Assembly (NCBI GenBank): GCA_021730945.1
Contig: JAKFYH010000002.1
Coordinates: forward strand, 1 to 64,000
DNA: 64,000 bases
Source: Acidobacteriota bacterium
GTDB lineage: Bacteria; Acidobacteriota; Vicinamibacteria; Vicinamibacterales; UBA2999
Direction: 5' to 3'
Positions 1 to 64,000 of the stretch are shown here, piece after piece (positions within the stretch are counted from its first letter, which is position 1; every line of letters begins with the position of its first letter). The position numbers and the translations under genes are program-made. The notes beneath the pieces were generated by a model, which was given only the letters and a program-made list of their open reading frames with translations, did not search any database and was not told the DNA's origin.

Positions 1-879
1 GGGGAGCTGGACGGGGACCCGTTCGAGGCCTGGTCGCAGGGCCGACTCGTCCCGGAGTCGCTCGATCGGTCGCGACTGGACCTAGCCATTGCCCGCGAAC
101 CCGGTAACTGGCGGCATCACTTCCTGCTGGCCCATGTCACCTGGGGCGACGACCGCCTGCGCGCGACCGATCGCGTCATCGAATTGATGCCGGGGTGTGC
201 CCAAGCCCACATGCTGAGGGCCATGGTGTTCGTGGCCCGCGGCGCGCTTGCGCGCGCCGAACAAGAGGCGGCCCGCGGCGCCGAGACTCAGCGCGGCGTC
301 GGGGGGGCCGGCACGGCCATGCCGGCCGCCGGCCTTCACTGGTTGCGCGGTCTTGTGTTGTCGGCGCGGGGCGAGCGCGATGAGGCCCTGCAGTGCTTTG
401 CCGATGAGATCGCGGTGGCAACCGACGGCCAAGTTTACGGGCGCGAGTCGGTCACCAACGCCCGGGTGGCTGCCGGATTCGTGCTGCTGGCCCGGGGCGA
501 TTGGACTGGAGCGAACGCGCACTTTACCCAGGCGCTGGCCGAGACTCCACGCCACGCCCAGGCCACGCTCGGACGGCAAGCCGTCGGATTGCTGTCGAAG
601 CAGCGGCGCATCGCCGACGATCCGTTCGCGCCGCTACGCAAGGCTCGCAAGCAACTGGTGCAGAGCGGCCGCGACATCGAAGCCGCGCTCGTCGAGGCCG
701 GCGAACAGTGTGTGTTGGACCGCACGACTCAGGCCATCGAAATTCTCGATCGCATGCTCACGCTGGCGCCGGCCGGACCCGCCGGTTGGATCATCCCGGT
801 CGACCCGATGCTGGCGGCGGTTCGCTACGTGCCAGGCCGCGCCGGACTGCTGGCGAAATTGGCCGCCCGCGCCTCGTAG
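1..879 (+). CDS. TPR-like protein, C-terminal part (5' end outside window)
   Basis: The frame is open from base 1 to the TAG at 877-879, so this is the last ~292 residues of a longer protein. The visible part is alpha-helical and Ala/Leu/Arg-rich, with repeat-like helical pairs (for example around FVLLARGDWTGANAHFTQAL) that resemble tetratricopeptide repeats. Near the end it has EQCVLDRTTQAIEILDRML, again TPR-like. The domain that would define its job, possibly a kinase or an adenylate-cyclase-like domain in this kind of genome, is not in the window. An internal ATG at 184 is not a likely start because the upstream frame reads well. TPR assignment is by eye only. Confidence 0.6.
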   Translation, partial: GELDGDPFEAWSQGRLVPESLDRSRLDLAIAREPGNWRHHFLLAHVTWGDDRLRATDRVIELMPGCAQAHMLRAMVFVARGALARAEQEAARGAETQRGVGGAGTAMPAAGLHWLRGLVLSARGERDEALQCFADEIAVATDGQVYGRESVTNARVAAGFVLLARGDWTGANAHFTQALAETPRHAQATLGRQAVGLLSKQRRIADDPFAPLRKARKQLVQSGRDIEAALVEAGEQCVLDRTTQAIEILDRMLTLAPAGPAGWIIPVDPMLAAVRYVPGRAGLLAKLAARAS

Positions 880-880
880 A

Positions 881-911
881 CCCGGATCCCGGACCCCGGA
901 TCCCGGATCTC
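881..911. repeat. GGATCCCGGACCCCGGATCCC-type repeat
   Basis: Directly after the stop codon there are overlapping copies of CCCGGATCCCGGA. The core CGGACCCCGGATCCCG recurs between two convergent genes at 18198-18214. Both copies sit just behind a stop codon, so they may act as transcript-end hairpins or simply be dispersed repeats. Confidence 0.7.
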
Positions 912-960
912 ACACCTAACTCACCCCGTTCTCAGGACTGCCCGGCGGCGAACCGCCACC

Positions 961-1848
961 ATGCTGGTGGAGGCTGTCATGGTGAGTCTGTTGATCGCGT
1001 CGGTCGTCGTCGTCCTGTCTGCCGCGCCACAAGCGGCCCAGGTCCCCGCCTCGCCCACCTCCCCAATCGAGGTGGCCGCACCCGGAGTGACGCAGCAACT
1101 GGAGCTGAACGACGGCACGCGCGCGATCGGCCGCGTGGAGTCGGTTCAGGATGGCCGCATCACCTTCCGCACGACCGCCGGTGCGGTAATGGAAGTGGAG
1201 ATCGCCGTGGTCCGATCGGTGGGCGCCGTCACGGGCACGATTGTGAACGGCGAGTTCTGGCCTGAGGACCCCAATCCCACGCGACTCTTCTTTGCGCCGA
1301 CCGGCCGTTCGCTGACCAAGGGCGGGGCCTACTTCGGTGTTTTCGAGATCATGCTGCCCTTCGTGCAGTACGGCGTGACCGACCGGTTCTCAATCGGTGG
1401 CGGCACGCCGTTCTTCATTGGAGCCGGCACTGGTCAACCGTTCTGGGTCACCCCGAAGTTCCAGGTCGTGAAAGCGCGTTCGACTGAAGCGTCGGTCGGC
1501 GTACTGCACTTCGTCAACATGGGTGAGGCCAGCGCCGGCATTGCCTATGCGGTAGTCACGCAGGGCACCACCGATGCGGCCGTCACCATGGGCGGCGGTT
1601 ACGCTTACACCAGCGAGAACAAGGCCCGCGAGGGCGCGGCGGTCGTGATGTTGGGGGCGGAGAAGCGCCTCTCGAAGCGACTGAAGTTTGTGACCGAAAA
1701 CTACTGGTTCGGCGGGATCGGCCTGGCCAGTGGCGGCCTGCGCTTCATGGGCGAGCGGTTGTCGGCCGACCTCGGCCTGGTGGCGCCGATCTGGGAAGAC
1801 GAGGCCTTTGCGTTCCCGATGATCAACTTCGTGTGGAAGATGCGCTGA
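961..1848 (+). CDS. putative outer-membrane beta-barrel-like protein
   Basis: A 295-residue protein with a hydrophobic N-terminus (MVSLLIASVVVVLSAAPQAAQ) that looks like a cleavable signal. ATG 979 is therefore as likely a start as ATG 961. After about residue 45 there is a small beta domain (LNDGTRAIGRVESVQDGRITFRT read in two halves), reminiscent of the short SH3-like modules that precede barrel domains. From about residue 110 alternating hydrophobic/polar strands and many glycines continue to the C-terminus, which ends INFVWKMR. I do not recognise a named family. An envelope barrel or surface-layer role is inference. Confidence 0.55.
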   Translation: MLVEAVMVSLLIASVVVVLSAAPQAAQVPASPTSPIEVAAPGVTQQLELNDGTRAIGRVESVQDGRITFRTTAGAVMEVEIAVVRSVGAVTGTIVNGEFWPEDPNPTRLFFAPTGRSLTKGGAYFGVFEIMLPFVQYGVTDRFSIGGGTPFFIGAGTGQPFWVTPKFQVVKARSTEASVGVLHFVNMGEASAGIAYAVVTQGTTDAAVTMGGGYAYTSENKAREGAAVVMLGAEKRLSKRLKFVTENYWFGGIGLASGGLRFMGERLSADLGLVAPIWEDEAFAFPMINFVWKMR

Positions 1849-1924
1849 TCAATACGTTGGCCACGGGGGACAGACTCTCCACACTCTTACTCATGATAGA
1901 GTCGGCCCCCAGAAAAGGAGCACT

Positions 1925-2059
1925 ATGCCTAAATGCACAACATGCTTGGGAAACGGTAAGTGCATTCACTGCAATGACGGCAAGGTTAACGGACAGGATT
2001 GTGGGCAGTGCAATGGCAACGGCCGCTGCAAGGTCTGCAACGGAACGGGTAGCACCTAG
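1925..2059 (+). CDS. 44-residue protein with four CxxC pairs (DnaJ-type zinc-finger-like)
   Basis: A very small gene with a strong Shine-Dalgarno (AAAAGGAG at 1913-1920) four bases before ATG 1925, ending TAG 2057-2059. The protein contains four CxxC pairs at residues 4/7, 13/16, 26/29 and 35/38, with Gly-x-Gly segments (CLGNGKC, CNGNGRC, CNGTG). This is the spacing style of the DnaJ cysteine-rich domain (CxxCxGxG), which binds two zinc ions. There is no J domain or other segment. Base composition is low for the window (28 G/C in bases 1921-1980), suggesting recent acquisition. It could be a free-standing zinc chaperone-like or RNA-binding knuckle. Function unknown. Confidence 0.8.
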   Translation: MPKCTTCLGNGKCIHCNDGKVNGQDCGQCNGNGRCKVCNGTGST

Positions 2060-2132
2060 TCTTGGTTAAGCCCACGGCCTAACGAGAGGCTGTGAGCGCT
2101 TGGTTCCATCATTCGCGAGACGAAAGGGTCCG

Positions 2133-2513
2133 ATGCTTAGAAACATCAGTCTGATGGTTGGGCGCGATCCACACAGGGTCTTGATGCTTGCCCTTCTGAT
2201 TCCTCTTGGCGCTGCTCACCCCACTCAGGTGCTAGCGCTTGATGCCAAGCCTTCATCGATTGACGCCGCCGTAGCTGGAAGCCAATCAACGTGCTTCAAG
2301 ATGTCGAGAATCCCCAATAATAAGGTGATGCTGGAGCTGCTGGAGAACACGTGCGACGTGTGCAAGGTGGCCGTCATCAGGTTCGTCTATGTAGATGGAC
2401 GGTCCCCGGCAGAAAGAAGCTTCATAGTTCGCGCAAAAGGGAATACTCAAATAAACATTTCGCGCACGAGCAGTGTCCAAGTCGTCCGCGAAACAGCGTG
2501 TCCCGGAGCGTGA
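2133..2513 (+). CDS. small secreted hypothetical protein
   Basis: About 126 residues. ATG 2133 was chosen because GAAAGG lies ~5 bases upstream. A TTG at 2100 and an ATG at 2154 are alternatives. A hydrophobic stretch (VLMLALLIPLGAA) followed by a likely cleavage region points to export. The mature part has four cysteines (STCFK, TCDVCK, TACPG), so disulfides are plausible. Codon use and composition are unlike the neighbours (29 G/C in bases 2281-2340), as in the four-CxxC gene just upstream. No family recognised. Confidence 0.65.
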   Translation: MLRNISLMVGRDPHRVLMLALLIPLGAAHPTQVLALDAKPSSIDAAVAGSQSTCFKMSRIPNNKVMLELLENTCDVCKVAVIRFVYVDGRSPAERSFIVRAKGNTQINISRTSSVQVVRETACPGA

Positions 2514-2578
2514 CCCTCCTTGGCCGTCATTCTTGGGAATGGATTCGGCGGTCCGCTCCCGCGCCCTCCTCTTGAAAT

Positions 2579-3901
2579 TCAATCCGCAGCGATCGCCAAC
2601 TTCGGATTGGTGCGCCAGCGGCCGCGCGTGAAGTCAGGAAAGTCAACCGCCCGGCTTCGCTTCGCCGTCGAGTCCACGGTGAGGCCCACCACCGCGCTCA
2701 GAGCCGCCGCGTCGTAGACGTTCATGTCGGTCGGCAAGCCGTTCCTCAGGCAGTGAACGAGGCGATGATCCTCGATGAAGTCCATGCCGCCATGGCCGGC
2801 GCCGGCCGCGCGCGCTTCCACCGCCGCCCACAGCGGGTGATCGAACTCCGCCCGCAGGGCCGCCGCGTCGACCCATTGATGCGGCTTGCCGCGGCCCTCG
2901 ACATAGACCCGGTTGGGGTAGCCCTGGAACATCCCCTTGGTGCCCTGCACCGCGTGAATGCGCGAGTACGGCCGCGGCAGATTGGTGCAGTGCTGCACGA
3001 CGATGGTGCGGCCGCGCGCCGTCTTGATCAAGCTCGTGTTGACGTCGCCCAGGGTGAAACGCTCGCTGCGTTCAGGCGCGCCCTCGGGGAAATGTTCGCG
3101 GGCCCAGTCCTGCAGTCCGCGCGAGGGACCGCTCATCGAAACGAGATAGTCAAAGCGATCGCCACGATTGATGTCGAGGCAATTGGCCACCGGACCCAGG
3201 CCGTGGGTCGGATACGGGTTGCCATCGAGCTTGCGCGACCACGCGCGCCGCCACAGCCCTTCATCCCGCTTCTCGAACTTGATCTCCCGCAGGTCGTGCA
3301 GGTATCCGCCCTCGGCGTGCAGCACTTCACCCAGCACACCCTGCTGGACCAGGTTGAGCACCATCATCTCGGGCCGGTCGTAGTTGCAGTTCTCCATCAT
3401 CACGGCGTGGCGCCGGTGCTTCTCGGCCGATTCCACCAGCGCCCAGCAATCGTCCACCGTCATCGCCGCCGGCACTTCGGTGGCGGCGTGCTTGCCCGCC
3501 TTCATCGCCGCCAGCATGACCGGGACGTGCCATTCCCAGGGTGTGGCGGTGAACACGAGGTCGAGGTCCTCGGTCTCGCAGAGCCGCTCGAAGTCGCGCG
3601 GTCCCCGCGCATAGACCGACGGCGCCGGGTGCCCGGCGGCGACAATGGCCTGTGTGGCCCACGTGGTTCGCTCGTCGCGAACGTCGCACACCGCGGTGAT
3701 GCGGCATCCCGGGATCTTGAGAAAGTTCTCGAGGTGACTGCCGCCCTGCAGGCCAATGCCGACCATGCCGATGCGCACCAACTCGATTGGCTTTGCCGCG
3801 AGCAGCGGCGTAGCTGGTTGCTCGGCGGCGAGTCCGATGTGAGGAGTCAGCGCCGCCGCGCCGGTCAGCTTCAGGAAGTCGCGTCGATTCAAGTCGCTCA
3901 C
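2579..3901 (-). CDS. Gfo/Idh/MocA family oxidoreductase, Tat-exported
   Basis: A 440-residue NAD(P)-dependent oxidoreductase-like protein. The N-terminus LNRRDFLKLTG is a twin-arginine signal, so the folded enzyme is probably exported. A Rossmann segment follows (VRIGMVGIGLQGGSHLENF), then AVCDVRDE and a TATPWEWH segment with VPAAMTVDDCW, which is the EKP-like region typical of Gfo/Idh/MocA sugar dehydrogenases. The Lys of the classical EKP motif reads EVP here (TEVPAAM). A C-terminal alpha/beta domain follows. Secreted members of this family act on glycosides or inositols, but the substrate is not deducible. It lies six bases downstream of the penicillin acylase-like gene on the same strand, so the two are probably co-transcribed. 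Confidence 0.88.
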   Translation of the reverse strand: MSDLNRRDFLKLTGAAALTPHIGLAAEQPATPLLAAKPIELVRIGMVGIGLQGGSHLENFLKIPGCRITAVCDVRDERTTWATQAIVAAGHPAPSVYARGPRDFERLCETEDLDLVFTATPWEWHVPVMLAAMKAGKHAATEVPAAMTVDDCWALVESAEKHRRHAVMMENCNYDRPEMMVLNLVQQGVLGEVLHAEGGYLHDLREIKFEKRDEGLWRRAWSRKLDGNPYPTHGLGPVANCLDINRGDRFDYLVSMSGPSRGLQDWAREHFPEGAPERSERFTLGDVNTSLIKTARGRTIVVQHCTNLPRPYSRIHAVQGTKGMFQGYPNRVYVEGRGKPHQWVDAAALRAEFDHPLWAAVEARAAGAGHGGMDFIEDHRLVHCLRNGLPTDMNVYDAAALSAVVGLTVDSTAKRSRAVDFPDFTRGRWRTNPKLAIAAD

Positions 3902-3906
3902 GGTGG

Positions 3907-6291
3907 TTACCTCGGGGGCGTCAACATGATGGTAGATACCGCCGGTCCCGGCAGGAATGGCGACGGTTCGCCGTTAAGCCACGCGCGGTACTGATCGCCA
4001 TAATGGGGGGACAACGGATGTCCACTCTGGCCGGTGGGAATGTGGAGAATGCCCTCATGCTCGCGGCCCGGTGACACGGCCATTCGTTCGGATGGACCGG
4101 TGCGAGGCGCCGATGCGCGCGGGGTGTAGACATCACCCGGCAGCGGATCGCCGGGCATGTTGAGATAGCGGCCGAAGATCGGAATCGCCGCGGCGAGCGG
4201 ATGGACAATTTGTCCGCGGTTGGCTTCACCCCACGAGAGTGCGGCCAGCTGTTGGCCATCGGCCGTGAGGTCGCCGATCGCCCGATCGACCGCCGCCAGG
4301 ATCCACTCGTCCCAGGACGTGAACTTCGGGTTCAACAGGTGGGCCGGGCGCGCGGTCACCAGTTCCCAGACCGGTCCCTCACCGCGCAGCGACCGGGTGT
4401 AGTCAAACTGCGGGTCGATCGCCGCCGCCGGCGCGGTCAATGTCGTCATGACGTCGCGCACGAACGAGGTGCGAAACTGCCGCACCAGGCGATACGCCAC
4501 CGAGTCTGGAGAGGCGCGGCCGGTCCACGTGGTCTCGACCAGGTGCTTGAACTCGGCGCGTGGCCCGGCCGGACTGCCGTCGAGCGCCTCGAGCACCAGT
4601 GTTCGCCAGCGATCCAGGAACAGCGCCTTGTCCTCGAGCTGGATCGCCAGCATGTCGGCGGGCGTCGCGCGGTCAAGGGTCATCAGGCGATCACGAATCA
4701 GCCGCGCGCGAATGCCATCGGCATAGCCACCCTCGCCAAGCGTCGCCAGCATCGCGCCGTCCACCACCGGCGCGTTCGCCGTCCAGATGCGTCCGCCCGG
4801 CGGATCGACGATGCGCGGGAAGTCGGCGGATGACAGGTAGCCGTCCCATCGCCGCGAGCCGTCCGCCCACGATTCGGGCGTGAAGCCGTCGAGGCCGACG
4901 CGCCGGGGAATGGCGCCACCGACCGTCCAGCCGATGCGGCCGGTGTCGTCGCCCATCGTGACGTTCTGGTTGGGTATGCCAAGTCCGGCGATGCTCGTGA
5001 GCAGTTGGCCCACCGATTGGGCGCGCTCGGGGCTGGTGATGTCAGAGGCGAGCAGCGACGCATCGTGGGCGATCCAATGCTGCGCGTAGTCGCGGCCGCG
5101 GGCATCGGTCCAGACGATTGGCCCCCAAATCGTCCAGCGCACCGGCACGGTGGTGGCGCCGGCGCCCTTCGCGGCAATGGTTTCCTGGAACACGTCGAAG
5201 GCCCTGGCGCCATCCGGCGTGAGGTACTTGGCGGGGTCTCGCGGGTCGGGCTCGATGCGGACCAGGTCGCTCCAATCGCCGCCGGTGTTGGTGAAGCTCC
5301 AGGCCACGCGCCCGTTGCTTCCGACCACGAGGCTCGGGAGGCCCGGCAGCGTCACCCCTGTGATCTTGCGTGGAGTGTTGTCGGTGTCAGGGAATGCGAG
5401 CGAGGCGCGATACCAGATGATCGGGACGCCGATCGACAGGTGCATGTCGTTGGCCACCAGGGCCACGCCCGAGGCCGAGTGCGCGCCATCGACCGCCCAG
5501 TTGTTGCTGCCGATGATCGCATCCACGTCGGCGTCGGGGTTGGTGGCCGCGACCGCGACCAGCGGCGGGGTCTTGCGGAAGTCAACGATTTCGGCACCCG
5601 GAATGGCGGGCCGCGCCTGGGGACCGCCGGCGACCGGTGTGTCCCACGCGGAACCATTGGCGGCCAGGAATCGGAACAGCGGCTCCGGCAGGGCATCGCG
5701 CATGGCACCGATGGTCTGTTCAAATGCCGCCTGCCGGCCCTGTAATGTGTTGAACATGGCCAGCACGGTCAGGACCGTGTCCTCGGGCCGCCAGGGTTCG
5801 GGTGTGGCGCGCAGCAGCAGGTACTCCGGCGGCACGGCGCCGAGGGCGTTGAGTCCGGCGTTCACCCCTGCCGCATAGGCGTCGAGTACGCGGCGATACG
5901 CCGGCGCGGTGAGTTCGACGGCCCGGCCGGCGACATCGCGTAATCGATGCCGGCGGGCTTCCGTGTCCACGGCGATCGCGCGTGGTCCGACCAGGGCTGC
6001 CAACTCACCGGCGGGTTGGCGTCGCTGCAGGTCCATCTGGAAGAAGCGCTCCTGGGCGTGCACGAACCCCAGCGCCCGGGCCACATCTTCGCGCGAGTCG
6101 CCGGTGATGGTCGGCACGCCGAGCGCATCGCGGTCTACGCGGACCGGCGCGCCCAGGCCGGCGATGGTGGCTTCGCCGTCCACGAGAGGCAGGCTAGCAC
6201 GCACCTGCGACCGCGCGTAGATGCCACCGCCGATGATGAGCACCGCCAACAGGAGCAAGGTGCCGATGAGGAAGCGCAGCAGGCGTCGCAC
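3907..6291 (-). CDS. penicillin acylase family protein (Ntn hydrolase)
   Basis: A 794-residue precursor with an N-terminal membrane/signal segment (LIGTLLLLAVLIIGGGIYA). The hallmark of the S45 family is present: the alpha-chain region (GFVHAQERFFQMDLQRR), then the self-processing junction GSNNWAVDG, in which Ser262 becomes the N-terminal nucleophile of the beta chain. ALVANDMHL and the later PNQNVTMGDDTGRIGW are also family-typical. The product is a periplasmic amidohydrolase of the penicillin/acyl-homoserine-lactone/cephalosporin acylase class. The natural substrate (N-acyl amino compounds or a quorum signal) cannot be read from the sequence. Length is normal for the family. Confidence 0.93.
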   Translation of the reverse strand: MRRLLRFLIGTLLLLAVLIIGGGIYARSQVRASLPLVDGEATIAGLGAPVRVDRDALGVPTITGDSREDVARALGFVHAQERFFQMDLQRRQPAGELAALVGPRAIAVDTEARRHRLRDVAGRAVELTAPAYRRVLDAYAAGVNAGLNALGAVPPEYLLLRATPEPWRPEDTVLTVLAMFNTLQGRQAAFEQTIGAMRDALPEPLFRFLAANGSAWDTPVAGGPQARPAIPGAEIVDFRKTPPLVAVAATNPDADVDAIIGSNNWAVDGAHSASGVALVANDMHLSIGVPIIWYRASLAFPDTDNTPRKITGVTLPGLPSLVVGSNGRVAWSFTNTGGDWSDLVRIEPDPRDPAKYLTPDGARAFDVFQETIAAKGAGATTVPVRWTIWGPIVWTDARGRDYAQHWIAHDASLLASDITSPERAQSVGQLLTSIAGLGIPNQNVTMGDDTGRIGWTVGGAIPRRVGLDGFTPESWADGSRRWDGYLSSADFPRIVDPPGGRIWTANAPVVDGAMLATLGEGGYADGIRARLIRDRLMTLDRATPADMLAIQLEDKALFLDRWRTLVLEALDGSPAGPRAEFKHLVETTWTGRASPDSVAYRLVRQFRTSFVRDVMTTLTAPAAAIDPQFDYTRSLRGEGPVWELVTARPAHLLNPKFTSWDEWILAAVDRAIGDLTADGQQLAALSWGEANRGQIVHPLAAAIPIFGRYLNMPGDPLPGDVYTPRASAPRTGPSERMAVSPGREHEGILHIPTGQSGHPLSPHYGDQYRAWLNGEPSPFLPGPAVSTIMLTPPR

Positions 6292-6375
6292 GTGCTGATA
6301 TTAGACCCCAATCATCCCACTGTGATCGCAAGCGGCGGATCGCATGAGCAACGAGCACTGGCGTAACTTGGCGAC

Positions 6376-7455
6376 ATGATGCAGCATCAAGTTGTGGGTT
6401 TGGACCCCAGGTGGAAGTCCCTCGCGGCGCGCGATGCCGACGCCGATGGCACCTATGTCTACGGCGTGACCTCGACCGGCATCTACTGCCGTCCGAGTTG
6501 TCCGAGCCGGCGGCCGCGCGCCGATCGGGTGCGGTTTTTCAACACCCGGACCGAGGCGCGGCAGGCCGGATTTCGCGCCTGCAAGCGTTGCCGCCCAGAC
6601 ACCGTGGGCCTGGCGCAACCGGGGGTGGAGGCGGTTCGCCGTGCGTCGGCATATCTGGCCTCGCATGCCGATCAGCAGGTGACGCTTGGCCAATTGGCTC
6701 GCATTTCGGCCATGAGCCCGCATCACCTGCAACGCCGCTTCAAGGCGATGGTCGGGGTCTCGCCCCGCGAGTACCAGGCGGCTGTGCGGGCCGGCAAGCT
6801 GCGCGCCAGCCTGCGCGACGGCCGTGACGTGACGACCGCGATCTACGAGGCGGGGTACGGGTCGCCCAGTCGCGTCTACGAGGCGGCGCCGACCGGCAAG
6901 GGCGTCACGCCGTCCAGGTATCGGCGCGGCGGCACCGGCATGCGGATCGAGTACTCGACGGTGTCGAGTGCGCTCGGGCGCGTTCTGGTCGCCGCCACCG
7001 CCGATGGTGTCTGCGCGGTGAAACTGGGCGATTCGGACACCTCGTTGGTGCGCGACTTGCGGCGGGAGTATCCGTCGGCCGACCTCCACGCGAACGTCAA
7101 GGCACGGACCGAATGGGTCAAGGCCATCGTCGATCACCTGGGCGGTGTGGCGCCGTCGCTCGACCTGCCGATTGACGTGCAGGCCACGGCGTTTCAGTGG
7201 AAGGTGTGGCGGGCGTTGCAGAAGATCCCGTTCGGGGAGACGCGCACGTATTCGACGGTGGCCAAGGCCATCGGCCAGCCGACCGCCGCCCGCGCGGTCG
7301 CCCGCGCCTGCGCGACCAACCCAGTCTGCCTGATCGTTCCGTGCCATCGGGTGATTCCAGCCGCCGGCGGAACCGGGGGCTACCGATGGGGTGCCGAACG
7401 AAAGGAGCGGCTCTTGAGCGCGGAGCTTCGCCGCAGCACCAAACCCCGCGGTTAG
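6376..7455 (+). CDS. ada: bifunctional Ada: transcriptional activator / O6-methylguanine-DNA methyltransferase
   Basis: A 359-residue protein with all three Ada parts. The N-terminal zinc domain carries Cys38, Cys42, Cys69 and Cys72 (GIYCRPSCPSR, ACKRC), matching the numbering of E. coli Ada; Cys38 accepts methyl from phosphotriesters. Residues ~105-195 form an AraC-type helix-turn-helix (TLGQLARISAMSPHHLQRRF). The C-terminal MGMT domain has the acceptor site VPCHRVI with Cys323. Methylated Ada would activate its own promoter and repair genes. No clear Ada box was seen in the 75 bases upstream, and no alkB/alkA-like gene follows. Confidence 0.96.
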   Translation: MMQHQVVGLDPRWKSLAARDADADGTYVYGVTSTGIYCRPSCPSRRPRADRVRFFNTRTEARQAGFRACKRCRPDTVGLAQPGVEAVRRASAYLASHADQQVTLGQLARISAMSPHHLQRRFKAMVGVSPREYQAAVRAGKLRASLRDGRDVTTAIYEAGYGSPSRVYEAAPTGKGVTPSRYRRGGTGMRIEYSTVSSALGRVLVAATADGVCAVKLGDSDTSLVRDLRREYPSADLHANVKARTEWVKAIVDHLGGVAPSLDLPIDVQATAFQWKVWRALQKIPFGETRTYSTVAKAIGQPTAARAVARACATNPVCLIVPCHRVIPAAGGTGGYRWGAERKERLLSAELRRSTKPRG

Positions 7456-7461
7456 GCAACA

Positions 7462-7608
7462 GTGCCAAGGGTGCGTACGGTGCCTGGGGTGCCAAGGGGT
7501 TGGTGCCGGTGCTCGATCGTTGTGCCAGAGTGCGCAGATTCGTGCCCGTGCCATGGCACCGGGCACCCGCCCGTTGGCACACTTAGGCACCGTACGCACC
7601 CTAGGCAC
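7462..7608. repeat. 147-bp GTGCC-rich foldback element
   Basis: The ada-oxidoreductase gap is a foldback. The 24-base arms at 7462-7485 and 7585-7608 share AGGGTGCGTACGGTGCCT, with a single mismatch elsewhere in the arm. Between them lie many GTGCC/GGCAC words, including the near-palindrome around GTGCCATGGCAC (7546-7557). There is no open reading frame of note. It resembles a dispersed palindromic repeat rather than a terminator, since no T-run follows. Confidence 0.8.
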
Positions 7609-7623
7609 GTTAGTATTTAGGTC

Positions 7624-8850
7624 GTGGCTTCCACTCGCTACGGCGTGTCTCCATGGCTCCATGCGGTTCCGGTCAAGAAGCGTCCTGAATTTCCTGCGTT
7701 TCGCGGGGTAATCAATCAGCCGGTCGTGGTGGTCGGCGGTGGCATGGCCGGCGCCATGGCCGCGCAGGCGTGCGCGGCGGCCGGCATGAAGGTGATCCTG
7801 CTCGAAGCCGGCCGCATCGGTCAGGGAGGCAGCGGCCGGGCCACCGGACTTCTCTCGAGCGAAGCGTGCGAGTCGTATCGCGAGCTCGAAAGCCGAGCCG
7901 GCAAGCGGGCAGCGAAAGCGGTATTCACGCTCGCCGAACGAGCGCCGCGCGAACTGGCGGCGGCGGTCAAGCGCCTGGGCATCAAGGCCGGCCTGGACCT
8001 GCGGGATGCCGTCAGGCTGCTTCCGGCGGGCGTGCCGGACAAGTTATTGCAGCGCGAGATGGCTGCGCGAAAGGACGCCGGCCTCACCGGGTCATGGATG
8101 AGTCCGGCCATGGTCCAGCGGCAGGCGGCGGTGGTCTCGGGCGGCGCGCTGAAGCTCCCTGATTGGGGTTTCGTCGATCCGTACAAGCTGACCCTCGGAT
8201 TTCTGTCGGCCGCGATCAAGAAAGGCACGAAGGTCTACGAGCGCTCGCGCATCACCCGGATCACGTTCAATCGCAAGAATGCCACAGCGTTTCTGGATGG
8301 CGGCGCCATCACCACTGAGAACCTGATCATCTGCATCGGTGAGCCGACGCCGTTGTTCAAGCCCCTGCAGCGGCACTTGAAGCGCGAGGATCGCTATGCG
8401 GTGCTCACCGAGCCGCTGCCGGCGGCGGTGCGGGCGGAACTGGGACACCAGGCGGCGCTGCTCACCGACACCGACATGCCGCCGCATCAACTCTGGTTCA
8501 CCGCCGATGACCGGGTGCTCTTCGCGGGTGCCGATCAGAAGCGGCCGGCCGAGCGCTTGCACGCCCAGACTCTGGTGCAGCGGACAGGTCAGCTGATGTA
8601 TGAACTGACCCGGCTCTACCCTGCCATCTCGGGGGCCAGGCCGGCGTATGGCTGGGATGTCCCGCTCGCGCATCCAGTCGATCACGTGCTGTATGCGGGT
8701 GCGCATCGCAACTTTCCGCATCAGCAGTTTGCCTTTGGGACATCTCACGATCCGGCGCGGGCCTACCTGGCCAGCCGAATCATCGTGCGGGCGATTCAAC
8801 GCAAACCCGAAAAAGACGACGAGCATTTTTCGTTCGCCCGGAATCTCTAG
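7624..8850 (+). CDS. FAD-dependent oxidoreductase, DAO family
   Basis: 408 residues from GTG 7624. The N-terminal extension (SPWLHAVPVKKRPEFPAF) is typical of DAO-fold enzymes that begin with a short loop before the dinucleotide fold, so the upstream start is preferred over later methionines. FAD binding is shown by VVVVGGGMAGAMAAQA, then LLEAGRIGQGGSGRATG. The middle carries substrate-domain features of glycine/D-amino-acid oxidase-like enzymes, and the C-terminal FAD-contact region is PAYGWDVPLAHPVDHVLYAG followed by FGTSHDPARA. Likely oxidises an amino acid or amine; substrate unknown. Ten bases before a small gene on the same strand. Confidence 0.85.
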   Translation: MASTRYGVSPWLHAVPVKKRPEFPAFRGVINQPVVVVGGGMAGAMAAQACAAAGMKVILLEAGRIGQGGSGRATGLLSSEACESYRELESRAGKRAAKAVFTLAERAPRELAAAVKRLGIKAGLDLRDAVRLLPAGVPDKLLQREMAARKDAGLTGSWMSPAMVQRQAAVVSGGALKLPDWGFVDPYKLTLGFLSAAIKKGTKVYERSRITRITFNRKNATAFLDGGAITTENLIICIGEPTPLFKPLQRHLKREDRYAVLTEPLPAAVRAELGHQAALLTDTDMPPHQLWFTADDRVLFAGADQKRPAERLHAQTLVQRTGQLMYELTRLYPAISGARPAYGWDVPLAHPVDHVLYAGAHRNFPHQQFAFGTSHDPARAYLASRIIVRAIQRKPEKDDEHFSFARNL

Positions 8851-8859
8851 GAGCAGAGC

Positions 8860-9213
8860 ATGGCGGACTCAGGCATCTTTCGCATCAACCCGCTGCAAGG
8901 CTGGCAACGCGACGCGATCCTCAAGGCCGCCCAGGTACTGCGCGAACACTTTGGCAACCCGCCGGCCGATCCGGCGGCCCGCTTAGCGCACGACGGGCTG
9001 CTCGAGGTGCTCGATCCCGCCCGCCGGACTGTTCGGCTGCAGAAGGAAATGGCTGAAGCCACGCGCAAGCTTGCGCAGGCCGAACGGGCCGAACGCCGCG
9101 CCCGCGAGCGCCGGGCCACCGACCGCCGTAAGGCAAACCTCGGTCCCCCGCCTGGCGCGGGGGAACGGCGGAAAGGCGACCGGCGTGCAGCCGAACGCCG
9201 CCGCGGCCGATAG
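8860..9213 (+). CDS. small charged coiled-coil-like hypothetical protein
   Basis: 117 residues, ten bases after the oxidoreductase stop. The first third is globular-looking (GWQRDAILKAAQVLREHFGNPP). Residues ~55-117 are a continuous, highly charged Arg/Glu/Ala helix (RLQKEMAEATRKLAQAERAE) ending in an Arg-rich tail. No signal peptide and no recognised family. A basic tail could contact nucleic acid or a ribosome, but this is inference. Confidence 0.6.
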   Translation: MADSGIFRINPLQGWQRDAILKAAQVLREHFGNPPADPAARLAHDGLLEVLDPARRTVRLQKEMAEATRKLAQAERAERRARERRATDRRKANLGPPPGAGERRKGDRRAAERRRGR

Positions 9214-9251
9214 GTTATTCGTCCCAGGACTTTGGGCCCCCGGGTATCCCA

Positions 9252-9280
9252 ACCTCGGGAACTTGCGTCAAAGCTATACT
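9252..9280 (+). promoter_or_regulatory. possible sigma-70 promoter of the TonB-dependent receptor
   Basis: A TATACT hexamer at 9275-9280 lies ~45 bases before the receptor start codon. The matching -35 is poor. A GGAGG Shine-Dalgarno sits at 9310-9314. Confidence 0.35.
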
Positions 9281-9325
9281 GAATCCTTGAACTTTCGTTT
9301 CACACCCTTGGAGGCGTTACTTCCC

Positions 9326-12193
9326 ATGCTCCGCATCATTTCCGTGTTCGTCCTGAGCCTGGCGCTCGCGTCGCCGGCCCTCGCTCAGTCCACTGCCATT
9401 AACGGCACCATCGAGGGCACCATCAAGGACGCTCAGGGCGCCGTGCTTCCTGGCGTGACCGTGACCGTCTCGAACATTGACACCGGCGACCAGCGCGTGG
9501 TTGTCTCCAACGAACGCGGCTTGTATCGCGCGCCGCTGCTGTCGCTGGGCACTTACCGTGTCGTGGCCGAGCTGCAGGGCTTCAAGAAGTTCGAGCAGAC
9601 CGGTGTCTCGCTGCGCGCCGGCCAGACTGCGGTTATCGACGTCGGGCTGACGGTCGGGGCACTGGCCGAGACCATCCTGGTGACGGCCGATGCGCCGCTG
9701 GTCGACCTGGCCAAGATCGAGCAGGGCCGCACGCTAAGCGAGGCGGAGATCAAGACCTTGCCGCTGACCTCCCGCAACCCGTACAACTTCGCGCTGTTGC
9801 AGCCGGGCGTCGTCGGTTTCGAAACCAACGAATTTGGTGTCCCGCGCATCACTGCCAACGGCGCGTTGTTGCGGGTCAACTACCAGGTTGACGGCAGCAA
9901 CAACACCCAGAAGGATCGCGCCGGCCTGCGGCAGATGCCGATGTCGGAAGTGATGATTCGCGAAGTGAAGGTGGTGACCAGCGGTTACGCGCCTGAGTTC
10001 GGCCAGACCATGGGCATGGTCTACAACGCGATTACGCCGTCGGGCACCAACACGTTCAAGGGCCAGGGCAGCTACCGCATGCAGCGCCAGTCGATGGTCG
10101 AGAAGCCGTTCTTCACCGCGGCCACTGCCCCGAAGCCGCCGACCGACGTCAACGTCTACACGTTTGACCTCGGCGGTCCGCTGGTCAAAGACAAGACTCA
10201 CTTCTTCGGCGGCTACGAGCACACCGAGCGCGACCTGTCGGGCCTCAGCGTGATCACCATTTCGCCGGCCAACCAGGCCTTGCTCGGCCTCAACGAGCCG
10301 GCCTACATGCCGCGCGGCCTCAATACCGAGTTTGCGATCGGCAAGGTCGATCACCAGATCAACAGCGCCAACCGCCTGTCGGTGCGCTACATGTTTTTCG
10401 ACAACTTCATCACCGCCAATGTCGGCGGCGGTCTCACCTCGGTGCAGCGTGCCAATGACTTTGCCGATCGCCAGCACTCGACCGGCGCGCAGCTGATCTC
10501 GACGATCGGCTCGAACATGCTCAACGAACTGCGCGTCCAGTACGCGACCCGCTCGCAGAGCCGCGCTGCCAATACCCAGTCGGGCACCGGCCCGGCGATT
10601 AACGTGACGGGTGTCGCCAGCTTCGGCGGCTCGGTCGCGAGCGTGTCCGACGTCGGCTTCGGCTTCACCCAGAACGTCGCGCAGGTGAACAACAGCACCA
10701 CCTTGCTGAGCGGCAACCATGCCTTCAAGGCCGGGTTCGACATTCAGCGTGTGGCCGATACCCGGACTTCGGCGGCAGCCCAGCTCTACACCTTCCCGAA
10801 TGCTGCGGCTTACCTGGCCGCCAAGGACGGCACCAACCGCCTGGGCTACACCAGCTTTACGCAGTACTTCGGCCTGCCGGGCCTTGAGTACAATTCCGCG
10901 CAGTACGGCCTGTTCGTGCAGGACGACTGGCGCGTGACGCCGGACCTCAAGCTCCTGTACGGCGTGCGCTACGACCTCTACGGCGTGCCCGACGCCGACC
11001 CGGCGGCCCCGGTGGCGACGTCGCGCAAGTTCCCGACCTCGAAGAACAACTTCGCGCCGCGGCTGGGTCTGGCCTGGTCGGTCGGTGCCGACAGGAAGAC
11101 GGTCGTGCGGGCCAATACCGGCGTGATGTACGACCAGACGCTCAACGCCATCTACGAGCAGGCGTTGCAGAACGACGGCACCAATGCCCGCGCGTCGGCG
11201 TCGTTCACGCCCACCCAGGTCGGCGCGCCGGCCTTCCCCGCGGTGTTGAGCGCCGGTAGCGGCGCCACGCCGAACCTGGCGTGGACGGTCGACCCCGACT
11301 TCAAGGTCGCCCGCTCGTGGCAGAACAACGTGCAGGTCGAACGGGCGATTGGAGACCACTATGCGGTGGCCATCGGCGGCTCGTATGTCACCGGCTACAA
11401 CCTGCCGGTCGTGACCAACATCAACTTGATCAACCCGACCGGCACGCTGTCCGACGGGCTGCCGGTGTTCAGCACCGCCGTGACCTCGGCGACCCGCGTC
11501 GATCCGCGCTACAGCACGATCAACAGCGTGCAGTCGCCCGGCGAGTCGACCTACAAGAACATGACGCTGCAGTTGACGCGCCGCACCTACAAGGGTATTG
11601 GCTTCGACTTCGCCTACACGCTGGGCAAGAGCGAAGACAATGCGCCGATCACCGGCCAGTTGTCAGTGCAGGGCGACGCCGGCCGCACCGACATGACCAA
11701 CCTCGATCGCGACCTCGGTCCGAACGTGCTCGACCAGCGTCACACCTTCGTGGGCAGTATCGTCGCCATGCCGCAGTTCGACATCGACGGCGCCGCCGGT
11801 GCGATCCTGAACAACAACGTGTTCGGCCTGGCCATCCAGATGGCAAGCGGCATCCCGGTCAACCTGCGGAGCAACCGCGAGCTGAACAACGACGGCACCG
11901 CGAGCGATCGTCCGCTTGGTGTCTCGCGCAACTCGCTGACGCTGCCGTCACGCAAGAACGTGGACTTCCGCTATTCGCGCAAGATTCGCCTGCACGGCAA
12001 CATGGCGGCCGAAATCATCGGCGAGGTGAAGAACATCTTCAACACCGAGCAGGTGTCCAGCGTGAACGCGACGGTGGCGACCGATTTGTTCGGCGTGCCG
12101 ACCGGCGTCCTGCCCGCGTCGGGCAAGGAGTTGACGCCGACCGGCGGCTACGAGCAGCGGCAGTTTCAGTTGGGGTTTAAATTTACGTTCTGA
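9326..12193 (+). CDS. TonB-dependent receptor with carboxypeptidase-regulatory-like domain
   Basis: A 955-residue outer-membrane receptor. ATG 9326 gives a clean signal peptide (MLRIISVFVLSLALASPALA); the frame is open further upstream but reads poorly there. Residues ~25-105 are an Ig-like carboxypeptidase regulatory domain (IEGTIKDAQGAVLPGVTVTV), then the plug (LPLTSRNPYNFALLQPGV, VNYQVDGSNNTQ) and a 22-strand-type barrel ending in the aromatic FQLGFKFTF. This is the Acidobacteriota Oar-like type, usually linked to uptake of oligosaccharides, peptides or siderophores. The next gene on the strand is a large PIG-L deacetylase, so a glycan ligand is possible. No TonB box could be assigned. Confidence 0.92.
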   Translation: MLRIISVFVLSLALASPALAQSTAINGTIEGTIKDAQGAVLPGVTVTVSNIDTGDQRVVVSNERGLYRAPLLSLGTYRVVAELQGFKKFEQTGVSLRAGQTAVIDVGLTVGALAETILVTADAPLVDLAKIEQGRTLSEAEIKTLPLTSRNPYNFALLQPGVVGFETNEFGVPRITANGALLRVNYQVDGSNNTQKDRAGLRQMPMSEVMIREVKVVTSGYAPEFGQTMGMVYNAITPSGTNTFKGQGSYRMQRQSMVEKPFFTAATAPKPPTDVNVYTFDLGGPLVKDKTHFFGGYEHTERDLSGLSVITISPANQALLGLNEPAYMPRGLNTEFAIGKVDHQINSANRLSVRYMFFDNFITANVGGGLTSVQRANDFADRQHSTGAQLISTIGSNMLNELRVQYATRSQSRAANTQSGTGPAINVTGVASFGGSVASVSDVGFGFTQNVAQVNNSTTLLSGNHAFKAGFDIQRVADTRTSAAAQLYTFPNAAAYLAAKDGTNRLGYTSFTQYFGLPGLEYNSAQYGLFVQDDWRVTPDLKLLYGVRYDLYGVPDADPAAPVATSRKFPTSKNNFAPRLGLAWSVGADRKTVVRANTGVMYDQTLNAIYEQALQNDGTNARASASFTPTQVGAPAFPAVLSAGSGATPNLAWTVDPDFKVARSWQNNVQVERAIGDHYAVAIGGSYVTGYNLPVVTNINLINPTGTLSDGLPVFSTAVTSATRVDPRYSTINSVQSPGESTYKNMTLQLTRRTYKGIGFDFAYTLGKSEDNAPITGQLSVQGDAGRTDMTNLDRDLGPNVLDQRHTFVGSIVAMPQFDIDGAAGAILNNNVFGLAIQMASGIPVNLRSNRELNNDGTASDRPLGVSRNSLTLPSRKNVDFRYSRKIRLHGNMAAEIIGEVKNIFNTEQVSSVNATVATDLFGVPTGVLPASGKELTPTGGYEQRQFQLGFKFTF

Positions 12194-12236
12194 CAATTGC
12201 CGATTGACGATCGACTGAGTGAGTGACTGTTTCGTG

Positions 12237-12280
12237 ATTGCCAATTGCCAATCGATGAATTCGATTTGGCAATTGGCAAT
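12237..12280. repeat. perfect 15-bp inverted repeat in an ATTGCCAATTG-rich gap
   Basis: The 168-base gap 12194-12362 consists of scrambled ATTGCCAAT/CAATCG words. Its centre is a perfect inverted repeat: ATTGCCAATTGCCAA at 12237-12251 and its complement at 12266-12280, around a 14-base loop that itself contains ATCGA/TCGAT. A short T-run follows (TTTTC), so it may end the receptor transcript. The rest of the gap resembles a degenerate dispersed repeat. Confidence 0.8.
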
Positions 12281-12362
12281 TTTCGGATTGGCCAATTGAG
12301 TCGCCCGATCATCAATCTCCCAATCGTCAACAGTCACTAATTCAGCAATCAGTCAATCGACA

Positions 12363-15116
12363 ATGCGCCACACATTTGCCGCCGTCGCCCTCCTCCTTGC
12401 GGTCGCCACCGCCCATTCGACCGCGCAGCATCAGTTAGTACCCGTCTCCCAGCTGAAGGGCGAAGCGGCACTCGAGTTGGCGCTGCGCAAGCTCGACACC
12501 GTGGGCAACTTCATGATGACCACGGCTCATCCCGACGATGAGAACAACGCGATGCTGGCGTACTTCTCGCACGGCAAGGGCTTCCGCACGTCGCTCGTCA
12601 CCGCGACGCACGGTGAGGGCGGCCAGAACGAGATCGGCCCGGAATTGTTCGAGGCGCTCGCGGTCCTGCGCACCGAGGAACTGGCCGCGGCCCACCGCTT
12701 CGACGGCGCCGACCAGTACTTCACCCGCGCCATCGACTTTGGCTACTCCTTCAGCATCGAAGAGACCCTTGAGAAGTGGGGCCACCAGGAGATTCTTGGC
12801 GACTTCGTCCGCATGATCCGGACCATCCGGCCAGACGTGATCGTCGGTTTCGTATTCGACGGTGACGGCGGCGGCCAGCATCACCAGACCTCGTCGCGGC
12901 TCACGCTCGAGGCGTTCCGTGCGGCGGCCGATCCCGCGAAGTTCCCTGAGCAGATCGCAGAGGGGCTGCGGGCGTGGCAGCCGAAGAAGTTCTATTACAC
13001 GGCCGGATTCGGCGGGCCGCCTGGTGGGCCGGGTCGGGCTGGTGGGGCGGGTCAGACCGCCGCCGCGCCCGCGACGTTGATTGAAGCGCCGGCGCCGCTG
13101 CAGTTTGCCGGCGGCGACGTATTCGACCGCGTTCTCGGCCGGACCTACAACGAGATCGCCGGCGAGGCGCGCAGCATGCACAAGTGCCAGGGCATGTCAC
13201 AACTGCTGCCGTTGCCGGCCCCGACTGGCGGCGGTGGATTTGGTGGTGGTGGCGGTCCGGGCGGCGTTCGTGCCTATCGCCTGCGCGACACCGTGCTCGA
13301 CGGCGGCGTTGGCCGCACCGACCCCGAGGTGTTCGACGGTGTCGACACCAGCCTGCGCAGCCTGCTGACGTTTGCACCGGCTGCGTCGGCAGAGCTCGGC
13401 GCCGGACTCGATCGCATCGGGGCAGCCGTGGCCGAAGCACGCCGGGCGATGGCCGACGGCGGCGAGGCGGCCACGGTGGCGCCGCTCACGCGCGGCCTGA
13501 AGGCCCTGCGCGAGGTTCGGGCCTGGCTCGCGGCTTCCGCGCTGCCAGAAGCCGCCCGCTATGAAATCGATTTCCGGCTGGCCCAGAAGGAACCACAGTT
13601 TGCCAGAGCGCTGATGCTGGCGACCGACGTCCGGATTGACGCCGTGGCGCGCGATGGGCTGGTCGTGGCCGGGCAAGGCGTTGCCATTGATTTGTTGGCC
13701 GCCAATCGCGGCCGAAGCGCGGTCAGCGTGGCGGTCGTCGCCAATGGTTTCGGCGCGGCCCCGGCCGCGGCCTGTGAAGCCGATGCGCCCCTGGCGCCCG
13801 GGGCCTCGCGCAATTGCGCCAAGACGGTCGTTGTGCCGGCCGATGCGCGACTGACCGCAGCGCACTTCCATACCGGCAACCAGGGGGCGCGCTACGTGTT
13901 CGACGCCGACGTGCCCTTCGGCCTGCCGTTCCGGCCGACCCCGTATACCGCGACGTTTACCCTCACCGTGGACAGCACGCCGTTCACGATCACACTGCCG
14001 ATCCAGGCCCGCTCGGACGCTGATATCTTCGCCGGGGAGAAGCGCCAGGAGATTCACGTGGTGCCCGCGTTCTCGGTGGCGTCGACGCCCGACACGGTGA
14101 TCGTGCCACTCAAGAGCGCCGCACCGGTGACGAAGGATATTCGCGTCACGGTGACCAATCATGCGAAAGGCGCGGCGCAGGCCGACGTGCGGCTCGAAGT
14201 GCCCCAAGGCTGGCGCGCGACCCCGCCGACGCAGAGCGTGACGTTCTCACGCGAAGATGAGTCGATGACGGTGCGCTTCGCGCTGCAGCCGCCGGCCGCC
14301 AGCGTGCTCGCCGCGGCGGCCATGAAGCCCGGGGGCAACCAGTTCAAGGTGACCGCCATCGTCAAGAACGGCCCGGCCTCGTTCACGCAGGGCTACCAGG
14401 TCGTGGAGTATCCACACACAACTCGCCGGCATGTGTTGACCGCGCCGCAGGTGACCGTGAAGGCGCTCGACGTGACCGTGAAGCCGAACCTGAGCCTCGG
14501 CTACGTCATGGGTGTAGGCGACGAAGTGCCGGCCGCGCTGATCCAGTTGGGGGTCAAGCTGACGCTGATCAACCCGGAAGAACTGGCGTGGGGCGACCTC
14601 GGCCACTACGACGTCATCATGACTGGCGTGCGGGCCTACGAGCGCCGGGTCGATCTGCGCGCCAACAACCAGCGGTTGCTCGACTACGCCGCGGCCGGCG
14701 GCACCGTGATCGTGCAGTACAACAAGTTCGAGTTCAACGACGCGCAGTACGGCCCGTTTGCGGCCAAGGTCGGTCGCGAGCGGGTGACCGACGAGAACGC
14801 CGAGATGAAACTGTTGGCGCCCCAGCACCCGGTGTTCAACACGCCCAACGCCATCGGCCGCGCCGATTGGGCTGGCTGGGTCCAGGAGCGCGGCCTGTAT
14901 TTCCTGGACGAGGCCGGCCGCGACCCGCAGTACACGGACCTGATTGAGTTCACCGAGCCGTTTGCCTACAACCAGGGCGCCAAGCGCGGCGCGCTGGTCG
15001 AGGCTAAGGTCGGCAAGGGCCGATGGCTTTACGTCGGGCTCGGCCTCTGGCGCCAACTGCCGGCGGGCACGGATGGTGCATACCGGCTGATGGCGAACTT
15101 GATCAGCTTGCAGTAG
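12363..15116 (+). CDS. large secreted PIG-L family deacetylase
   Basis: 917 residues with a signal peptide (MRHTFAAVALLLAVATAHS). The PIG-L/LmbE zinc motif AHPDDE is at residues 55-60, followed by THGEGGQNEIG and the second ligand region GGGQHHQTS, so it is predicted to hydrolyse N-acetyl groups from amino sugars or similar. Two Gly/Pro-rich low-complexity loops (near 13005-13060 and 13225-13265) interrupt the catalytic region. The C-terminal half holds NEW3-like beta domains and a glutamine-amidotransferase-like alpha/beta domain (VIMTGVRAYERR, TVIVQYNKFEFN). Length is far above the ~230 residues of minimal PIG-L enzymes but usual for this secreted subgroup. Confidence 0.88.
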   Translation: MRHTFAAVALLLAVATAHSTAQHQLVPVSQLKGEAALELALRKLDTVGNFMMTTAHPDDENNAMLAYFSHGKGFRTSLVTATHGEGGQNEIGPELFEALAVLRTEELAAAHRFDGADQYFTRAIDFGYSFSIEETLEKWGHQEILGDFVRMIRTIRPDVIVGFVFDGDGGGQHHQTSSRLTLEAFRAAADPAKFPEQIAEGLRAWQPKKFYYTAGFGGPPGGPGRAGGAGQTAAAPATLIEAPAPLQFAGGDVFDRVLGRTYNEIAGEARSMHKCQGMSQLLPLPAPTGGGGFGGGGGPGGVRAYRLRDTVLDGGVGRTDPEVFDGVDTSLRSLLTFAPAASAELGAGLDRIGAAVAEARRAMADGGEAATVAPLTRGLKALREVRAWLAASALPEAARYEIDFRLAQKEPQFARALMLATDVRIDAVARDGLVVAGQGVAIDLLAANRGRSAVSVAVVANGFGAAPAAACEADAPLAPGASRNCAKTVVVPADARLTAAHFHTGNQGARYVFDADVPFGLPFRPTPYTATFTLTVDSTPFTITLPIQARSDADIFAGEKRQEIHVVPAFSVASTPDTVIVPLKSAAPVTKDIRVTVTNHAKGAAQADVRLEVPQGWRATPPTQSVTFSREDESMTVRFALQPPAASVLAAAAMKPGGNQFKVTAIVKNGPASFTQGYQVVEYPHTTRRHVLTAPQVTVKALDVTVKPNLSLGYVMGVGDEVPAALIQLGVKLTLINPEELAWGDLGHYDVIMTGVRAYERRVDLRANNQRLLDYAAAGGTVIVQYNKFEFNDAQYGPFAAKVGRERVTDENAEMKLLAPQHPVFNTPNAIGRADWAGWVQERGLYFLDEAGRDPQYTDLIEFTEPFAYNQGAKRGALVEAKVGKGRWLYVGLGLWRQLPAGTDGAYRLMANLISLQ

Positions 15117-15335
15117 TTGAACGAACGGTCAGGAGACAACTTCGCTGGTTCTGGCATAGTCTTCTGACCTCTTCGTTAAACCGTTCGCGCGGCGACCTGC
15201 TCTAACGGTTAGGTTTCCCAGTTACTCGTTCGGCAACCGGTGGACGGTTCTGTAAGTCGAGGCGATGGTTTCGGCGCCTGAATTCGTGCGGCGGTAATGG
15301 AAGAGCTGGAATCGGCCGAGATAGGGTAAACGCTG

Positions 15336-16781
15336 ATGCTTGAGCACATCCTGAGGCGAATGGGGTTCGGGGCAAGTCCGGCTGACCTCGCGTTCTGGGC
15401 CGGAACCTCGGTCGACAGCGTTATCGACCAATTGCTCAACTACGAGTCCAAGTCGACCGACCACGACTCGAAGATCGGCCAGGCGGCCTACGTCGGCATT
15501 ACCACTTCAGGCGGCAATCCCTTTTCTGCCAACACTTCGATCAACGACGCCCGCCAGCGGTGGCTGTTCCGGATGATCCATTCGCAGCGCCCGCTGGAAG
15601 AGAAGATGGCGCTCTTCTGGCACAACCACTTCGCGACCGCCTACAGCAAGATTGCCGGCGCCGTGGGCCAGGAACGCGCGACGCGCATGATGGACAACGA
15701 TCCATCGAGCCTTGCCGGCAGTGCGCCCGGACAGATTCAGCTGCTGCGGCAGCACGCCACCGGCAATTTCCGCGACATGCTGCTGGCAATGGCCCGCGAT
15801 CCGGCGATGATCTACTGGCTTGATAGCCAGTTGAACACGCGCACACGCCCGCAGGAGAACTTCGGCCGCGAGATCATGGAGCTGTTCAGCCTCGGCATCG
15901 GCAACTACACCGAAGCCGATGTCTATGCGGCGGCGCGGGTGTTCACCGGCTTCAACTGGCAGGTTGTCGGTGATCGCGCCAACACCCAGACGAGCTATTA
16001 CACCTTCGCGTACCGTCCCAACGATCACGACATCAACGCCAAGGAATTCACGTTCCCGATCTACCCTGATGGCGGGCGCACCATTCCGGCCCGCGCTGCC
16101 GCCGCCGGCGAGCAGGATGCCGTCGACCTGGTCAACGCGCTGGCGCGGCACCCGGCAACGGCGACGCGGCTGGCCACGCGGCTCTACAAATTCTTCGTCA
16201 ACGAAACCTCCGACCCCGATCCGGCCCTGATCAGCGCGATGGCGCAGACCTATCTGGCGAACAACTTCAGCATCAAGGCCACGCTGCGCACCCTGTTTCA
16301 GTCGTCGCAGTTCCGCAACCCGGCCAATTTTTTCCAGCGCTACTCGTGGCCGGTGGAATTCGCCGTGCGGGCCATCAAGGAGACCGGCTGGACCGGGTTC
16401 AGCGTGAACACGGCGCTGACGCCGCTTACCAACATGGGCCAGCAGCTGTACGAGCCGCCCGATGTCAACGGCTGGGCGACCGGACCTGAGTGGATCTCGA
16501 CCTCGTCCATGCTCACGCGGATGAATTTCGCCTCGACGCTCGCCGCCAACCAGCGGTTCAACCTGGCGCGGGACGCGCAGCCCTATCGCGCCACGCCGGA
16601 ACGCGTGCTCGAGTACATGCTGGCGCGCTTCCCCAGCATGGGATTCTCTTCGACCGCCACCAGTGCAATGACCGATTACCTGCGCTCCACGACCTGGACC
16701 GGCACCGATGCCCAGTTGCAGACACGGATTCCCGGCCTGACGCGCCTGATCGTGGGCGCGGGCGAGTATCAATTCAACTGA
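15336..16781 (+). CDS. DUF1800 domain-containing protein
   Basis: 481 residues with the typical DUF1800 opening (ILRRMGFGASPADLA) and conserved segments EKMALFWHNHFATAYSK, LDSQLNTRTRPQENFGREIM, ELFSLGIGNYTEADV and YEPPDVNGW. DUF1800 proteins are of unknown function and are almost always encoded just before a DUF1501 protein, as here. No signal peptide is evident with this start. The 220-base gap before it contains no other gene. Confidence 0.92.
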   Translation: MLEHILRRMGFGASPADLAFWAGTSVDSVIDQLLNYESKSTDHDSKIGQAAYVGITTSGGNPFSANTSINDARQRWLFRMIHSQRPLEEKMALFWHNHFATAYSKIAGAVGQERATRMMDNDPSSLAGSAPGQIQLLRQHATGNFRDMLLAMARDPAMIYWLDSQLNTRTRPQENFGREIMELFSLGIGNYTEADVYAAARVFTGFNWQVVGDRANTQTSYYTFAYRPNDHDINAKEFTFPIYPDGGRTIPARAAAAGEQDAVDLVNALARHPATATRLATRLYKFFVNETSDPDPALISAMAQTYLANNFSIKATLRTLFQSSQFRNPANFFQRYSWPVEFAVRAIKETGWTGFSVNTALTPLTNMGQQLYEPPDVNGWATGPEWISTSSMLTRMNFASTLAANQRFNLARDAQPYRATPERVLEYMLARFPSMGFSSTATSAMTDYLRSTTWTGTDAQLQTRIPGLTRLIVGAGEYQFN

Positions 16782-16900
16782 CGCAGATGATTGTTAATCC
16801 AGGGCCGCAGATGACACAGATGACGCAGATCATCCAGGGCCGCAGATGACACAGATGACGCAGATCATCCGGGGCCGCAGATGACGCAGATTACACAGAC
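16781..16900. repeat. tandem CCGCAGATGACACAGATG repeat, ~3 units of 35 bp
   Basis: Units begin at 16799, 16834 and 16869 and read CCAGGGCCGCAGATGACACA..., with the third diverged. The array fills the gap between the DUF1800 and DUF1501 genes. Shorter copies occur at 20676-20715 and 44266-44370. Units are contiguous, with no spacers, so it is not a CRISPR. Confidence 0.9.
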
Positions 16901-16915
16901 GGCTGGGGGGCGGTC

Positions 16916-18175
16916 ATGAGTTACTCGCGACGGCAATTCGTCAAGGGTGGCGTAACGGCGTTCACCTTCGGGTTTGCCGCGCCGCAGGCGCTGTGCGACA
17001 TCGCCTTTGCCCAGGGTGGGGCCGCGCGCAACCTGGTCGTGGTTTATCTCAGTGGCGGCAACGACTCGCTGAGCACGGTGATTCCCTACCGTGATCCGGA
17101 CTACATTACGCGGCGGCCGACGATTGCGGTTCCCGCCGCCAACGTTCTGCAGATCGGATCGGACTCGTCGCGCGTCGAACTGGGGCTGCATCCGCGCCTG
17201 ACCGGCTTGAAGTCCATCTTCGACGCCGGCCGTCTGGCCATCGTTCAGCGCACCGGCTACGCCAACCAGAGCCGATCGCATTTCACCGGCTTCGACATCT
17301 GGGGCACGGCCAACACCGGTAACACCTCAGGCACGGGCTGGCTGGGGCGCTACCTCGACCTGGAGCCGACTCCGGTCGATCCCTTGATCGCCTGGAACAC
17401 CCAGCGCGAGACACCGCGACCGCTGATGTCGCGCACCGTTGGTGTGCCCGCGATCACGAGTCCGGCGACCTACTCATTTTCGAGCCCGAACAGCGGTGCC
17501 GAAGCCGGCTACGAACGGACGGCGCAGACCCGCATCTCGTCGCACCTCCCGGTCAACATTCCTCACCTGGCGTTCGTCAATTCGACCACGCAGGCCGCGC
17601 TTGGCACGCTGGACCGCGTGGCCACGGTTGCCACCTACCGTCCGGCCATCACCTATCCCAGCAACGGATTCGGCCAGGCGCTCACGGCGGTTGCCGGTGC
17701 GATGAACAAGCAGATCGGCACCAAGGTGTTCTGGGTGCAGACCGGCGGCTTCGACACCCATGCGACGCAGGGCGTCAATCAGGGTGCCTACTTCAACCTG
17801 ATGGCGACGCTTGGTGACGGCCTGAAGGCGTTCTACGACGACCTGAGCGCGCAAGGGCTAATGAGCAACACCCTGGTGCTCGTGTACTCGGAGTTCGGCC
17901 GGCGCATCAGCGAGAACGGCAGTTCGGGCACCGACCATGGCTCCGGCGCCAACATGATGGTGCTCGGCGGCACCGTGCGCGGTGGTATTTACGGCACGGC
18001 GCCGATCCTGAGCCTCGATCCATCCAATCCAACACTCGAGAACAACGCCGGCGACGTCAAGTTCCAGACCGATTTTCGATCGGTCTACGCCCAGATCCTG
18101 GACAACTGGATGGGATCGAATTCGGTCGCCGTGCTCGGCGGCGATTACCGCGCGGGTGCGCCGAGTATTCTATAA
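16916..18175 (+). CDS. DUF1501 domain-containing protein, Tat-exported
   Basis: 419 residues. The start YSRRQFVKGGVTAF is a twin-arginine signal. The body has DUF1501/sulfatase-like features: LVVVYLSGGNDSLSTVIPY, HPRLTGLKSIFDAGRLAIVQ, HFTGFDIWGTAN, and the conserved FWVQTGGFDTHATQ and VYSEFGRRISENGSSGTDHG, which carry the Asp/His ligands expected of an alkaline-phosphatase-superfamily metal site. It pairs with the DUF1800 gene upstream. The reaction is unknown. Confidence 0.93.
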   Translation: MSYSRRQFVKGGVTAFTFGFAAPQALCDIAFAQGGAARNLVVVYLSGGNDSLSTVIPYRDPDYITRRPTIAVPAANVLQIGSDSSRVELGLHPRLTGLKSIFDAGRLAIVQRTGYANQSRSHFTGFDIWGTANTGNTSGTGWLGRYLDLEPTPVDPLIAWNTQRETPRPLMSRTVGVPAITSPATYSFSSPNSGAEAGYERTAQTRISSHLPVNIPHLAFVNSTTQAALGTLDRVATVATYRPAITYPSNGFGQALTAVAGAMNKQIGTKVFWVQTGGFDTHATQGVNQGAYFNLMATLGDGLKAFYDDLSAQGLMSNTLVLVYSEFGRRISENGSSGTDHGSGANMMVLGGTVRGGIYGTAPILSLDPSNPTLENNAGDVKFQTDFRSVYAQILDNWMGSNSVAVLGGDYRAGAPSIL

Positions 18176-18192
18176 ACCGGGAGCCGGGTTCC

Positions 18193-18213
18193 GGGATCCG
18201 GACCCCGGATCCC
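18193..18213. repeat. 9-bp perfect hairpin between convergent genes
   Basis: GGGATCCGG (18193-18201), loop ACC, CCGGATCCC (18205-18213). It lies between the stop codons of the DUF1501 and SYLF genes. It belongs to the same GGATCC-rich family as 881-911, and may serve as a bidirectional transcript end. Confidence 0.75.
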
Positions 18214-18220
18214 GTCAGGT

Positions 18221-18898
18221 TCATTTTGCATATTTCGCGAGCGCGTCCCGCCACACGGCGACCGACGCCGGAGCGGTGGCCCTTCCGTCAAACACAATTT
18301 GTCCGGTGCGATAGGCAGTGCCGTAGAAGCGCTCGTTGGCATCCCGATCCTGGCGGATTGTCGATCCGTTGATCGTGATACCCGCAAACAGTCCGCGCGC
18401 GCGTGAGTAGCTGAGAATCTGGGCGCGCATCTGGATGTCGGTCGAGGCGCTCGCCTCGCGGCCCACCGGGCCGGCGGCGACGCCGGCATCGGCACCCACC
18501 TTGAACTGGTTCTTCACCAACTGCTCGAGCCCGCGCTGATTGTTCACGACCAGCACCAGGTCGATGGCCTGAGCGCCGAACTGCATGCCGATGCTGCCGC
18601 CGGTGATGGTCAGAAACGCCGGCGCCGACCATCCGCCGGTCTTCTTGTCCCGCACGCTAAGAACGCCGTGGCCACGTTGAGCGCCAATGACGAAGCCGCC
18701 CTTGATGAGCGAGGGGAACACGGCAATGCCCTCGGCCTTCTCCATGATCGCACTCGGGATGGCCTTGTCGCCGGCGGCCATGATCTCGTCGAGTACGGTC
18801 GCGGCATCCGCGATCCTCCGCACTTCGTCGGACGACTGGGCGGTGGATGTGGCAAGGGACGCGAGTGAGAGAGCGACGATAACGAGCGCTTGCTTCAT
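18221..18898 (-). CDS. SYLF (Ysc84-type) lipid-binding domain protein
   Basis: 225 residues with a signal peptide (MKQALVIVALSLASLATSTAQ). The SYLF core is clear: AEGIAVFPSLIKGGFVIGAQ, RGHGVLSVRDKKTGGWSAPA, FLTITGGSIGMQFGAQAIDL and VLVVNNQRGLEQLV. SYLF domains bind phosphoinositide-like lipids in eukaryotes. In bacteria they are secreted or periplasmic proteins of unclear role. A GAGGATCC ribosome-site-like stretch precedes the ATG. Confidence 0.92.
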   Translation of the reverse strand: MKQALVIVALSLASLATSTAQSSDEVRRIADAATVLDEIMAAGDKAIPSAIMEKAEGIAVFPSLIKGGFVIGAQRGHGVLSVRDKKTGGWSAPAFLTITGGSIGMQFGAQAIDLVLVVNNQRGLEQLVKNQFKVGADAGVAAGPVGREASASTDIQMRAQILSYSRARGLFAGITINGSTIRQDRDANERFYGTAYRTGQIVFDGRATAPASVAVWRDALAKYAK

Positions 18899-18969
18899 GA
18901 TTGGATCCTCGAAATTGCCCGGGGTGAACCCCGTGCGTGCACGGGTGTTGGCAGGGGTTGCCCCCTGGG

Positions 18970-19866
18970 TTACAGCTTTAGACTCCGCAGGGCCGGCTCA
19001 AGTTCGCGATACGCGAAACCAAAGCCCATCTCCTCGGCCGCGGCCGGCAGCGCGCGCTGGCCCGTTAACAACAAGTTGGCGAGTTCGCCGAGTCCGAGCT
19101 TCAGCACGAACGCCGGCGCGAACAGCACCGCCGGCCGCCGCAAGACGCGGCCCAGCGTGCGTGTGAAATCGCGATTGGTCACCGGTTCCGGCGCCGTGGC
19201 GTTAAAGGCCCCCATCGCGCGATCCGCCGAAATCAACCAACTGATCATCGAGACCCAGTCGTCCACGTGGATCCAGGGCATGTACTGATTCCCGGATCCG
19301 AGCGCCGCCCCAAGCCCCAGCTTGAACGGCAGAATCATCTTCTTCAGCGCGCCGCCATCGGCACCGAGCACGAGACCGGCGCGGACAATCGCCAGCCGGG
19401 TCGTTGGCGAGGCTGCCACCCGCGCTTCCTGTTCCCAATCGACGCACAGCCTGGCGAGAAAGTCCGAACCTGACGGCGTGCGCTCGCTCACCGCTTCATC
19501 GCCGCGCGGGCCGTAGTAACCCACTGCCGACCCCGAGACCAGAACCGGTGGCGGCCGCTGGCACGCGGCGATGGCGACGACCAGGGTTCGAGTGGCCAGG
19601 AGCCGGCTGTCCCGCAATCGGTCCTTGCGCGCCCTTGTCCACCGCGCGCCGGCGATATTCTCGCCGGCCAGATTCACTACCGCGCCGGCACCGTCAAGCA
19701 GGGCAGGCAGGTCCCCGGCCGACCCATCTGGCTGCCACACGGCCTCGCCAGGCCGTCCCGAGGCGTTTGTCCGGGTCAGGTTCAGCACCTGGTGTCCGTC
19801 AGCCTCGAGACGACGGCGCAGATGGCTCCCAAGGAAACCGGAGCCTCCGGCCAGGACAATCTTCAT
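18970..19866 (-). CDS. TIGR01777 family epimerase-like protein (SDR fold)
   Basis: 298 residues starting at ATG 19866. The start is fixed because the Rossmann glycine motif (MKIVLAGGSGFLGSHLRRRL) must be N-terminal; codons further upstream in frame are not plausible. Other signatures are VVNLAGENIAGARW, SGSAVGYYGPRGDEAVSE and the C-terminal DUF1731 region ending ELEPALRSLKL. The family (YfcH/SULA-like) has unknown substrates; an NAD(P)-dependent sugar-nucleotide-like activity is presumed. Divergent from tetR across a 98-base region that holds the tetR promoter. Confidence 0.93.
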   Translation of the reverse strand: MKIVLAGGSGFLGSHLRRRLEADGHQVLNLTRTNASGRPGEAVWQPDGSAGDLPALLDGAGAVVNLAGENIAGARWTRARKDRLRDSRLLATRTLVVAIAACQRPPPVLVSGSAVGYYGPRGDEAVSERTPSGSDFLARLCVDWEQEARVAASPTTRLAIVRAGLVLGADGGALKKMILPFKLGLGAALGSGNQYMPWIHVDDWVSMISWLISADRAMGAFNATAPEPVTNRDFTRTLGRVLRRPAVLFAPAFVLKLGLGELANLLLTGQRALPAAAEEMGFGFAYRELEPALRSLKL

Positions 19867-19922
19867 CGCTTTTGATTGTAGGTGCAGAAAACGAGCCAAG
19901 ATCCTTGGTCCGGCCGCCGATA

Positions 19923-19963
19923 TTGACAAACAGGCCGGCATTTTGTTAACTAACCAGTTAGTT
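19923..19963 (+). promoter_or_regulatory. tetR promoter with overlapping palindromic operator
   Basis: A consensus -35 (TTGACA, 19923-19928) is followed after 17 bases by TTAACT (19946-19951) as a weak -10. The perfect palindrome AACTAAC-CA-GTTAGTT (19948-19963) covers the -10 and the start region and ends one base before the tetR ATG. This is the layout of a self-repressed TetR-family gene. A very short 5' leader and no Shine-Dalgarno are implied. Confidence 0.75.
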
Positions 19964-19964
19964 T

Positions 19965-20591
19965 ATGGCGAAGTCGAGCACCAGCAGCCGGCCGGACACC
20001 CGCAACGCCATCTTTCAGTCCGCCGCGTTGCTCTTCTCCTCACGCGGCTTCGACGGCGCCGGCGTCGACGACATCGCCCTGCGGGCGCAGGCCAACAAGG
20101 CGATGATCTACTACCACTTCGCCGACAAGCTGGCCCTCTACCGCGCCGTTGTCGCCGACATGCTGGATGCGGTCAGCACGACCTCAGCCGAGATCGCCGC
20201 CTCCGACCTGGCCCCGCCGGCCAAACTCGACCAGTTCATTGCCAACGTCGTGCAACAGGCGGACGCGAGACCGTGGTTTCCCACCATGATGCTGCGCGAG
20301 ATCTCCGAAGGCGCGCCACACCTCGACGCCGACACCTTCAATCTGATGCGCGGCGTCTTCATGGCGTTCGGCCGCATCCTGTCGGAAGGCGCCGCCGCCG
20401 GCATCTTTCGCCCGGTCCACCCTGTTCTGGCCTACACATCAGTGATCGGCCCGCTGTTGATGAATGCCGCCCGCGAGCGCATGGCGGCGCAACCAGGGCG
20501 ATCCGAACTGCCGATGTTCGTCGACATCTCGCACGCCGACCTCATCGCGCACATTCAACACACTGCTCACCGCATGCTTCAACACAGATAA
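19965..20591 (+). CDS. TetR/AcrR family regulator of the adjacent ABC export operon
   Basis: 208 residues. The N-terminal helix-turn-helix is typical (AIFQSAALLFSSRGFDGAGV, DDIALRAQANKAMIYYHF, ADKLALYRAVV). The C-terminal ligand domain resembles CecR/DUF1956-type regulators of YbhFSR exporters (AYTSVIGPLLMNAAR). The palindrome directly upstream is its probable operator, and the export genes downstream on the same strand its probable targets. Inducer unknown; CecR-type regulators respond to antibiotics or similar hydrophobic compounds. Confidence 0.92.
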   Translation: MAKSSTSSRPDTRNAIFQSAALLFSSRGFDGAGVDDIALRAQANKAMIYYHFADKLALYRAVVADMLDAVSTTSAEIAASDLAPPAKLDQFIANVVQQADARPWFPTMMLREISEGAPHLDADTFNLMRGVFMAFGRILSEGAAAGIFRPVHPVLAYTSVIGPLLMNAARERMAAQPGRSELPMFVDISHADLIAHIQHTAHRMLQHR

Positions 20592-20595
20592 GCGC

Positions 20596-20682
20596 AGAGC
20601 CGTCCAACACAACTCAGAGCCGCCCAACATAACTCAGAGCCGCCCAACATGACTCAGAGCCGCCCAACATAACTCAGAGCCG
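20596..20682. repeat. 20-bp tandem repeat, four copies plus a partial
   Basis: Units AGAGCCGCCCAACATAACTC at 20596, 20616, 20636 and 20656, with 1-2 substitutions in some, then AGAGCCG running into a CCGCAGATGACACAGATG repeat. They fill the gap between tetR and the membrane-fusion gene. No spacers and no coding potential seen. Confidence 0.92.
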
Positions 20683-20685
20683 CAG

Positions 20686-21711
20686 ATGACACAGATGACG
20701 CAGATGACGCAGATCACCATACTCGCTGCCACCACCACTCTCGCCCTGGCCGCCGGCTGTGCGGCGCCGGCTCCTGCCGACCGCGTTCGCGTCTCGGGTC
20801 ATGTGGAGGCCACCGAAGTGCGGCTGGCGCCTGACGCGGGCGGACGCGTCCTTACCCTGTCGCTCAAGGAAGGCGACCGCGTTCAGCCCGGCCAGACCGT
20901 GCTGACGCTCGACCCCCGTGACGTCGAGCTGGCGATCGAGCGCGCGCAGGCCGAACAAGCAGCGGCCGAGTCGCAGCTGCGGCTTGTCCAGGCCGCCGCG
21001 CGGCCCGCCGACGTCCGGCAGGCCGAATCACAGATCGAGACCGCACGCGCCGAGCAGTCGGCGGCTGAATCGGAGCTGGCCTCGGCCGAACAGGACCTGA
21101 CGCGATTCGAATCGCTCCTCACCGCCAACTCTGGATCGCGCAAGCAACGCGACGATGCGGCGACGCGGCGTGATGTGGGTCGCGACCGGGTGTCTGCCGC
21201 CGCCAGCCGGGTGCGTACTGCCCAGGAGGCGCTGGCGCGCGTTCAGGCCGGCGCCAGGCGTGAAGAAGTCGATGCCGCCAGAGCCAGGGTCACCGTCGTC
21301 AGCGCCCAGATCGCCGCGCTTCGGAAGAGTCTCGCTGACACCACGCTGGTGTCGCCGGTGGGTGGCGTGGTCACCGAGAAACTCGTTGAAGTGGGGGAGG
21401 TCATCGCGCCGAGGGCGCCCGCCCTGGTGGTGGTTGATCTCGACCGCGCCTGGGCCGACGTGTTTGTGCCCGAGCCGGTGGTTCCGCTGCTTCGCCTCGG
21501 CCAGCCCGCCACGATCTTCACCGACGCCGGCGGCGCCGGCCTGGCCGGCACCATCACCTACGTGTCGCCCAAGGCCGAGTTCACGCCTCGCAACGTGCAG
21601 ACGGCCGAAGAGCGATCGAAACTCGTCTACCGGATCCGAATCTCGGTCGACAACAAGGACGGCGTGCTCAAGCAGGGCATGCCGGTCGAAGCGGAGATCG
21701 TCATTCGTTAA
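20686..21711 (+). CDS. HlyD-type membrane-fusion lipoprotein of ABC exporter (YbhG-like)
   Basis: 341 residues. The signal ends in a lipobox (LALAAGC), so this is probably a lipoprotein periplasmic adaptor. The barrel-sandwich half-motif VRVSGHVEATEVRLAPDAGG and its partner VSPVGGVVTEKLVEVGEVI flank a long coiled-coil hairpin rich in Ala/Glu/Gln (residues ~85-215), as in HlyD/YbhG proteins that bridge inner-membrane pumps to TolC. The start codon and the first ten codons (MTQMTQMTQI) lie inside a copy of the CCGCAGATGACACAGATG repeat, so the repeat seems to have supplied the translation start. A start at a later codon cannot be excluded. Confidence 0.9.
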   Translation: MTQMTQMTQITILAATTTLALAAGCAAPAPADRVRVSGHVEATEVRLAPDAGGRVLTLSLKEGDRVQPGQTVLTLDPRDVELAIERAQAEQAAAESQLRLVQAAARPADVRQAESQIETARAEQSAAESELASAEQDLTRFESLLTANSGSRKQRDDAATRRDVGRDRVSAAASRVRTAQEALARVQAGARREEVDAARARVTVVSAQIAALRKSLADTTLVSPVGGVVTEKLVEVGEVIAPRAPALVVVDLDRAWADVFVPEPVVPLLRLGQPATIFTDAGGAGLAGTITYVSPKAEFTPRNVQTAEERSKLVYRIRISVDNKDGVLKQGMPVEAEIVIR

Positions 21712-21747
21712 TCGCCGAAGCTGCCCGCTGAGCCTCGTGCCTACTCC

Positions 21748-22683
21748 ATGACTTCTGCAATTGAGTTTGCCAACGTCTCCAAGAGCTACGGCGCCGTCAA
21801 GGCGCTGCGCGGTGTCACGTTCACGATTGCGCCGGGCGAAATGTTCGGCCTGATCGGGCCCGACGGTGCTGGCAAGACCACCGCCATTCGCAGCATCTGC
21901 GGTCTGATTCACGTCGACGCTGGCAGCATTCGCGTGCTCGGCCAGGACCCGGTCAAGCAGCACCGGGCGATCACCGGAACCGTCGGTTATCTTTCACAGC
22001 GGTTCAGCCTCTACGGCGACTTGAGCATTGACGAGAACATCGCGTTCTTTGCCGAAATTCATGGCGTGCCCGACTATCGCGATCGACGCGATCGCCTGCT
22101 CGACATGACCCAGCTCACGCCGTTTCGCGCGCGGCTGGCCGACCAATTGTCCGGCGGCATGAAACAGAAGCTCGCGCTGGCCTGTACGCTGGTTCACGAG
22201 CCGCGGGTCATCCTGCTCGACGAGCCCACCACCGGTGTCGACCCGGTGTCGCGGCGCGAGTTCTGGAAGCTGCTTTCCCAATTCCTCGCCCAGGGGATCA
22301 CCATCGTCATGTCGACACCCTACCTCGATGAGGCGGAGCGCTGCTCGCGCATCGTGCTGCTGCACGAAGGCGAGGTGCTGGCATTGGACGAGCCCGGCGC
22401 GCTGCGATCGAGCCTGCCTGGAACGCTGCTTGAAGTGCTGGTGCCATCGCCGGTCGAGGCGCTGCGGGCACTCAAAGGCCTGGGCATGACGCGTGCCCAG
22501 GTGTTTGGCGATCGCCTGCACGTGTGGAGCGCGCACACCTCCGCCGCCGCCGCCGAGACCGAGCTGGCCGCCGCCGCCTCGAGCGCTGGCCTGCGGCCGT
22601 CCGGCATTCGTGCCATCACCCCGTCGCTCGAAGACGTCTTCATCGCGAAACTCGATTCCGCCGCGGAGAGAACCGCATCATGA
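21748..22683 (+). CDS. ABC transporter ATP-binding protein (first half of YbhF-like pair)
   Basis: 311 residues. Walker A GPDGAGKTT at 37-45, signature LSGGMKQKLALA, Walker B VILLDEPTTGVDP, and the D-loop region before STPYLDEAERC. The C-terminal region ends PSLEDVFIAKL, typical of drug- or polysaccharide-export ATPases. It overlaps the TolC gene by four bases (ATGA). In E. coli YbhF the two such ATPase domains are one polypeptide; here the partner is a separate gene 1.3 kb downstream. Confidence 0.95.
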   Translation: MTSAIEFANVSKSYGAVKALRGVTFTIAPGEMFGLIGPDGAGKTTAIRSICGLIHVDAGSIRVLGQDPVKQHRAITGTVGYLSQRFSLYGDLSIDENIAFFAEIHGVPDYRDRRDRLLDMTQLTPFRARLADQLSGGMKQKLALACTLVHEPRVILLDEPTTGVDPVSRREFWKLLSQFLAQGITIVMSTPYLDEAERCSRIVLLHEGEVLALDEPGALRSSLPGTLLEVLVPSPVEALRALKGLGMTRAQVFGDRLHVWSAHTSAAAAETELAAAASSAGLRPSGIRAITPSLEDVFIAKLDSAAERTAS

Positions 22684-24002
22684 CGCGCACCTGCCTCGCA
22701 CTTCTGCTTGCCGCCTGGTTACCCACGCCACTGCTGGCGCAACCGGCCCCGATCCGCCTGACCCTCACCGACGCCATCGCGCGTGGCTTCGAGAGCAGCC
22801 ATCGTCTGGCCGAGGGCCGCGCGCGGGCACAGGCTGCCGAATCCTCGGTGCGTGTCGCACAGGCCGCCGACAAGCCGATCGTCACCGCGGCGACGGGCTA
22901 CTCGCGAACCAACCATGTGCCGGAGTTCGCTTTCGGCCAGGGCGCCTCGCGCATGGTGGTCTACCCGGACATCCCCGACAACGTGACCTCGCGCCTTTCG
23001 CTGCAGTGGCCCATCTACACCTCGGGCCGGGTCGATGCTTTGGAGCGCGCGGCGGCAGCCGAAGCCGGCGCCGTGGCCGCCGAGATCGACGCCACCCGTG
23101 CCGACCTGCGACTTGAGATCGTGCGTGCCTATTGGGCTGCTGCCACGGCGAGGGAAGCCGTGCGGGTGCTTGAAGAATCGGCCGCCAGGGCCGAAGCCCA
23201 ACTACGCGATGCGCGACAGCGCTTCGCGGTGGGACTGGTGCCACCCAACGAGGTGTCGACCCTCGACGCCCAGCGGTCGCGCGAACGGGCCCAGCTGATC
23301 GAGGCCAGCAACATCCGCGAGTCGGCGTTGGTGGAGCTGCGACGGCTGATTGGCGCCGATCCCGAGGCGGTTGTTGACCTTGCCGACGCACTCGATCAGC
23401 CTGGGGCGACGGGTGCCGCCGGCGAGACTCGCGCGCTGGTGGCGGAGGCACTCGGTCAACGTCCCGAACGCCGGGCGCTGAGCCTCAGGCTCGACGGTGT
23501 CTCGGCTCGCGAGCAGGCGGCGATGGCTGGCAACAAGCCCCAGGTGGCGGTGGGGGCCGGTGTCGACTACGCCCGTCCCAATCCGCGCGTGTTTCCCCGC
23601 AAGGGCGAATGGCAGGAGTCGTGGGACGTGTCGGTCAGCGTGAGCTGGAATGTGTTCGATTCGGGCCGCACCAGATTTCAGGTGGCCGAGGCGGCGGCGG
23701 CCGCCGCCGCCACTCGCGCCCGCCTGGCGGAGTTCGACTCCCTGGTTTCCGCCGATATCCGCTTGCGGCTGCTCGACCTCGACTCGAGCCAGGCCTTGGT
23801 CGCGGCCGCGGCCGACGCGGTGCAAAGCGCCGCCGAGGCCCGTCGCGTCGTTGGCGATCGATTTGCCGCCGGGGTGGCTACGAGCACCGACGTCGTGGTG
23901 GCGCAAGTGACCCTGCTTGAGACCGAGCTGGCCCGCACACGCGCGCTGGCCGGTGTCCGGCTGGCCGAAGCACGATTGCATCGGTCGCTGGGGAGGCCCT
24001 GA
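22680..24002 (+). CDS. TolC family outer-membrane efflux protein
   Basis: 440 residues from ATG 22680, which overlaps the upstream stop (ATGA) and gives a good signal peptide (MTRTCLALLLAAWLPTPLLA). Two homologous OEP halves are visible: LTLTDAIARGFESSHRLAEG / YTSGRVDALERAAAAEAGAV and WNVFDSGRTRFQVAEAAAAA / VGDRFAAGVATSTDVVVAQV. Long Ala/Arg/Glu helices form the periplasmic tunnel. It provides the outer-membrane duct for the exporter encoded around it. An in-frame upstream start at 22524 is rejected because that region is the ATPase coding sequence. Confidence 0.95.
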   Translation: MTRTCLALLLAAWLPTPLLAQPAPIRLTLTDAIARGFESSHRLAEGRARAQAAESSVRVAQAADKPIVTAATGYSRTNHVPEFAFGQGASRMVVYPDIPDNVTSRLSLQWPIYTSGRVDALERAAAAEAGAVAAEIDATRADLRLEIVRAYWAAATAREAVRVLEESAARAEAQLRDARQRFAVGLVPPNEVSTLDAQRSRERAQLIEASNIRESALVELRRLIGADPEAVVDLADALDQPGATGAAGETRALVAEALGQRPERRALSLRLDGVSAREQAAMAGNKPQVAVGAGVDYARPNPRVFPRKGEWQESWDVSVSVSWNVFDSGRTRFQVAEAAAAAAATRARLAEFDSLVSADIRLRLLDLDSSQALVAAAADAVQSAAEARRVVGDRFAAGVATSTDVVVAQVTLLETELARTRALAGVRLAEARLHRSLGRP

Positions 24003-24937
24003 TGGCGGATGCGATCGAGGTTCGGGGCCTGACGCGAAAGTTCGGGAATTTTGTCGCCGTCAACGATCTCTCGTTCTCGGTGAAGCAGGGCGAGGTGTTC
24101 GGCTTTCTCGGCGCCAACGGCGCCGGCAAGTCCACGACCATTCGCATGCTGTGCGGCTTGCTGCGTCCAACTGCCGGCACGGCACTGGTCGGCGGCATGG
24201 ACGTTGGCCGCGATCCCGAGGCCGTGAAGCGGCGCATTGGCTACATGTCGCAGCGATTCTCGCTGTACGAGCTGCTGACCGTGGATCAGAACATCCAGTT
24301 TTTCGGTGGCGTCTACGGGCTGTCGGGTGAGCGGTTCCAGGCGCGCCGGCAGTTCGTGCTCGCGATGGCGGGACTGGAGGGCCGTGAGAAGACCCTGACC
24401 CGCGACTTGCCAGGCGGCTGGCGCCAGCGCCTCGCTCTTGGCTGCGCCATCCTTCACGAGCCGTCCATCGTGTTCCTCGATGAGCCCACCGGCGGCGTCG
24501 ACCCGCTATCGCGGCGGCGCTTCTGGGACCTGATCGCCGACCTGTCATCGAAGGGCGTCACTGTGCTGGTGACTACTCACTATCTGGACGAGGCCGAACA
24601 CTGCCATCGGCTGGCGATTATTCATGCCGGCCAGCTTGCGGCGCTCGGCACCGCCACCGAGCTCAAGCAGGTCTTTGACTCGCGCCCGATCGTCGAGGTC
24701 CAGGCCGCCCGCCCGGTTCAGGCGATGGATGTCCTCGACCGGCTTGAGACGGTGGAGAAGACCAGCCTGTTTGGCACGGCCGTGCACGCGGTCCTCCGCT
24801 CCGCGCAGACCTCGCCAGCGATGCTGTCGTCGGCGCTCGCGGCCGCCGGAGTAGACGTGCGCAACGTCGGTCCAGTATCGCCGTCGCTTGAGGACGTCTT
24901 TCTCGATGTGGTCGAGCGGGTTGGGGCGGCCTCATGA
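24002..24937 (+). CDS. ABC transporter ATP-binding protein (second half of YbhF-like pair)
   Basis: 311 residues, starting in a TGATG overlap with the TolC stop. Walker A GANGAGKST at 37-45, Q-loop YMSQRFSLYELLTV, the variant signature LPGGWRQRLALG, and Walker B IVFLDEPTGGVDP. It ends PSLEDVFLDVV. The LPGGW form of the signature is characteristic of the YbhF/YhhJ-neighbour ATPases. Together with the 21.7-kb ATPase it probably forms an asymmetric heterodimer powering the two permeases that follow. Confidence 0.95.
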   Translation: MADAIEVRGLTRKFGNFVAVNDLSFSVKQGEVFGFLGANGAGKSTTIRMLCGLLRPTAGTALVGGMDVGRDPEAVKRRIGYMSQRFSLYELLTVDQNIQFFGGVYGLSGERFQARRQFVLAMAGLEGREKTLTRDLPGGWRQRLALGCAILHEPSIVFLDEPTGGVDPLSRRRFWDLIADLSSKGVTVLVTTHYLDEAEHCHRLAIIHAGQLAALGTATELKQVFDSRPIVEVQAARPVQAMDVLDRLETVEKTSLFGTAVHAVLRSAQTSPAMLSSALAAAGVDVRNVGPVSPSLEDVFLDVVERVGAAS

Positions 24938-26055
24938 GAAAGATCCTCGCGGTGGGATCGAAGGAGATGCGCCAGATCCTGCGCGACCGGCGGACGCTAT
25001 TGATCCTCCTCTTCATCCCGGCGTTTTTCCTGCTGCTCTACGGCTACGCCCTCAACTTCGATATTCGCAACATCCGCCTCGCCGTCCAGGATCAGGACCG
25101 CAGCGCCCATAGTCGCGAACTGGTCTCGGCGTTTGTCAACTCCGGCTACTTCATGTTGACCGGCTACGAAGACTCGGACGCGGAACTGGCACGGCAGATC
25201 GATCGTGGCCAGGTCCGCGCCGTCTTGTCCATCCCGGCCGGCTTCGAGCGCGATCTCCGGCTCAAGCGTCCAGTGACCGTGCAGGTCGTCCTGGACGGCG
25301 ACAACGCGAACACGGCGGCGGCGGTGGCCGGCTACGCCCGCATGCTGGTCACCGAATACGGTGCGGCCCAAATGCTGGCCCTCACCGCCGGACCCGGGTC
25401 CGGCGCCCCAGTGATCATGGTTGAACCGCGCGTGTGGTACAACCCGCAGCTTCGTAGCGCCTTGTTCCTGGTCCCCGGTCTCATCGCCTACATCTCGATG
25501 ATCACGGCGGTGGTGTCAACCGCCCTGTCCGTCGTACGGGAAAAAGAGAAGGGGACGATGGAGCAGGTGCGGATGGCCCCGGTGGGTCCAGTGGCCTACA
25601 TCCTCGGCAAGACCCTGCCCTACCTTGTCATCTCATTCGTCTCCGCCATCCTGATCGTGCTGGCCGCGATGCTGCTCTTTGACCTGCCGATGCGCGGGTC
25701 CTGGCTGCTGTTATTCCTGTCGATCGGGCTGTTCCTGGTCGGCGCGCAGGCACAGGGTCTGTTGATCTCGACGATCGCGGGCACCCAGCAGGTGGCCTTC
25801 CAGGTGGCGCTGCTTTCCTCGCTGTTGCCGACCATGATCCTGTCGGGCTTTGTCTTCCCCATATCCAGCATGCCGGTGGTGGTCCAGGCCATCACCCACA
25901 TCGTGCCCGCGCGTTACTTCCTGGTTGCGCTGCGGGCCATTGTCCTCAAGGGCGCGGACATCTCCGCCTATTGGCAGGACCTGGCGGCGCTGACCGTCTT
26001 CGCCACGGTTGCCATGGGGCTGGCTTCGCTCAGGTTGAGGCGCGAATGGGCCTGA
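24934..26055 (+). CDS. ABC-2 type permease (YbhS-like)
   Basis: 373 residues. The N-terminal segment MRKILAVGSKEMRQILRDRR leads into TM1 (LLILLFIPAFFLLLYGYAL), a ~150-residue periplasmic domain (DRSAHSRELVSAFVNSGYFM), then five clustered TM helices from about residue 180. REKEKGTMEQVRMAPVGP is the conserved coupling region and the LSGFVFPISSMP segment is family-typical. ATGA overlap with the ATPase upstream. Forms the membrane pore with the next gene product. Confidence 0.94.
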   Translation: MRKILAVGSKEMRQILRDRRTLLILLFIPAFFLLLYGYALNFDIRNIRLAVQDQDRSAHSRELVSAFVNSGYFMLTGYEDSDAELARQIDRGQVRAVLSIPAGFERDLRLKRPVTVQVVLDGDNANTAAAVAGYARMLVTEYGAAQMLALTAGPGSGAPVIMVEPRVWYNPQLRSALFLVPGLIAYISMITAVVSTALSVVREKEKGTMEQVRMAPVGPVAYILGKTLPYLVISFVSAILIVLAAMLLFDLPMRGSWLLLFLSIGLFLVGAQAQGLLISTIAGTQQVAFQVALLSSLLPTMILSGFVFPISSMPVVVQAITHIVPARYFLVALRAIVLKGADISAYWQDLAALTVFATVAMGLASLRLRREWA

Positions 26056-27170
26056 GACGCATTCTTCATCTCATGCGCAAGGAGTTGCTGGAGCTGAAGC
26101 AGGATCCCCGGTTGTTCGGCGTGGTGATCATCGCGCCGATCATGCAGCTGGGCGTGCTGGGCTACGCGGCGACGACCGACGTCAAGGACGTGCCGGTCGC
26201 GATTGTCGACGCCGACCGCTCCACGGCCAGCCGCGAACTGGTGCATCGCTTCGAAGCATCGGCCAACTTCAAGATTGTCGGCATGCCGGGTTCCACCGCG
26301 GAGATCGACCGCTACCTGGACCGCGGCGACGCGTGGATGGCGATCAGCATCCCGGCCAACTTCGGCCAGGCGGTGGCGGCGGGCGGCCGCACGACGCTGC
26401 AAATTGCCGTTGACGGCACCGATTCAAACTCGTCCACCGTGGCGCTGGGCTACGCGCAGACGCTGATCGGTGGCTATGCCCAGGACGCGGCCGCTGCCGC
26501 CGTGCCGGGCCGGCCGGTGACGGCACTGGTGACTCCGGAGATCCGCGTGTGGTTCAATCCGCGGCTCGAGAGCCGCGACTTCATGATTCCCGGCATTGTC
26601 GCCCTGCTGCTACTCGTGGTCACCACGAACCTGTCGGCCATGGCGATCGTCCGCGAGAAGGAGCTGGGCACCCTCGAGCAGTTGAACGTGACCCCGCTGG
26701 CGCGATGGGAGCTGATTAGCGGCAAGCTCTTGCCGTATGCCGCCATCGGCATCATCGACGTCGTGCTGGTGCTGGTGGTCTCGATCTACTGGTTCGAGAT
26801 TCCCATGCGCGGCAGCATTCCGCTGCTGTTCGCCATGTGCCTGATCTACCTGCTCTCGACGCTGGGGCTGGGCCTGCTGGTGTCGACGGTGTCAAAGACG
26901 CAGCAGCAGGCGATGATGACGAGCGTCTTCTTCTTCCTGATGCCGATGCTTTATCTGTCAGGCTTCATCTTTCCGATCGAGAACATGCCGCAGTGGATCC
27001 AGCCCGTCACCTACCTGATTCCGTTGCGCTACTTCCTGGTGATCGTGCGGGGGATCTTCATGAAGGGCGTCGGCCTGGAGGTGCTGTGGCCGCAGGCGGT
27101 GGCGCTGTTTGCCTGGGGCGCCGCGGTCCTCGCCCTGGCCACACTGCGATCCTCGAAGCGGCTGGGATAG
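26046..27170 (+). CDS. ABC-2 type permease (YbhR-like)
   Basis: 374 residues from ATG 26046, ten bases inside the previous gene. Same architecture as its neighbour: LHLMRKELLELKQDPRLFG, TM1, an external domain with DADRSTASRELVHRFEAS, and a C-terminal helical bundle with REKELGTLEQLNVTP and YLSGFIFPIENMPQW. The paralogous pair suggests a heterodimeric pore. It is the last gene of the export operon and runs to within 16 bases of the convergent MFS gene. Confidence 0.94.
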   Translation: MGLRRILHLMRKELLELKQDPRLFGVVIIAPIMQLGVLGYAATTDVKDVPVAIVDADRSTASRELVHRFEASANFKIVGMPGSTAEIDRYLDRGDAWMAISIPANFGQAVAAGGRTTLQIAVDGTDSNSSTVALGYAQTLIGGYAQDAAAAAVPGRPVTALVTPEIRVWFNPRLESRDFMIPGIVALLLLVVTTNLSAMAIVREKELGTLEQLNVTPLARWELISGKLLPYAAIGIIDVVLVLVVSIYWFEIPMRGSIPLLFAMCLIYLLSTLGLGLLVSTVSKTQQQAMMTSVFFFLMPMLYLSGFIFPIENMPQWIQPVTYLIPLRYFLVIVRGIFMKGVGLEVLWPQAVALFAWGAAVLALATLRSSKRLG

Positions 27171-27185
27171 AGCCAACCTCTCCGA

Positions 27186-28499
27186 TCACAACCCTCGAGC
27201 TGCCCGGATACCCTCTTCCTCGTCAACGCGGCTCAGTACCCAGCCTCCAGCGACGAAGAACCCGAGGATGGCAATGATCGCGGCATGACTGCTGCCGGTG
27301 AGCGTGACGCTGAGCGTGAACACCAGTGGACCGAGCACCGTGGCGAACCGTTCGGAGACCGCGAAGAAGCCAAAGAACTCCGACGTGCGATCGGCCGGCA
27401 CCATGCGCGAGAACAGCGCGCGGCTGAGCGCCTGGGCGCCGCCCTGCACGGTGGCGATCATCGCCGCCAGGATGAAGAAATGGGTGACCGTGGTCATGAA
27501 GTAGGCGAGGACCGTGGCCAGCGCGTACACCGAGATGGCGATGAAGATGGCCCGCTTGGTGCCGATGCGGACGCCCAACGCCCCGAACAGGAACGAGAAC
27601 GGGATGCCGAGAAACTGCACCATCACGAACGCGGCAATCTGCGAGGTTTGTTCGACCCCCACCTCGGCGCCATAGACAGCGGCCATTCGAATGATGGTCT
27701 GGATGCCGTCCTGGTAGAGCAGCATGGCGATGAACAACAGGAAGGCGTTGCGATACTTCCGCACTTCGTGAAAGGTCGTCGCCAGCCGGGCGAACGCCGC
27801 CACGATCGCGATGCTCGACTCGCCCGCGTGGGTGATCGTGGCGGGCTCCGGCACCCGGCGGAAAATCGGCAGCGAGAACACCGCCCACCACACCGCCACC
27901 GACACGAACGATGCCTTGATGGCGGGGACAGTACCGCTGAAGCCAAACATCGCCGGTTGCAGGATCCAGGCGAGGTTGATCAGGAGCAGCAACCCGCCGC
28001 CGATGTAGCCCATGGCGTAGCCGGCCGCCGAAACGCGGTCGGTTTCCTCGGCCTTCGCGACATGCGGCAGCAGCGAATCGTAGAAGACAATCGACCCGGA
28101 CACCCCGAGGTTGGCGATGAAGAACAGGAGCGAGGCCATGCCGATGTCGCCTTCGCCAATGAAGGCCATCGAGGCGCACGCCGTCGCGCCCACGGCAATG
28201 CAGAGCGCCAATAGTCTCTTCTTGGCCCCGGTGTAGTCGGCAAACGCTCCGAGGACCGGCGCGGCGATGGCGACGGTAGCCATCGAGATGGTGGTGACCA
28301 GGCCGAAACGGGCGGTGGCCTCGGCGGGGGCCAAGCCGGCAGCCGCATACGACGCGTAGAAGCCGGGGAAGACGGCGGTGACCACCGTCGTGAAGAAGGC
28401 GGAGTTGGCCCAGTCGTACCACGCCCAGGCGCGCTGCTCTGGCGTGACCAGGCCCACTCGGGCCATCAACCGGGCAATCATTCGCCCGGAAGCATACAC
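27186..28499 (-). CDS. MFS transporter of the UMF1/Atg22-like family
   Basis: 437 residues, about 12 TM segments. The N-terminal motif WAWYDWANSAFFTTVVTAVF is diagnostic of the UMF1 (Atg22-like) MFS family. Other conserved stretches are LGAFADYTGAKKR and GGAQALSRALFSRMVPADRT. Family members are presumed amino-acid or small-metabolite effluxers; substrate unknown. ATG 28499 lies five bases after the DUF4097 stop and is preceded by GGTAGGTGT, suggesting translational coupling with that gene. Confidence 0.9.
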   Translation of the reverse strand: MYASGRMIARLMARVGLVTPEQRAWAWYDWANSAFFTTVVTAVFPGFYASYAAAGLAPAEATARFGLVTTISMATVAIAAPVLGAFADYTGAKKRLLALCIAVGATACASMAFIGEGDIGMASLLFFIANLGVSGSIVFYDSLLPHVAKAEETDRVSAAGYAMGYIGGGLLLLINLAWILQPAMFGFSGTVPAIKASFVSVAVWWAVFSLPIFRRVPEPATITHAGESSIAIVAAFARLATTFHEVRKYRNAFLLFIAMLLYQDGIQTIIRMAAVYGAEVGVEQTSQIAAFVMVQFLGIPFSFLFGALGVRIGTKRAIFIAISVYALATVLAYFMTTVTHFFILAAMIATVQGGAQALSRALFSRMVPADRTSEFFGFFAVSERFATVLGPLVFTLSVTLTGSSHAAIIAILGFFVAGGWVLSRVDEEEGIRAARGL

Positions 28500-28504
28500 C
28501 TACC

Positions 28505-29185
28505 CTACTTGCGGATCGAAACGTCGCCGCTGAATGTCTTCAACTTGAAGTCGCCAGCGCCGCCGCCGTTGAGCGCGCCGCGGAAGTTGCGGCGGCTGCT
28601 GTTGTTGAGCGTGACCGGCAGGTCGCTTTCGAAGCTGCCGCTGAAGGTGTCGAAGTCGATGCTGCCGCGGGCACTGGCCGGCAGGCGCAGGCGCACGCCG
28701 CCGCTGAAGGTCTTGATGTCGAGGTCGTGATCGTCCCATTCGGTGGATTCCACCGTCACGCTGGAACTGAAGCCGTCGACTTGCTGATCGGCGTTGACGC
28801 CGGCGACCGTCACCGGCGCACTGAAGGTCTTGATGTCGAGCCGCGTGCGCGACGGTACCTGGATCTCGAAGTCGGTCTCGACGACGTTGTTGTTGCGGCG
28901 CTGGACCAGTTGATGATTGGCGTCGACTTCGATGGTGTTGCCGCTTTGCGTGATCTCAAGCTTGATGTCGTCGAGCCGGTCTTGCCTGGCTCGGCGAACG
29001 GCCTTAATCACGACCTGGTCGCCAGATCCGCCGGTGATGCGGACGCGACCTGAGAACGTCTTGAGCTTGAGTGTGCCGCCGGGCGCCAGCGTGAGCGTGC
29101 GGTCAACGTTTTCAGTGACCGTCTGGGCCGCCGCCGGGGCGGCGAGCAGCAGGGTGAACAACAGGGCGAAAGTGATCTTGAGCAT
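28505..29185 (-). CDS. DUF4097 family beta-helix-like secreted protein
   Basis: 226 residues with signal peptide (MLKITFALLFTLLLAAPAAA). Short beta repeats of the LKTFSGRVRITGGSGD / IKTFSAPVTVAG / IKTFSGGVRLRLP / FDTFSGSFESDLP type recur five or six times, the DUF4097/adhesin-like right-handed solenoid signature. Function unknown; often next to transporters or anti-sigma systems. Probably co-transcribed with the MFS gene downstream. Confidence 0.9.
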   Translation of the reverse strand: MLKITFALLFTLLLAAPAAAQTVTENVDRTLTLAPGGTLKLKTFSGRVRITGGSGDQVVIKAVRRARQDRLDDIKLEITQSGNTIEVDANHQLVQRRNNNVVETDFEIQVPSRTRLDIKTFSAPVTVAGVNADQQVDGFSSSVTVESTEWDDHDLDIKTFSGGVRLRLPASARGSIDFDTFSGSFESDLPVTLNNSSRRNFRGALNGGGAGDFKLKTFSGDVSIRK

Positions 29186-29271
29186 GGGTCCTCGGGGGAA
29201 ATAGACGAGACCGAGCTCAAGAGGGTTGCCGTGCTGAAGAAACAGGAGATGAAGAGATAGGGAGTAACTCT

Positions 29272-30945
29272 TTATCTCCTTGTCTCCCTGGCAGCGGCCA
29301 GTTCGGGCAGGTCACTGTCCGCTGCCGACCAGGCCTTCAGGGCCAGGTCGAATTCGCGTCGCGCTGCCGGGCGGTCGCCGGCGTTCTGTGCCACCAGGGC
29401 GAGGGCATAGTGACTGCCGAAATAGGCCGGATCGTGCTCGACCATCAGCCGGGCCATCTGTCCCGCCAGTTCCCAATCACCAACCGACCGCGCGGACCGG
29501 GCCATGGCCTCCAGCCGGAACAGCGACTGGCTCCACGCATCGGGGCCCGGCTGCGCCCGCCATTTCTGCGCAGCGCTCAGCATCATTTTGCGGCCTTGTT
29601 CCCGCTGCGCGGTGCGCAGCCGGAACTCGCCCTGGAGCGCCTCGAGACCGATGAACACCAGGTCTTGCCCGCCGGGCGCACTCTTGAGGGCGCGCAGCGC
29701 CGCGTTCGACGCCGCCCCGGCATCGGCGACCCGGTTGGCTGCGAGCAGCGCGAATCCGGTTTCGACGTGGCCTGCCGCCTGCACCAGGGGATTGGGATGC
29801 GCCACCAGCACTTTCGCCGCCTCGAGAGCCTCGGCGGGGCGGTTGCGAGCCAGCAGAAACGCCGGCCACTCGCGCTTGTTGATCATCTGCACGAGCAGGT
29901 TGGACGGCAGCGCGAACGACTGCTTCAGGAGCGGCTCGGCCTTCTTCATTTGGCCCAAGTACTGATACGTAGCGGCCAGCAGGTCGAGGTTGTGCGCATG
30001 GTGCCAGTCGAGGTCGGCGCCGACTTTCTCGCGCGCGAAGTACTCCCGCTGTAACCGGTCGGCCGCCTCGAACTGAACAGCGGCGTCGGCCGGCCGGCCG
30101 GCACGGCGCAGTTGGTGTCCATGCATGTGGCGCGCGTGCGGTACGTTGACGGCCTGGGCGGCATAGGCCGCCGCCTGGTCGAGTGCCTCCCTGACGCGCC
30201 CGCCATTTTCGTGCGCGTGGGCCAGGTAGTGGCGGGCCCCGAAGTGGCCGGGCGACGCACGTAGCGCGCGTTCGAAGAACGGCATCGCCGCCGCCACCGA
30301 CCCTTGTCCGCGGTCCGCCGGATCCGGCGATTCCGCCAGTCCTCGCTTCAGGATCAACTCCACATCATCCGGGAATGCGGCGAGAGCAACATCGAGGGCC
30401 TGCCGGTAGGCCGCCAGCCTGGACTTGTCCCCCGGGGCTTGCTCGGCCGCCATCTGCAGCACCCTCGTCTCAAAGTGATGGCGATCGTGCGCCGCAAGTT
30501 GAGGCAACCCCTTGGAGTTGCCTTGGATCAATGCCCGGGCACGTTCGATCGCCTGTCTGGCTTCGGTTGGCTGATTCAGCTCGACGTAGGCGTAGCTCAG
30601 CCCGACGTGGGCCAACGCCAGCCGTGGATCGCTTCTGAGCGCCTGGTGAAACGATCGCGCCGCTTCGATCCACACGAAGGAATGCAGGTAGGCCAGGCCC
30701 TGGTCATAGAAAGCCTGTGCTTCGCTGGACCCGGTCGTCACCTCATCGTGGGCGCGGCCGATGCCGGACCGCAGCGTCACCGGCCGCTCCAGCAGTTCCC
30801 GTGGTACCACCGGAATGCGGTGACCGGAGTGCTGGGCCGTCATCTTGTCGGGCGGCAGCAGTGTTGCCAGAACCACGACTGTACAAACGAAGAGCGAGAA
30901 GCCCCGGATCCTCCGCGTGGCCTTCCCGCTCTTCACAACCGTCAT
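29272..30945 (-). CDS. TPR-repeat secreted protein
   Basis: 557 residues with an N-terminal hydrophobic segment (GFSLFVCTVVVLATLLP) that could be a signal or an anchor. Recognisable TPR units include AQAFYDQGLAYLHSFVWIEA / ARSFHQALRSDPRLALAHVG and AMPFFERALRASPGHFGARH. A His-containing DWHHAHNLDLLAATYQYLG segment also occurs. Proteins of this build occur near TonB receptors in this phylum, but a partner is not identifiable. Transcribed with, or independently of, the receptor upstream (97-base gap). Confidence 0.85.
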   Translation of the reverse strand: MTVVKSGKATRRIRGFSLFVCTVVVLATLLPPDKMTAQHSGHRIPVVPRELLERPVTLRSGIGRAHDEVTTGSSEAQAFYDQGLAYLHSFVWIEAARSFHQALRSDPRLALAHVGLSYAYVELNQPTEARQAIERARALIQGNSKGLPQLAAHDRHHFETRVLQMAAEQAPGDKSRLAAYRQALDVALAAFPDDVELILKRGLAESPDPADRGQGSVAAAMPFFERALRASPGHFGARHYLAHAHENGGRVREALDQAAAYAAQAVNVPHARHMHGHQLRRAGRPADAAVQFEAADRLQREYFAREKVGADLDWHHAHNLDLLAATYQYLGQMKKAEPLLKQSFALPSNLLVQMINKREWPAFLLARNRPAEALEAAKVLVAHPNPLVQAAGHVETGFALLAANRVADAGAASNAALRALKSAPGGQDLVFIGLEALQGEFRLRTAQREQGRKMMLSAAQKWRAQPGPDAWSQSLFRLEAMARSARSVGDWELAGQMARLMVEHDPAYFGSHYALALVAQNAGDRPAARREFDLALKAWSAADSDLPELAAARETRR

Positions 30946-30965
30946 TCTAAACCCCGGCCGCGTCG

Positions 30966-31031
30966 AATCGGCGGCTGTCGTGCCCGCGTATCAATCGGCC
31001 GTCCAATCGGCGGCCGATCGGCGGCTGTCGT
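30966..31031. repeat. 15-bp direct repeat pair (ATCGGCGGCTGTCGT)
   Basis: Perfect copies at 30967-30981 and 31017-31031, with two further ATCGGC words between them (near 30994 and 31006). They fill most of the gap between the TonB receptor stop and the TPR gene. Distantly similar in wording to the CAGCCGCAGATTC repeats elsewhere. Confidence 0.7.
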
Positions 31032-31041
31032 ATCAGCGGCC

Positions 31042-34000
31042 CTAGAAGCTGATGTTCGCGCCCAGCTTGAAGAACCGGTGCTGCAGCACGTTGGTGGGCC
31101 GCAGGTAGCTGGCGGTCGTCGTGTTCGAGTAGGTCGTGCTGACCGTATACGGCCAGCTGCTGTTGAAGACGTTGTAGAGGTCGAAGTCCACGCGCAGGCG
31201 CACGCCGCCGGACATGCTGAAGCGTTTGGCGAGCTTCATGTCGAGCTGGTTGAGGTTGTGCTTGCCGTAGTCCTTGCCCTCGCTGATGAGCTGCACGGTG
31301 CGCGACGCGATGCCGCCCGCCCATGGCCGCCCGATCTGCTGGGTCGCCACGGCGTTGGTCACTGCCCACGACGCCAGAATGCTGGGGCCGGCGCCTCCGG
31401 TCTGCACACCCCGGGTGAACTGATAGGTGCCGGCGAGCTGGATGCCCAACGGCAACTGGTAGGATCCCGACAGCTTCGCGTCCGGCCGGTAGCCGTATTC
31501 GCGGTGGCAGCCCTTGGTCCCGTCAGCGTAGATCTCGTTGCTGCCGCTCGGCACGGCATCGAAGCCGGCTGCCAGCAGGTTGCAGTTGTCGAATGTCCGG
31601 GCGGTGGCGGCGATGCCGGCCTTCAGGAACGCGCCGTTGCGGAAGCGCGCCTCGAGATTGGCGTCGAAGCCCTGGTAGAGGTTGGTCTCGCCGCCGAAGT
31701 CATCAGACAGGCGAATCAGGCTGTTGGCCGGCAGGTTGAGGGCAAAGACCGCTGGCTTCAAGTCCTGGATGCCGCACACCTGGAAGCCGCCGCCGCCTGG
31801 CAGGTCGGGGTCGGCCGGCGCCGTGATGCAGCTCGAGTTGTAGCTGTCGGCGTCGTAGCGCAGGTCGTCAACCATGGTCTGGTTGCCAAACGTCCGGCGA
31901 TAGTAGCCGCCGTTGACCGAGATCCGATCGGCGATCTGGTGCTGTGCGGCGATCGTCCACTCGTCGTTGTAGCCGCGCTTGCCCCAGCCGCGCAGGATGG
32001 ACGGATCGTACTGGGTGGTCGGCACCCGCAGTTGTCCGAACGTCGGTGTTGAAGCCGAGTTGGTGAGTTCGTTGAACTGGATGTTGCCGCTGGCATCGAG
32101 CGGCAGGCCATTGCCGTCGAGGTCGTTCCAGGCGCGGGTGTCGGTCGCCGTGAGGGCGCCGATCGGGTTGACCTGGTTGGCGAAGGCAATCGCCTGGCCG
32201 GCGACGTAGCGGGCGTAGCTGGCCTTGAGCGCGGTGCGGCCGTCGCCGAACACGTCCATGGCGAAGCCGACGCGCGGCGAGATGTCCTTCCAGTTCTGCA
32301 CCGTGCCGGTGCACAGGTCGCCCGGATCGACCGTACCGTCCGAGCATTCGCCGAACGTGGCGCCGCCGCTCAAGCGGCTGGCCAGCACCGAGCTCTCGCG
32401 CGACTCGCCAATGAACTGGTCGTAGCGCAGGCCCAGGTTCAACGTGACACGTCCGATCGTCCAGCGGTCCTGCGCGTAGAGGCCCAGGTCCATGTTGATG
32501 CCGTTGTTGCGATCGGACGGCAGCCGCAGTGTCACCGAGGTCGGCCGGCCGGCCGTGTAGGTGATCGGCTGCATGTCGCCCGTCCACCGCGTCAGCAGCT
32601 TCCAGTCGCCATTGCTGTAGGTGCCGCCCACCCGGAAGTTGTGGTTGCCGGCCACATACGAGGCCGCGCCCATGAAGGTGCGCAGCACCGAATAGTGATC
32701 GGCCGGATTCGGCCAGGCGTTGGCCTGCCGCCCGTTGGAAGCGTCGACCACGTTGTAGACGCGGGCGTTCATGATCGAGGTGTCGTCCCAGACCTTGTCT
32801 TCACTGCCGGTCACGCTGGGCTGGTAAAGCTCGGTGTAGTTCTGGTTGTAGATGCCGAAGCCGCCCTCGAGCAGCAACCGGTTGGTGTGGGTCCGGGTCC
32901 ACTTGACGACGCCGACGTAGCTGGTCGGGGTGACCTGGACGCCGGCAGCCTCGGGCGGAATGGTCGCCGCAATGCCCCAGTGGTTGCGGTACTTGCGCTG
33001 GTTATCGAAATACCCGGAGACCTTGTCCTTGCTGCTCATCTGCCACGACAGCCGTCCGGCGTTGCTGACAATGTGGCCATCGTCCAGGCCCGGCTTGGTG
33101 AAGTCGGGATCGTAGACAAACTGAGAGTCGTTCTTGTCGAAGTAGGCGTCGGTCTTGGTCTTGGTGGAGCCCCAGTGACGGAACGTGTAGTTGAACCACA
33201 GCTTGTTCCTGACGATCGGGCCACCGATCTGAGGATTGACGTCCCAGATCTTCTGTACCACGTCGACGTTGGTCAGCGCGTTGTTGGGATTGAACGTCTT
33301 GCTGCCGCTCAGGTTGGCGCGGGTGCAGGCCTGGCCGATCCCGGGCGAGCCGCAGTTGTCCGAGGTGAACGCCTCGTCCGCCCAGTTGGCGATCATCGAA
33401 CCGCGGAACGTGTTGCCGCCATCTCTCGGCACCATGTTCACGCGCATGCCGCCCTGGCCGACCTCCGCGGAGTCGGCGCCGGTGACGTAGCTGAACTCCT
33501 CAAAACTCGAGTCGTTCCAGTAGACGCCGCTGTAGGCGCCCTGCGCGCACAGGTTGTTGAGGCGCAGGCCCTCGATGGTCTGCACGGTGTCGCCGGACCC
33601 GCGGTACTGAAGCGGCGACTGCTGGAGGTTGCCCGAGCCACCGACATCGCGCGACAGCGCGCCGCCGCCGCCCTGTGCGAGCGTCGTGCCGGGGATCATG
33701 ATGCCAACCGCCTGGATGTTGCGGCCAGTCGGCAACGCCTCGCGCACCTCGGCCGTCATGACGACGCGCTGCGTGATGCTGGTCGTGTCGACAATCGGAG
33801 ATTCACCCGTGACGGTGAGGGTCTCCTCGAGCGTGCCGACCTTCAGATCGGCATTGATCGTCGCCGTGAAGTCGGACGTCAACTCGACGCCCTCGCGCAC
33901 GACGTTGCCGAATCCGGGGAGCGAGAATGTCACCGTGTACGTGCCTGGCCGCAACGCGAGGATCGAATAAGTGCCCGAACCGCTGGTCACGGTGCTCCGG

Positions 34001-34167
34001 GTCTTCTCGATCAGGACCGGACTGGCAGCCTCGACGGTGACGCCCGGCAGCACGCCGCCTGACGCGTCTCTGACCGTGCCGGAAATGGTACTGGTTTGAG
34101 CCGATGCGACGATCGGCGTGAGCAAAAGACAAAGAACCGCTAAGAATCGAACGGCAAGCCAACGCAT
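31042..34167 (-). CDS. TonB-dependent receptor with carboxypeptidase-regulatory-like domain
   Basis: 1041 residues from ATG 34167, chosen because GGAGGG lies six bases upstream (complement of 34174-34179) and a signal peptide follows (MRWLAVRFLAVLCLLLTPIVA). The regulatory-like domain (ISGTVRDASGGVLPGVTVEA, LALRPGTYTVTFSLPGFGNV) precedes a plug and a large barrel with the terminal FFKLGANISF. Several cysteines in barrel loops (DNCGSPGIGQACTRA, ECSDGTVDPGDLC) suggest disulfide-stabilised extracellular loops. Only ~30% length-matched features are shared with the receptor at 9.3 kb, so the ligand probably differs. Confidence 0.92.
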   Translation of the reverse strand: MRWLAVRFLAVLCLLLTPIVASAQTSTISGTVRDASGGVLPGVTVEAASPVLIEKTRSTVTSGSGTYSILALRPGTYTVTFSLPGFGNVVREGVELTSDFTATINADLKVGTLEETLTVTGESPIVDTTSITQRVVMTAEVREALPTGRNIQAVGIMIPGTTLAQGGGGALSRDVGGSGNLQQSPLQYRGSGDTVQTIEGLRLNNLCAQGAYSGVYWNDSSFEEFSYVTGADSAEVGQGGMRVNMVPRDGGNTFRGSMIANWADEAFTSDNCGSPGIGQACTRANLSGSKTFNPNNALTNVDVVQKIWDVNPQIGGPIVRNKLWFNYTFRHWGSTKTKTDAYFDKNDSQFVYDPDFTKPGLDDGHIVSNAGRLSWQMSSKDKVSGYFDNQRKYRNHWGIAATIPPEAAGVQVTPTSYVGVVKWTRTHTNRLLLEGGFGIYNQNYTELYQPSVTGSEDKVWDDTSIMNARVYNVVDASNGRQANAWPNPADHYSVLRTFMGAASYVAGNHNFRVGGTYSNGDWKLLTRWTGDMQPITYTAGRPTSVTLRLPSDRNNGINMDLGLYAQDRWTIGRVTLNLGLRYDQFIGESRESSVLASRLSGGATFGECSDGTVDPGDLCTGTVQNWKDISPRVGFAMDVFGDGRTALKASYARYVAGQAIAFANQVNPIGALTATDTRAWNDLDGNGLPLDASGNIQFNELTNSASTPTFGQLRVPTTQYDPSILRGWGKRGYNDEWTIAAQHQIADRISVNGGYYRRTFGNQTMVDDLRYDADSYNSSCITAPADPDLPGGGGFQVCGIQDLKPAVFALNLPANSLIRLSDDFGGETNLYQGFDANLEARFRNGAFLKAGIAATARTFDNCNLLAAGFDAVPSGSNEIYADGTKGCHREYGYRPDAKLSGSYQLPLGIQLAGTYQFTRGVQTGGAGPSILASWAVTNAVATQQIGRPWAGGIASRTVQLISEGKDYGKHNLNQLDMKLAKRFSMSGGVRLRVDFDLYNVFNSSWPYTVSTTYSNTTTASYLRPTNVLQHRFFKLGANISF

Positions 34168-34355
34168 AACCAGCCCTCCACGAAGTTGCAGCCCAGTCCG
34201 GTCCACGGCGCGTGGGTGACACTTTCAGAGACGACAATCTGCGACGACGAAAACCCGACGATCAGCGTTACAAGTGTTAAGAAACTGTAAGCCGCCACAT
34301 TAGGCAGCAAGCCGCCCGACTGTGTCAATGGCGACCTGCCCCGGACGCGACGGTC

Positions 34356-34730
34356 CTACTTCTTGGTGGCGGTAAAGGTCCCGTTGACCATGCCGCCGAT
34401 GTCCATCTTGCCCTTCATGGTGTTCTTCTCGACCGTCCCGTCGTAGGTCGCCGGTGCCTGCTGGCCCTGGACGTCGAGAGTGAAGGTGAAGTGAATGGCG
34501 TTACCTTTCAAGGTGCCGGTGAGGTCGGCATTTCCAAGCTGGCCGGCGTACTTGCCGGTGAGCTTTTCCCCGTCTTGCTTGAACGTGATGACGGGGGTGC
34601 CACCGCCCTGGTCGGTGGTGACGTTGAAGGCCCACTCGCCGGTGATGTCAGCGGCCTGGGCGAGGACCTGCGGAGAACCGAGCAATGCGAGCACGAACAG
34701 AACGGCGATCGCTTTCAGAGTCGACTTCAT
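34356..34730 (-). CDS. small secreted beta protein, unknown
   Basis: 124 residues: a signal peptide (KAIAVLFVLALLGSPQVLA) then a compact beta-rich domain (ITGEWAFNVTTDQGGGTPVI, LTGKYAGQLGNADLTGTLKG) ending in MKGKMDIGGMVNGTFTATKK. The T-G-x-W start and repeated T-G-x-strand pattern recall lipocalin-like or DUF-type domains seen beside metal-dependent hydrolases, but no family is certain. Monocistronic, transcribed away from the PQQ gene. Confidence 0.75.
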   Translation of the reverse strand: MKSTLKAIAVLFVLALLGSPQVLAQAADITGEWAFNVTTDQGGGTPVITFKQDGEKLTGKYAGQLGNADLTGTLKGNAIHFTFTLDVQGQQAPATYDGTVEKNTMKGKMDIGGMVNGTFTATKK

Positions 34731-34831
34731 TTCGAGACCCTCCTTAGGGGCACCGAATGCTAACCCAGAATGACGTTACACGGTGTTACAACTCGCGGTT
34801 GGTGCTAGGATTTGCCCCCGAGGCCAATTCC

Positions 34832-36799
34832 ATGCGCCATGCCGGGCTCCTGATCGCGACCGCTGCAACCTTGAGTGTTTCGTTCGCCGCCCAGCCCTCT
34901 TCGGTTGAGTGGACCCATTACGGCGGCAACGCCGGCTCGCAGAAATACTCGCCACTCGACCAGATCAATCCCAAGAACGTCAGCCAGTTGAAGATTGCCT
35001 GGCGCTGGACGTCGCCCGATAACGCCGTGGTGACCGCCAACCCCATGTCGCGACCCGGCATGTATCACGACACGCCGTTGATGGTGAAGGGCGTGCTCTA
35101 CACGGTGACGTCGCTCGGGCAGGTCGCCGCGATCGATCCCGCCACCGGCCAGTCGAAGTGGGTATTCGACCCGGGTAACTGGAAGTCGGGACGCCCCGGC
35201 AATCTCGGGTTCGTGCATCGGGGCATTTCCTACTGGTCCGAGCCCTCGAATACGCCAGGGCAAGGCGGCGCGAAGGAGCGCCTGCTGCTGGGCACCAGCG
35301 ATGCCTACTTGATCTCGATCGACGCCAGGACCGGCACGCTCGACACGACGTTTGGGCAGGGCGGCCGCGTCGACCTGATGTCGGGGCTCGCCTACGCCGT
35401 GCGCAGCACCAACTACTCGGTCACCGCGGCACCGATCATCTGCCGCGACGTCGTCGTCGTGGGCGCCAGCATTCACGATGGCCCGACCAACAAGGAATGG
35501 CCGCGCGGCGATGTGAGCGGTTACGACGTTCGCACCGGCAAGAAGCTGTGGACGCTGCATTCCATTCCGCAAAAGGGCGAGTACGGCAACGACACGTGGG
35601 GCGACGATTCGTTCACCTATACCGGCAGCACCAACGTGTGGACGAACATGTCGGCCGACGAAGAGCTGGGCTATGTCTATCTGCCCTTCGGCACGCCCAC
35701 CGACGATTGGTACGGCGGCCACCGCCCCGGCGCCAACCTGTTTGCCGAGAGCCTGGTGGCGCTCGACGCGCGGACCGGCGAACGCAAGTGGCACTTCCAG
35801 GCCGTGCACCACGGCGTGTGGGACTACGACCTGCCGGCCGCGCCGGTGCTGGCCGACATCCGGGTCGACGGCAAGGACATCAAGGCGGTGGCACAGGTCA
35901 GCAAGCAGGGTTTCACCTATGTGTTCGATCGCCGGACCGGCACGCCGGTGTGGCCGATCGAAGAGCGCGCGGTGCCGCAATCGAGCGTGCCGGGCGAGCG
36001 CACGTCAGCCACCCAACCCTTTCCGACCAAGCCGCCGGCGTTCGAGCGCCAGGGCATCACCGAAAGCGACCTGATCGATTTCACGCCCGACTTGAAGCAG
36101 GCCGCTCTCGAAGCGATCAAGCCGTTCGACCACGGTCCGCTCTATACACCGCCTTCGGAGAAGGGCACCCTGACGCTGCCCGGGTGGGTTGGCGGCGCCA
36201 ATTGGGCCGGCGCGGCCTTCGATCCGCAACAGGGCACGCTCTACGTGCCGTCACTCACCAGCCCCATCGTGATTCAACTGGTCAAGCCCGACCCGGCGAG
36301 AAGCAACCTGTTGTACGTGCGTGGCGGTGTGCAGGCGCCGCCGACGCTCGATGGCCTGCCGCTGCTGAAGCCGCCGTACGGACGGGTGACTGCCATCGAT
36401 CTCAACCGCGGCGACACCAAGTGGGTCACCGCGGTTGGTGACGGGCCGCGCGATCATCCGCTGCTCAAAGACCTGAACTTGCCGCCGCTCGGCGCCGCCT
36501 TGCGCAACGCGCCGCTCGTGACCAGGAGCCTGTTGTTCATTGCCATGGGCCAGGGCAACCTGGGAGGCGGCTCCAACCTGCCGGTTGGCGGACGGCCGCT
36601 CACCAAGGGCCTGACCTCAGAACCCGTGAAATTGCGCGCCTACGACAAGGCCACCGGGGCGCCGCTCTGGGACTTCCTGCCCCCCTCACGGCCGCTCGCG
36701 TCGCCGATGACCTACTCCTACCAGGGCGTGCAATACCTGGTGGTGGCCACTGGCAGCGGCGCCTCGGCCGAGTTAATCGCCTTCAGCCTCGGGTCGTAG
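34832..36799 (+). CDS. PQQ-dependent dehydrogenase (quinoprotein glucose dehydrogenase-like)
   Basis: 655 residues from ATG 34832, which gives a signal peptide (MRHAGLLIATAATLSVSFAA). The eight-bladed propeller quinoprotein signature is clear: EWTHYGGNAGSQKYSPLDQI, IDPATGQSKWVFDPG, ALDARTGERKWHFQAVHHGV, WDYDLPAAPVL and GGANWAGAAFDPQQGTLYVP. Periplasmic oxidation of an alcohol or sugar, with electrons to a cytochrome or quinone. There is no C-terminal cytochrome domain; the separate heme-c-like gene at 38.6 kb could in principle receive electrons. PQQ synthesis genes are not in the window. Confidence 0.9.
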   Translation: MRHAGLLIATAATLSVSFAAQPSSVEWTHYGGNAGSQKYSPLDQINPKNVSQLKIAWRWTSPDNAVVTANPMSRPGMYHDTPLMVKGVLYTVTSLGQVAAIDPATGQSKWVFDPGNWKSGRPGNLGFVHRGISYWSEPSNTPGQGGAKERLLLGTSDAYLISIDARTGTLDTTFGQGGRVDLMSGLAYAVRSTNYSVTAAPIICRDVVVVGASIHDGPTNKEWPRGDVSGYDVRTGKKLWTLHSIPQKGEYGNDTWGDDSFTYTGSTNVWTNMSADEELGYVYLPFGTPTDDWYGGHRPGANLFAESLVALDARTGERKWHFQAVHHGVWDYDLPAAPVLADIRVDGKDIKAVAQVSKQGFTYVFDRRTGTPVWPIEERAVPQSSVPGERTSATQPFPTKPPAFERQGITESDLIDFTPDLKQAALEAIKPFDHGPLYTPPSEKGTLTLPGWVGGANWAGAAFDPQQGTLYVPSLTSPIVIQLVKPDPARSNLLYVRGGVQAPPTLDGLPLLKPPYGRVTAIDLNRGDTKWVTAVGDGPRDHPLLKDLNLPPLGAALRNAPLVTRSLLFIAMGQGNLGGGSNLPVGGRPLTKGLTSEPVKLRAYDKATGAPLWDFLPPSRPLASPMTYSYQGVQYLVVATGSGASAELIAFSLGS

Positions 36800-36825
36800 G
36801 GACGGGTTAATGGCACCTGCATCTT

Positions 36826-36999
36826 GTGATTTGGTGGGCTGGTGAGCTTGTGATCGAGCGGTTGAACCTTAGATCTGGTGAGCTTGAGATCGGTCTGTTG
36901 ATCACCAGATCGATCGCCAGATCAACCGACCGCTCACAAGATCAAGCAGATCTAGAGATCAACCGTTCGACCACCCGATCATCACATCAAGAGGTCAAC
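36826..36999. repeat. GATCTGGTGA-type imperfect palindromic repeat region
   Basis: The 200-base gap is built of GTGATC/GGTGA words on the left half and their complements (GATCAC, TCACC, GATCAACCG) on the right. For example GAGCGGTTGAACCTTAGATCT (written in two parts, 36856-36876) mirrors AGATCTAGAGATCAACCGTT (36950-36969). As a whole it is an imperfect foldback of ~170 bases with the centre near 36905. No open frame of note. Confidence 0.75.
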
Positions 37000-37001
37000 C
37001 G

Positions 37002-38552
37002 ATGAGAACGACCCGCCTGTTCGTGGTAGCCGCCAGCCTGCTGCTGATGCCGTCGCTGGCCGCGGCGCAAGCGCTGCCCAACATCAGCTCACTGAACGTC
37101 CGCTACAACACCCGCAAGGCGACGGTGAAGCCTGACGGAGAGCTCAAGGCACAGATCGACGCGGTGGATCGCGAGATCGCCGCTGCCAACAAATCGGGAC
37201 GCACCGGCGAAGTCCGGCGGCAGATCGCCAAGGGGCTGGCCCTGCTCGACGGCACGGCCTGGACGCCGGCTCTCGACTTTCAGAACTCGCTGGCGCTGCG
37301 CAGCGAGCGCACCGTGGCTGATTCGTCGATCGCCTACGCCCTGCGGCTGGAACAGATCTACACCCCCGCGATCGAGTTGACGCCAGCGCTCAGTGTGAAG
37401 ACGGCGCTGCGCAGACGTCCGGCGGCGACGCCACCAGCCGCCACGCCGGCCGCGCTCATCACCGTTCGCGAACTGGGTGTGTTTGACGGCGTCAGCCGCG
37501 ACCTGCGCGAGTCGCCGTTTGCCATGGAACTGGACGTGGCCGGCGTCGCCGACGGCGCCTACCTCATCGAAGCGCAAGTCATGGACGGCGCCACCACCAT
37601 CGCCACCACGACGCTCGGCGTGTTCCTGCAGAAAGGCCTCGATGCCCGCCTGCATGCGCTTGAAGCGGCTGCGGCCGCCGTCATTCCCAGCGTGCGCGCG
37701 GACGTGATCTATCCGGTCGACTACATCCGCAACGTGAATCGCGGCCGGATCGGGCTGCAGACCTTTAACGTCGCCACCGAGGTCGCCGCCGCAGAGGCGG
37801 TGCTGGCAGCGGCCAAGGGCGGCAAGGATCCGTTCAGCGGCCGGACCGGCGACTTCGAGCGGCATTACCTGCTTGAGGGGCCGAACGAAGTGATGCCGTA
37901 TCGCGTCTACGTACCGAAGTCGTACTCCAGTACCGCGGGTGCGCCACTGGTGATTGCATTGCACGGCCTCGGCGCCAACGAAGATTCCTTCTTCGACGGG
38001 TATTCACGGCTGCCGCCCCAGCTGGCCGAGAAGCATGGTTTTCTGCTGGCGGCGCCCATGGGCTTTCGCGTCGATGGGTTCTACGGCTCGCCGATCATGG
38101 GCGGCGGCGACGCCGCCGCGCGCCGGCGGGTGGAGTACAGCGAGAAGGATGTTCTCGAAGTGCTGCGGTTGATGCGCGCCACCTACAAGGTCGACGAATC
38201 GCGCATCTACCTGATCGGCCACTCGATGGGCGCGATCGGAACCTGGGCGCTGGGCGCCAAGTACCCGGATACCTGGGCTGCGCTGGTGCCGTTTTCAGGT
38301 GTCGGCTCACCGGCCCTCGCCGAACGCATGAGGGGCGTCCCGCAGTTTGTCGTCCACGGCGACGCCGATGCCACCGTCAATGTCAGCGGTTCGCGCAACA
38401 TGGTGGCGGCGCTGAAGAAAGCCGGCGCCAACGTCACCTACCTCGAGATTTCCGGTGGCAGCCATACCGACGTCGTGGTGCCCAACTTGCCCAAGGCCTT
38501 CGAGTTTCTCGCCGGCCAGCGCAAGCCGGCAATGGCGACGCAGCAGCAGTAA
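37002..38552 (+). CDS. secreted alpha/beta hydrolase (prolyl-oligopeptidase/PHB-depolymerase-like)
   Basis: 516 residues with signal peptide (LFVVAASLLLMPSLAAAQ). The C-terminal ~220 residues are an alpha/beta hydrolase: LVIALHGLGANEDSFFDGYS (oxyanion side), the nucleophile elbow GHSMGAIGTW with Ser408, the acid region FVVHGDADATVN and the His in EISGGSHTDVV. The N-terminal ~290 residues are a helical/beta region without a known motif. Probable esterase or peptidase on extracellular polymers. Confidence 0.85.
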   Translation: MRTTRLFVVAASLLLMPSLAAAQALPNISSLNVRYNTRKATVKPDGELKAQIDAVDREIAAANKSGRTGEVRRQIAKGLALLDGTAWTPALDFQNSLALRSERTVADSSIAYALRLEQIYTPAIELTPALSVKTALRRRPAATPPAATPAALITVRELGVFDGVSRDLRESPFAMELDVAGVADGAYLIEAQVMDGATTIATTTLGVFLQKGLDARLHALEAAAAAVIPSVRADVIYPVDYIRNVNRGRIGLQTFNVATEVAAAEAVLAAAKGGKDPFSGRTGDFERHYLLEGPNEVMPYRVYVPKSYSSTAGAPLVIALHGLGANEDSFFDGYSRLPPQLAEKHGFLLAAPMGFRVDGFYGSPIMGGGDAAARRRVEYSEKDVLEVLRLMRATYKVDESRIYLIGHSMGAIGTWALGAKYPDTWAALVPFSGVGSPALAERMRGVPQFVVHGDADATVNVSGSRNMVAALKKAGANVTYLEISGGSHTDVVVPNLPKAFEFLAGQRKPAMATQQQ

Positions 38553-38561
38553 GATAGAGGT

Positions 38562-39791
38562 ATGTCGTGGCCGCAGATTAGACGCCGATTAACGACCGAC
38601 GTGCGGGCCTCAGCGGTGTGGACGGGGCTGATCACCGGCGCGGGTGCGCTCGGCCTGGCCGTGGCCGGCTGGCCATACCTGCAGCCACAGACGGTGTCGA
38701 CCCACGGACGCATCACCACCAGCATTGTCTTCAACCGCGAGGTCTCGCAGATCTTCCAGCGGAAGTGCTTCCAGTGCCACACCGACGGCAACGTGTCGAT
38801 GGCGCTGACCACCTATGCCGAGGCCCGGCCGTGGGCGGTGGCGATCAAGGAAGAGATTCTCGAGAAGAAGATGCCGCCCTGGAGCGCGGTCACCGGCTAC
38901 GGTCACTTCTCGAACGACGCGAGCCTGACCGCGCGCGAAATCAGTCTCATCATTTCGTGGGCCGACGGCGGCGCCCCGAGCGGCGTCCTGCTCGCCGACG
39001 AAGACAAGCCGGCCGTGATCATTCCGTCGCTCGGCGGCTGGGAGCACGGATTGCCCGACGCCGTGGTGGCCGTGGCCACCGCGGAGAAGGTGGCGGCCGA
39101 GTCCGGGGATCGCGTTGCCCGGGTCGAGGTGGCGACGGGGTTGACCGAGGCCAAGTGGCTGCGGTCGTTGCAGTTGAACTTCACCGATCGCCGCGTCGTC
39201 CGCTACGCCGCGGTGTATGAAGCGCGCACCGGGCAGTGGCTGGGCACGTGGACGCCCATGCACCAAGTCACGGCCATGCCAGACGAGGTGGGCATCGCGC
39301 TGCCGGCGGGCGGCAAGGTGAGGGTGGAGATCGGGTACCGCGGGACGTTCGAGGAGGCCACCGGCGCCGGCGAGCTGGGCCTCTACTTCTCGGAGAAGAA
39401 GCCCGCGCTGGTTGCGGCACCACTCGAGATCAGTGCGGCGCCGGTGACGGTGGCGGCGGGGACGGCCGGCGAGCGCGTGCGGACCGAGCTGACCCTGAAG
39501 GCCGCGGTCAGCGCGGCCGCCCTGTGGCCCGCCCTCGGCGACGGCGCGACCTCGGTGGAGGTGGCGGCGATTCTTCCCGACGGTGTGGTCGAGTCGATGC
39601 TGTGGTTGAAGAAGTACCGCGCCGACTGGCCCTCGGCGTATGTGCTGAAGGAAGCGCTCGCCCTGCCGGCCGGCACCCGGCTCACACTGACGGTCTATTA
39701 CGACAACCCCGGCACGGCGCCGCTGCGCGCGCAACCGTCGCTGGCGGTGACCGCGTTTACGCCCCGCCCGGCCGCGTCACTCGCACCGTAA
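38562..39791 (+). CDS. membrane-anchored cytochrome c-like protein with copper-monooxygenase-like C-terminus
   Basis: 409 residues. One N-terminal TM helix (WTGLITGAGALGLAVAGWPY) precedes a heme-c motif CFQCH at 69-73 in the planctomycete/acidobacterial style (VFNREVSQIFQRKCFQCH), with MPPWSA as possible Met-ligand region. The C-terminal domain, including KYRADWPSAYVLKEALALPA and LTVYYDNPGTAP, resembles the ascorbate-dependent copper monooxygenase C-terminal fold, though the usual copper-ligand His/Met are not evident. The first codons (MSWPQIRRRL) lie in a CCGCAGATTA-like repeat. Convergent with, and overlapping by 35 bases, the gene on the other strand. Confidence 0.7.
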   Translation: MSWPQIRRRLTTDVRASAVWTGLITGAGALGLAVAGWPYLQPQTVSTHGRITTSIVFNREVSQIFQRKCFQCHTDGNVSMALTTYAEARPWAVAIKEEILEKKMPPWSAVTGYGHFSNDASLTAREISLIISWADGGAPSGVLLADEDKPAVIIPSLGGWEHGLPDAVVAVATAEKVAAESGDRVARVEVATGLTEAKWLRSLQLNFTDRRVVRYAAVYEARTGQWLGTWTPMHQVTAMPDEVGIALPAGGKVRVEIGYRGTFEEATGAGELGLYFSEKKPALVAAPLEISAAPVTVAAGTAGERVRTELTLKAAVSAAALWPALGDGATSVEVAAILPDGVVESMLWLKKYRADWPSAYVLKEALALPAGTRLTLTVYYDNPGTAPLRAQPSLAVTAFTPRPAASLAP

Positions 39792-40716
39792 ACGGCACCA
39801 TCGACAACTTGCCGCGCCGCTGAAACTGCAGCCAGATGCGGTACATGCCTGGCCGCGGGAAGAGCGCGTGGAAGGTGAGGTCGGGGCCGCCGCCTTCGGT
39901 GACGGCGGTGCCCTCGAGCATCTCTTCCGGGTGCGCATGCACGTGCTCGGTCATGTCTTCGCTGAGCATCATGGCGTGGCCGAAGGCCCCCAGGTAGCGC
40001 TGCAGGTCGGTCACCGGCGCGCCGGTCGTCTCGTCGGTGAAACGAATCGGGATGTCGGTGTCTTCGGTCGAGATCAGCTTGGCCGGCGTTGCGCCCAGCG
40101 TGACCACCACGCCGTCGGCCGTCTTGCTGAACGTGGTGTCGGCAGTCAGCTCGGGAATTGACGCTGCAAGGTCGCCGTCGAAGCCGGCGGTCGAGAACGG
40201 CGTGGCAATCATCTGCGGTCCGCCACCAAGCGGCATGAAGTCGCTGAAGAGGACGTAGTGACCCGGCGCCGGGATCGGGTGCTCGAGCGTGAAGCTGCCG
40301 TCTTTCTCGAGCACGGGATGCTCGTGGAACCAATGCTTCATGTCGCGGCTGACGATAAACAGGTGGTACAGGCGGTCGTGAACTTCCGCGAAATCGGTCA
40401 CTCGGGCGCCCGTGAGCGGGTGCTGCACCTCGAAGTGAAACTTGACCCGTTGGCCGGCCTTCGGCGCGCGCGGCTCGAGAGAAACCCGCATCACGTAGTC
40501 GGCTGTGGCCATGGGGTCGCCCGCCACCAGCTTCATGCCGCAGATGCTGCAGCTGCCCGGTTCCGCCTTCACCTCGTTGGGATGCATCGGGCAGATGTAT
40601 CCGCTGGTGGTCACTGGTGCGTTGGGATCGAGCAGCGGGCGGGCGGTGCCCGGAATCATCTCCTGAGCAGAAACCGCCAGGCCCGCTGTCAACAGCGCCG
40701 CTAGAACGTAACGCAT
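39757..40716 (-). CDS. secreted protein with heavy-metal-binding domain (HMBD)
   Basis: 319 residues with signal peptide (MRYVLAALLTAGLAVSA). Residues ~39-64 (YICPMHPNEVKAEPGSCSIC then GMKLV) are the HMBD found at the front of copper-exporting ATPases and CusB-like adaptors: Cys42, His45, Cys56, Cys59 and Met61 as ligands. The rest is two beta domains with many His/Met (HDRLYHLFIVSRDMKHWFHE, HAMMLSEDMTEHVHAHPEEM), consistent with copper or silver binding. Its role may be periplasmic metal buffering; the facing cytochrome-like gene may be related. Confidence 0.82.
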   Translation of the reverse strand: MRYVLAALLTAGLAVSAQEMIPGTARPLLDPNAPVTTSGYICPMHPNEVKAEPGSCSICGMKLVAGDPMATADYVMRVSLEPRAPKAGQRVKFHFEVQHPLTGARVTDFAEVHDRLYHLFIVSRDMKHWFHEHPVLEKDGSFTLEHPIPAPGHYVLFSDFMPLGGGPQMIATPFSTAGFDGDLAASIPELTADTTFSKTADGVVVTLGATPAKLISTEDTDIPIRFTDETTGAPVTDLQRYLGAFGHAMMLSEDMTEHVHAHPEEMLEGTAVTEGGGPDLTFHALFPRPGMYRIWLQFQRRGKLSMVPFTVRVTRPGGA

Positions 40717-40761
40717 GAATCAAATTCTAACAGGTGCTGAGCCCAGCACCCCAGCACCTGC

Positions 40762-41319
40762 TTAGGGCCAAAGCCAGCCAAACGTCCCGCCCGTCAGCAG
40801 CCCGTAAATCAGGCCGCCGAAGATGCCGCGCAGCGTCGCTCCCCAGTTCTTTCCGCCCCAGATCGACGCCTGGGGCAGCCCTAGCGCGTAGCCGGTGAAG
40901 GCCACGCAGCCCGACACCTGGAACACCTTCAGGTAGGGGGTGCCAGGACCGAGGGCGGCGGAGGCAACGTAGCCTGCCACCAGCGAGATGACGATTGAGT
41001 AGATGAACCACTGGATCAGGTTGGGCGTCATGGTGAACGGGCCACTGGGGCGCACCGTCATCATCACGACCGGGCCGGCTTCCATCTTGGCCTTGAACTC
41101 GGGAGAGCCCATGCCCGCCATGCTTGAGGCGAGCGGCATGGCGTAGTCGCCGGGCGCCAGGTTGAAGGGACGAAGCGCCGCCATCACGCCGTCTTCGTTC
41201 GGGACCCGCTTCATGTCGCCCTTATGGAGCGGCGTGGCCATGTGGATGATCGAGCTGGCGATGAACACGAGCACGGCGGCGACGAGAATCGGCACGAGCA
41301 ACGACAGCAATGGAACCAT
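40762..41319 (-). CDS. integral membrane protein, unknown
   Basis: 185 residues. TM1 (LLSLLVPILVAAVLVFIASS), then an amphipathic loop (HKGDMKRVPNEDGVMAALRP), then about three more TM segments (LIQWFIYSIVISLVAGYVAS; VSGCVAFTGYALGLPQASIW; LRGIFGGLIYGLLTGGTFGW). No motif linking it to a known family was recognised. 46 bases downstream of the HMBD gene start on the same strand order, so a shared envelope function is possible but unproven. Confidence 0.7.
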   Translation of the reverse strand: MVPLLSLLVPILVAAVLVFIASSIIHMATPLHKGDMKRVPNEDGVMAALRPFNLAPGDYAMPLASSMAGMGSPEFKAKMEAGPVVMMTVRPSGPFTMTPNLIQWFIYSIVISLVAGYVASAALGPGTPYLKVFQVSGCVAFTGYALGLPQASIWGGKNWGATLRGIFGGLIYGLLTGGTFGWLWP

Positions 41320-41360
41320 GGGGTCCCTCCTTCGCGGCCCATCCTACTCCAGCCGGAGTC

Positions 41361-41591
41361 CTAAAACATGCCACGCAGCCTGAGCACGTTCGCCGCCACA
41401 GCAGAGAGATAGAGCGCGCCGACGCCGGCAAGCAAGGCCGGTACGACCACACGGGGCCGCTCGCTTACGGGTCGCGCCATCCTGGCGCGGCAACGCGCGC
41501 GCAACCGTTCCGCCCGACCAGGGTCGGGAGTGAGCGCGGTGAGCCGCGAGATGCGGTTCAGGATCAGGTCGCTGTCAGAACGGTCCGTCAT
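41361..41591 (-). CDS. 76-residue single-TM partner of the ECF sigma factor
   Basis: The start overlaps the sigma-factor stop (ATGA at 41588-41591), so the two are translationally coupled. The first ~45 residues are charged and helical (ILNRISRLTALTPDPGRAER), then one TM segment (VVVPALLAGVGALYLSAVAA). This is the size and layout of a minimal anti-sigma-like membrane protein, with a cytoplasmic helix to bind sigma. No zinc motif (HxxxCxxC) is present. Assignment rests on context. Confidence 0.6.
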   Translation of the reverse strand: MTDRSDSDLILNRISRLTALTPDPGRAERLRARCRARMARPVSERPRVVVPALLAGVGALYLSAVAANVLRLRGMF

Positions 41592-42181
41592 GTGGCAATC
41601 TCCGTGAGCACGGCGAGAACCGGCTCGTGGGGCTCAAGGGCCCTGGCCAGCGCGGCACGCGCGCGGCTCACGCGCTGCCGCATGGCCTCGGGTGAAATGT
41701 GGCACACACTCGCGGCGTCGGCCGGACGCAAGCCCTCGACGAACACCAGCAGCAGCGCCTCGCGATAAGCCACGGGCAGCGCGCCGATGGCGGCTTCAAG
41801 ACGCTGCCCGGATTCGTTGGCGGCGGCGACATCGAATGGCGACGGCGGTGGCGACCCTGATGGCCACAACCCGATCAGGCCAGCAGCGTGCGAGTCTTCC
41901 AGCATGCGCGAACGGCGGTAGCTCACGTGTAGGTTGCGCGCTACCGTGAACAGCCATGGACCGAGCCGGGTGTCCGGCCGCAACTTCGAAGCGCGCGCCA
42001 CCAGGCGCAACCAGGTTTCTTCGAGGAGATCCTCGGCGACCTCGCGCCGTCGTGACAACCGGGCCAGGAACTTGAAGAGCCGGGTGTTGAAGAGATCGTG
42101 GACGGCATCAAACGCGTCCGGGTCGCCGGCGCGCAGCCGGCCGACCAGGGCCAGCTCGAGTTCGCGGTCCATACAGGTCAT
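41588..42181 (-). CDS. ECF-type RNA polymerase sigma factor
   Basis: 197 residues. Region 2 is seen in LFNTRLFKFLARLSRRREVA / EDLLEETWLRLV / GPWLFTVARNLHVSYRR. Region 4 is seen in GALPVAYREALLLVFVEGLR / PADAASVCHISPEAMRQRVS / RARAAL. The pattern fits extracytoplasmic-function sigma-70 factors. The coupled small membrane gene downstream may restrain it. Its own target promoters are not identifiable here. Confidence 0.93.
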   Translation of the reverse strand: MTCMDRELELALVGRLRAGDPDAFDAVHDLFNTRLFKFLARLSRRREVAEDLLEETWLRLVARASKLRPDTRLGPWLFTVARNLHVSYRRSRMLEDSHAAGLIGLWPSGSPPPSPFDVAAANESGQRLEAAIGALPVAYREALLLVFVEGLRPADAASVCHISPEAMRQRVSRARAALARALEPHEPVLAVLTEIAT

Positions 42182-42263
42182 AACGCTCAGGGCCGCCGAT
42201 CGTGACAGGTGTCACAAACAAGGGCGGCGAGCGTTATATCCCGGGTGGAGGCAAACGGACAAC

Positions 42264-42629
42264 ATGGAACTGTTTCAGATACTCGGCAATGCGAGCATCG
42301 TCGCGAGATTGAGCATGCTGGTGGCGATCTTTCCGCTGGGTGCGGGGCTGGCCTATGCGCTGCGTCCCAGCGAGCAACGGTTGGCGGTGATGCGGCCAGT
42401 GTCGCTGGCCGGACTGTTCTCGGCCCTCGCCGGCGCCGTCGTCGGCGCCATCAACGTGCTGCGAGGTATCTGGATGAGCGAAGGGGCGGTGGACTGGCGG
42501 ATCGCGGCGATCGGCACCGCCGAGTCACTGGTGCCACTGTTTCTGGCGTTCGGATGCCTCACGGTGGCCTGGCTCTGTGTCGCCGCGCGATTCATGCGGG
42601 CCACCGAGATGACTACGGCCGCCGATTAG
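42264..42629 (+). CDS. integral membrane protein, MotA/TolQ-like size, unknown
   Basis: 121 residues from ATG 42264 (GGAGGCAAACGGACAAC upstream). Three or four TM helices: NASIVARLSMLVAIFPLGAG, VSLAGLFSALAGAVVGAINV and ESLVPLFLAFGCLTVAWLCV. The pattern faintly resembles the helical core of MotA/TolQ/ExbB proton channels (GTAESLVPLFLAFG), but too little is present to be sure. Divergent from the sigma-factor gene. Confidence 0.6.
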   Translation: MELFQILGNASIVARLSMLVAIFPLGAGLAYALRPSEQRLAVMRPVSLAGLFSALAGAVVGAINVLRGIWMSEGAVDWRIAAIGTAESLVPLFLAFGCLTVAWLCVAARFMRATEMTTAAD

Positions 42630-42658
42630 ACAGCCGCAGGCCTGATTCATACCCAGGA

Positions 42659-42740
42659 CAGCCGCAGATTCACACAGGTCCCCAGGTAGCGTGTTGGTCC
42701 AGAAGGATCGAATCTGCGGCTGTTCCCGAATCTGCGGCTG
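42659..42740. repeat. CAGCCGCAGATTC inverted repeat after hisA
   Basis: CAGCCGCAGATTC at 42659-42671 and its exact complement GAATCTGCGGCTG at 42710-42722 and again at 42728-42740. It lies between the convergent stop codons of the membrane gene and hisA, where it could fold in transcripts from either side. A related fragment is at 53190-53200. Confidence 0.85.
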
Positions 42741-42741
42741 G

Positions 42742-43440
42742 CTAGTCGATGGCCAACGTGCCGGTATAGATAGCCATGCCGACCACCGCGTCAATGCCAA
42801 GTGCATCAAGTGCATCGATGTCGGCGCGCGTCGTGATGCCGCCGGCGGCGGTCAGCTTGCGCTCGGTGGCGTTGGCCACGGACTTGATCGCCGACATGTC
42901 GGTGCCCTGCATCAGCCCTTCCTTGTCGACGTGGGTGTAGAGGAACTCCTCGCAGTAGCCCTCCAGTAACTGCACGGCCTGGACGGCGGTCAGCGGCAGC
43001 ACGGTCTTCCAGCCATGGATGCACACGCGACCCGCCCGTGAGTCGACCGCCGCGATCACGCGGTGCATGCCGACGGTGCCGGCCAGTGCGCTGGCGAAGT
43101 CGTGATCGACCATCTGCGACAGGTCGGTGCCGTCGCCGCGCCGGAACAGCCCGGAGCCGGCAATCACGGCCTGGGCGCCGGCGGCGATCAGCTCCTCGGC
43201 CCGTCGCACGCTGCGCACGCCGCCGCCAACACGGCAGGGCAATTGCGAGGCGATGGCGCGAACAAGCTGGTCGTTGTTGCCGCGCGACATCGCCGCATCC
43301 AGGTCGATGAGCTGGACCTTCGGGAACTTCGCGAACCTGGCGATCCAGCCGTCAAGGTCGTCGGAAGAGATCGCGAGTTTGTCGCCTTGCACGAGTTGGA
43401 CGACCTTGCCGCCCTGCAAATCAATCGAGGGGATCAACAT
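42742..43440 (-). CDS. hisA: phosphoribosylformimino-AICAR-phosphate isomerase HisA
   Basis: 232 residues. The (beta/alpha)8 barrel starts MLIPSIDLQGGKVVQLVQGD, with Asp8 region as catalytic base, and carries IDLDAAMSRGNND, PCRVGGGVRSVRRAEELIAA and the second phosphate loop TAAGGITTRADIDAL. It converts ProFAR to PRFAR in histidine synthesis. Last gene of the operon. Confidence 0.96.
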   Translation of the reverse strand: MLIPSIDLQGGKVVQLVQGDKLAISSDDLDGWIARFAKFPKVQLIDLDAAMSRGNNDQLVRAIASQLPCRVGGGVRSVRRAEELIAAGAQAVIAGSGLFRRGDGTDLSQMVDHDFASALAGTVGMHRVIAAVDSRAGRVCIHGWKTVLPLTAVQAVQLLEGYCEEFLYTHVDKEGLMQGTDMSAIKSVANATERKLTAAGGITTRADIDALDALGIDAVVGMAIYTGTLAID

Positions 43441-43443
43441 ACG

Positions 43444-43478
43444 TTTGCCACGGAGGACACAGAGGAGACAGAGAAATT
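43444..43478. repeat. CACGGAGGACACAGAGGAG repeat between hisA and hisF
   Basis: The 37-base gap contains GCCACGGAGGACACAGAGG followed by AGACAGAGAAAT. This is the wording of a purine-rich dispersed repeat I recall from many environmental genomes. Confidence 0.6.
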
Positions 43479-44251
43479 CAAACCCTTACGGGAATACCCG
43501 ATTCGCTCAAGAACAGCTTCAACGCGCTCACGCTCTTCTCGTTGAAGTGAAAGATCGAGGCCGCCAGGGCGGCATCGGCGTGCCCCTCCCTGAACACTTC
43601 GGCGAAGTGCGCGAAGGAACCGGCGCCACCTGACGCGATCACGGGGATGTTGACCGCCTCCGACACGGCGGCGGTCATGTCGCAGTCGAACCCCGCCTTC
43701 GTGCCGTCACGGTCGATCGAGGTCAGTAGAATCTCGCCGGCGCCACGGTCGGTCGCCTCGCGCGCCCATTCGATCGCGTCGCGGGTCGTGGCCGCCTGCC
43801 CCGATCTCGCAAACACATTGTAGGGCCCCCCTTGATTGGGGGTCCCGGCGCCCCGCTTGGCATCGATCGCGACGATGACCGCCTGGCTACCGTAGCGCTT
43901 GGCCAAGCGCGTGATCAGGTCAGGATTCTTCAACGCCGCCGTATTCAAGCTGACCTTGTCGGCGCCGGCCTCGATGGCGGCGGCGGCGTCGGCCTCGCTG
44001 TGGATGCCGCCCCCCACTGCCAGTGGCAGGAAGATCTCCCGCGCGACCGCGGCGATCGTGTGTGCGCGTGCCTGGCGAGCCTCGACCGTCGCGGTGACGT
44101 CGAGGATGACGATCTCGTCGATGCCCTCGACGTTGTAGCGCCGCGCCAGTTCGGCCGGATCCCCGGCTTCACGCAGGCCCTCGAAGTTGACGCCCTTGAC
44201 GACCTTGCCGTCGCGCACGTCGAGGCAGGCAATGATGCGCTTACTCAACAC
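43478..44251 (-). CDS. hisF: imidazole glycerol phosphate synthase cyclase subunit HisF
   Basis: 257 residues from GTG 44251. Catalytic Asp11 is in [20 protein letters not shown] and Asp ~136 region in [33 protein letters not shown] and [10 protein letters not shown] are the phosphate sites. It makes IGP and AICAR with ammonia from HisH. Between AIDAKR and ARSGQAAT there is an insertion ([12 protein letters not shown]) of about six residues relative to T. maritima HisF, which corresponds exactly to a palindromic repeat in the DNA. Confidence 0.97.
43823..43846. repeat. palindrome inside hisF (CCCCC-TTGATT-GGGGG)
   Basis: GGG/CCCCC at 43823-43831, loop TTGATT, GGGGG/T/CCC at 43838-43846. It is translated in frame as part of TPNQGGPYN, so the repeat has been absorbed by the gene. 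Confidence 0.75.
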
Positions 44252-44265
44252 AGAGTGCTACTCCA

Positions 44266-44370
44266 GGGCCGCAGATGACCAGATGCGACGGGGCCGCAGA
44301 TGACACAGATGCGACGGGGCCGCAGATGACCAGATGCGACGGGGCCGCAGATGACACAGATGACGCAGAT
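44266..44370. repeat. tandem GGGCCGCAGATGAC repeat, four units
   Basis: Units of 25, 26, 25 and 29 bases start at 44266, 44291, 44317 and 44342. They alternate CCAGATGCGACG and ACACAGATGCGACG endings; the last ends CAGATGACGCAGAT. Located between hisH and hisF inside the operon, same family as 16781-16900. Confidence 0.9.
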
Positions 44371-44378
44371 GGCTGAGC

Positions 44379-44981
44379 TCAACATGCTTGCCACCAGTTG
44401 CGCAGAATCTGCAGCCCGGCCGGACCCGACTTCTCCGGGTGGAACTGCACCGCCGAGACGTTGTTGCGCTCGACCGCGGCGCTGAACGGCACGCCGTATT
44501 CGCACGTCGCCGCCGTGTCGTCGATCACCGGTGCGGCAAAGGAGTGTGTGAAGTAGACCTGGGTTCCCTCGGCGATCCCGGCCATCAGCCGGCTTGGTCT
44601 CGGCATGGCGAGGCTGTTCCAGCCCACGTGCGGTACCTTCTGTCGCTCACCTTCGGGAAACGTGAAGGTGAAGCAGCGTCCCTTGAATACGCCGAGTCCC
44701 TCCACGTCAGGGGCCTCGGCGCTGCCTTCGAACAGCCACTGCAGCCCGACGCAGATGCCGAGCAGCGGCTTTCCGTCGGCGACTGCGTCCGTGATCGCCG
44801 CCCGCCAGTCGCCGGTCAACCCGCGCGTCGCGTCGAAGTGGCCGACGCCGGGGACAATGACGCCGGTCGCGCGGCTGAGTTCGCCGGGTACAGCCGGCGT
44901 CCAGACGCTGGCACCAATGGCTGCCAGGGCCTTGCGCACCGAGGCCAGGTTACCGGCGCCGTAGTCGACGAGTGCAATCAC
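44379..44981 (-). CDS. hisH: imidazole glycerol phosphate synthase glutaminase subunit HisH
   Basis: 200 residues from GTG 44981, which overlaps the hisB stop (GTGA). The start is set by [18 protein letters not shown], the invariant N-terminus. Class I amidotransferase Cys is in [15 protein letters not shown], with VPHVGWN and a C-terminal His in [20 protein letters not shown]. Supplies ammonia to HisF. Confidence 0.96.
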
Positions 44982-45565
44982 AGCAGGCCCTTGGTGCTCG
45001 GCAGCATGCGCGCCAACCGCTTGTCCTTCGCGCAGGCTACTCGCAGCGCCCGCGCGAACGCCTTGAAGCACGCCTCGATCTTGTGATGGTTCGAGCGGCC
45101 GTACATCACCTTAAGGTGCACGTTGGCCCGCGCGGCCATGGCGAAGCCGTCAAAGAAGTCGTGCACCAATTCCGTCTGCAGGTCGCCGACCATGCGGACA
45201 TTGACCTTGGAGTCGACCACGCAGTGGGGCCGGCCGCTGAGGTCGATTGCGGCCACGGCCAGTGTTTCGTCCATCGGCATCACGAAGTAGCCGGCGCGAT
45301 TGATGCCGCGCTTGTTGCCGATGGCGGCCAGTACGGCCTCGCCCAGCGCGATGCCGGTGTCTTCCACCGTGTGGTGCTGGTCGACATCGAGGTCGCCGGT
45401 GGCCTTGACCTTGAGATCGAAGCCGCCGTGCCGGGCCACCAGGTCCAGCATGTGATCGAGAAAGCGGATGCCGGTGCTGTTCTCGTACTTGCCCTTGCCG
45501 TCGAGCGACAGGGTCACCTTGATCTGTGTTTCGGCCGTCCGTCGATCGATTACCGCTCGGCGCAC
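44978..45565 (-). CDS. hisB: imidazoleglycerol-phosphate dehydratase HisB (monofunctional)
   Basis: 195 residues. GTG 45565 is chosen because GGAGG lies four bases upstream within the end of hisC, and because the protein should begin near [20 protein letters not shown]. Metal-ligand motifs are [34 protein letters not shown] and [12 protein letters not shown]. The N-terminal phosphatase domain of enterobacterial HisB is absent. Overlaps hisC by 16 bases. Confidence 0.94.
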
Positions 45566-46626
45566 AGGGCCTCCAGTGTCGCGACCGCGTGGCGAGTGTG
45601 CTCCGCGACGCCGGCGGTGAGCCGGAAGCAGTTGGGGCACGACGGGTCCTTCGTTCGATCGCGCACGAACACGCCCTTGGCGATCATTCCGTCCACCAGC
45701 GCTCGCGCGCGCTCACCGCCGTCGATCAAGACGAAGTTGGCGCCGCTCTTCCAGTAGCGAAGCCCGGCGCGGTCGCACGCGGCATACACCAGCTCCTTCG
45801 ATTCCTTCGCCTGTGCCACATACCAGGACCGAAACCCGGTGTCCGCAATTGCCGCCCGCAGTGCGGCCACCGCCACCACGTTGAGGTTGAACAGCGGCAT
45901 GGCGCGGCGAATGGGCGCGAGCACGGCGGGTGAGGCAATCATCACGCCGACCCGCATGCCCGCCAGCCCGAAGGCCTTCGAAAAGGTACGGCCGACAATC
46001 ACGTTCGGATACTCCGCCGCCTCGGCCAGGAAGTTCTCGCCCAGGAAGTCGTGATACGCCTCGTCCACGAACACCAGCGCGTGGCCGGCCTCGCGGGCAA
46101 TGCGGCGAATCGACGCCTGGGGAATGGGCTGGCCACTTGGGTTGTTGGGATTGTTGACGTAGACGATGCGGGTGTTCGGCGTGATCGCCTTGATCACGCC
46201 CTCCAGCGGGTAGGCGTAGTCAGGGCCGGCCGGCACCGACACCACCCGCGCGCCCATCGCGTGCGCGGTGCTCAGGTAGGGCTCGAACGCCGGTTGCGCC
46301 ACCAGGATTTCCGGCGTTCCCGACGGCGCGGTGAGCGGCGCCCCAAGTTCCACCAGCGCTTCGGGCGTCCGGTTGCCCAGGTAGCCGATCGATGCCAGCA
46401 GGATGCCTTCGTCGAGGCCGTTGGTCAGCACGATGCGATCGGGATCGACGCCAAGATACGCGGCGGTCTCGACGATGGCGTCGCGGAAGTCCGGGTACAG
46501 CGCCAGCCGCTGCGCATCGAACGCCCGGACGGCCTCAACCACCTTCGGCGAGCAGCCACCGGTGTTTTCGTTGAGGTGAAGCCTCAGGCCGGGGCCGAGG
46601 TCGGGTACGCCTTGAATGGTGGTCAT
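45550..46626 (-). CDS. hisC: histidinol-phosphate aminotransferase HisC
   Basis: 358 residues from ATG 46626. Fold-type I PLP enzyme: [50 protein letters not shown], and the PLP-lysine region [19 protein letters not shown]. It transaminates imidazole acetol phosphate with glutamate. 20 bases after the hisD stop. Confidence 0.95.
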
Positions 46627-46638
46627 ATGCGTGGTCTC

Positions 46639-46658
46639 GGCGGCGTTAAAGCGCCGCC
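46639..46658. repeat. palindrome carrying the hisD stop codon
   Basis: GGCGGCG (46639-46645), loop TTAAAG, CGCCGCC (46652-46658). The hisD TAA is the complement of 46646-46648, in the loop. Same design as the GCGACGGC-TTTA-GCCGTCGC hairpin at 51037. Confidence 0.8.
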
Positions 46659-47893
46659 CTCCGGGTTCTAATTTCAATGGAACGGGCGTGGGCTTCCAGG
46701 CCTTCGGCGCGCGCCAGGGTGGTTACCGTATCGGCAATACTCCTCAGGCCGGCTTGCGTCACGCGCTGCACGGACACCAGCTTCACGAAGTCGGCGGCGT
46801 TCAAGCCGCCACGATAGCGGGCCGCGCCGGCCGTTGGCAGCACATGATTCGAGCCGATGGCGTAGTCGCCGGCCACCTGCGCCGTCCACTCGCCAACGAA
46901 CACGGCTCCCGCGTTCCACACGCGTTTGGCCAGCGCCTCGGTGCCGACCACCAGGTGTTCCGGTGCCGCGTGGTTGGCCAGGTCGATGGCCTCGTTCAGG
47001 TCGCGGCAGATCACAATGCCACCGTGACGTTCGAGCGATTGCAGGGCCGGGCCGGTGTCGGGCATCTGCGCCGCCACTTCGCGGGCCACGCGGTCGGCCA
47101 GCGCGCGATTGGAGGTGATGAGCACCGCGCGCGCGTCGGGATCGTGTTCCGCCTGCGCAATCAGGTCGGCGGCGATCGCCGCCGCCGATCCGGACGAGGT
47201 CACGATCAGGATCTCGGTCGGTCCGGCGTAGAAGTCGATCCCGCAGTCGGCGGACACCAACGACTTGGCCGCCGACACCCAACGATTACCCGGTCCCACG
47301 ATCTTGTCGACCCGCGGAACGCTCGCGGTCCCATACGCCAGGGCGGCAATGGCCTGGGCGCCGCCCACCTGGAACAGCCGATCGACCCCCGCCTCAATCG
47401 CCGCCGCGAATACCGCCGCATCAGGCCGCGGGCAGGTCACCACGATCTCAGCCACCCCTGCCGCCCGGGCCGGTATCGCCGTCATCAGCAAGGACGAGGG
47501 CAGGGGATAGCGGCCGGCTGGCACATAGCAGCCCACCCGCAGCAAGGGGATCACGCGCTGTTCGACGTTAATCCCGGCGGCCACCTGCTTGCGCCAGCCC
47601 CTGGGCACCTGGGCTTTGGCCACGGCGCGAATATTCACGGCCGCACGCTTGATGGCCGCCCGCACGCCCGGCGCCAACGCGCGTGCCTTCACCTCCCAAT
47701 CACGACGCGGCACCTCGATGGCGCCCTTCAGCCCATCGAGGTCGCGGGCCAGCTTCACCAGCGCCCGGTCACCATCCTTGCGCACACTCTCGACGATGGC
47801 GGCCGCGCGCGCTTCCGTCGCCTTGTCCCTGATTCGCGTGGCCGACAGCAGCCCGGCCACGGCGCGCCGATTCTCGGACTGAACAATTCTCAT
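46646..47893 (-). CDS. hisD: histidinol dehydrogenase HisD
   Basis: 415 residues. Signature blocks include GGAQAIAALAYGTASVPRVD, KIVGPGNRWVSAAKSLVSAD, CGIDFYAGPTEILIVTSSGS, LIAQAEHDPDARAVLIT and NHVLPTAGAARYRGGLNAAD, with the zinc ligands Gln/His in AQAEHD. It oxidises histidinol to histidine with two NAD+. The last codons (TRRAAL-stop) are formed by a palindromic repeat. Confidence 0.96.
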   Translation of the reverse strand: MRIVQSENRRAVAGLLSATRIRDKATEARAAAIVESVRKDGDRALVKLARDLDGLKGAIEVPRRDWEVKARALAPGVRAAIKRAAVNIRAVAKAQVPRGWRKQVAAGINVEQRVIPLLRVGCYVPAGRYPLPSSLLMTAIPARAAGVAEIVVTCPRPDAAVFAAAIEAGVDRLFQVGGAQAIAALAYGTASVPRVDKIVGPGNRWVSAAKSLVSADCGIDFYAGPTEILIVTSSGSAAAIAADLIAQAEHDPDARAVLITSNRALADRVAREVAAQMPDTGPALQSLERHGGIVICRDLNEAIDLANHAAPEHLVVGTEALAKRVWNAGAVFVGEWTAQVAGDYAIGSNHVLPTAGAARYRGGLNAADFVKLVSVQRVTQAGLRSIADTVTTLARAEGLEAHARSIEIRTRRAAL

Positions 47894-47894
47894 C

Positions 47895-47976
47895 GCAGTA
47901 ACTCACCCAATCCCAAAATCACCAAATCCGAGCGCCACAATCCCGAGATCCCCAATTCACCAGACCCAGAGATTCG
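47895..47976. repeat. CCCAATCACCAAATCC-style degenerate repeat between hisG and hisD
   Basis: The 83-base gap contains CACCCAATCCCAAAATCACC, AAATCCGAGCGCCACAATCC and CCCAATTCACCAGACCC. Its wording is close to the ATTGCC/GATCTGGTGA gap repeats elsewhere. No coding signal. Confidence 0.55.
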
Positions 47977-48864
47977 CTAGACCACAATCTTATTGAGCGG
48001 GTACTCGACAATGCCCTGTCCGCCGGCCGCCTTCAGCCGCGGAATCAGGTCGCGGGCGACCTTTTCTTCCAGAATCGTGTTGATGGCCACCCACTCCGGA
48101 TCGCTCAACGACGATACCGTCGGCCGTTGCAGCGCCGGCAGCAGGCCGATCAGCTTCTCCACGTCGGTGCGCTTCGCATTAAGCATCAGCCCGACCCGGC
48201 CCTGTGCGTCGATCGCAGCGCGCAGCAGCAGCGCCAGGTTCTCGATCTTGGTCTTCTTCCAGCCGTCGGTCATCGCCGACTGGTTGGCGATCAACTGCGT
48301 GTTGGATTCCATGATGGTCTCGAGAATCCGCAGCCGGTTGGCGCGCAGGGTCGAGCCGGTCTCGGTGGCTTCGACGATGGCGTCGGCCAGCACCGGCGGC
48401 TTGACCTCGGTGGCGCCCCACGAGAATTCGACGTCGACGTCAAGGCCCTGGGTGGTGAAGTAGTGCCTGGTGACGCGGACCAGTTCGGTGGCGATGCGCT
48501 TGCCGTTGAGGTCGGCGACCGTCTTGAACGGCGAGTCTTCCGGCGCGGCCAGCACCCACTTCACCTTGCCGAAGCTTTGCTTGGAGTAGACCAGGTCGCA
48601 GATCCGCGCCAGCGGCGCCTGCTCGGGGTGGCCGATCTCGTGTTCGGCGATCCAGTCCTGGCCGGTGAGGCCGGCGTCGAGCACGCCATCGGCGACATAG
48701 CGCGCCATCTCCTGCGCCCGGATCAGCATGCACTCGATCTCGATATCGTCGATCGACGGAAAATACGAGCGCGAGTCAATGCGCACCTGGTAACCCGCGC
48801 GCTGGAACAACTGGATGGTTGAATCCTGCAGCGAGCCCTTCGGAATGCCTAATTTCAACTTCAT
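47977..48864 (-). CDS. hisG: ATP phosphoribosyltransferase HisG, long form
   Basis: 295 residues, the homohexameric long form with a C-terminal ACT-like regulatory domain (from about residue 220) rather than the short HisZ-dependent form. Catalytic-core motifs are [48 protein letters not shown] and [20 protein letters not shown]. First committed step of histidine synthesis, expected to be inhibited by histidine. Second gene of the operon. Confidence 0.96.
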
Positions 48865-48888
48865 GTGATCCTCTTGCCGGCGGAGAGC

Positions 48889-48908
48889 GGCAGCACTAAC
48901 GTGCTGCC
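48889..48908. repeat. palindrome carrying the hisI stop codon
   Basis: GGCAGCAC (48889-48896), loop TAAC, GTGCTGCC (48901-48908), a perfect 8-bp stem. The hisI TAG (complement of 48896-48898) lies at the stem-loop junction, and the codons for SRAAR are inside the repeat. Confidence 0.85.
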
Positions 48909-49228
48909 CTACTGGTGTTTGGAAACTCGGTGTAGAAGCAGGTGCGCTGACCGGTGTGGCAGACGTTGCCGTCGCCTTCGCGCGTCACCTTGATCAGCAC
49001 CGTGTCATCGTCGCAATCCACGAACATCTGTCGCACGGCGAGCCGGTTGCCCGACGTTTCGCCCTTCATCCACAGCTTGTTGCGCGTGCGGCTGAAGAAG
49101 GTGACGTAGCCGGTCTCCTGCGTCAGCCGCCAGGCTTCGTCATTCATGAAGCCGACCATCAGCACCTCGTTGGTGCTTTCGTCCTGCACCACCGCCGGAA
49201 TCAACCCGTCCAGTTTTGAAAAGTCCAT
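48896..49228 (-). CDS. hisI: phosphoribosyl-AMP cyclohydrolase HisI
   Basis: 110 residues from ATG 49228. Zinc/magnesium motifs are DCDDD at 71-75 and [12 protein letters not shown] with Cys90 and Cys97; [20 protein letters not shown] is family-typical. No HisE (phosphoribosyl-ATP pyrophosphatase) domain follows, unlike enteric HisIE. First structural gene after the attenuator, which is unusual since hisG often leads. Confidence 0.95.
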
Positions 49229-49240
49229 AACGTCCCTGAA

Positions 49241-49268
49241 AACAAAAAGCCCGCCGTTGCCGGCGGGC
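49241..49268 (-). terminator. attenuator terminator of the his operon
   Basis: On the transcribed strand GCCCGCCG-GCAA-CGGCGGGC forms a perfect 8-bp stem with a GNRA tetraloop, followed by TTTTTGTTTT. It lies 43 bases after the leader-peptide stop and 12 bases before the hisI ATG, so it can only be a premature (attenuator) terminator. A GCCGGC word in the leader (49328-49333) could pair with the GCCGGC of the 5' arm as an antiterminator. Confidence 0.92.
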
Positions 49269-49310
49269 CTTTGCGTGAAACGAATCCTGGTGGATGTCGG
49301 TTCGGTTTCC

Positions 49311-49391
49311 TTACGCGCAAACTCCTGCCGGCCGTTTCGGTGAACGGTGGTGATGGCTGCGGTGCGCGTGGTGAACCAACGACATGACCAT
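49311..49391 (-). CDS. hisL: histidine operon leader peptide
   Basis: 26 residues starting ATG 49391 (ATG 49385 in the same frame is an alternative) and ending TAA 49311-49313. The peptide reads MVMSLVHHAHRSHHHRS..., with six histidine codons at residues 7, 8, 10, 13, 14 and 15. Immediately after them CCGTT-CACCGA-AACGG can form a pause/1:2 hairpin. Ribosome stalling at these codons when His-tRNA is scarce would favour the antiterminator over the terminator at 49241-49268. No strong Shine-Dalgarno was seen. Confidence 0.88.
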   Translation of the reverse strand: MVMSLVHHAHRSHHHRSPKRPAGVCA

Positions 49392-49428
49392 AAAAGGGTA
49401 GTTGATCCCTGGCGGGAAATGCAACCCG

Positions 49429-51012
49429 CTACGGTTTTCTCGGCATTCGTTCGGTCGTGTTCGCCGCGTACCAGGCAAACACCGCCGCGACCGCGCCCTG
49501 CTGGATCACATCGTCTTTCTGCACGTGATCGAACGAGTCCATGTTCGAGTGATGGGTGCGCGAGTTGTACTCCAGCCGCTCCTGGATGAACTGGAACCCC
49601 GGAATGCCGGCCTCGTCGAACGAGCCGTGGTCGGTCTGGCTGACCGAGCGCGGGCTCACGTTCTTCCAGCCAATGTCCTTGAGCGGCTTGCCCCACTCCT
49701 CGAACATCTTCATGGCGCCGGTGTTGCCCTGGCCCCAGATGCCGACGATGCGGCCGGTGCCGTTGTCGAGGTTGAAGTAGGCCTGGACGTTGGCCTGCTC
49801 GGGCTTGGCCGTCTTGGTTTTGGGGTCGTAGTAATGGCGGGCCACATACTCACGCGAACCCAGCAGGCCCTGCTCCTCGGCCGCCCACAGCGCCACGCGA
49901 ATGGTGCGCCGCGGCTTCAGGCCGAGCGACTGGATTACCCTGACGGCTTCGATCATGGCCGCCGAACCGGTGGTGTTGTCGGTGGCGCCGGTGGCGTAGG
50001 GGTAGGTGTCGAAGTGGGCACCCATGATTACCACCTCATGGGCCAGGTCGCTGCCCGGGATCTCGGCAATGATGTTGAACGCGTTGCCCGCCGGATCCGT
50101 TTCCGGATGGAACCGGGTCTGGATGTTCACCTCCATTCGCACCGACTGGCCGCGGGCCAGGAGGCGGACGATGCGGTTGTAATGCTCCACCGCAATCGTG
50201 GCCGACGGCACCGGCGCCGGCGCCTTCGGGTCGCGGCTACCGCCGTTACCAGGGAAGATTGTGCCGCCGTCGACGACCTGGGTCTGCCACGACAGGTTGC
50301 TGCCGCCGGCCGGCGAATCGTTGTCGGAGCCGCGATCGAGGAACACCGCCGCGCCCTCGTCGGCCAGGAAGCGCTGGAGCGAGGCAGGGGTCACGCGCGC
50401 GGCGGCGCCGGTGGCCGGCGCGGCTGGCGGCGCGGCAGAAGTGGCCGGTGCGGCAACCGGCAGCTTCATGGCCTCAGCCCAATCGGCGTCGTTCATCTGC
50501 AACACGACCCGCCCGTCGAGCATGCGCACCACGCGGACGCCCTGGCTGATGACGATCTTGCCCCGCAATTGCCCCTTGTACTTCGCCAGGTCGCCTTCGG
50601 TTGCGGCCTGCACGTGGACCACGTCCGAAGTCACCGGACCGCTGGTCGAGGGCGAGTTCCAGCGCGGCTGGCCAATCAACACGGCCATCTGCGGCGCCGT
50701 CATGTGCGCGGAAAACCGCTCGATGGTCCAACCCTGGCCGAACGGGAAGCGCTCGATGTGGATGTTCTGCAGGCCCCACTCAGCGAACTTCTTCATCACC
50801 CAGTCGGCGCCCTGGCGGTAGCCGGGCGTGCCGGTCGCGCGCGGGCCGTAAACCTCCGACAGCCACCAGTGCGTCTCCATCGCCTGCGAGCGCGTGATGG
50901 CCTCGCCGCGGATGCGGTTGATGGTATTGGGGTCGACGCCGGCCGGCGCCTGCGCGGCCAGCGAAAGAGTGATGGTGAGCAGGGACAGGGTTGGAAAGAT
51001 CGCGCGTCTCAT
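49429..51012 (-). CDS. secreted M28 family metallopeptidase
   Basis: 527 residues with signal peptide. A PA insert is present around residues 110-300 (DEGAAVFLDRGSDNDSPAGG). The M28 catalytic segment is HEVVIMGAHFDTYPYATGAT (zinc ligands His, Asp), DNTTGSAAMIEAVRV, WAAEEQGLLGSREYV (Glu base and ligand) and the last His in QTDHGSFDEAGIPG. Likely an exported aminopeptidase or carboxypeptidase. The stop lies only 38 bases before the his leader, so the his promoter must overlap the end of this gene. Confidence 0.92.
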   Translation of the reverse strand: MRRAIFPTLSLLTITLSLAAQAPAGVDPNTINRIRGEAITRSQAMETHWWLSEVYGPRATGTPGYRQGADWVMKKFAEWGLQNIHIERFPFGQGWTIERFSAHMTAPQMAVLIGQPRWNSPSTSGPVTSDVVHVQAATEGDLAKYKGQLRGKIVISQGVRVVRMLDGRVVLQMNDADWAEAMKLPVAAPATSAAPPAAPATGAAARVTPASLQRFLADEGAAVFLDRGSDNDSPAGGSNLSWQTQVVDGGTIFPGNGGSRDPKAPAPVPSATIAVEHYNRIVRLLARGQSVRMEVNIQTRFHPETDPAGNAFNIIAEIPGSDLAHEVVIMGAHFDTYPYATGATDNTTGSAAMIEAVRVIQSLGLKPRRTIRVALWAAEEQGLLGSREYVARHYYDPKTKTAKPEQANVQAYFNLDNGTGRIVGIWGQGNTGAMKMFEEWGKPLKDIGWKNVSPRSVSQTDHGSFDEAGIPGFQFIQERLEYNSRTHHSNMDSFDHVQKDDVIQQGAVAAVFAWYAANTTERMPRKP

Positions 51013-51026
51013 GGAATCCTCTGGGC

Positions 51027-51108
51027 CGTTTGGAGAGCGACGGCTTTAGCCGTCGCTGAAATCGTCGCTGACTGAAAGGCGAGGGCCGAAGCCCTCGCCC
51101 TCCAAACG
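51027..51108. repeat. 82-bp cruciform repeat with two inner hairpins
   Basis: Outer arms CGTTTGGAG (51027-51035) and CTCCAAACG (51100-51108). Inside are GCGACGGC-TTTA-GCCGTCGC (51037-51056) and GGCGAGGGC-CGAA-GCCCTCGCC (51078-51099), both perfect. It fills the gap between the S9 and M28 peptidase genes. The inner design matches the palindromes at the ends of hisD and hisI. Confidence 0.9.
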
Positions 51109-51119
51109 CTGTGTTGTCG

Positions 51120-53177
51120 CTATCGTTGCTGCACGGCTGTGGTGGTGGCCGCCGGGCCCCGCTTGTACTTGTCGAACCAGTAGCGCAAGTAAAGCTGCGT
51201 GCGAACAAAGTTCGACGGCGTGCTCGAGGTGCCGTGCCATTCGTTGTTCATGCGCAGCATCGCCGTCGGCACTTTCAGCAACTTGAGCGCGCTGTAGAAC
51301 TGCTCGGTCTGCGGCATCGGCGTGCGCAAGTCGTTGACGCCGGTCATCAGCATGGTCGGCGTCTTGACGTTGGCCACGTAAGTGAGTGGCGATCGGCGGA
51401 GGTGCTCCGACGGGTCTTCCCACGGCAGCTTCTCGAAGTTGTAATACCAACTGGCGCCATCGGTAGTGCCGACGAAGCTGACCCAGTCGATCACCGGGCA
51501 GTTGGCCGAGGCCGCCGCGAAGCGGTCGGTCTTGCCGACGATCCACGCCGTCAGCACGCCGCCGCCGCTGCAGCCGGTGACGAACAGGTTGCGCTCGTCG
51601 ACGAAACCCTTCTTGAGCAGTTCATCGACGCCGCCCATCAGGTCGTCGTAGTCCTTGCTGGGATAGGCGTTATTGATCTGGTTGCCGAACGAGCTGCCAT
51701 AGCCGGTGCTGCCGCGCGGGTTGGTGTAGAGCACCACGTAGCCGTTGGCGGCCTGCTCCTGCCAGCCGTAGTTGAAGCCGACCCCGTACATGCTGTGCGG
51801 GCCGCCGTGGATGTGCAGCTGCATCGGGTACTTCTTGGTGGCATCAAAGTCCGGCGGCGTGATGTACCAGCCCTGGATCTTCATGCCATCGGCCGACGTG
51901 TACCACATTTCCTTGACGTCGCCGAGCTTCTTGCCGGCCAGAATGTCCTCGTTGACGTTGGTCAGTTGCTTGATGTCTGACGGTGTCGCGACATCGAACG
52001 ACACGATGTCGGCCGGGGCGTGCGGCGAGGTCAGCACGCCCACCGCCTTGCCTTTGACGACGTTCGCCGTCGAGAGCATGTAGGTGCCCTTGGTCAACGG
52101 CTGCACCACATCGGCACGATCGCCGGCCATCGGCAGCAGGTACAAATTCTGCGAACCTTGATCCTGGGCCGTGAAGTAGAGGCCGGTGCCGTCGGCTCTC
52201 CATATGGCGCTTTGCGGCGAGCGATCCCAGTCGCCAGACACCATGCGGGGATTGGTGCCGTCGATGTTCATGACGTAGAGCTTGCTGTCCTGCCAGGTGT
52301 TCTTCGACTGGTCGTAACCGACATAGGCCACGCGCTTGCCGTCGGGCGACACCTTGGGACTGCCGTCGGGACCCTTGCGCGTGGTCAGTTGCCGGATGGC
52401 GCCGGTGGCCACGGTCACCGAGTAGATGTCCGATTCGCGCCACTGGTACTCGGCATCGGCCACCCGGTTCGAGCCGAACAGGATTTGCCGGCTGTCGGGC
52501 GTCCACTCGACGCCGTTGTGATGCCACAGGCCGTCGGTTAACTGGCGCGGCGTGCCGCCGGTGGCCGGCACGACGAAAATGTGCCGATAGCTGTCATCGT
52601 CAAACCCGACGCCGTCGGAACGATAGTCGAGGCGCTCGACGATGCGCGGGGCGTCGGTCCACTTGGCGCCTTCCGGCGCCCGCGGCATCTTGATGGGCCA
52701 CGCGTTCTTCGCTTCGACATTCATGACAAAGCCCAGCTTGGTGCCGTCCGGCGACCAGGCCACGGCGCTTGGCGGCTTCTCGACCCGCGTGATCTGGGAA
52801 GTGGCGCCCTCGGCGTCCATGTAGCGCACGAAGATCTGCGACCCCTTGGGTTCGCCCTGGGCGGTGTAGGCAAGGCGATCGCCCGACGGCGACCAGCGCG
52901 CATTGCTGCCGCGCACGAGAAAGCGATTCTTGCTGCCGTCGGCGTTCATCACCCACAGCGACGATTCACGCTTGTCGTTGACCTTGTCGATCCAGCCGCG
53001 GGTGTAGACGATTTGCGCGCCGTCGGGCGACAGTTGCGGGTCCGAGACGGTCTCGAACTCCCAGTAAAGGTCCAGGTTGAGCCGATCGGTGGCCGCGCTA
53101 TTGGCGGTGGTGGCGCTTTGAGCGGCCATCATCGCCGGCAGCGACGCAAGGGTCAGGGCGAGAAGCAATCGACGCAT
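51120..53177 (-). CDS. secreted S9 family peptidase (acylaminoacyl-peptidase/DPP-like)
   Basis: 685 residues with signal peptide (LLLALTLASLPAMMAAQ). WD40/TolB-like propeller repeats at the front (DPQLSPDGAQIVYTRGW, PKVSPDGKRVAYVGYDQ) are followed by the alpha/beta hydrolase domain with nucleophile Ser537 in VTGCSGGGVLTAW, an Asp in MTGVNDLRTPMPQTE and His in MNNEWHGTSS. Cleaves short peptides, probably periplasmic; pairs functionally with the M28 peptidase downstream on the strand. Confidence 0.94.
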   Translation of the reverse strand: MRRLLLALTLASLPAMMAAQSATTANSAATDRLNLDLYWEFETVSDPQLSPDGAQIVYTRGWIDKVNDKRESSLWVMNADGSKNRFLVRGSNARWSPSGDRLAYTAQGEPKGSQIFVRYMDAEGATSQITRVEKPPSAVAWSPDGTKLGFVMNVEAKNAWPIKMPRAPEGAKWTDAPRIVERLDYRSDGVGFDDDSYRHIFVVPATGGTPRQLTDGLWHHNGVEWTPDSRQILFGSNRVADAEYQWRESDIYSVTVATGAIRQLTTRKGPDGSPKVSPDGKRVAYVGYDQSKNTWQDSKLYVMNIDGTNPRMVSGDWDRSPQSAIWRADGTGLYFTAQDQGSQNLYLLPMAGDRADVVQPLTKGTYMLSTANVVKGKAVGVLTSPHAPADIVSFDVATPSDIKQLTNVNEDILAGKKLGDVKEMWYTSADGMKIQGWYITPPDFDATKKYPMQLHIHGGPHSMYGVGFNYGWQEQAANGYVVLYTNPRGSTGYGSSFGNQINNAYPSKDYDDLMGGVDELLKKGFVDERNLFVTGCSGGGVLTAWIVGKTDRFAAASANCPVIDWVSFVGTTDGASWYYNFEKLPWEDPSEHLRRSPLTYVANVKTPTMLMTGVNDLRTPMPQTEQFYSALKLLKVPTAMLRMNNEWHGTSSTPSNFVRTQLYLRYWFDKYKRGPAATTTAVQQR

Positions 53178-53278
53178 GGCAACCTCCAGCCGCAGATTCT
53201 AGTTCCTTTTCGCGCCGCGTCACCTGTGGCTTCGATTTCGTGATCCCGGCGACTGGCGATTGCCTCGAGTGCCGCATT

Positions 53279-53323
53279 CGCCGTAGCCTTCGTGCCGGCT
53301 GGTGTCTTCAGTGCGCTACGGCG
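53279..53323. repeat. inverted repeat overlapping the stop of the TPR gene
   Basis: CGCCGTAGC (53279-53287) and its perfect complement GCTACGGCG (53315-53323), with a 27-base loop. The TPR-gene TAG lies in the right arm (complement of 53316-53318), so the last codons (RRAP-stop) are repeat-derived. A CAGCCGCAGATTC fragment lies in the same gap at ~53189. Confidence 0.75.
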
Positions 53324-54110
53324 CACGACGCAAACCGGCCAGGCGCCGGTAGAGCGCCGAGGGCGGTTCCCGGCGGTTGTTGGGTGTGCGCTCGAGCGCG
53401 GCCTCGTAGGCGGCGATCGCACCGGCGCGGTCGCCTCGCGACTCCAGCGCCAGACCGCGGTAGTAGTAGCCGCGCGCGTCCAATGGCGCCAGCGCCACCA
53501 GCGCATCGGCGGTCGCGGCAAGCGTATCGGCTTCCCGCATCTGCTGAAGGCGCGCGCGCGCGGCCAATTGGTCTGCCGGCGCGCCGGGCAACGCCGGCAT
53601 CATTACCCAATCGGTGGTGACGCTCCTGCCGCTCACCGGCAGAGACACGCGAACGCGCTGCCCCGCCGGAGGCAACGTCGTCATAACGATCCAGACTTCG
53701 AGCGTCGTCGAAGCCTCCATGCGAATGGGTGTTCCCTCTGGTGCCCGCACGACCGAGACCGCTGGCCCGGCCGTTGCGGCGCCGTCCGGTCGCTCGAACT
53801 CAACCCGGATGCCCGCGTCGAGTTGCGACCGCGAGAAGGAGACCAGGGCGCCTTCCGCCGTGATGCGGTTTCGCAGCCGTCCGTCGAACAGGCTGACGAT
53901 GCCCAGGGCCTCGTCGCCCGGGGCGCCGGTTTCGATCGCGAGACGGGCCATCAGCGGTTCAACGGGTTGAGCGGGTTCGGCCTGCTGAACCGGTTCGACA
54001 CCGCCGCCGAGGTCGACCCGTCCTGCAGGCCGGCTGACGTACCACCACGCGGCGACTGACACGACGAGCAGGCCGGCCAGCGCCAGGCCGTAGATCCCGG
54101 GCCGCTTCAC
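53316..54110 (-). CDS. membrane-anchored TPR-type hypothetical protein
   Basis: About 264 residues from GTG 54110, which overlaps the stop of the metallopeptidase gene (GTGA); a TTG at 54134 is the alternative. One N-terminal TM (GLALAGLLVVSVAAWWYVSR), a Pro/Gln-rich linker, a beta domain (FSRSQLDAGIRVEFERPDGA, QRVRVSLPVSGRSVTTDWVM) and C-terminal TPR-like helices (ALVALAPLDARGYYYRGLAL, GAIAAYEAALERTPNNRREP). Coupled to the metallopeptidase, so possibly its envelope partner. Confidence 0.7.
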   Translation of the reverse strand: MKRPGIYGLALAGLLVVSVAAWWYVSRPAGRVDLGGGVEPVQQAEPAQPVEPLMARLAIETGAPGDEALGIVSLFDGRLRNRITAEGALVSFSRSQLDAGIRVEFERPDGAATAGPAVSVVRAPEGTPIRMEASTTLEVWIVMTTLPPAGQRVRVSLPVSGRSVTTDWVMMPALPGAPADQLAARARLQQMREADTLAATADALVALAPLDARGYYYRGLALESRGDRAGAIAAYEAALERTPNNRREPPSALYRRLAGLRRAP

Positions 54111-56167
54111 TTGAGCCGCACCTGGTGTTGGCAATTGCCGGCAGTGCTACTACCCGAAACCGGCATGGGGTGACCGTCCTCCATGCGCCGGGCGCCGCTG
54201 TTGATGCTGGTGCCGGCCTTCGACGTGCAGAACTGGTCGCCGAACTCGGCGGGAAAGGTCCAGGCGTAGCAACGGCCGTCCCAGCCCCGGTAGTAGGCGG
54301 CGTCGGAGTAGGCCATGACGCAGCCGCGGTGGCCGCTGGTGGCGCCGCCCCACGTGGCAATCACTCCGTCGTCGCCACCGTTGCACGCGCCTTCGTCGTA
54401 ATCGCCGTGGTGCTCCACCGACACGGCGTGACCCAGCTCGTGCGCGATCGTGTTGGCTTCCTCGTCAGACGACGCGGTGCGCATGACGGCGCTGTTGATG
54501 CAGACCTTGTCGACGTTGTTGGGCGTGCCCACGTCGGGAAACACCTCGCCGGCCGTGGTCTCGTCGAGGCCGCAATCGCCGGTCAGCAGCAGGCCCTTCT
54601 GTGCGCCGGCCGAGGCGTAGCCGCGGTTGAAGTTGACCACGCGCGAGGCGTCGTACTGGGTTTGCTGGATGGTGTATGTGAGCACGCCGCTGGCGCTGAA
54701 GTAGCCCAGCCCCCTGGCATAAGCATCGTAGATGAAGAGTTCCTTGTGCTTTGGGCTGGTGGTGACCCAGTCGCTACCCACCATGAAGCCGCGGTACTCT
54801 TCGAAGTTGGAGAAACCGTCGCCGCGGTTCTCGCCCGCCGGTTCGTCGTCCTGGTCGGCCGACGCGGCCTGGCCCCACACGCCGGCGTTCTGCTCCCACC
54901 CGTCCCAGATTCGGTTACTGTTTGCGTCGAGAGGAACAGTGATCGACGAGCCGCCGCCGGCGGCGTCGAGCAGGTACCATTCACCGTCGACCATGACTTC
55001 GGCCTTGAGCCGGCCCGATGCGCCGTAGTCGAACGCGGCGATCGCGACGCTCGCCGAAGTAGCGGCGTCACTGGTTTCGATGACCAGCGAGTTGCTGCCG
55101 GGCGGTTCCACCGGCCTGCTCATGGGCTGCGGCTGGGCGCCTGAGAATCGCAGGTCGAGCCCCGTGCCGTTTCCCCCGGCATTCAGCGCATAGCCCTTCT
55201 CTCTCGACACGTCGAACAGCGTGAAGCGGAAACGCCCGGTCACGCCGAGGCCGGGATCGATCGCGGCCCGCAGCGTGACTTCCTCGGCCAGCCTGGGGCG
55301 CCACGCCGCGTCGACGGCGTCAAGCGTACCGGTGATCCCGAGCCGGCGGTGCAGATCCCACGTGACCTTGCGGGTCACGCCCGCTTCCGACGCGCGCCCC
55401 CGCGCCTCGAACGACCCCTGCATGCGGCCGTCCATCAGGGTGCGGCGCTCGAGGTCGGCATAGGGATAATCGGCCAGGGAGTTGGCCATCAGCCGGCGCA
55501 AGCCGGTGGTGTCGATCGCGGCAGGCACCGGCGTCTGTCCGTTCCAGAAGAACACAGGCAGGCGGGTGCCGAAGGCGTTGATCATCTGCTGGGGCGGGAC
55601 CTCGCCGGGCGACCGCTGCAGGATGACGGTGCCGTCGGTGGCCGTGAAGGTGTGCAGCACCTGCAGGTCAGCGGCCGTCCAAAGCGCGTACGAGCCGGTG
55701 GGCAGGATGTCTTGCAACGGATCGTCGTCGGCCATCGACTGGTACACCCAGCCGGCCTGGAGCACGCTGCCGCCTGAACCGGATCCAGACAGCTGCAGCC
55801 GCTCAGGGCGCCGCCGCGTGACTGCGACGCCGCTCGCCTCGGCCGTCCATGACGACCCATCGTCGACGAGCATCACCATCTGCCCGGTGGTGCGGCCGCC
55901 GGGATCCTTCACGTCGATGCGCTGCTTCTCGAGCCACTTGGCGCGCACTTGGAACGTGGCCGTCCACACGCCATCCGCAAACGGGTTCTGTTGCCGCGCG
56001 AAGTCTTCGGTGACGACCGATGTGATTGTGCCTTCCCAGTGCACGGGCCGGGCCGGCGCCTGCGCGGTGGGGCGCCAGGGTACCAGCGCGAGCAACGTCG
56101 CGGCGGCCAGGCCGGCCGCCATCAAGCGAAGCGACGGGAGAAGGCGGGCGAAAGGCAAGGGCGGCAC
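54107..56167 (-). CDS. secreted zinc metallopeptidase-like protein
   Basis: 686 residues with an N-terminal signal/anchor (LMAAGLAAATLLALVPW). A long beta-rich N-terminal region (~residues 40-400) precedes DANSNRIWDGWEQNAG, a calcium-dockerin-like linker, and the catalytic region IAHELGHAVSVEHHGD. This gives His576-Glu577-His580 with a third His at 586 (or 587), i.e. HExxHxxSxxH: the metzincin Gly is replaced by Ser583. Six or more cysteines flank the site (DCGLDET, EGACNGG, RGCVMAY). A 'metzincin Met-turn' could be the CVMAYSD segment. Confidence 0.78.
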   Translation of the reverse strand: MPPLPFARLLPSLRLMAAGLAAATLLALVPWRPTAQAPARPVHWEGTITSVVTEDFARQQNPFADGVWTATFQVRAKWLEKQRIDVKDPGGRTTGQMVMLVDDGSSWTAEASGVAVTRRRPERLQLSGSGSGGSVLQAGWVYQSMADDDPLQDILPTGSYALWTAADLQVLHTFTATDGTVILQRSPGEVPPQQMINAFGTRLPVFFWNGQTPVPAAIDTTGLRRLMANSLADYPYADLERRTLMDGRMQGSFEARGRASEAGVTRKVTWDLHRRLGITGTLDAVDAAWRPRLAEEVTLRAAIDPGLGVTGRFRFTLFDVSREKGYALNAGGNGTGLDLRFSGAQPQPMSRPVEPPGSNSLVIETSDAATSASVAIAAFDYGASGRLKAEVMVDGEWYLLDAAGGGSSITVPLDANSNRIWDGWEQNAGVWGQAASADQDDEPAGENRGDGFSNFEEYRGFMVGSDWVTTSPKHKELFIYDAYARGLGYFSASGVLTYTIQQTQYDASRVVNFNRGYASAGAQKGLLLTGDCGLDETTAGEVFPDVGTPNNVDKVCINSAVMRTASSDEEANTIAHELGHAVSVEHHGDYDEGACNGGDDGVIATWGGATSGHRGCVMAYSDAAYYRGWDGRCYAWTFPAEFGDQFCTSKAGTSINSGARRMEDGHPMPVSGSSTAGNCQHQVRLK

Positions 56168-56218
56168 CAGTCACCGATTATGACCAGTGCCGCCCGCGGA
56201 AAGTCAAAAGAGTGCCGG

Positions 56219-57244
56219 CTACTTCAGCGGGATGAACGCCAGCCCGTTATTGGCGTTCATGGGAATCACCAACTGGTTGGCGCCGCTGTCGTAGCACATC
56301 GACGCCGCGTTCGGGATGTTCTGCGCGATCAGCTCTGCCGCCTGGCCCGGGCGAATCCGCGACACGCCGCCGTTCTGGACGCTGCTGACGTACTTCGTGC
56401 CGTCGGCCATGATCACCAGTCCGTCATTGCCGCCCTGCACCGCCTTCTCCGTCTTCAGGACCTTGCCGTCCGGCGAGAACGTGATCACGTCGGGATTGCC
56501 GATGTTGACGACGACGATGTTGCCCTGGGGGTCGATGGCCACGCCGTTGGGCGCCACCAGCGGGAGGTTCTGGAAGAAGATCGATGCCGCGCCGTCCGGC
56601 GTGATCTTCCACACCTGCGCGCCGTCGCCCATGGCGGTGACCGTGCCGTAGATGTTGCCGGCCTTGTCGATCGCCAGGTCGTTGAACCCGGTCGACTTCT
56701 CGACGCGGAACTCCTTGCCGGGCAGGCCGGAAGCCATGTTGAATGTGCGCACCACTGACACTGACGGATCGCCCGGGGCGGTGCCGCCGTCGCGATCGGC
56801 CAGGTACAGGATGCCGTTCACGATGTCGCTGCCGAGCGGTTCGTTGAGCACGAGCGGCGGCGTGCTGGCGCGCTGCGCGCCCGGGGTCTGAATCCCCACC
56901 CACCGTGCGGTGTGGACCGATCCGTCGTGGTTGATGAACGAGATCCAGGCGTTGTTGGTTTGCACGTTCTGCCCAACGCCTCGGTTCGGTACCACGATGA
57001 CGCCGCGAACCGGATCGTACGAGCAGCTCTCAGCCGAATAGATGGCGCCGTAGACCTTGACGTTGGTCGAGATGGGCGCGAACTTGCCATCCGGCGCCGG
57101 GTTGATCGGCAGGCCGAGCGGATTGCCGACAAAGTAGGGTGGCGGCGCGGCTGGAGTAGCAGGTTGCTGAGCCTGCACGGCACCGGCCGAAGCCATTGTC
57201 AACAAGGCGGTGGCAAGGATCAGGTTCTTCCAGTTAAATGTCAT
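56219..57244 (-). CDS. secreted NHL/SMP-30-like beta-propeller protein
   Basis: 341 residues with signal peptide (LILATALLTMASAGAVQAQQ). Propeller blades of NHL type are seen: GFNDLAIDKAGNIYGTVTAM, PLVAPNGVAIDPQGNIVVVN and KVLKTEKAVQGGNDGLVIMA. The family binds ligands or acts as lactonase/streptogramin-lyase-like enzymes; no catalytic metal set was assigned. Separated by 51 bases from the metallopeptidase upstream on the coordinate axis. Confidence 0.82.
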   Translation of the reverse strand: MTFNWKNLILATALLTMASAGAVQAQQPATPAAPPPYFVGNPLGLPINPAPDGKFAPISTNVKVYGAIYSAESCSYDPVRGVIVVPNRGVGQNVQTNNAWISFINHDGSVHTARWVGIQTPGAQRASTPPLVLNEPLGSDIVNGILYLADRDGGTAPGDPSVSVVRTFNMASGLPGKEFRVEKSTGFNDLAIDKAGNIYGTVTAMGDGAQVWKITPDGAASIFFQNLPLVAPNGVAIDPQGNIVVVNIGNPDVITFSPDGKVLKTEKAVQGGNDGLVIMADGTKYVSSVQNGGVSRIRPGQAAELIAQNIPNAASMCYDSGANQLVIPMNANNGLAFIPLK

Positions 57245-57281
57245 CTGGAAAGTCTACTTCACCAAAGCTGAGAGAACATTG

Positions 57282-58004
57282 ATGCCTACGACCAACGATT
57301 CAGACGCCTTCGCTGCCCTCGCGAACGTCACCACCGCGACGCTCACCACGGTCCTGTTGAAGAAAGGCTTGCGCAACGTCTGGATCCGCGGCGCCTTCCC
57401 TCTCGCCAGTCACCAGTCCCGCCGCGTCGGGCGGGCGTTCACGGTCCGCTTCATTCCTGCCCGCGAAGACCTGGCGACCCCGGCGTCGTGGAGCTCACCC
57501 AAGTCCACCCGCGCCGCAATCGAACAGATGCCGGCCGGCTGCATGGCGGTCGTCGACGCCAACGGCGTCAAGGACGCCGGCTTCTGGGGCGACATCCTGT
57601 GCGCACGCATGGCGGTGCGGGGCGTGGCCGGGTTGGTCAGCGACGGCGTGGTCCGCGACCTCGCCGGCGTGCTGTCGACGGGATTGCCCGTGTGGGCCTG
57701 TGGCACGGCGGCGCCGCCCTCGGTGGCCGGCCTGACCTTCGTCGATTGGCAGCAGCCGGTCGGCTGCGGTGGCGTGGCGGTGTTCCCGGACGACGTGATT
57801 GTGGCCGATGGAGATGGCGCCGTGGTGATTCCCGCGGCCCTGTTGGAGGAGGTCGTGACCCTGGCCGTCGAGCAGGAACGCCTCGAGGGCTGGATCATGG
57901 ACGAGGTCAAGGGCGGCGCCGCCCTGCCCGGCCTGTATCCGGCAAACGCCGAAAACCAGGCGCGATACGAAGCGTCGAAGCGGCGGTCGAAGCCGTTACC
58001 GTAA
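57282..58004 (+). CDS. RraA-like protein (HMG/CHA aldolase family)
   Basis: 240 residues from ATG 57282. Family features: GDILCARMAVRGVAGLVSDG, VVRDLAGVLSTGLPVWACG (the G-x-x-x-D-x-x-x-R-D type active-site region), and DVIVADGDGAVVIPAALLEE. RraA-like proteins are 4-hydroxy-4-methyl-2-oxoglutarate aldolases or RNase E regulators; aldolase is more likely outside Proteobacteria. Overlaps the convergent regulator by nine bases. Confidence 0.87.
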   Translation: MPTTNDSDAFAALANVTTATLTTVLLKKGLRNVWIRGAFPLASHQSRRVGRAFTVRFIPAREDLATPASWSSPKSTRAAIEQMPAGCMAVVDANGVKDAGFWGDILCARMAVRGVAGLVSDGVVRDLAGVLSTGLPVWACGTAAPPSVAGLTFVDWQQPVGCGGVAVFPDDVIVADGDGAVVIPAALLEEVVTLAVEQERLEGWIMDEVKGGAALPGLYPANAENQARYEASKRRSKPLP

Positions 58005-58424
58005 CCGGCCGATCATCACCTCGGTGGACTTGATGATCGCGACGGCATCGTCGCCCTTCTTGAGCTTGAGTTCGTTGACCGCATCCCGGGTGATCACGGC
58101 CGTGAGCAGCTGATCGCCAATGCGCAGCCGCACTTGCGCCAGGAGGCCATCACCGCGAACTTCCTCGACGATGCCGCGCAGTTGATTGCGGCCACTGAGC
58201 GCGACCAGCACACCCCTCGCCGCAGGTGCCGTTGTTCTGGGTGCCACCGTGCGCTTGCCACCCGGAACCAGTTGCAGGCGCAGGACCTCGGATTCGGTAA
58301 TGCGATGGTGGCCGCCGGTGGTTCGGGTCGTGCGCACCGCACCGTCATAGATCCACTGTTTCAACGTCGAGTACGCCACCCCGAGCCGATCGGCCGCCGC
58401 GCGGACTGTCAGCAGGCCACTCAC
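57996..58424 (-). CDS. HTH-TOBE molybdate-responsive regulator
   Basis: 142 residues from GTG 58424 (GTGA overlap with the upstream stop). Residues ~1-50 are a MerR/excisionase-type helix-turn-helix (LTVRAAADRLGVAYSTLKQW, TTGGHHRITESEVLRLQLV). Residues ~75-142 are a TOBE/Mop domain (SGRNQLRGIVEEVRGDGLLA, VITRDAVNELKLKKGDDAVA, IIKSTEVMIG) that binds molybdate. It is distinct from E. coli ModE, which has a winged helix and a di-TOBE. Divergent from modABC, so probably its regulator. Confidence 0.88.
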   Translation of the reverse strand: MSGLLTVRAAADRLGVAYSTLKQWIYDGAVRTTRTTGGHHRITESEVLRLQLVPGGKRTVAPRTTAPAARGVLVALSGRNQLRGIVEEVRGDGLLAQVRLRIGDQLLTAVITRDAVNELKLKKGDDAVAIIKSTEVMIGRLR

Positions 58425-58906
58425 TTGATGTCCCTCACTTCCAGCCGAGACAACTGCCGGACCCACCGGGCCGGCCGCTTGTCGCGGGTGGCGACCAGTT
58501 GAAGCGGTCCGGTGTCCGGCAACAACGGGCGGCCGTCACGCCGGTCGGCGAGCAGAATCACCTGGTCGGTGAACGCGGCGTCGACTTCGGCGATGGCATA
58601 GGCGACCTGGTAGCCGTCGGGCGCACTCGCGAGAATCACGCGCGACAAGGCCCTGCCCTTGAGGGCGTCGCCGAGGGGAACACCGGCCTTGGCGAGGACA
58701 TCTCGCAGAGCGACGCCCTCAAAGGTCGTGCGCAGGCCCCGGTCGCTGGTGACGATTGACATGCGAGCCAGGCCGCCCAGGTCCACTCTCACCGTCGCAC
58801 CGTCAAGACCGACGACCTCGATGCCGGGTTGCGCGCCGTTGGCCGAGCCCACAAACACTGTGCAAAGCAGGGCTGCCGCCGCCACGTTCACGAGATTTCT
58901 CACCAT
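58421..58906 (-). CDS. secreted sulfite-oxidase-fold-like protein lacking the Moco cysteine
   Basis: 161 residues from ATG 58906, preceded by AAAGGTGA. Signal peptide LVNVAAAALLCTVFVGSANG. The mature part resembles the oxidoreductase molybdopterin-binding domain: FEGVALRDVLAKAGVPLGDA, APDGYQVAYAIAEVDAAFTD, LADRRDGRPLLPDTGPLQLV and RPARWVRQLSRLEV. No cysteine remains after the signal peptide, so it cannot ligate molybdenum as sulfite oxidase does. Could be a molybdate/Moco-binding accessory. Confidence 0.75.
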   Translation of the reverse strand: MVRNLVNVAAAALLCTVFVGSANGAQPGIEVVGLDGATVRVDLGGLARMSIVTSDRGLRTTFEGVALRDVLAKAGVPLGDALKGRALSRVILASAPDGYQVAYAIAEVDAAFTDQVILLADRRDGRPLLPDTGPLQLVATRDKRPARWVRQLSRLEVRDIK

Positions 58907-58966
58907 CAATGAATCACCTTTAATCGTGGCATAAATCGAATGAAATCATACTAAATTAGCTGGTTC

Positions 58967-59788
58967 ATGACCACTTCGACGGCGGTAACAAACTTGATGA
59001 AGTGGGCGCTGGCCGGCATTACAGTGCTGACGTTCAGCACGCCCGTTGCTGCACAGCCCCCCGGCCTGGTCGTTTCGGTCGCCGCGAGCATGCACGATGC
59101 GCTCGACGAGATCGCCGGCTTGTATCGTGTAGCGACGGGCGTGCCTGTCTCGCTCAACACCGGCAGCTCCAGCACCCTGGCCAGGCAGATCGTGGAAGGC
59201 GCGCCGGTCGCCGTGTTCCTGAGCGCCGACGACCTGCAGATGGACGTCGTGCAGAACGCCGGCCGCATCGTCGCCGGGACCCGCACCGCTCTGTTGACCA
59301 ATGAGCTGGCGATTGTCGTGCCGGCCGACGCGCCATCCACTTTCACATTGACGATGCTGCTCGAGGGGCGCGTGGCGCGGCTGGCGATGGGGGAGAGTGC
59401 CAGCGTGCCGGCCGGCGTCTATGGGCGGCGTTGGCTCGAGCACGAAGGCGCCTGGTCGCGCCTGCAGGCGAAGGTGATTCCGTTTCCGACCGTTCGTGCG
59501 GTGTTGTCGGCGGTGGAAGCCGGCCGCGTTGATGCCGGGATTGTCTACGCGACCGACGCGCGCGGCGCCGCGGTCCGCCTGGTTGCCGCGCTGCCGGCCA
59601 AAGACCATGGCTACTTGAACATCGTTCATCCGGCGGCGGTCCTGGTGGGACCGGCCGTGGCCGAGGGCCGTCGCTTCCTGCAATTTCTGCAAGGCCCGGC
59701 GGCCCGCGCCGTGTTCGACCGGCGCGGCTTTGGCCGGTCGGCTGTCCTCGGCGCGCCGAAACCTCAAGTTCGGCGAGAGGAAGAATGA
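58967..59788 (+). CDS. modA: molybdate ABC transporter substrate-binding protein ModA
   Basis: 273 residues with signal peptide (MKWALAGITVLTFSTPVAAQ; ATG 58997 is an alternative start). Molybdate-binding-protein features: VVSVAASMHDALDEIAGLYR, VSLNTGSSSTLARQIVEGAP, AVFLSADDLQMDVV, RLAMGESASVPAGVYGRRWL and VDAGIVYATDARG. Periplasmic oxyanion capture for ModBC. Upstream 58 bases are AT-rich and shared with the divergent gene pair. Confidence 0.94.
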   Translation: MTTSTAVTNLMKWALAGITVLTFSTPVAAQPPGLVVSVAASMHDALDEIAGLYRVATGVPVSLNTGSSSTLARQIVEGAPVAVFLSADDLQMDVVQNAGRIVAGTRTALLTNELAIVVPADAPSTFTLTMLLEGRVARLAMGESASVPAGVYGRRWLEHEGAWSRLQAKVIPFPTVRAVLSAVEAGRVDAGIVYATDARGAAVRLVAALPAKDHGYLNIVHPAAVLVGPAVAEGRRFLQFLQGPAARAVFDRRGFGRSAVLGAPKPQVRREEE

Positions 59789-60447
59789 CCGCCGAGACCT
59801 GGGCGATCGCCCAGTTCACCGTGCTGATGGCGCTGGTCGCCACTGCGCTCACCCTGCCGCTGGCGATTGCCGTGGGTTGGGTGCTGGCACGGCGGAGCTT
59901 CGCCGGCAAGGCGTTGCTCGAAACCGTGGTGTCGCTGCCGCTCGTGCTGCCGCCGGTGGCGACGGGCCTGGTGTTGTTGTGGTTGTTCGGCCGGCGCAGC
60001 CCGCTCGGCCAGGCTCTCGATGCGATTGGCATCGAGGTGGTCTTCACCTGGAAAGCGGTCGTGCTCGCGATGATGGTGGTCAGTTTCCCGCTGGTGGTGC
60101 GCAGCGTGCGATCGGGCATCGAGCTGGTCGATCACCGTTACGAAGATCTGGCGGCGACGCTTGGCGCCACGCCGTGGCGGATCCTGCTGACCATCACCCT
60201 GCCGCTGGCGTCCCGGGGCATCGTGGCCGGCGCGATTCTCGGCTTTTCGCGAGCACTTGGAGAATTTGGCGCCACCATCATGGTGGCCGGCGCCATTCCC
60301 GGGCGCACACAGACGCTCGCCGTCGGCATCTACACCTACGTGGAAACCGGCCGCGAGAGTGCGGCGTGGGGTTTGCTGCTGCTCTCGGCGCTGCTGGCAT
60401 TCGGCGCCATCTACGCGTCCAATCGCCTGACCGAGGCGCGGCCATGA
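59785..60447 (+). CDS. modB: molybdate ABC transporter permease ModB
   Basis: 220 residues, ATGA overlap with modA. About five TM helices and the conserved cytoplasmic EAA-like loop DLAATLGATPWRILLTITLP, then ILGFSRALGEFGATIMVAG and IPGRTQTLAVGIYTYVETG, all ModB-typical. Confidence 0.95.
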   Translation: MTAETWAIAQFTVLMALVATALTLPLAIAVGWVLARRSFAGKALLETVVSLPLVLPPVATGLVLLWLFGRRSPLGQALDAIGIEVVFTWKAVVLAMMVVSFPLVVRSVRSGIELVDHRYEDLAATLGATPWRILLTITLPLASRGIVAGAILGFSRALGEFGATIMVAGAIPGRTQTLAVGIYTYVETGRESAAWGLLLLSALLAFGAIYASNRLTEARP

Positions 60448-61094
60448 TCGCGCTTACGCTTGATGTCGCCTTGCGGCAACAGGCCTTCGAGCTGCAAGTC
60501 CGTGACACGGCCTCGGTGGAGGTGCTCGGCGTGTTCGGTCCGTCGGGCAGCGGCAAGACGACGTTGCTCGAGGCCATTGCCGGCATTCGCACTCCCGATG
60601 CCGGCGAGATACGGGTTGGCGACCGCGTCTTGTTCTCGTCGGCCGCCGGCATCAACCTGCCGGCGCGCGATCGCCATATCGGCTACGTCCCGCAGGATGC
60701 GCTGCTGTTTCCCAACCTCGATGCGGCCGGCAACATCAACTACGGGGTTCGACCCGGCGACCCAATGAGCCACGACCGTCGCGCCATACTGATCGAGATA
60801 CTCGACCTGGCGCCGCTGCTGCCGCGACGGGTGCAGAAGTTGTCGGGCGGTGAAAAGCAGCGGGTGGCGATCGCGCGCGCGTTGATGACCCAACCGGCCG
60901 TGTTGTTGCTTGACGAGCCGCTGGCCGGTCTCGATCGCGCCCGCCGCGATCGCATCGTGCCGTACCTGCTGCGCATCAGGCGTGACTTGCACGTGCCGCT
61001 GGTCTACGTCACCCACGACGAGACCGAGCTTACGGCGATGGCGGATCGGGTGTTGTTCCTGGAGGGTGGCCGGATCCGGGCAATTGGGCCGTGA
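60444..61094 (+). CDS. modC: molybdate ABC transporter ATP-binding protein ModC, short form
   Basis: 216 residues from ATG 60444 (ATGA overlap with modB). Walker A GPSGSGKTT at 32-40, Q-loop YVPQDALLFPNL, signature LSGGEKQRVAIARAL, Walker B VLLLDEPLAGLD, H-loop VYVTHDETELTAMADRV. The gene stops right after the ATPase domain: the C-terminal TOBE domain of usual ~350-residue ModC is missing, while a TOBE occurs in the divergent regulator. The 3' end overlaps the convergent kinase gene by 65 bases. Confidence 0.94.
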   Translation: MIALTLDVALRQQAFELQVRDTASVEVLGVFGPSGSGKTTLLEAIAGIRTPDAGEIRVGDRVLFSSAAGINLPARDRHIGYVPQDALLFPNLDAAGNINYGVRPGDPMSHDRRAILIEILDLAPLLPRRVQKLSGGEKQRVAIARALMTQPAVLLLDEPLAGLDRARRDRIVPYLLRIRRDLHVPLVYVTHDETELTAMADRVLFLEGGRIRAIGP

Positions 61095-62526
61095 ACGTCG
61101 TGCCTCGTCCCAACGCCGATCGGACCGCGACCGTGCCGCCGTGCAACTCGACCAGGTGGCGGACGATGGCCAGCCCGAGCCCCAGTCCGGCGTGTTCGCG
61201 GGTGGGGCCGGCATCGGCCTGGCGGAAACGGTCGAACACGAACGGCAGGAACTCATCGGCGATGCCAATGCCGGAATCGGCCACCACGATTCGCAGATCC
61301 TCCGCGACGCGCTCGACCGAGACGTCGACGCGGCCGCCGGCGGGCGTGAACTTGATCGCGTTTGAAATCAGGTTGGCGACCACCTGTTGCACGCGCGACG
61401 AATCGACGACCATCGGGCCGGCGTGGCCGATCTCGGCGTGGAGCTCCAGTCCCTTCTCTTCGGCTGCCGGCCGCATCGAGTCGACCACGCCCTCGACGAG
61501 GGGACCCACCATCACGCTGGATCGACTGAGCCGCAGCTTTCCGGTCATGGCCGCCGAAACGTCGAGCAGATCTGCGGTCAAGCGGGCCTGAAGCTCGGCG
61601 CTGCGCTCGATGGCGGCAAACGCCCGGTCGCGCTTGGCCTCGGAGAGCTGGTCGGACCGCAGCAACTGCAACCATCCGAGCAGCGCGTTGAGCGGTGTCC
61701 GCAGCTCATGCGACAGCGTCGCCAGGAACTCGTCCTTGAGCTGGTTGGCCTCCTGCGCCTGGCGATAGAGCGCCGCGTTCTCGACCATGGCCTGCTGCAG
61801 CGCCTTCTCATTGCGCCGCCGCTCGGTGATATCGAGGAAAGCGCCAATCGCGCCGCGCACCCGGCCTTCGGCATCGATCAGCGGATTGGCGAACTCGTAC
61901 AAGCTCACGTGCGTGCCATCGGGGTGCACCACGTCGAGCTCGACGTTTCGCACCTCGACGCCTAACCGCGCCGCGCGTTGCAGCGGCAGGTCCTCGGGCG
62001 CGACAACCACGCCATCCCGCAACACCTGGAAGTTCGGCCGCTCACTCTCCGGCGCCGAGAGCGAGCCGTTGTCGGCGAGGCCAATCCGCAGCATGCTGGC
62101 CATGGCCGGGTTGACCGAGATCCGCCGGCACTCCGGGTCGCTGGCAATAGCGACGCCGATCGGGCTGACCCGCATGAGCGTGTCGAACTCGAGCGCCCGC
62201 TTCTCCGCGTCGAGCCGGGTCAGCTCCAAGCGGTGCGCCAGCACCGTGATGCCGGCGGCGATGGCCAGATACAGCGACAACGGCACCAGTTCCTCGGCTC
62301 CCTTGGGCACCGTGTAGTACGGGAATCGAAAGAAATACTCCGCCGACAGGCCGCCGAGGATGGTGGCCACCAGGCTGGCGCGCAGGTCGGTCCACATCGC
62401 CGTCACCAGGATGGGCGGCACGAACAGGAGAAAGGCGACCGGGTTGGTGGGAGCGAAGCTCTGAATGACCAGCCCGACGCCGATGGTGACGGCCACCGAG
62501 GCGAAGGCGATGGCGTACGAGGACAT
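61030..62526 (-). CDS. hybrid-sensing histidine kinase (DUF4118-PAS-HisKA-HATPase)
   Basis: 498 residues from ATG 62526 (GTG 62529 also possible). Residues ~1-110 form four TM helices of the DUF4118/KdpD type (VIQSFAPTNPVAFLLFVPPI, ASLVATILGGLSAEYFFRFP). A PAS-PAC domain follows (VSPIGVAIASDPECRRISVN, FLDITERRRNEKAL), then the H-box FLATLSHELRTPLNALLGWL, the N-box VVANLISNAIKFTPAGGRVD and the G boxes VVADSGIGIADEFL, GLGLGLAIVRHLVELHGG. No receiver domain or response-regulator gene is in the window. Starts three bases after the ATP-grasp gene stop, so co-transcribed. Confidence 0.93.
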   Translation of the reverse strand: MSSYAIAFASVAVTIGVGLVIQSFAPTNPVAFLLFVPPILVTAMWTDLRASLVATILGGLSAEYFFRFPYYTVPKGAEELVPLSLYLAIAAGITVLAHRLELTRLDAEKRALEFDTLMRVSPIGVAIASDPECRRISVNPAMASMLRIGLADNGSLSAPESERPNFQVLRDGVVVAPEDLPLQRAARLGVEVRNVELDVVHPDGTHVSLYEFANPLIDAEGRVRGAIGAFLDITERRRNEKALQQAMVENAALYRQAQEANQLKDEFLATLSHELRTPLNALLGWLQLLRSDQLSEAKRDRAFAAIERSAELQARLTADLLDVSAAMTGKLRLSRSSVMVGPLVEGVVDSMRPAAEEKGLELHAEIGHAGPMVVDSSRVQQVVANLISNAIKFTPAGGRVDVSVERVAEDLRIVVADSGIGIADEFLPFVFDRFRQADAGPTREHAGLGLGLAIVRHLVELHGGTVAVRSALGRGTTFTAQLPGSGHPPGTTPDPPSP

Positions 62527-62528
62527 CA

Positions 62529-63749
62529 CTACTCGCCGCTGGCAATGAGTCCGGCCGACGCCCCGACCCAGCGCAGGCCCTTGTTGTGATCCACGCCCAT
62601 CATCTTGCCACGGCCCATGCGGATGAGCGGCAGCACCGGCTGGAAACCGTAGCCGCCTGCCCTGAGCGAAGTCGAAGGGGCGCGGACGTACATCACGCGA
62701 ATCTCGGCCTGCGTCGGCCCGGCCGGCGTGGCGATGACCGGCGCGAACTGGATGCGCTCCTGCAGGATGTAGTTCGACCGCTCGGCCGCGGGAATGGCGG
62801 CCACCTGGGCGTCGGTCGGCGCGAAGATGATGCCGCCGCCGGCGAACGAGAACAGCGGCTTCAGCAGGTAACGGTCCCGATCGGCGGGCAGTTCGTCGAG
62901 CTGATGCAGGAATCGGGTCTCCGGTACCGACCGATGCCGCAGCCACGGAATCGAGAACTTGCTGATCTGGAAATACCAGGACGGGTGTCCCGCCCACTCG
63001 ACGTCGAGGTCGTCGCGATAGTCAAACGGCAGCGGCACGTTCTTGCGTTCGAGTTCGTCTGGAATGACGCGGTTGTAAATGCGTGCGATCGGCGTTCGCA
63101 CGCCGTCACGCCGATAGAACAGGCGCCGGCCGTCGCGTTCGATCTCGGTGGTGTCGACCGCGCGGATCCCCCACATCTGCTCGGTGACGGCAAAGTCGGG
63201 CCACGTCTTCTGCCGGCGCGGCTCGATCTCCATCAACACCACGTTCGCCGGATCGTGCCCGTTCAGCAGCGCGGCTCCTACCAGCGCGTGGTACTGCGTC
63301 CGGTCGAGACCGCCCAGGCACACGCCGAGTGACGGGTCGAGGTCAAACGCCTCGCCGTGGGCGTCGGCCAGCGCCATCTGAAAGCCGTAGAGCGAGGCAA
63401 ACGCCTGCAGCTCGACCAGTCGCGGCTCGATCGCGCCCGACGGGCCGCGCACCAGTCCGAAGTCCACCTGCAGGAATGTCGGATGCGATTCGGCGTTCGG
63501 GCCGGCGAAACGGCTGGGCACCGCGGCGCGTGCCGCCGCGCGGGCGTCGGGGTTGTCGAACAGTTGCGCCACCAGCTCAAGGCCGGTCGCCGACAACTCG
63601 TCCATCAACGACCGCGGGAAGAAGCAGGGGGTCTCGCTAATTGGGAAGCCGGTGGGCGCGCCGGTGCGTGCCTCGAGCCGGGTCACGAGGTCGCGATAGC
63701 GGGCCTCGCTCCAGGCGGCGTTGAAGGATTCGCGAAGTGCAGGGATCAA
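62529..63749 (-). CDS. ATP-grasp-like ligase of unknown substrate
   Basis: 406 residues. The overall plan (VELQAFASLYGFQMALADAH, DRTQYHALVGAALLNGHDPA, RDRYLLKPLFSFAGGGIIFA, SNYILQERIQFAPVIATPAG) fits an ATP-grasp enzyme of the glutathionylspermidine-synthase/circularly permuted type: the Lys in LLKPLFSFAGGG would contact ATP. A block APSTSLRAGG at about residue 355 is encoded by a dispersed repeat and looks like an in-frame insertion. The gene lies between a carboxylate-amine ligase and a histidine kinase, all on one strand, so it may act on the product of the ligase. Confidence 0.7.
   Translation of the reverse strand: MIPALRESFNAAWSEARYRDLVTRLEARTGAPTGFPISETPCFFPRSLMDELSATGLELVAQLFDNPDARAAARAAVPSRFAGPNAESHPTFLQVDFGLVRGPSGAIEPRLVELQAFASLYGFQMALADAHGEAFDLDPSLGVCLGGLDRTQYHALVGAALLNGHDPANVVLMEIEPRRQKTWPDFAVTEQMWGIRAVDTTEIERDGRRLFYRRDGVRTPIARIYNRVIPDELERKNVPLPFDYRDDLDVEWAGHPSWYFQISKFSIPWLRHRSVPETRFLHQLDELPADRDRYLLKPLFSFAGGGIIFAPTDAQVAAIPAAERSNYILQERIQFAPVIATPAGPTQAEIRVMYVRAPSTSLRAGGYGFQPVLPLIRMGRGKMMGVDHNKGLRWVGASAGLIASGE
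62660..62679. repeat. CCCTGAGCGAAGTCGAAGGG repeat, in frame in the ATP-grasp gene
   Basis: The 20-base unit is translated as part of PSTSLRAG on the coding strand. The wording matches a dispersed repeat I recall from environmental genomes. It is in frame and leaves the gene open. Confidence 0.8.
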
Positions 63750-63772
63750 TCGATCAGGTATCCGTTGACGTG

Positions 63773-64000
63773 CTAGAGACCGGCCTGAGTCTCGGCCACC
63801 ATGTATTCGACCACTTTCTTCAGGTCGCCAGTCTCCTTGAACACCGCCAGCTGGCGTTCGGCGCCGTTGCCGCGCTCAAGAATCGTCTTGATGTAGTCGA
63901 TTTCACTACGGCTCCCCAACTCGTCGACGACATCGTCCACAAAGTCGAGGTACTCGAGCATCAAGTCCTTGGCCGGCACCTCGGTTTCGCGGCCGAAGTC
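63773..64000 (-). CDS. carboxylate-amine ligase (GCS2/YbdK-like), C-terminal end
   Basis: The frame is open to the window edge, so only the last 75 residues are seen. SRSEIDYIKTILERGNGAER followed by QLAVFKETGDLKKVVEYMVA matches the conserved C-terminus of the glutamate-cysteine-ligase-like (GCS2, YbdK) family of carboxylate-amine ligases. It ends 23 bases before the ATP-grasp gene. Product unknown; an N-acylated or gamma-glutamyl amino compound is the family reaction. Confidence 0.75.
   Translation of the reverse strand, partial: DFGRETEVPAKDLMLEYLDFVDDVVDELGSRSEIDYIKTILERGNGAERQLAVFKETGDLKKVVEYMVAETQAGL

Follow-up and report, generated by a model that had tools for sequence, protein, structure and literature searches.

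A putative histidine attenuator ahead of the hisI-first operon of Acidobacteriota, with a probably leaderless leader peptide

Does the histidine operon of an Acidobacteriota bacterium carry a ribosome-mediated transcription attenuator and, if it does, how is translation of its leader peptide begun? The question is raised by a locus on the minus strand of a 64,000-nucleotide stretch of DNA (the window, meaning the whole stretch that was analysed), in which a short reading frame rich in His codons and a terminator-like hairpin precede hisI. In enteric bacteria the his attenuator joins a leader with His codons to alternative antiterminator and terminator structures (PMC3896937, in excerpt). Attenuators of the his operon are described for Proteobacteria and some Firmicutes, the latter being the Bacillus cereus group, some Eubacteriales and Erysipelotrichales (PMC9413887, in excerpt), and gamma-proteobacteria, Bacillus and Clostridium difficile are named as carrying His-dependent leaders in the portion available of PMC4833913. 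According to the accessible part of a 2010 survey, hardly any attenuator predicted in phyla like Acidobacteria had been given a function (PMC2965389).

The first structural gene behind the leader is hisI (48896-49228, minus strand), which matches the NCBIfam profile NF000768 with 142.9 bits against a cut-off of 126; its ATG is at 49228, with a likely ribosome site, AGGGA, at 49237-49233. This match confirms the identity that an earlier note on this DNA had given to the gene behind the terminator described below. Downstream on the same strand (42742-48864) are hisG, hisD, hisC, hisB, hisH, hisF and hisA, giving the order hisI-G-D-C-B-H-F-A with leader and terminator ahead of hisI. The best family for hisC is indeed hisC, yet the score falls under the NCBIfam cut-off, and hisA was assigned by reading its translation, without a profile scan. 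Inside the operon, between hisH and hisF, there is a tandem direct repeat of about 25-26 nt (GGGCCGCAGATGACCAGATGCGAC...) at 44266-44362. On the other side of the leader, and on the same strand, a peptidase-like gene ends with a stop codon at 49431-49429, 43 nt 5' of the leader ATG; we take it to be of the M28 kind, and in NCBIfam it has a weak aminopeptidase match (50 bits against a cut-off of 600).

Read on the minus strand from 49391 to 49311, the leader frame translates as MVMSLVHHAHRSHHHRSPKRPAGVCA*, and the earlier note had described it as a leader of 26 codons with six His codons. The six His codons stand, but the length does not: the start common to the relatives is at 49385, which gives MSLVHHAHRSHHHRSPKRPAGVCA*, a peptide of 24 codons (49385-49311, stop codon at 49313-49311) supported by the sequence and by the relatives. 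The ATG at 49391 is absent from the relatives shown in the alignment and probably lies 5' of the RNA start, and we rejected it as the start codon. Right behind the last His codon a 1:2 hairpin can form between CCGTT (49347-49343) and AACGG (49336-49332), just where it had first been noticed; in many relatives of the family it takes the form CCGTTC/GAACGG, with compensatory changes in two of its six pairs. Segment 2, the 5' strand of the antiterminator (GCCGGCAGG..TTTGCG, 49332-49316), lies within the last codons of the leader, and segment 3, the 3' strand (CGCAAA..CCCGCCGGC, 49275-49259), overlaps the 5' arm of the terminator; GCCGGC-A-GG and TTTGCG in the one can pair with CGCAAA and CC-C-GCCGGC in the other. 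The GCCGGC word at 49332-49327 can thus pair with the terminator 5' arm, as had been proposed, but the antiterminator extends beyond this one word. The intrinsic terminator (49272-49239) consists of an 8-bp GC stem with a GNRA loop, GCCCGCCG-GCAA-CGGCGGGC (49268-49249), which flanking G-U and A-U pairs lengthen to 12 bp in all, and a T-run, TTTTTGTTTT, at 49248-49239. Stem, loop and T-run agree with the original description, whereas the distance from the end of the T-run to the hisI ATG is 10 nt and not 12. RNA folding, a check that the earlier note had put forward, made the 152-nt region more stable than 200 of 200 shuffles (z -3.2), although this z-score is the weaker evidence and the case for more than chance is carried mainly by the comparison across relatives.

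Relatives of hisI were taken from three sources, namely 119 genomes of the order, 94 of them with a match (G059, G088, G089 and G113 were left out), a collection with record titles, in which 80 of 156 confirmed loci were kept, and the phylum as a whole, with a match in 194 of 297 genomes. The first two sources together gave 170 loci with 122 distinct upstream regions; the compared sequences are kin, and counts made on them are not independent. His runs were counted in the 119 regions whose upstream sequence covers 300 bases or more (L009, L079 and L102 left out). Six of the 122 regions have fewer than four His in 12 codons (L030, L054, L069, L079, L081 and L090) and in five the script detected no start (L060, L065, L092, L102 and L161), which leaves 111 leaders; in L060, L065 and L069 a shorter His frame is apparently present and was skipped by the script. 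Tests of the antiterminator, the ribosome states and the leader fold were made on the 101 leaders with a terminator.

At least four His within 12 codons were found upstream of hisI in 114 of the 119 regions; dinucleotide shuffles reached this number in 40 of 595 cases and the opposite strands in 8 of 119. At least five were found in 103 of the 119, against 1 of 595 dinucleotide shuffles. Both His codons are in use across the regions (CAC 366 times, CAT 344 times). Genomes of the order contributed 90 loci; 88 of these have four His or more, and the script found a leader with a start codon in 86 and a terminator in 78. Median length among the 111 leaders is 24 codons and median His content six, with the first His at codon 5-7 in 87 of them; they begin with ATG (96) or GTG (15). 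A stem with a T-run lies between leader and hisI in 101 of the 111, as compared with about 4% of mononucleotide shuffles; here the terminator arm begins a median of 34 nt past the leader stop codon, and the T-run ends a median of 46 nt 5' of hisI, which usually leaves the Shine-Dalgarno sequence outside the hairpin. The stems chosen for L114, L158 and L169 among these 101 are poor, and of the ten leaders that failed the terminator criterion, half have a stem and T-run when inspected by eye and the other five do not. The earlier note had named a lack of conservation of the His codons or terminator in relatives as grounds for giving up its reading; with 114 of 119 regions and 101 of 111 leaders retaining them, the comparison came out the other way. 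Since terminators after gene ends are ordinary and the region is short, the hairpin might be taken for nothing more than a terminator belonging to the upstream gene, or for a stray one, with the His-rich frame beside it by coincidence, but the regular succession of His-rich frame and terminator before hisI in those 101 leaders, with the coupled pairing described below, makes this scarcely credible.

The same figures bear on the level at which control would be exercised. Some attenuators act on translation (PMC9413887, in excerpt), and sequestration of the hisI Shine-Dalgarno sequence, rather than termination of transcription, could be the outcome here as well, a reading to which the five loci that lack a clear T-run (L072, L073, L075, L151 and L157) lend some weight. 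A stem with a T-run in 101 of 111 leaders, at a median of 46 nt before hisI and with the Shine-Dalgarno sequence usually outside the hairpin, argues instead for termination, and we consider control at hisI translation very unlikely. In the five loci themselves, which have a His leader, a hairpin and GC-rich sequence before hisI, control is perhaps translational.

An antiterminator pairing that competes with the terminator is predicted across the relatives. The antiterminator duplex has a mean energy of -28.0 kcal/mol, as against -20.6 for its own shuffles and -24.3 for non-cognate partners (n = 101); it is better than the mean of its own shuffles in 98 of 101 leaders and than the non-cognate mean in 79, and better than all 20 own shuffles in only 49. 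The stretch from the His cluster to the stop codon is more stable than its own shuffle mean in 81 of 101. The earlier note had proposed that relatives be tested for the alternative pairings, and the antiterminator and 1:2 pairs do covary in an alignment of 14 similar leaders chosen from the 101, where five of the 17 pairs of both structures changed on both sides, a number reached in 0 of 500 shuffles; this covariation amounts to six cells in 14 chosen and kindred leaders from which the structure was itself derived, so the test favours it. Sliding the partners by 1-3 columns in this alignment lowers the paired cells from 94% to 28-45%. Further pair types in the 14 leaders are not above shuffles (188 of 500), and covariation in the terminator helix alone, which has too little variation, is not above chance. 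In L134, L095, L164, L166 and L170, segment 2 (GGTGATGGT) is complementary to His codons (ACCATCACC), and the 1:2 pairing can involve the His codons there; folds were made for L095 and L134.

The pairing data also bear on whether the peptide could be the functional product. The pattern HH.HR.HHHRS.NGPAG.. is mostly kept in close relatives, as would be expected if the leader were a functional His-rich micropeptide, for example a metal-binding one, to which the hairpins were secondary. In distant relatives, however, the His run stays and the C-terminal part differs, and in 79 of 101 leaders the pairing of this differing part with its cognate terminator arm is still the stronger one when set against non-cognate arms, so that a micropeptide appears highly improbable and an attenuator leader is the reading that we retain.

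For the ribosome states, a model was used in which RNA is freed 12 nt past the codon and folded before the terminator 3' arm exists. The predicted probability that the terminator 5' arm is sequestered averaged 0.79 for a ribosome on the first His codon (98 of 101 leaders exceeded 0.5), 0.63 for one on the last His codon (72 of 101) and 0.25 for one on the stop codon (12 of 101); the values for the window itself are 0.76, 0.76 and 0.10. For full-length RNA the model on average prefers the terminator whichever of these codons the ribosome occupies (0.61 for the first His, 0.82 for the last His and 0.86 for the stop), and likewise in the window (0.87, 0.94 and 0.95). As the terminator is favoured at full length even with a stalled ribosome, control must be kinetic and take place during RNA synthesis. 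It is usual for the switching of an attenuator to be decided during transcription.

The features by which an attenuator of this class is recognised are a short leader frame rich in codons for the regulated amino acid, found in 114 of 119 regions, an intrinsic terminator, found in 101 of 111 leaders and at 49272-49239 in the window, and an antiterminator that excludes the terminator and draws on a segment covered by the ribosome when it stands at the stop codon, for which prediction and covariation speak. These parts, their order and conservation, the compensatory changes in antiterminator and 1:2 hairpin and the predicted occupancies are all read from sequence. Judged on them, the region is very probably a ribosome-mediated transcription attenuator of the hisIGDCBHFA operon. 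We infer stalling, termination and the direction of control as follows. RNA polymerase would start 1-4 nt 5' of the leader AUG, and a ribosome would engage the 5' end of the RNA without a Shine-Dalgarno sequence and translate the 24-codon His-rich leader behind the polymerase. When charged tRNA-His is plentiful, the ribosome would reach the stop codon (49313-49311) and mask segment 2 in the last codons; with segment 2 masked, the terminator (49272-49239) would form and transcription would end before hisI. When tRNA-His is scarce, the ribosome would stall at the His codons and leave segment 2 free to pair with segment 3, and this pairing would take the 5' arm of the terminator and allow the polymerase to proceed into hisI.

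How widely the leader is distributed can be judged in part from the record titles among the relatives, which include Vicinamibacterales, Luteitalea, Bryobacterales and Terriglobia. In NCBI taxonomy Bryobacterales belongs to class Terriglobia and Vicinamibacterales to class Vicinamibacteria, and the presence of both among the titles means that, going by titles, two classes carry the leader. Among L031, L051, L058 and L063 several titles (Acidimicrobiia, Sulfopaludibacter) are odd given the high identity to Vicinamibacterales-like hisI, and the odd-titled records are possibly mislabelled MAGs. Outside the order, 43 loci (41 distinct) were sampled, made up of 40 regions chosen from the phylum-wide matches together with L188, L190 and L191. 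A leader with at least five His was found in 13 of the 41 distinct regions (one of the 13, L191, is the same region as L105 in the first set). In the other 28 regions, most of them with lower hisI identity, there is no leader within about 500 nt before hisI; one of these, L222, has four His in a frame that we judged to be chance. The 28 also include three genomes of the same class and another family, L218-L220, in which by reading hisI seems to come after another his gene.

It remains to ask where the leader RNA begins. Pairs of -35 and -10 boxes were scored in the 100 nt before each leader start codon, with approximate E. coli frequencies as weights, in 109 leaders (two of the 111, with less than 80 nt upstream, were dropped). 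In 99 of the 109 the end of the best -10 box falls 4-11 nt 5' of the start codon (mode 9, with exactly 9 nt in 50 leaders), against 229 of 2180 shuffles, and the mean score is 7.2 at leaders and 3.0 in shuffles. The relatives have a sigma-70-type promoter adjoining the leader, in many of them with a full TTGACA, which the earlier note had overlooked. In every one of the 13 leaders from outside the class the promoter lies 6-10 nt 5' of the start codon, and 11 of them have TTGACA. No Shine-Dalgarno enrichment was found at the leaders, where the mean anti-Shine-Dalgarno pairing energy is -2.7 against -2.9 in shuffles, the value at hisI being -4.8. A -10 box near the start codon and the lack of a Shine-Dalgarno signal, the two marks of a leaderless start, are thus both seen in the set as a whole.

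In the window itself the promoter is less distinct. A putative -35 box, TTGCAT (49424-49419), is weak and was placed by alignment with relatives, and a putative -10 box, TACCCT (49400-49395), follows after an 18-nt spacer, 9 nt 5' of the leader start. At the -35 place L002, L003, L005 and L006 have TTGC and L080 and L139 have TTGACT, and the hexamer TACCCT occurs 9-10 nt before the start in L002-L005. It is because the close relatives have TTGCNN and TACCCT there that this pair was assigned as the window promoter, although it scores below the top pair of the window, TTCCCG-17-TTTTAT, which lies 4 nt before the start and whose own score is attained in 285 of 1000 shuffles; a strict promoter scan of the window listed none. 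Internal his promoters of C. glutamicum have a distance of 7 +/- 1 nt from the -10 box to the transcription start (PMC3896937, in excerpt). Applied here, this distance gives a 5' UTR of about 1-4 nt and a predicted start region at 49389-49386.

These observations leave room for one other reading of the same attenuator, in which the leader is read from a longer transcript, begun at an upstream promoter or by read-through from the peptidase-like gene, and the -10 box beside the start codon is idle here. The upstream gene, on the same strand, stops at 49429, only 43 nt short of the leader ATG, and the window promoter escapes the strict scan. It also scores no better than shuffles, on account of which we lowered our confidence in a leaderless start and raised this alternative. 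It is nonetheless unlikely, as in 99 of 109 leaders, and in all 13 from outside the class, the promoter keeps a fixed place before the start codon, in many with a full TTGACA, and as the leaders have no Shine-Dalgarno enrichment. From the promoter adjoining the start codon and the missing enrichment we infer that, given an attenuator, translation of the leader probably begins on a leaderless mRNA. It further seems fairly likely that in at least two classes of Acidobacteriota the sensor peptide of the his attenuator is read from a leaderless RNA end, with initiation free of a ribosome-binding site conserved in the timing of the sensor; if this is true, the first ribosome must load straight onto the emerging 5' AUG. 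A scan around leuA, trpE and ilvB in this genome for further leaders of the leaderless type gave none that was convincing, and as it also missed the control his leader (L001) it is uninformative.

The mechanism is of a known kind, and the probable leaderless start is an addition to the earlier note. Enteric hisL has an ordinary ribosome site. The description of the region as a classical His attenuator consequently holds with a qualification, in that the promoter of the relatives adjoins the start codon, without Shine-Dalgarno enrichment, unlike enteric hisL. Rfam 15 gives no match at gathering score to the His_leader family (RF00514), and none to the T-box, in the window or in 20 chosen relatives. 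At E-values up to 10 there are 15 Rfam matches in 49180-49470, with neither RF00514 nor the T-box among them; they include RNAI (0.0039), Phe_leader (1), Leu_leader (1.3), Thr_leader (2) and Trp_leader (7.4), all far under gathering scores and indicating no membership. The literature covered, beyond which most subscription papers lie, yielded no his attenuator in Acidobacteriota and no leaderless his leader. In the main text of PMC9413887 the word "acidobacteria" occurs 0 times, and its excerpts do not discuss leaderless starts.

Enteric hisL and the locus described here have in common a leader peptide with His codons and an antiterminator and terminator before the his operon. They differ in that hisI comes first here and the His codons are interspersed, whereas the enteric leader has seven in a row, and in that here there is no Shine-Dalgarno signal at the leader and, in relatives, the promoter lies beside the start codon. 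The his attenuators of Firmicutes are alike in combining a His-leader peptide with terminator and antiterminator outside the Proteobacteria, but they have three to five His in a row and belong to another phylum (PMC9413887, in excerpt). The leaders of Actinobacteria resemble the present one in a different respect, as attenuator leader peptides that begin at the RNA 5' end, or one nucleotide from it, without a ribosome-binding site: transcription of ilvBNC in C. glutamicum begins one nucleotide away from the start codon of the leader (PMC11857589, in excerpt, citing Morbach 2000), and the leuL, trpL and ilvL leaders of Streptomyces lividans are leaderless (PMC8079986, in excerpt). Those leaders sense Leu, Trp, Val/Ile and others, with no His among the eight S. 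lividans leaders in the portion available of PMC8079986, and the accessible part of PMC3896937 gives C. glutamicum hisD as being without a His leader. In three Acidobacteria, an average of 13.3% of genes were predicted to be leaderless (PMC3160421, in excerpt), and for such starts the his operon would provide a specific and conserved case. An attenuator with a clear function can now be placed in Acidobacteriota, at 88 of 90 loci of the order and in 13 of 41 distinct regions outside it, and its probable leaderless start, if borne out, would show his attenuation joined with leaderless sensing outside the Actinobacteria.
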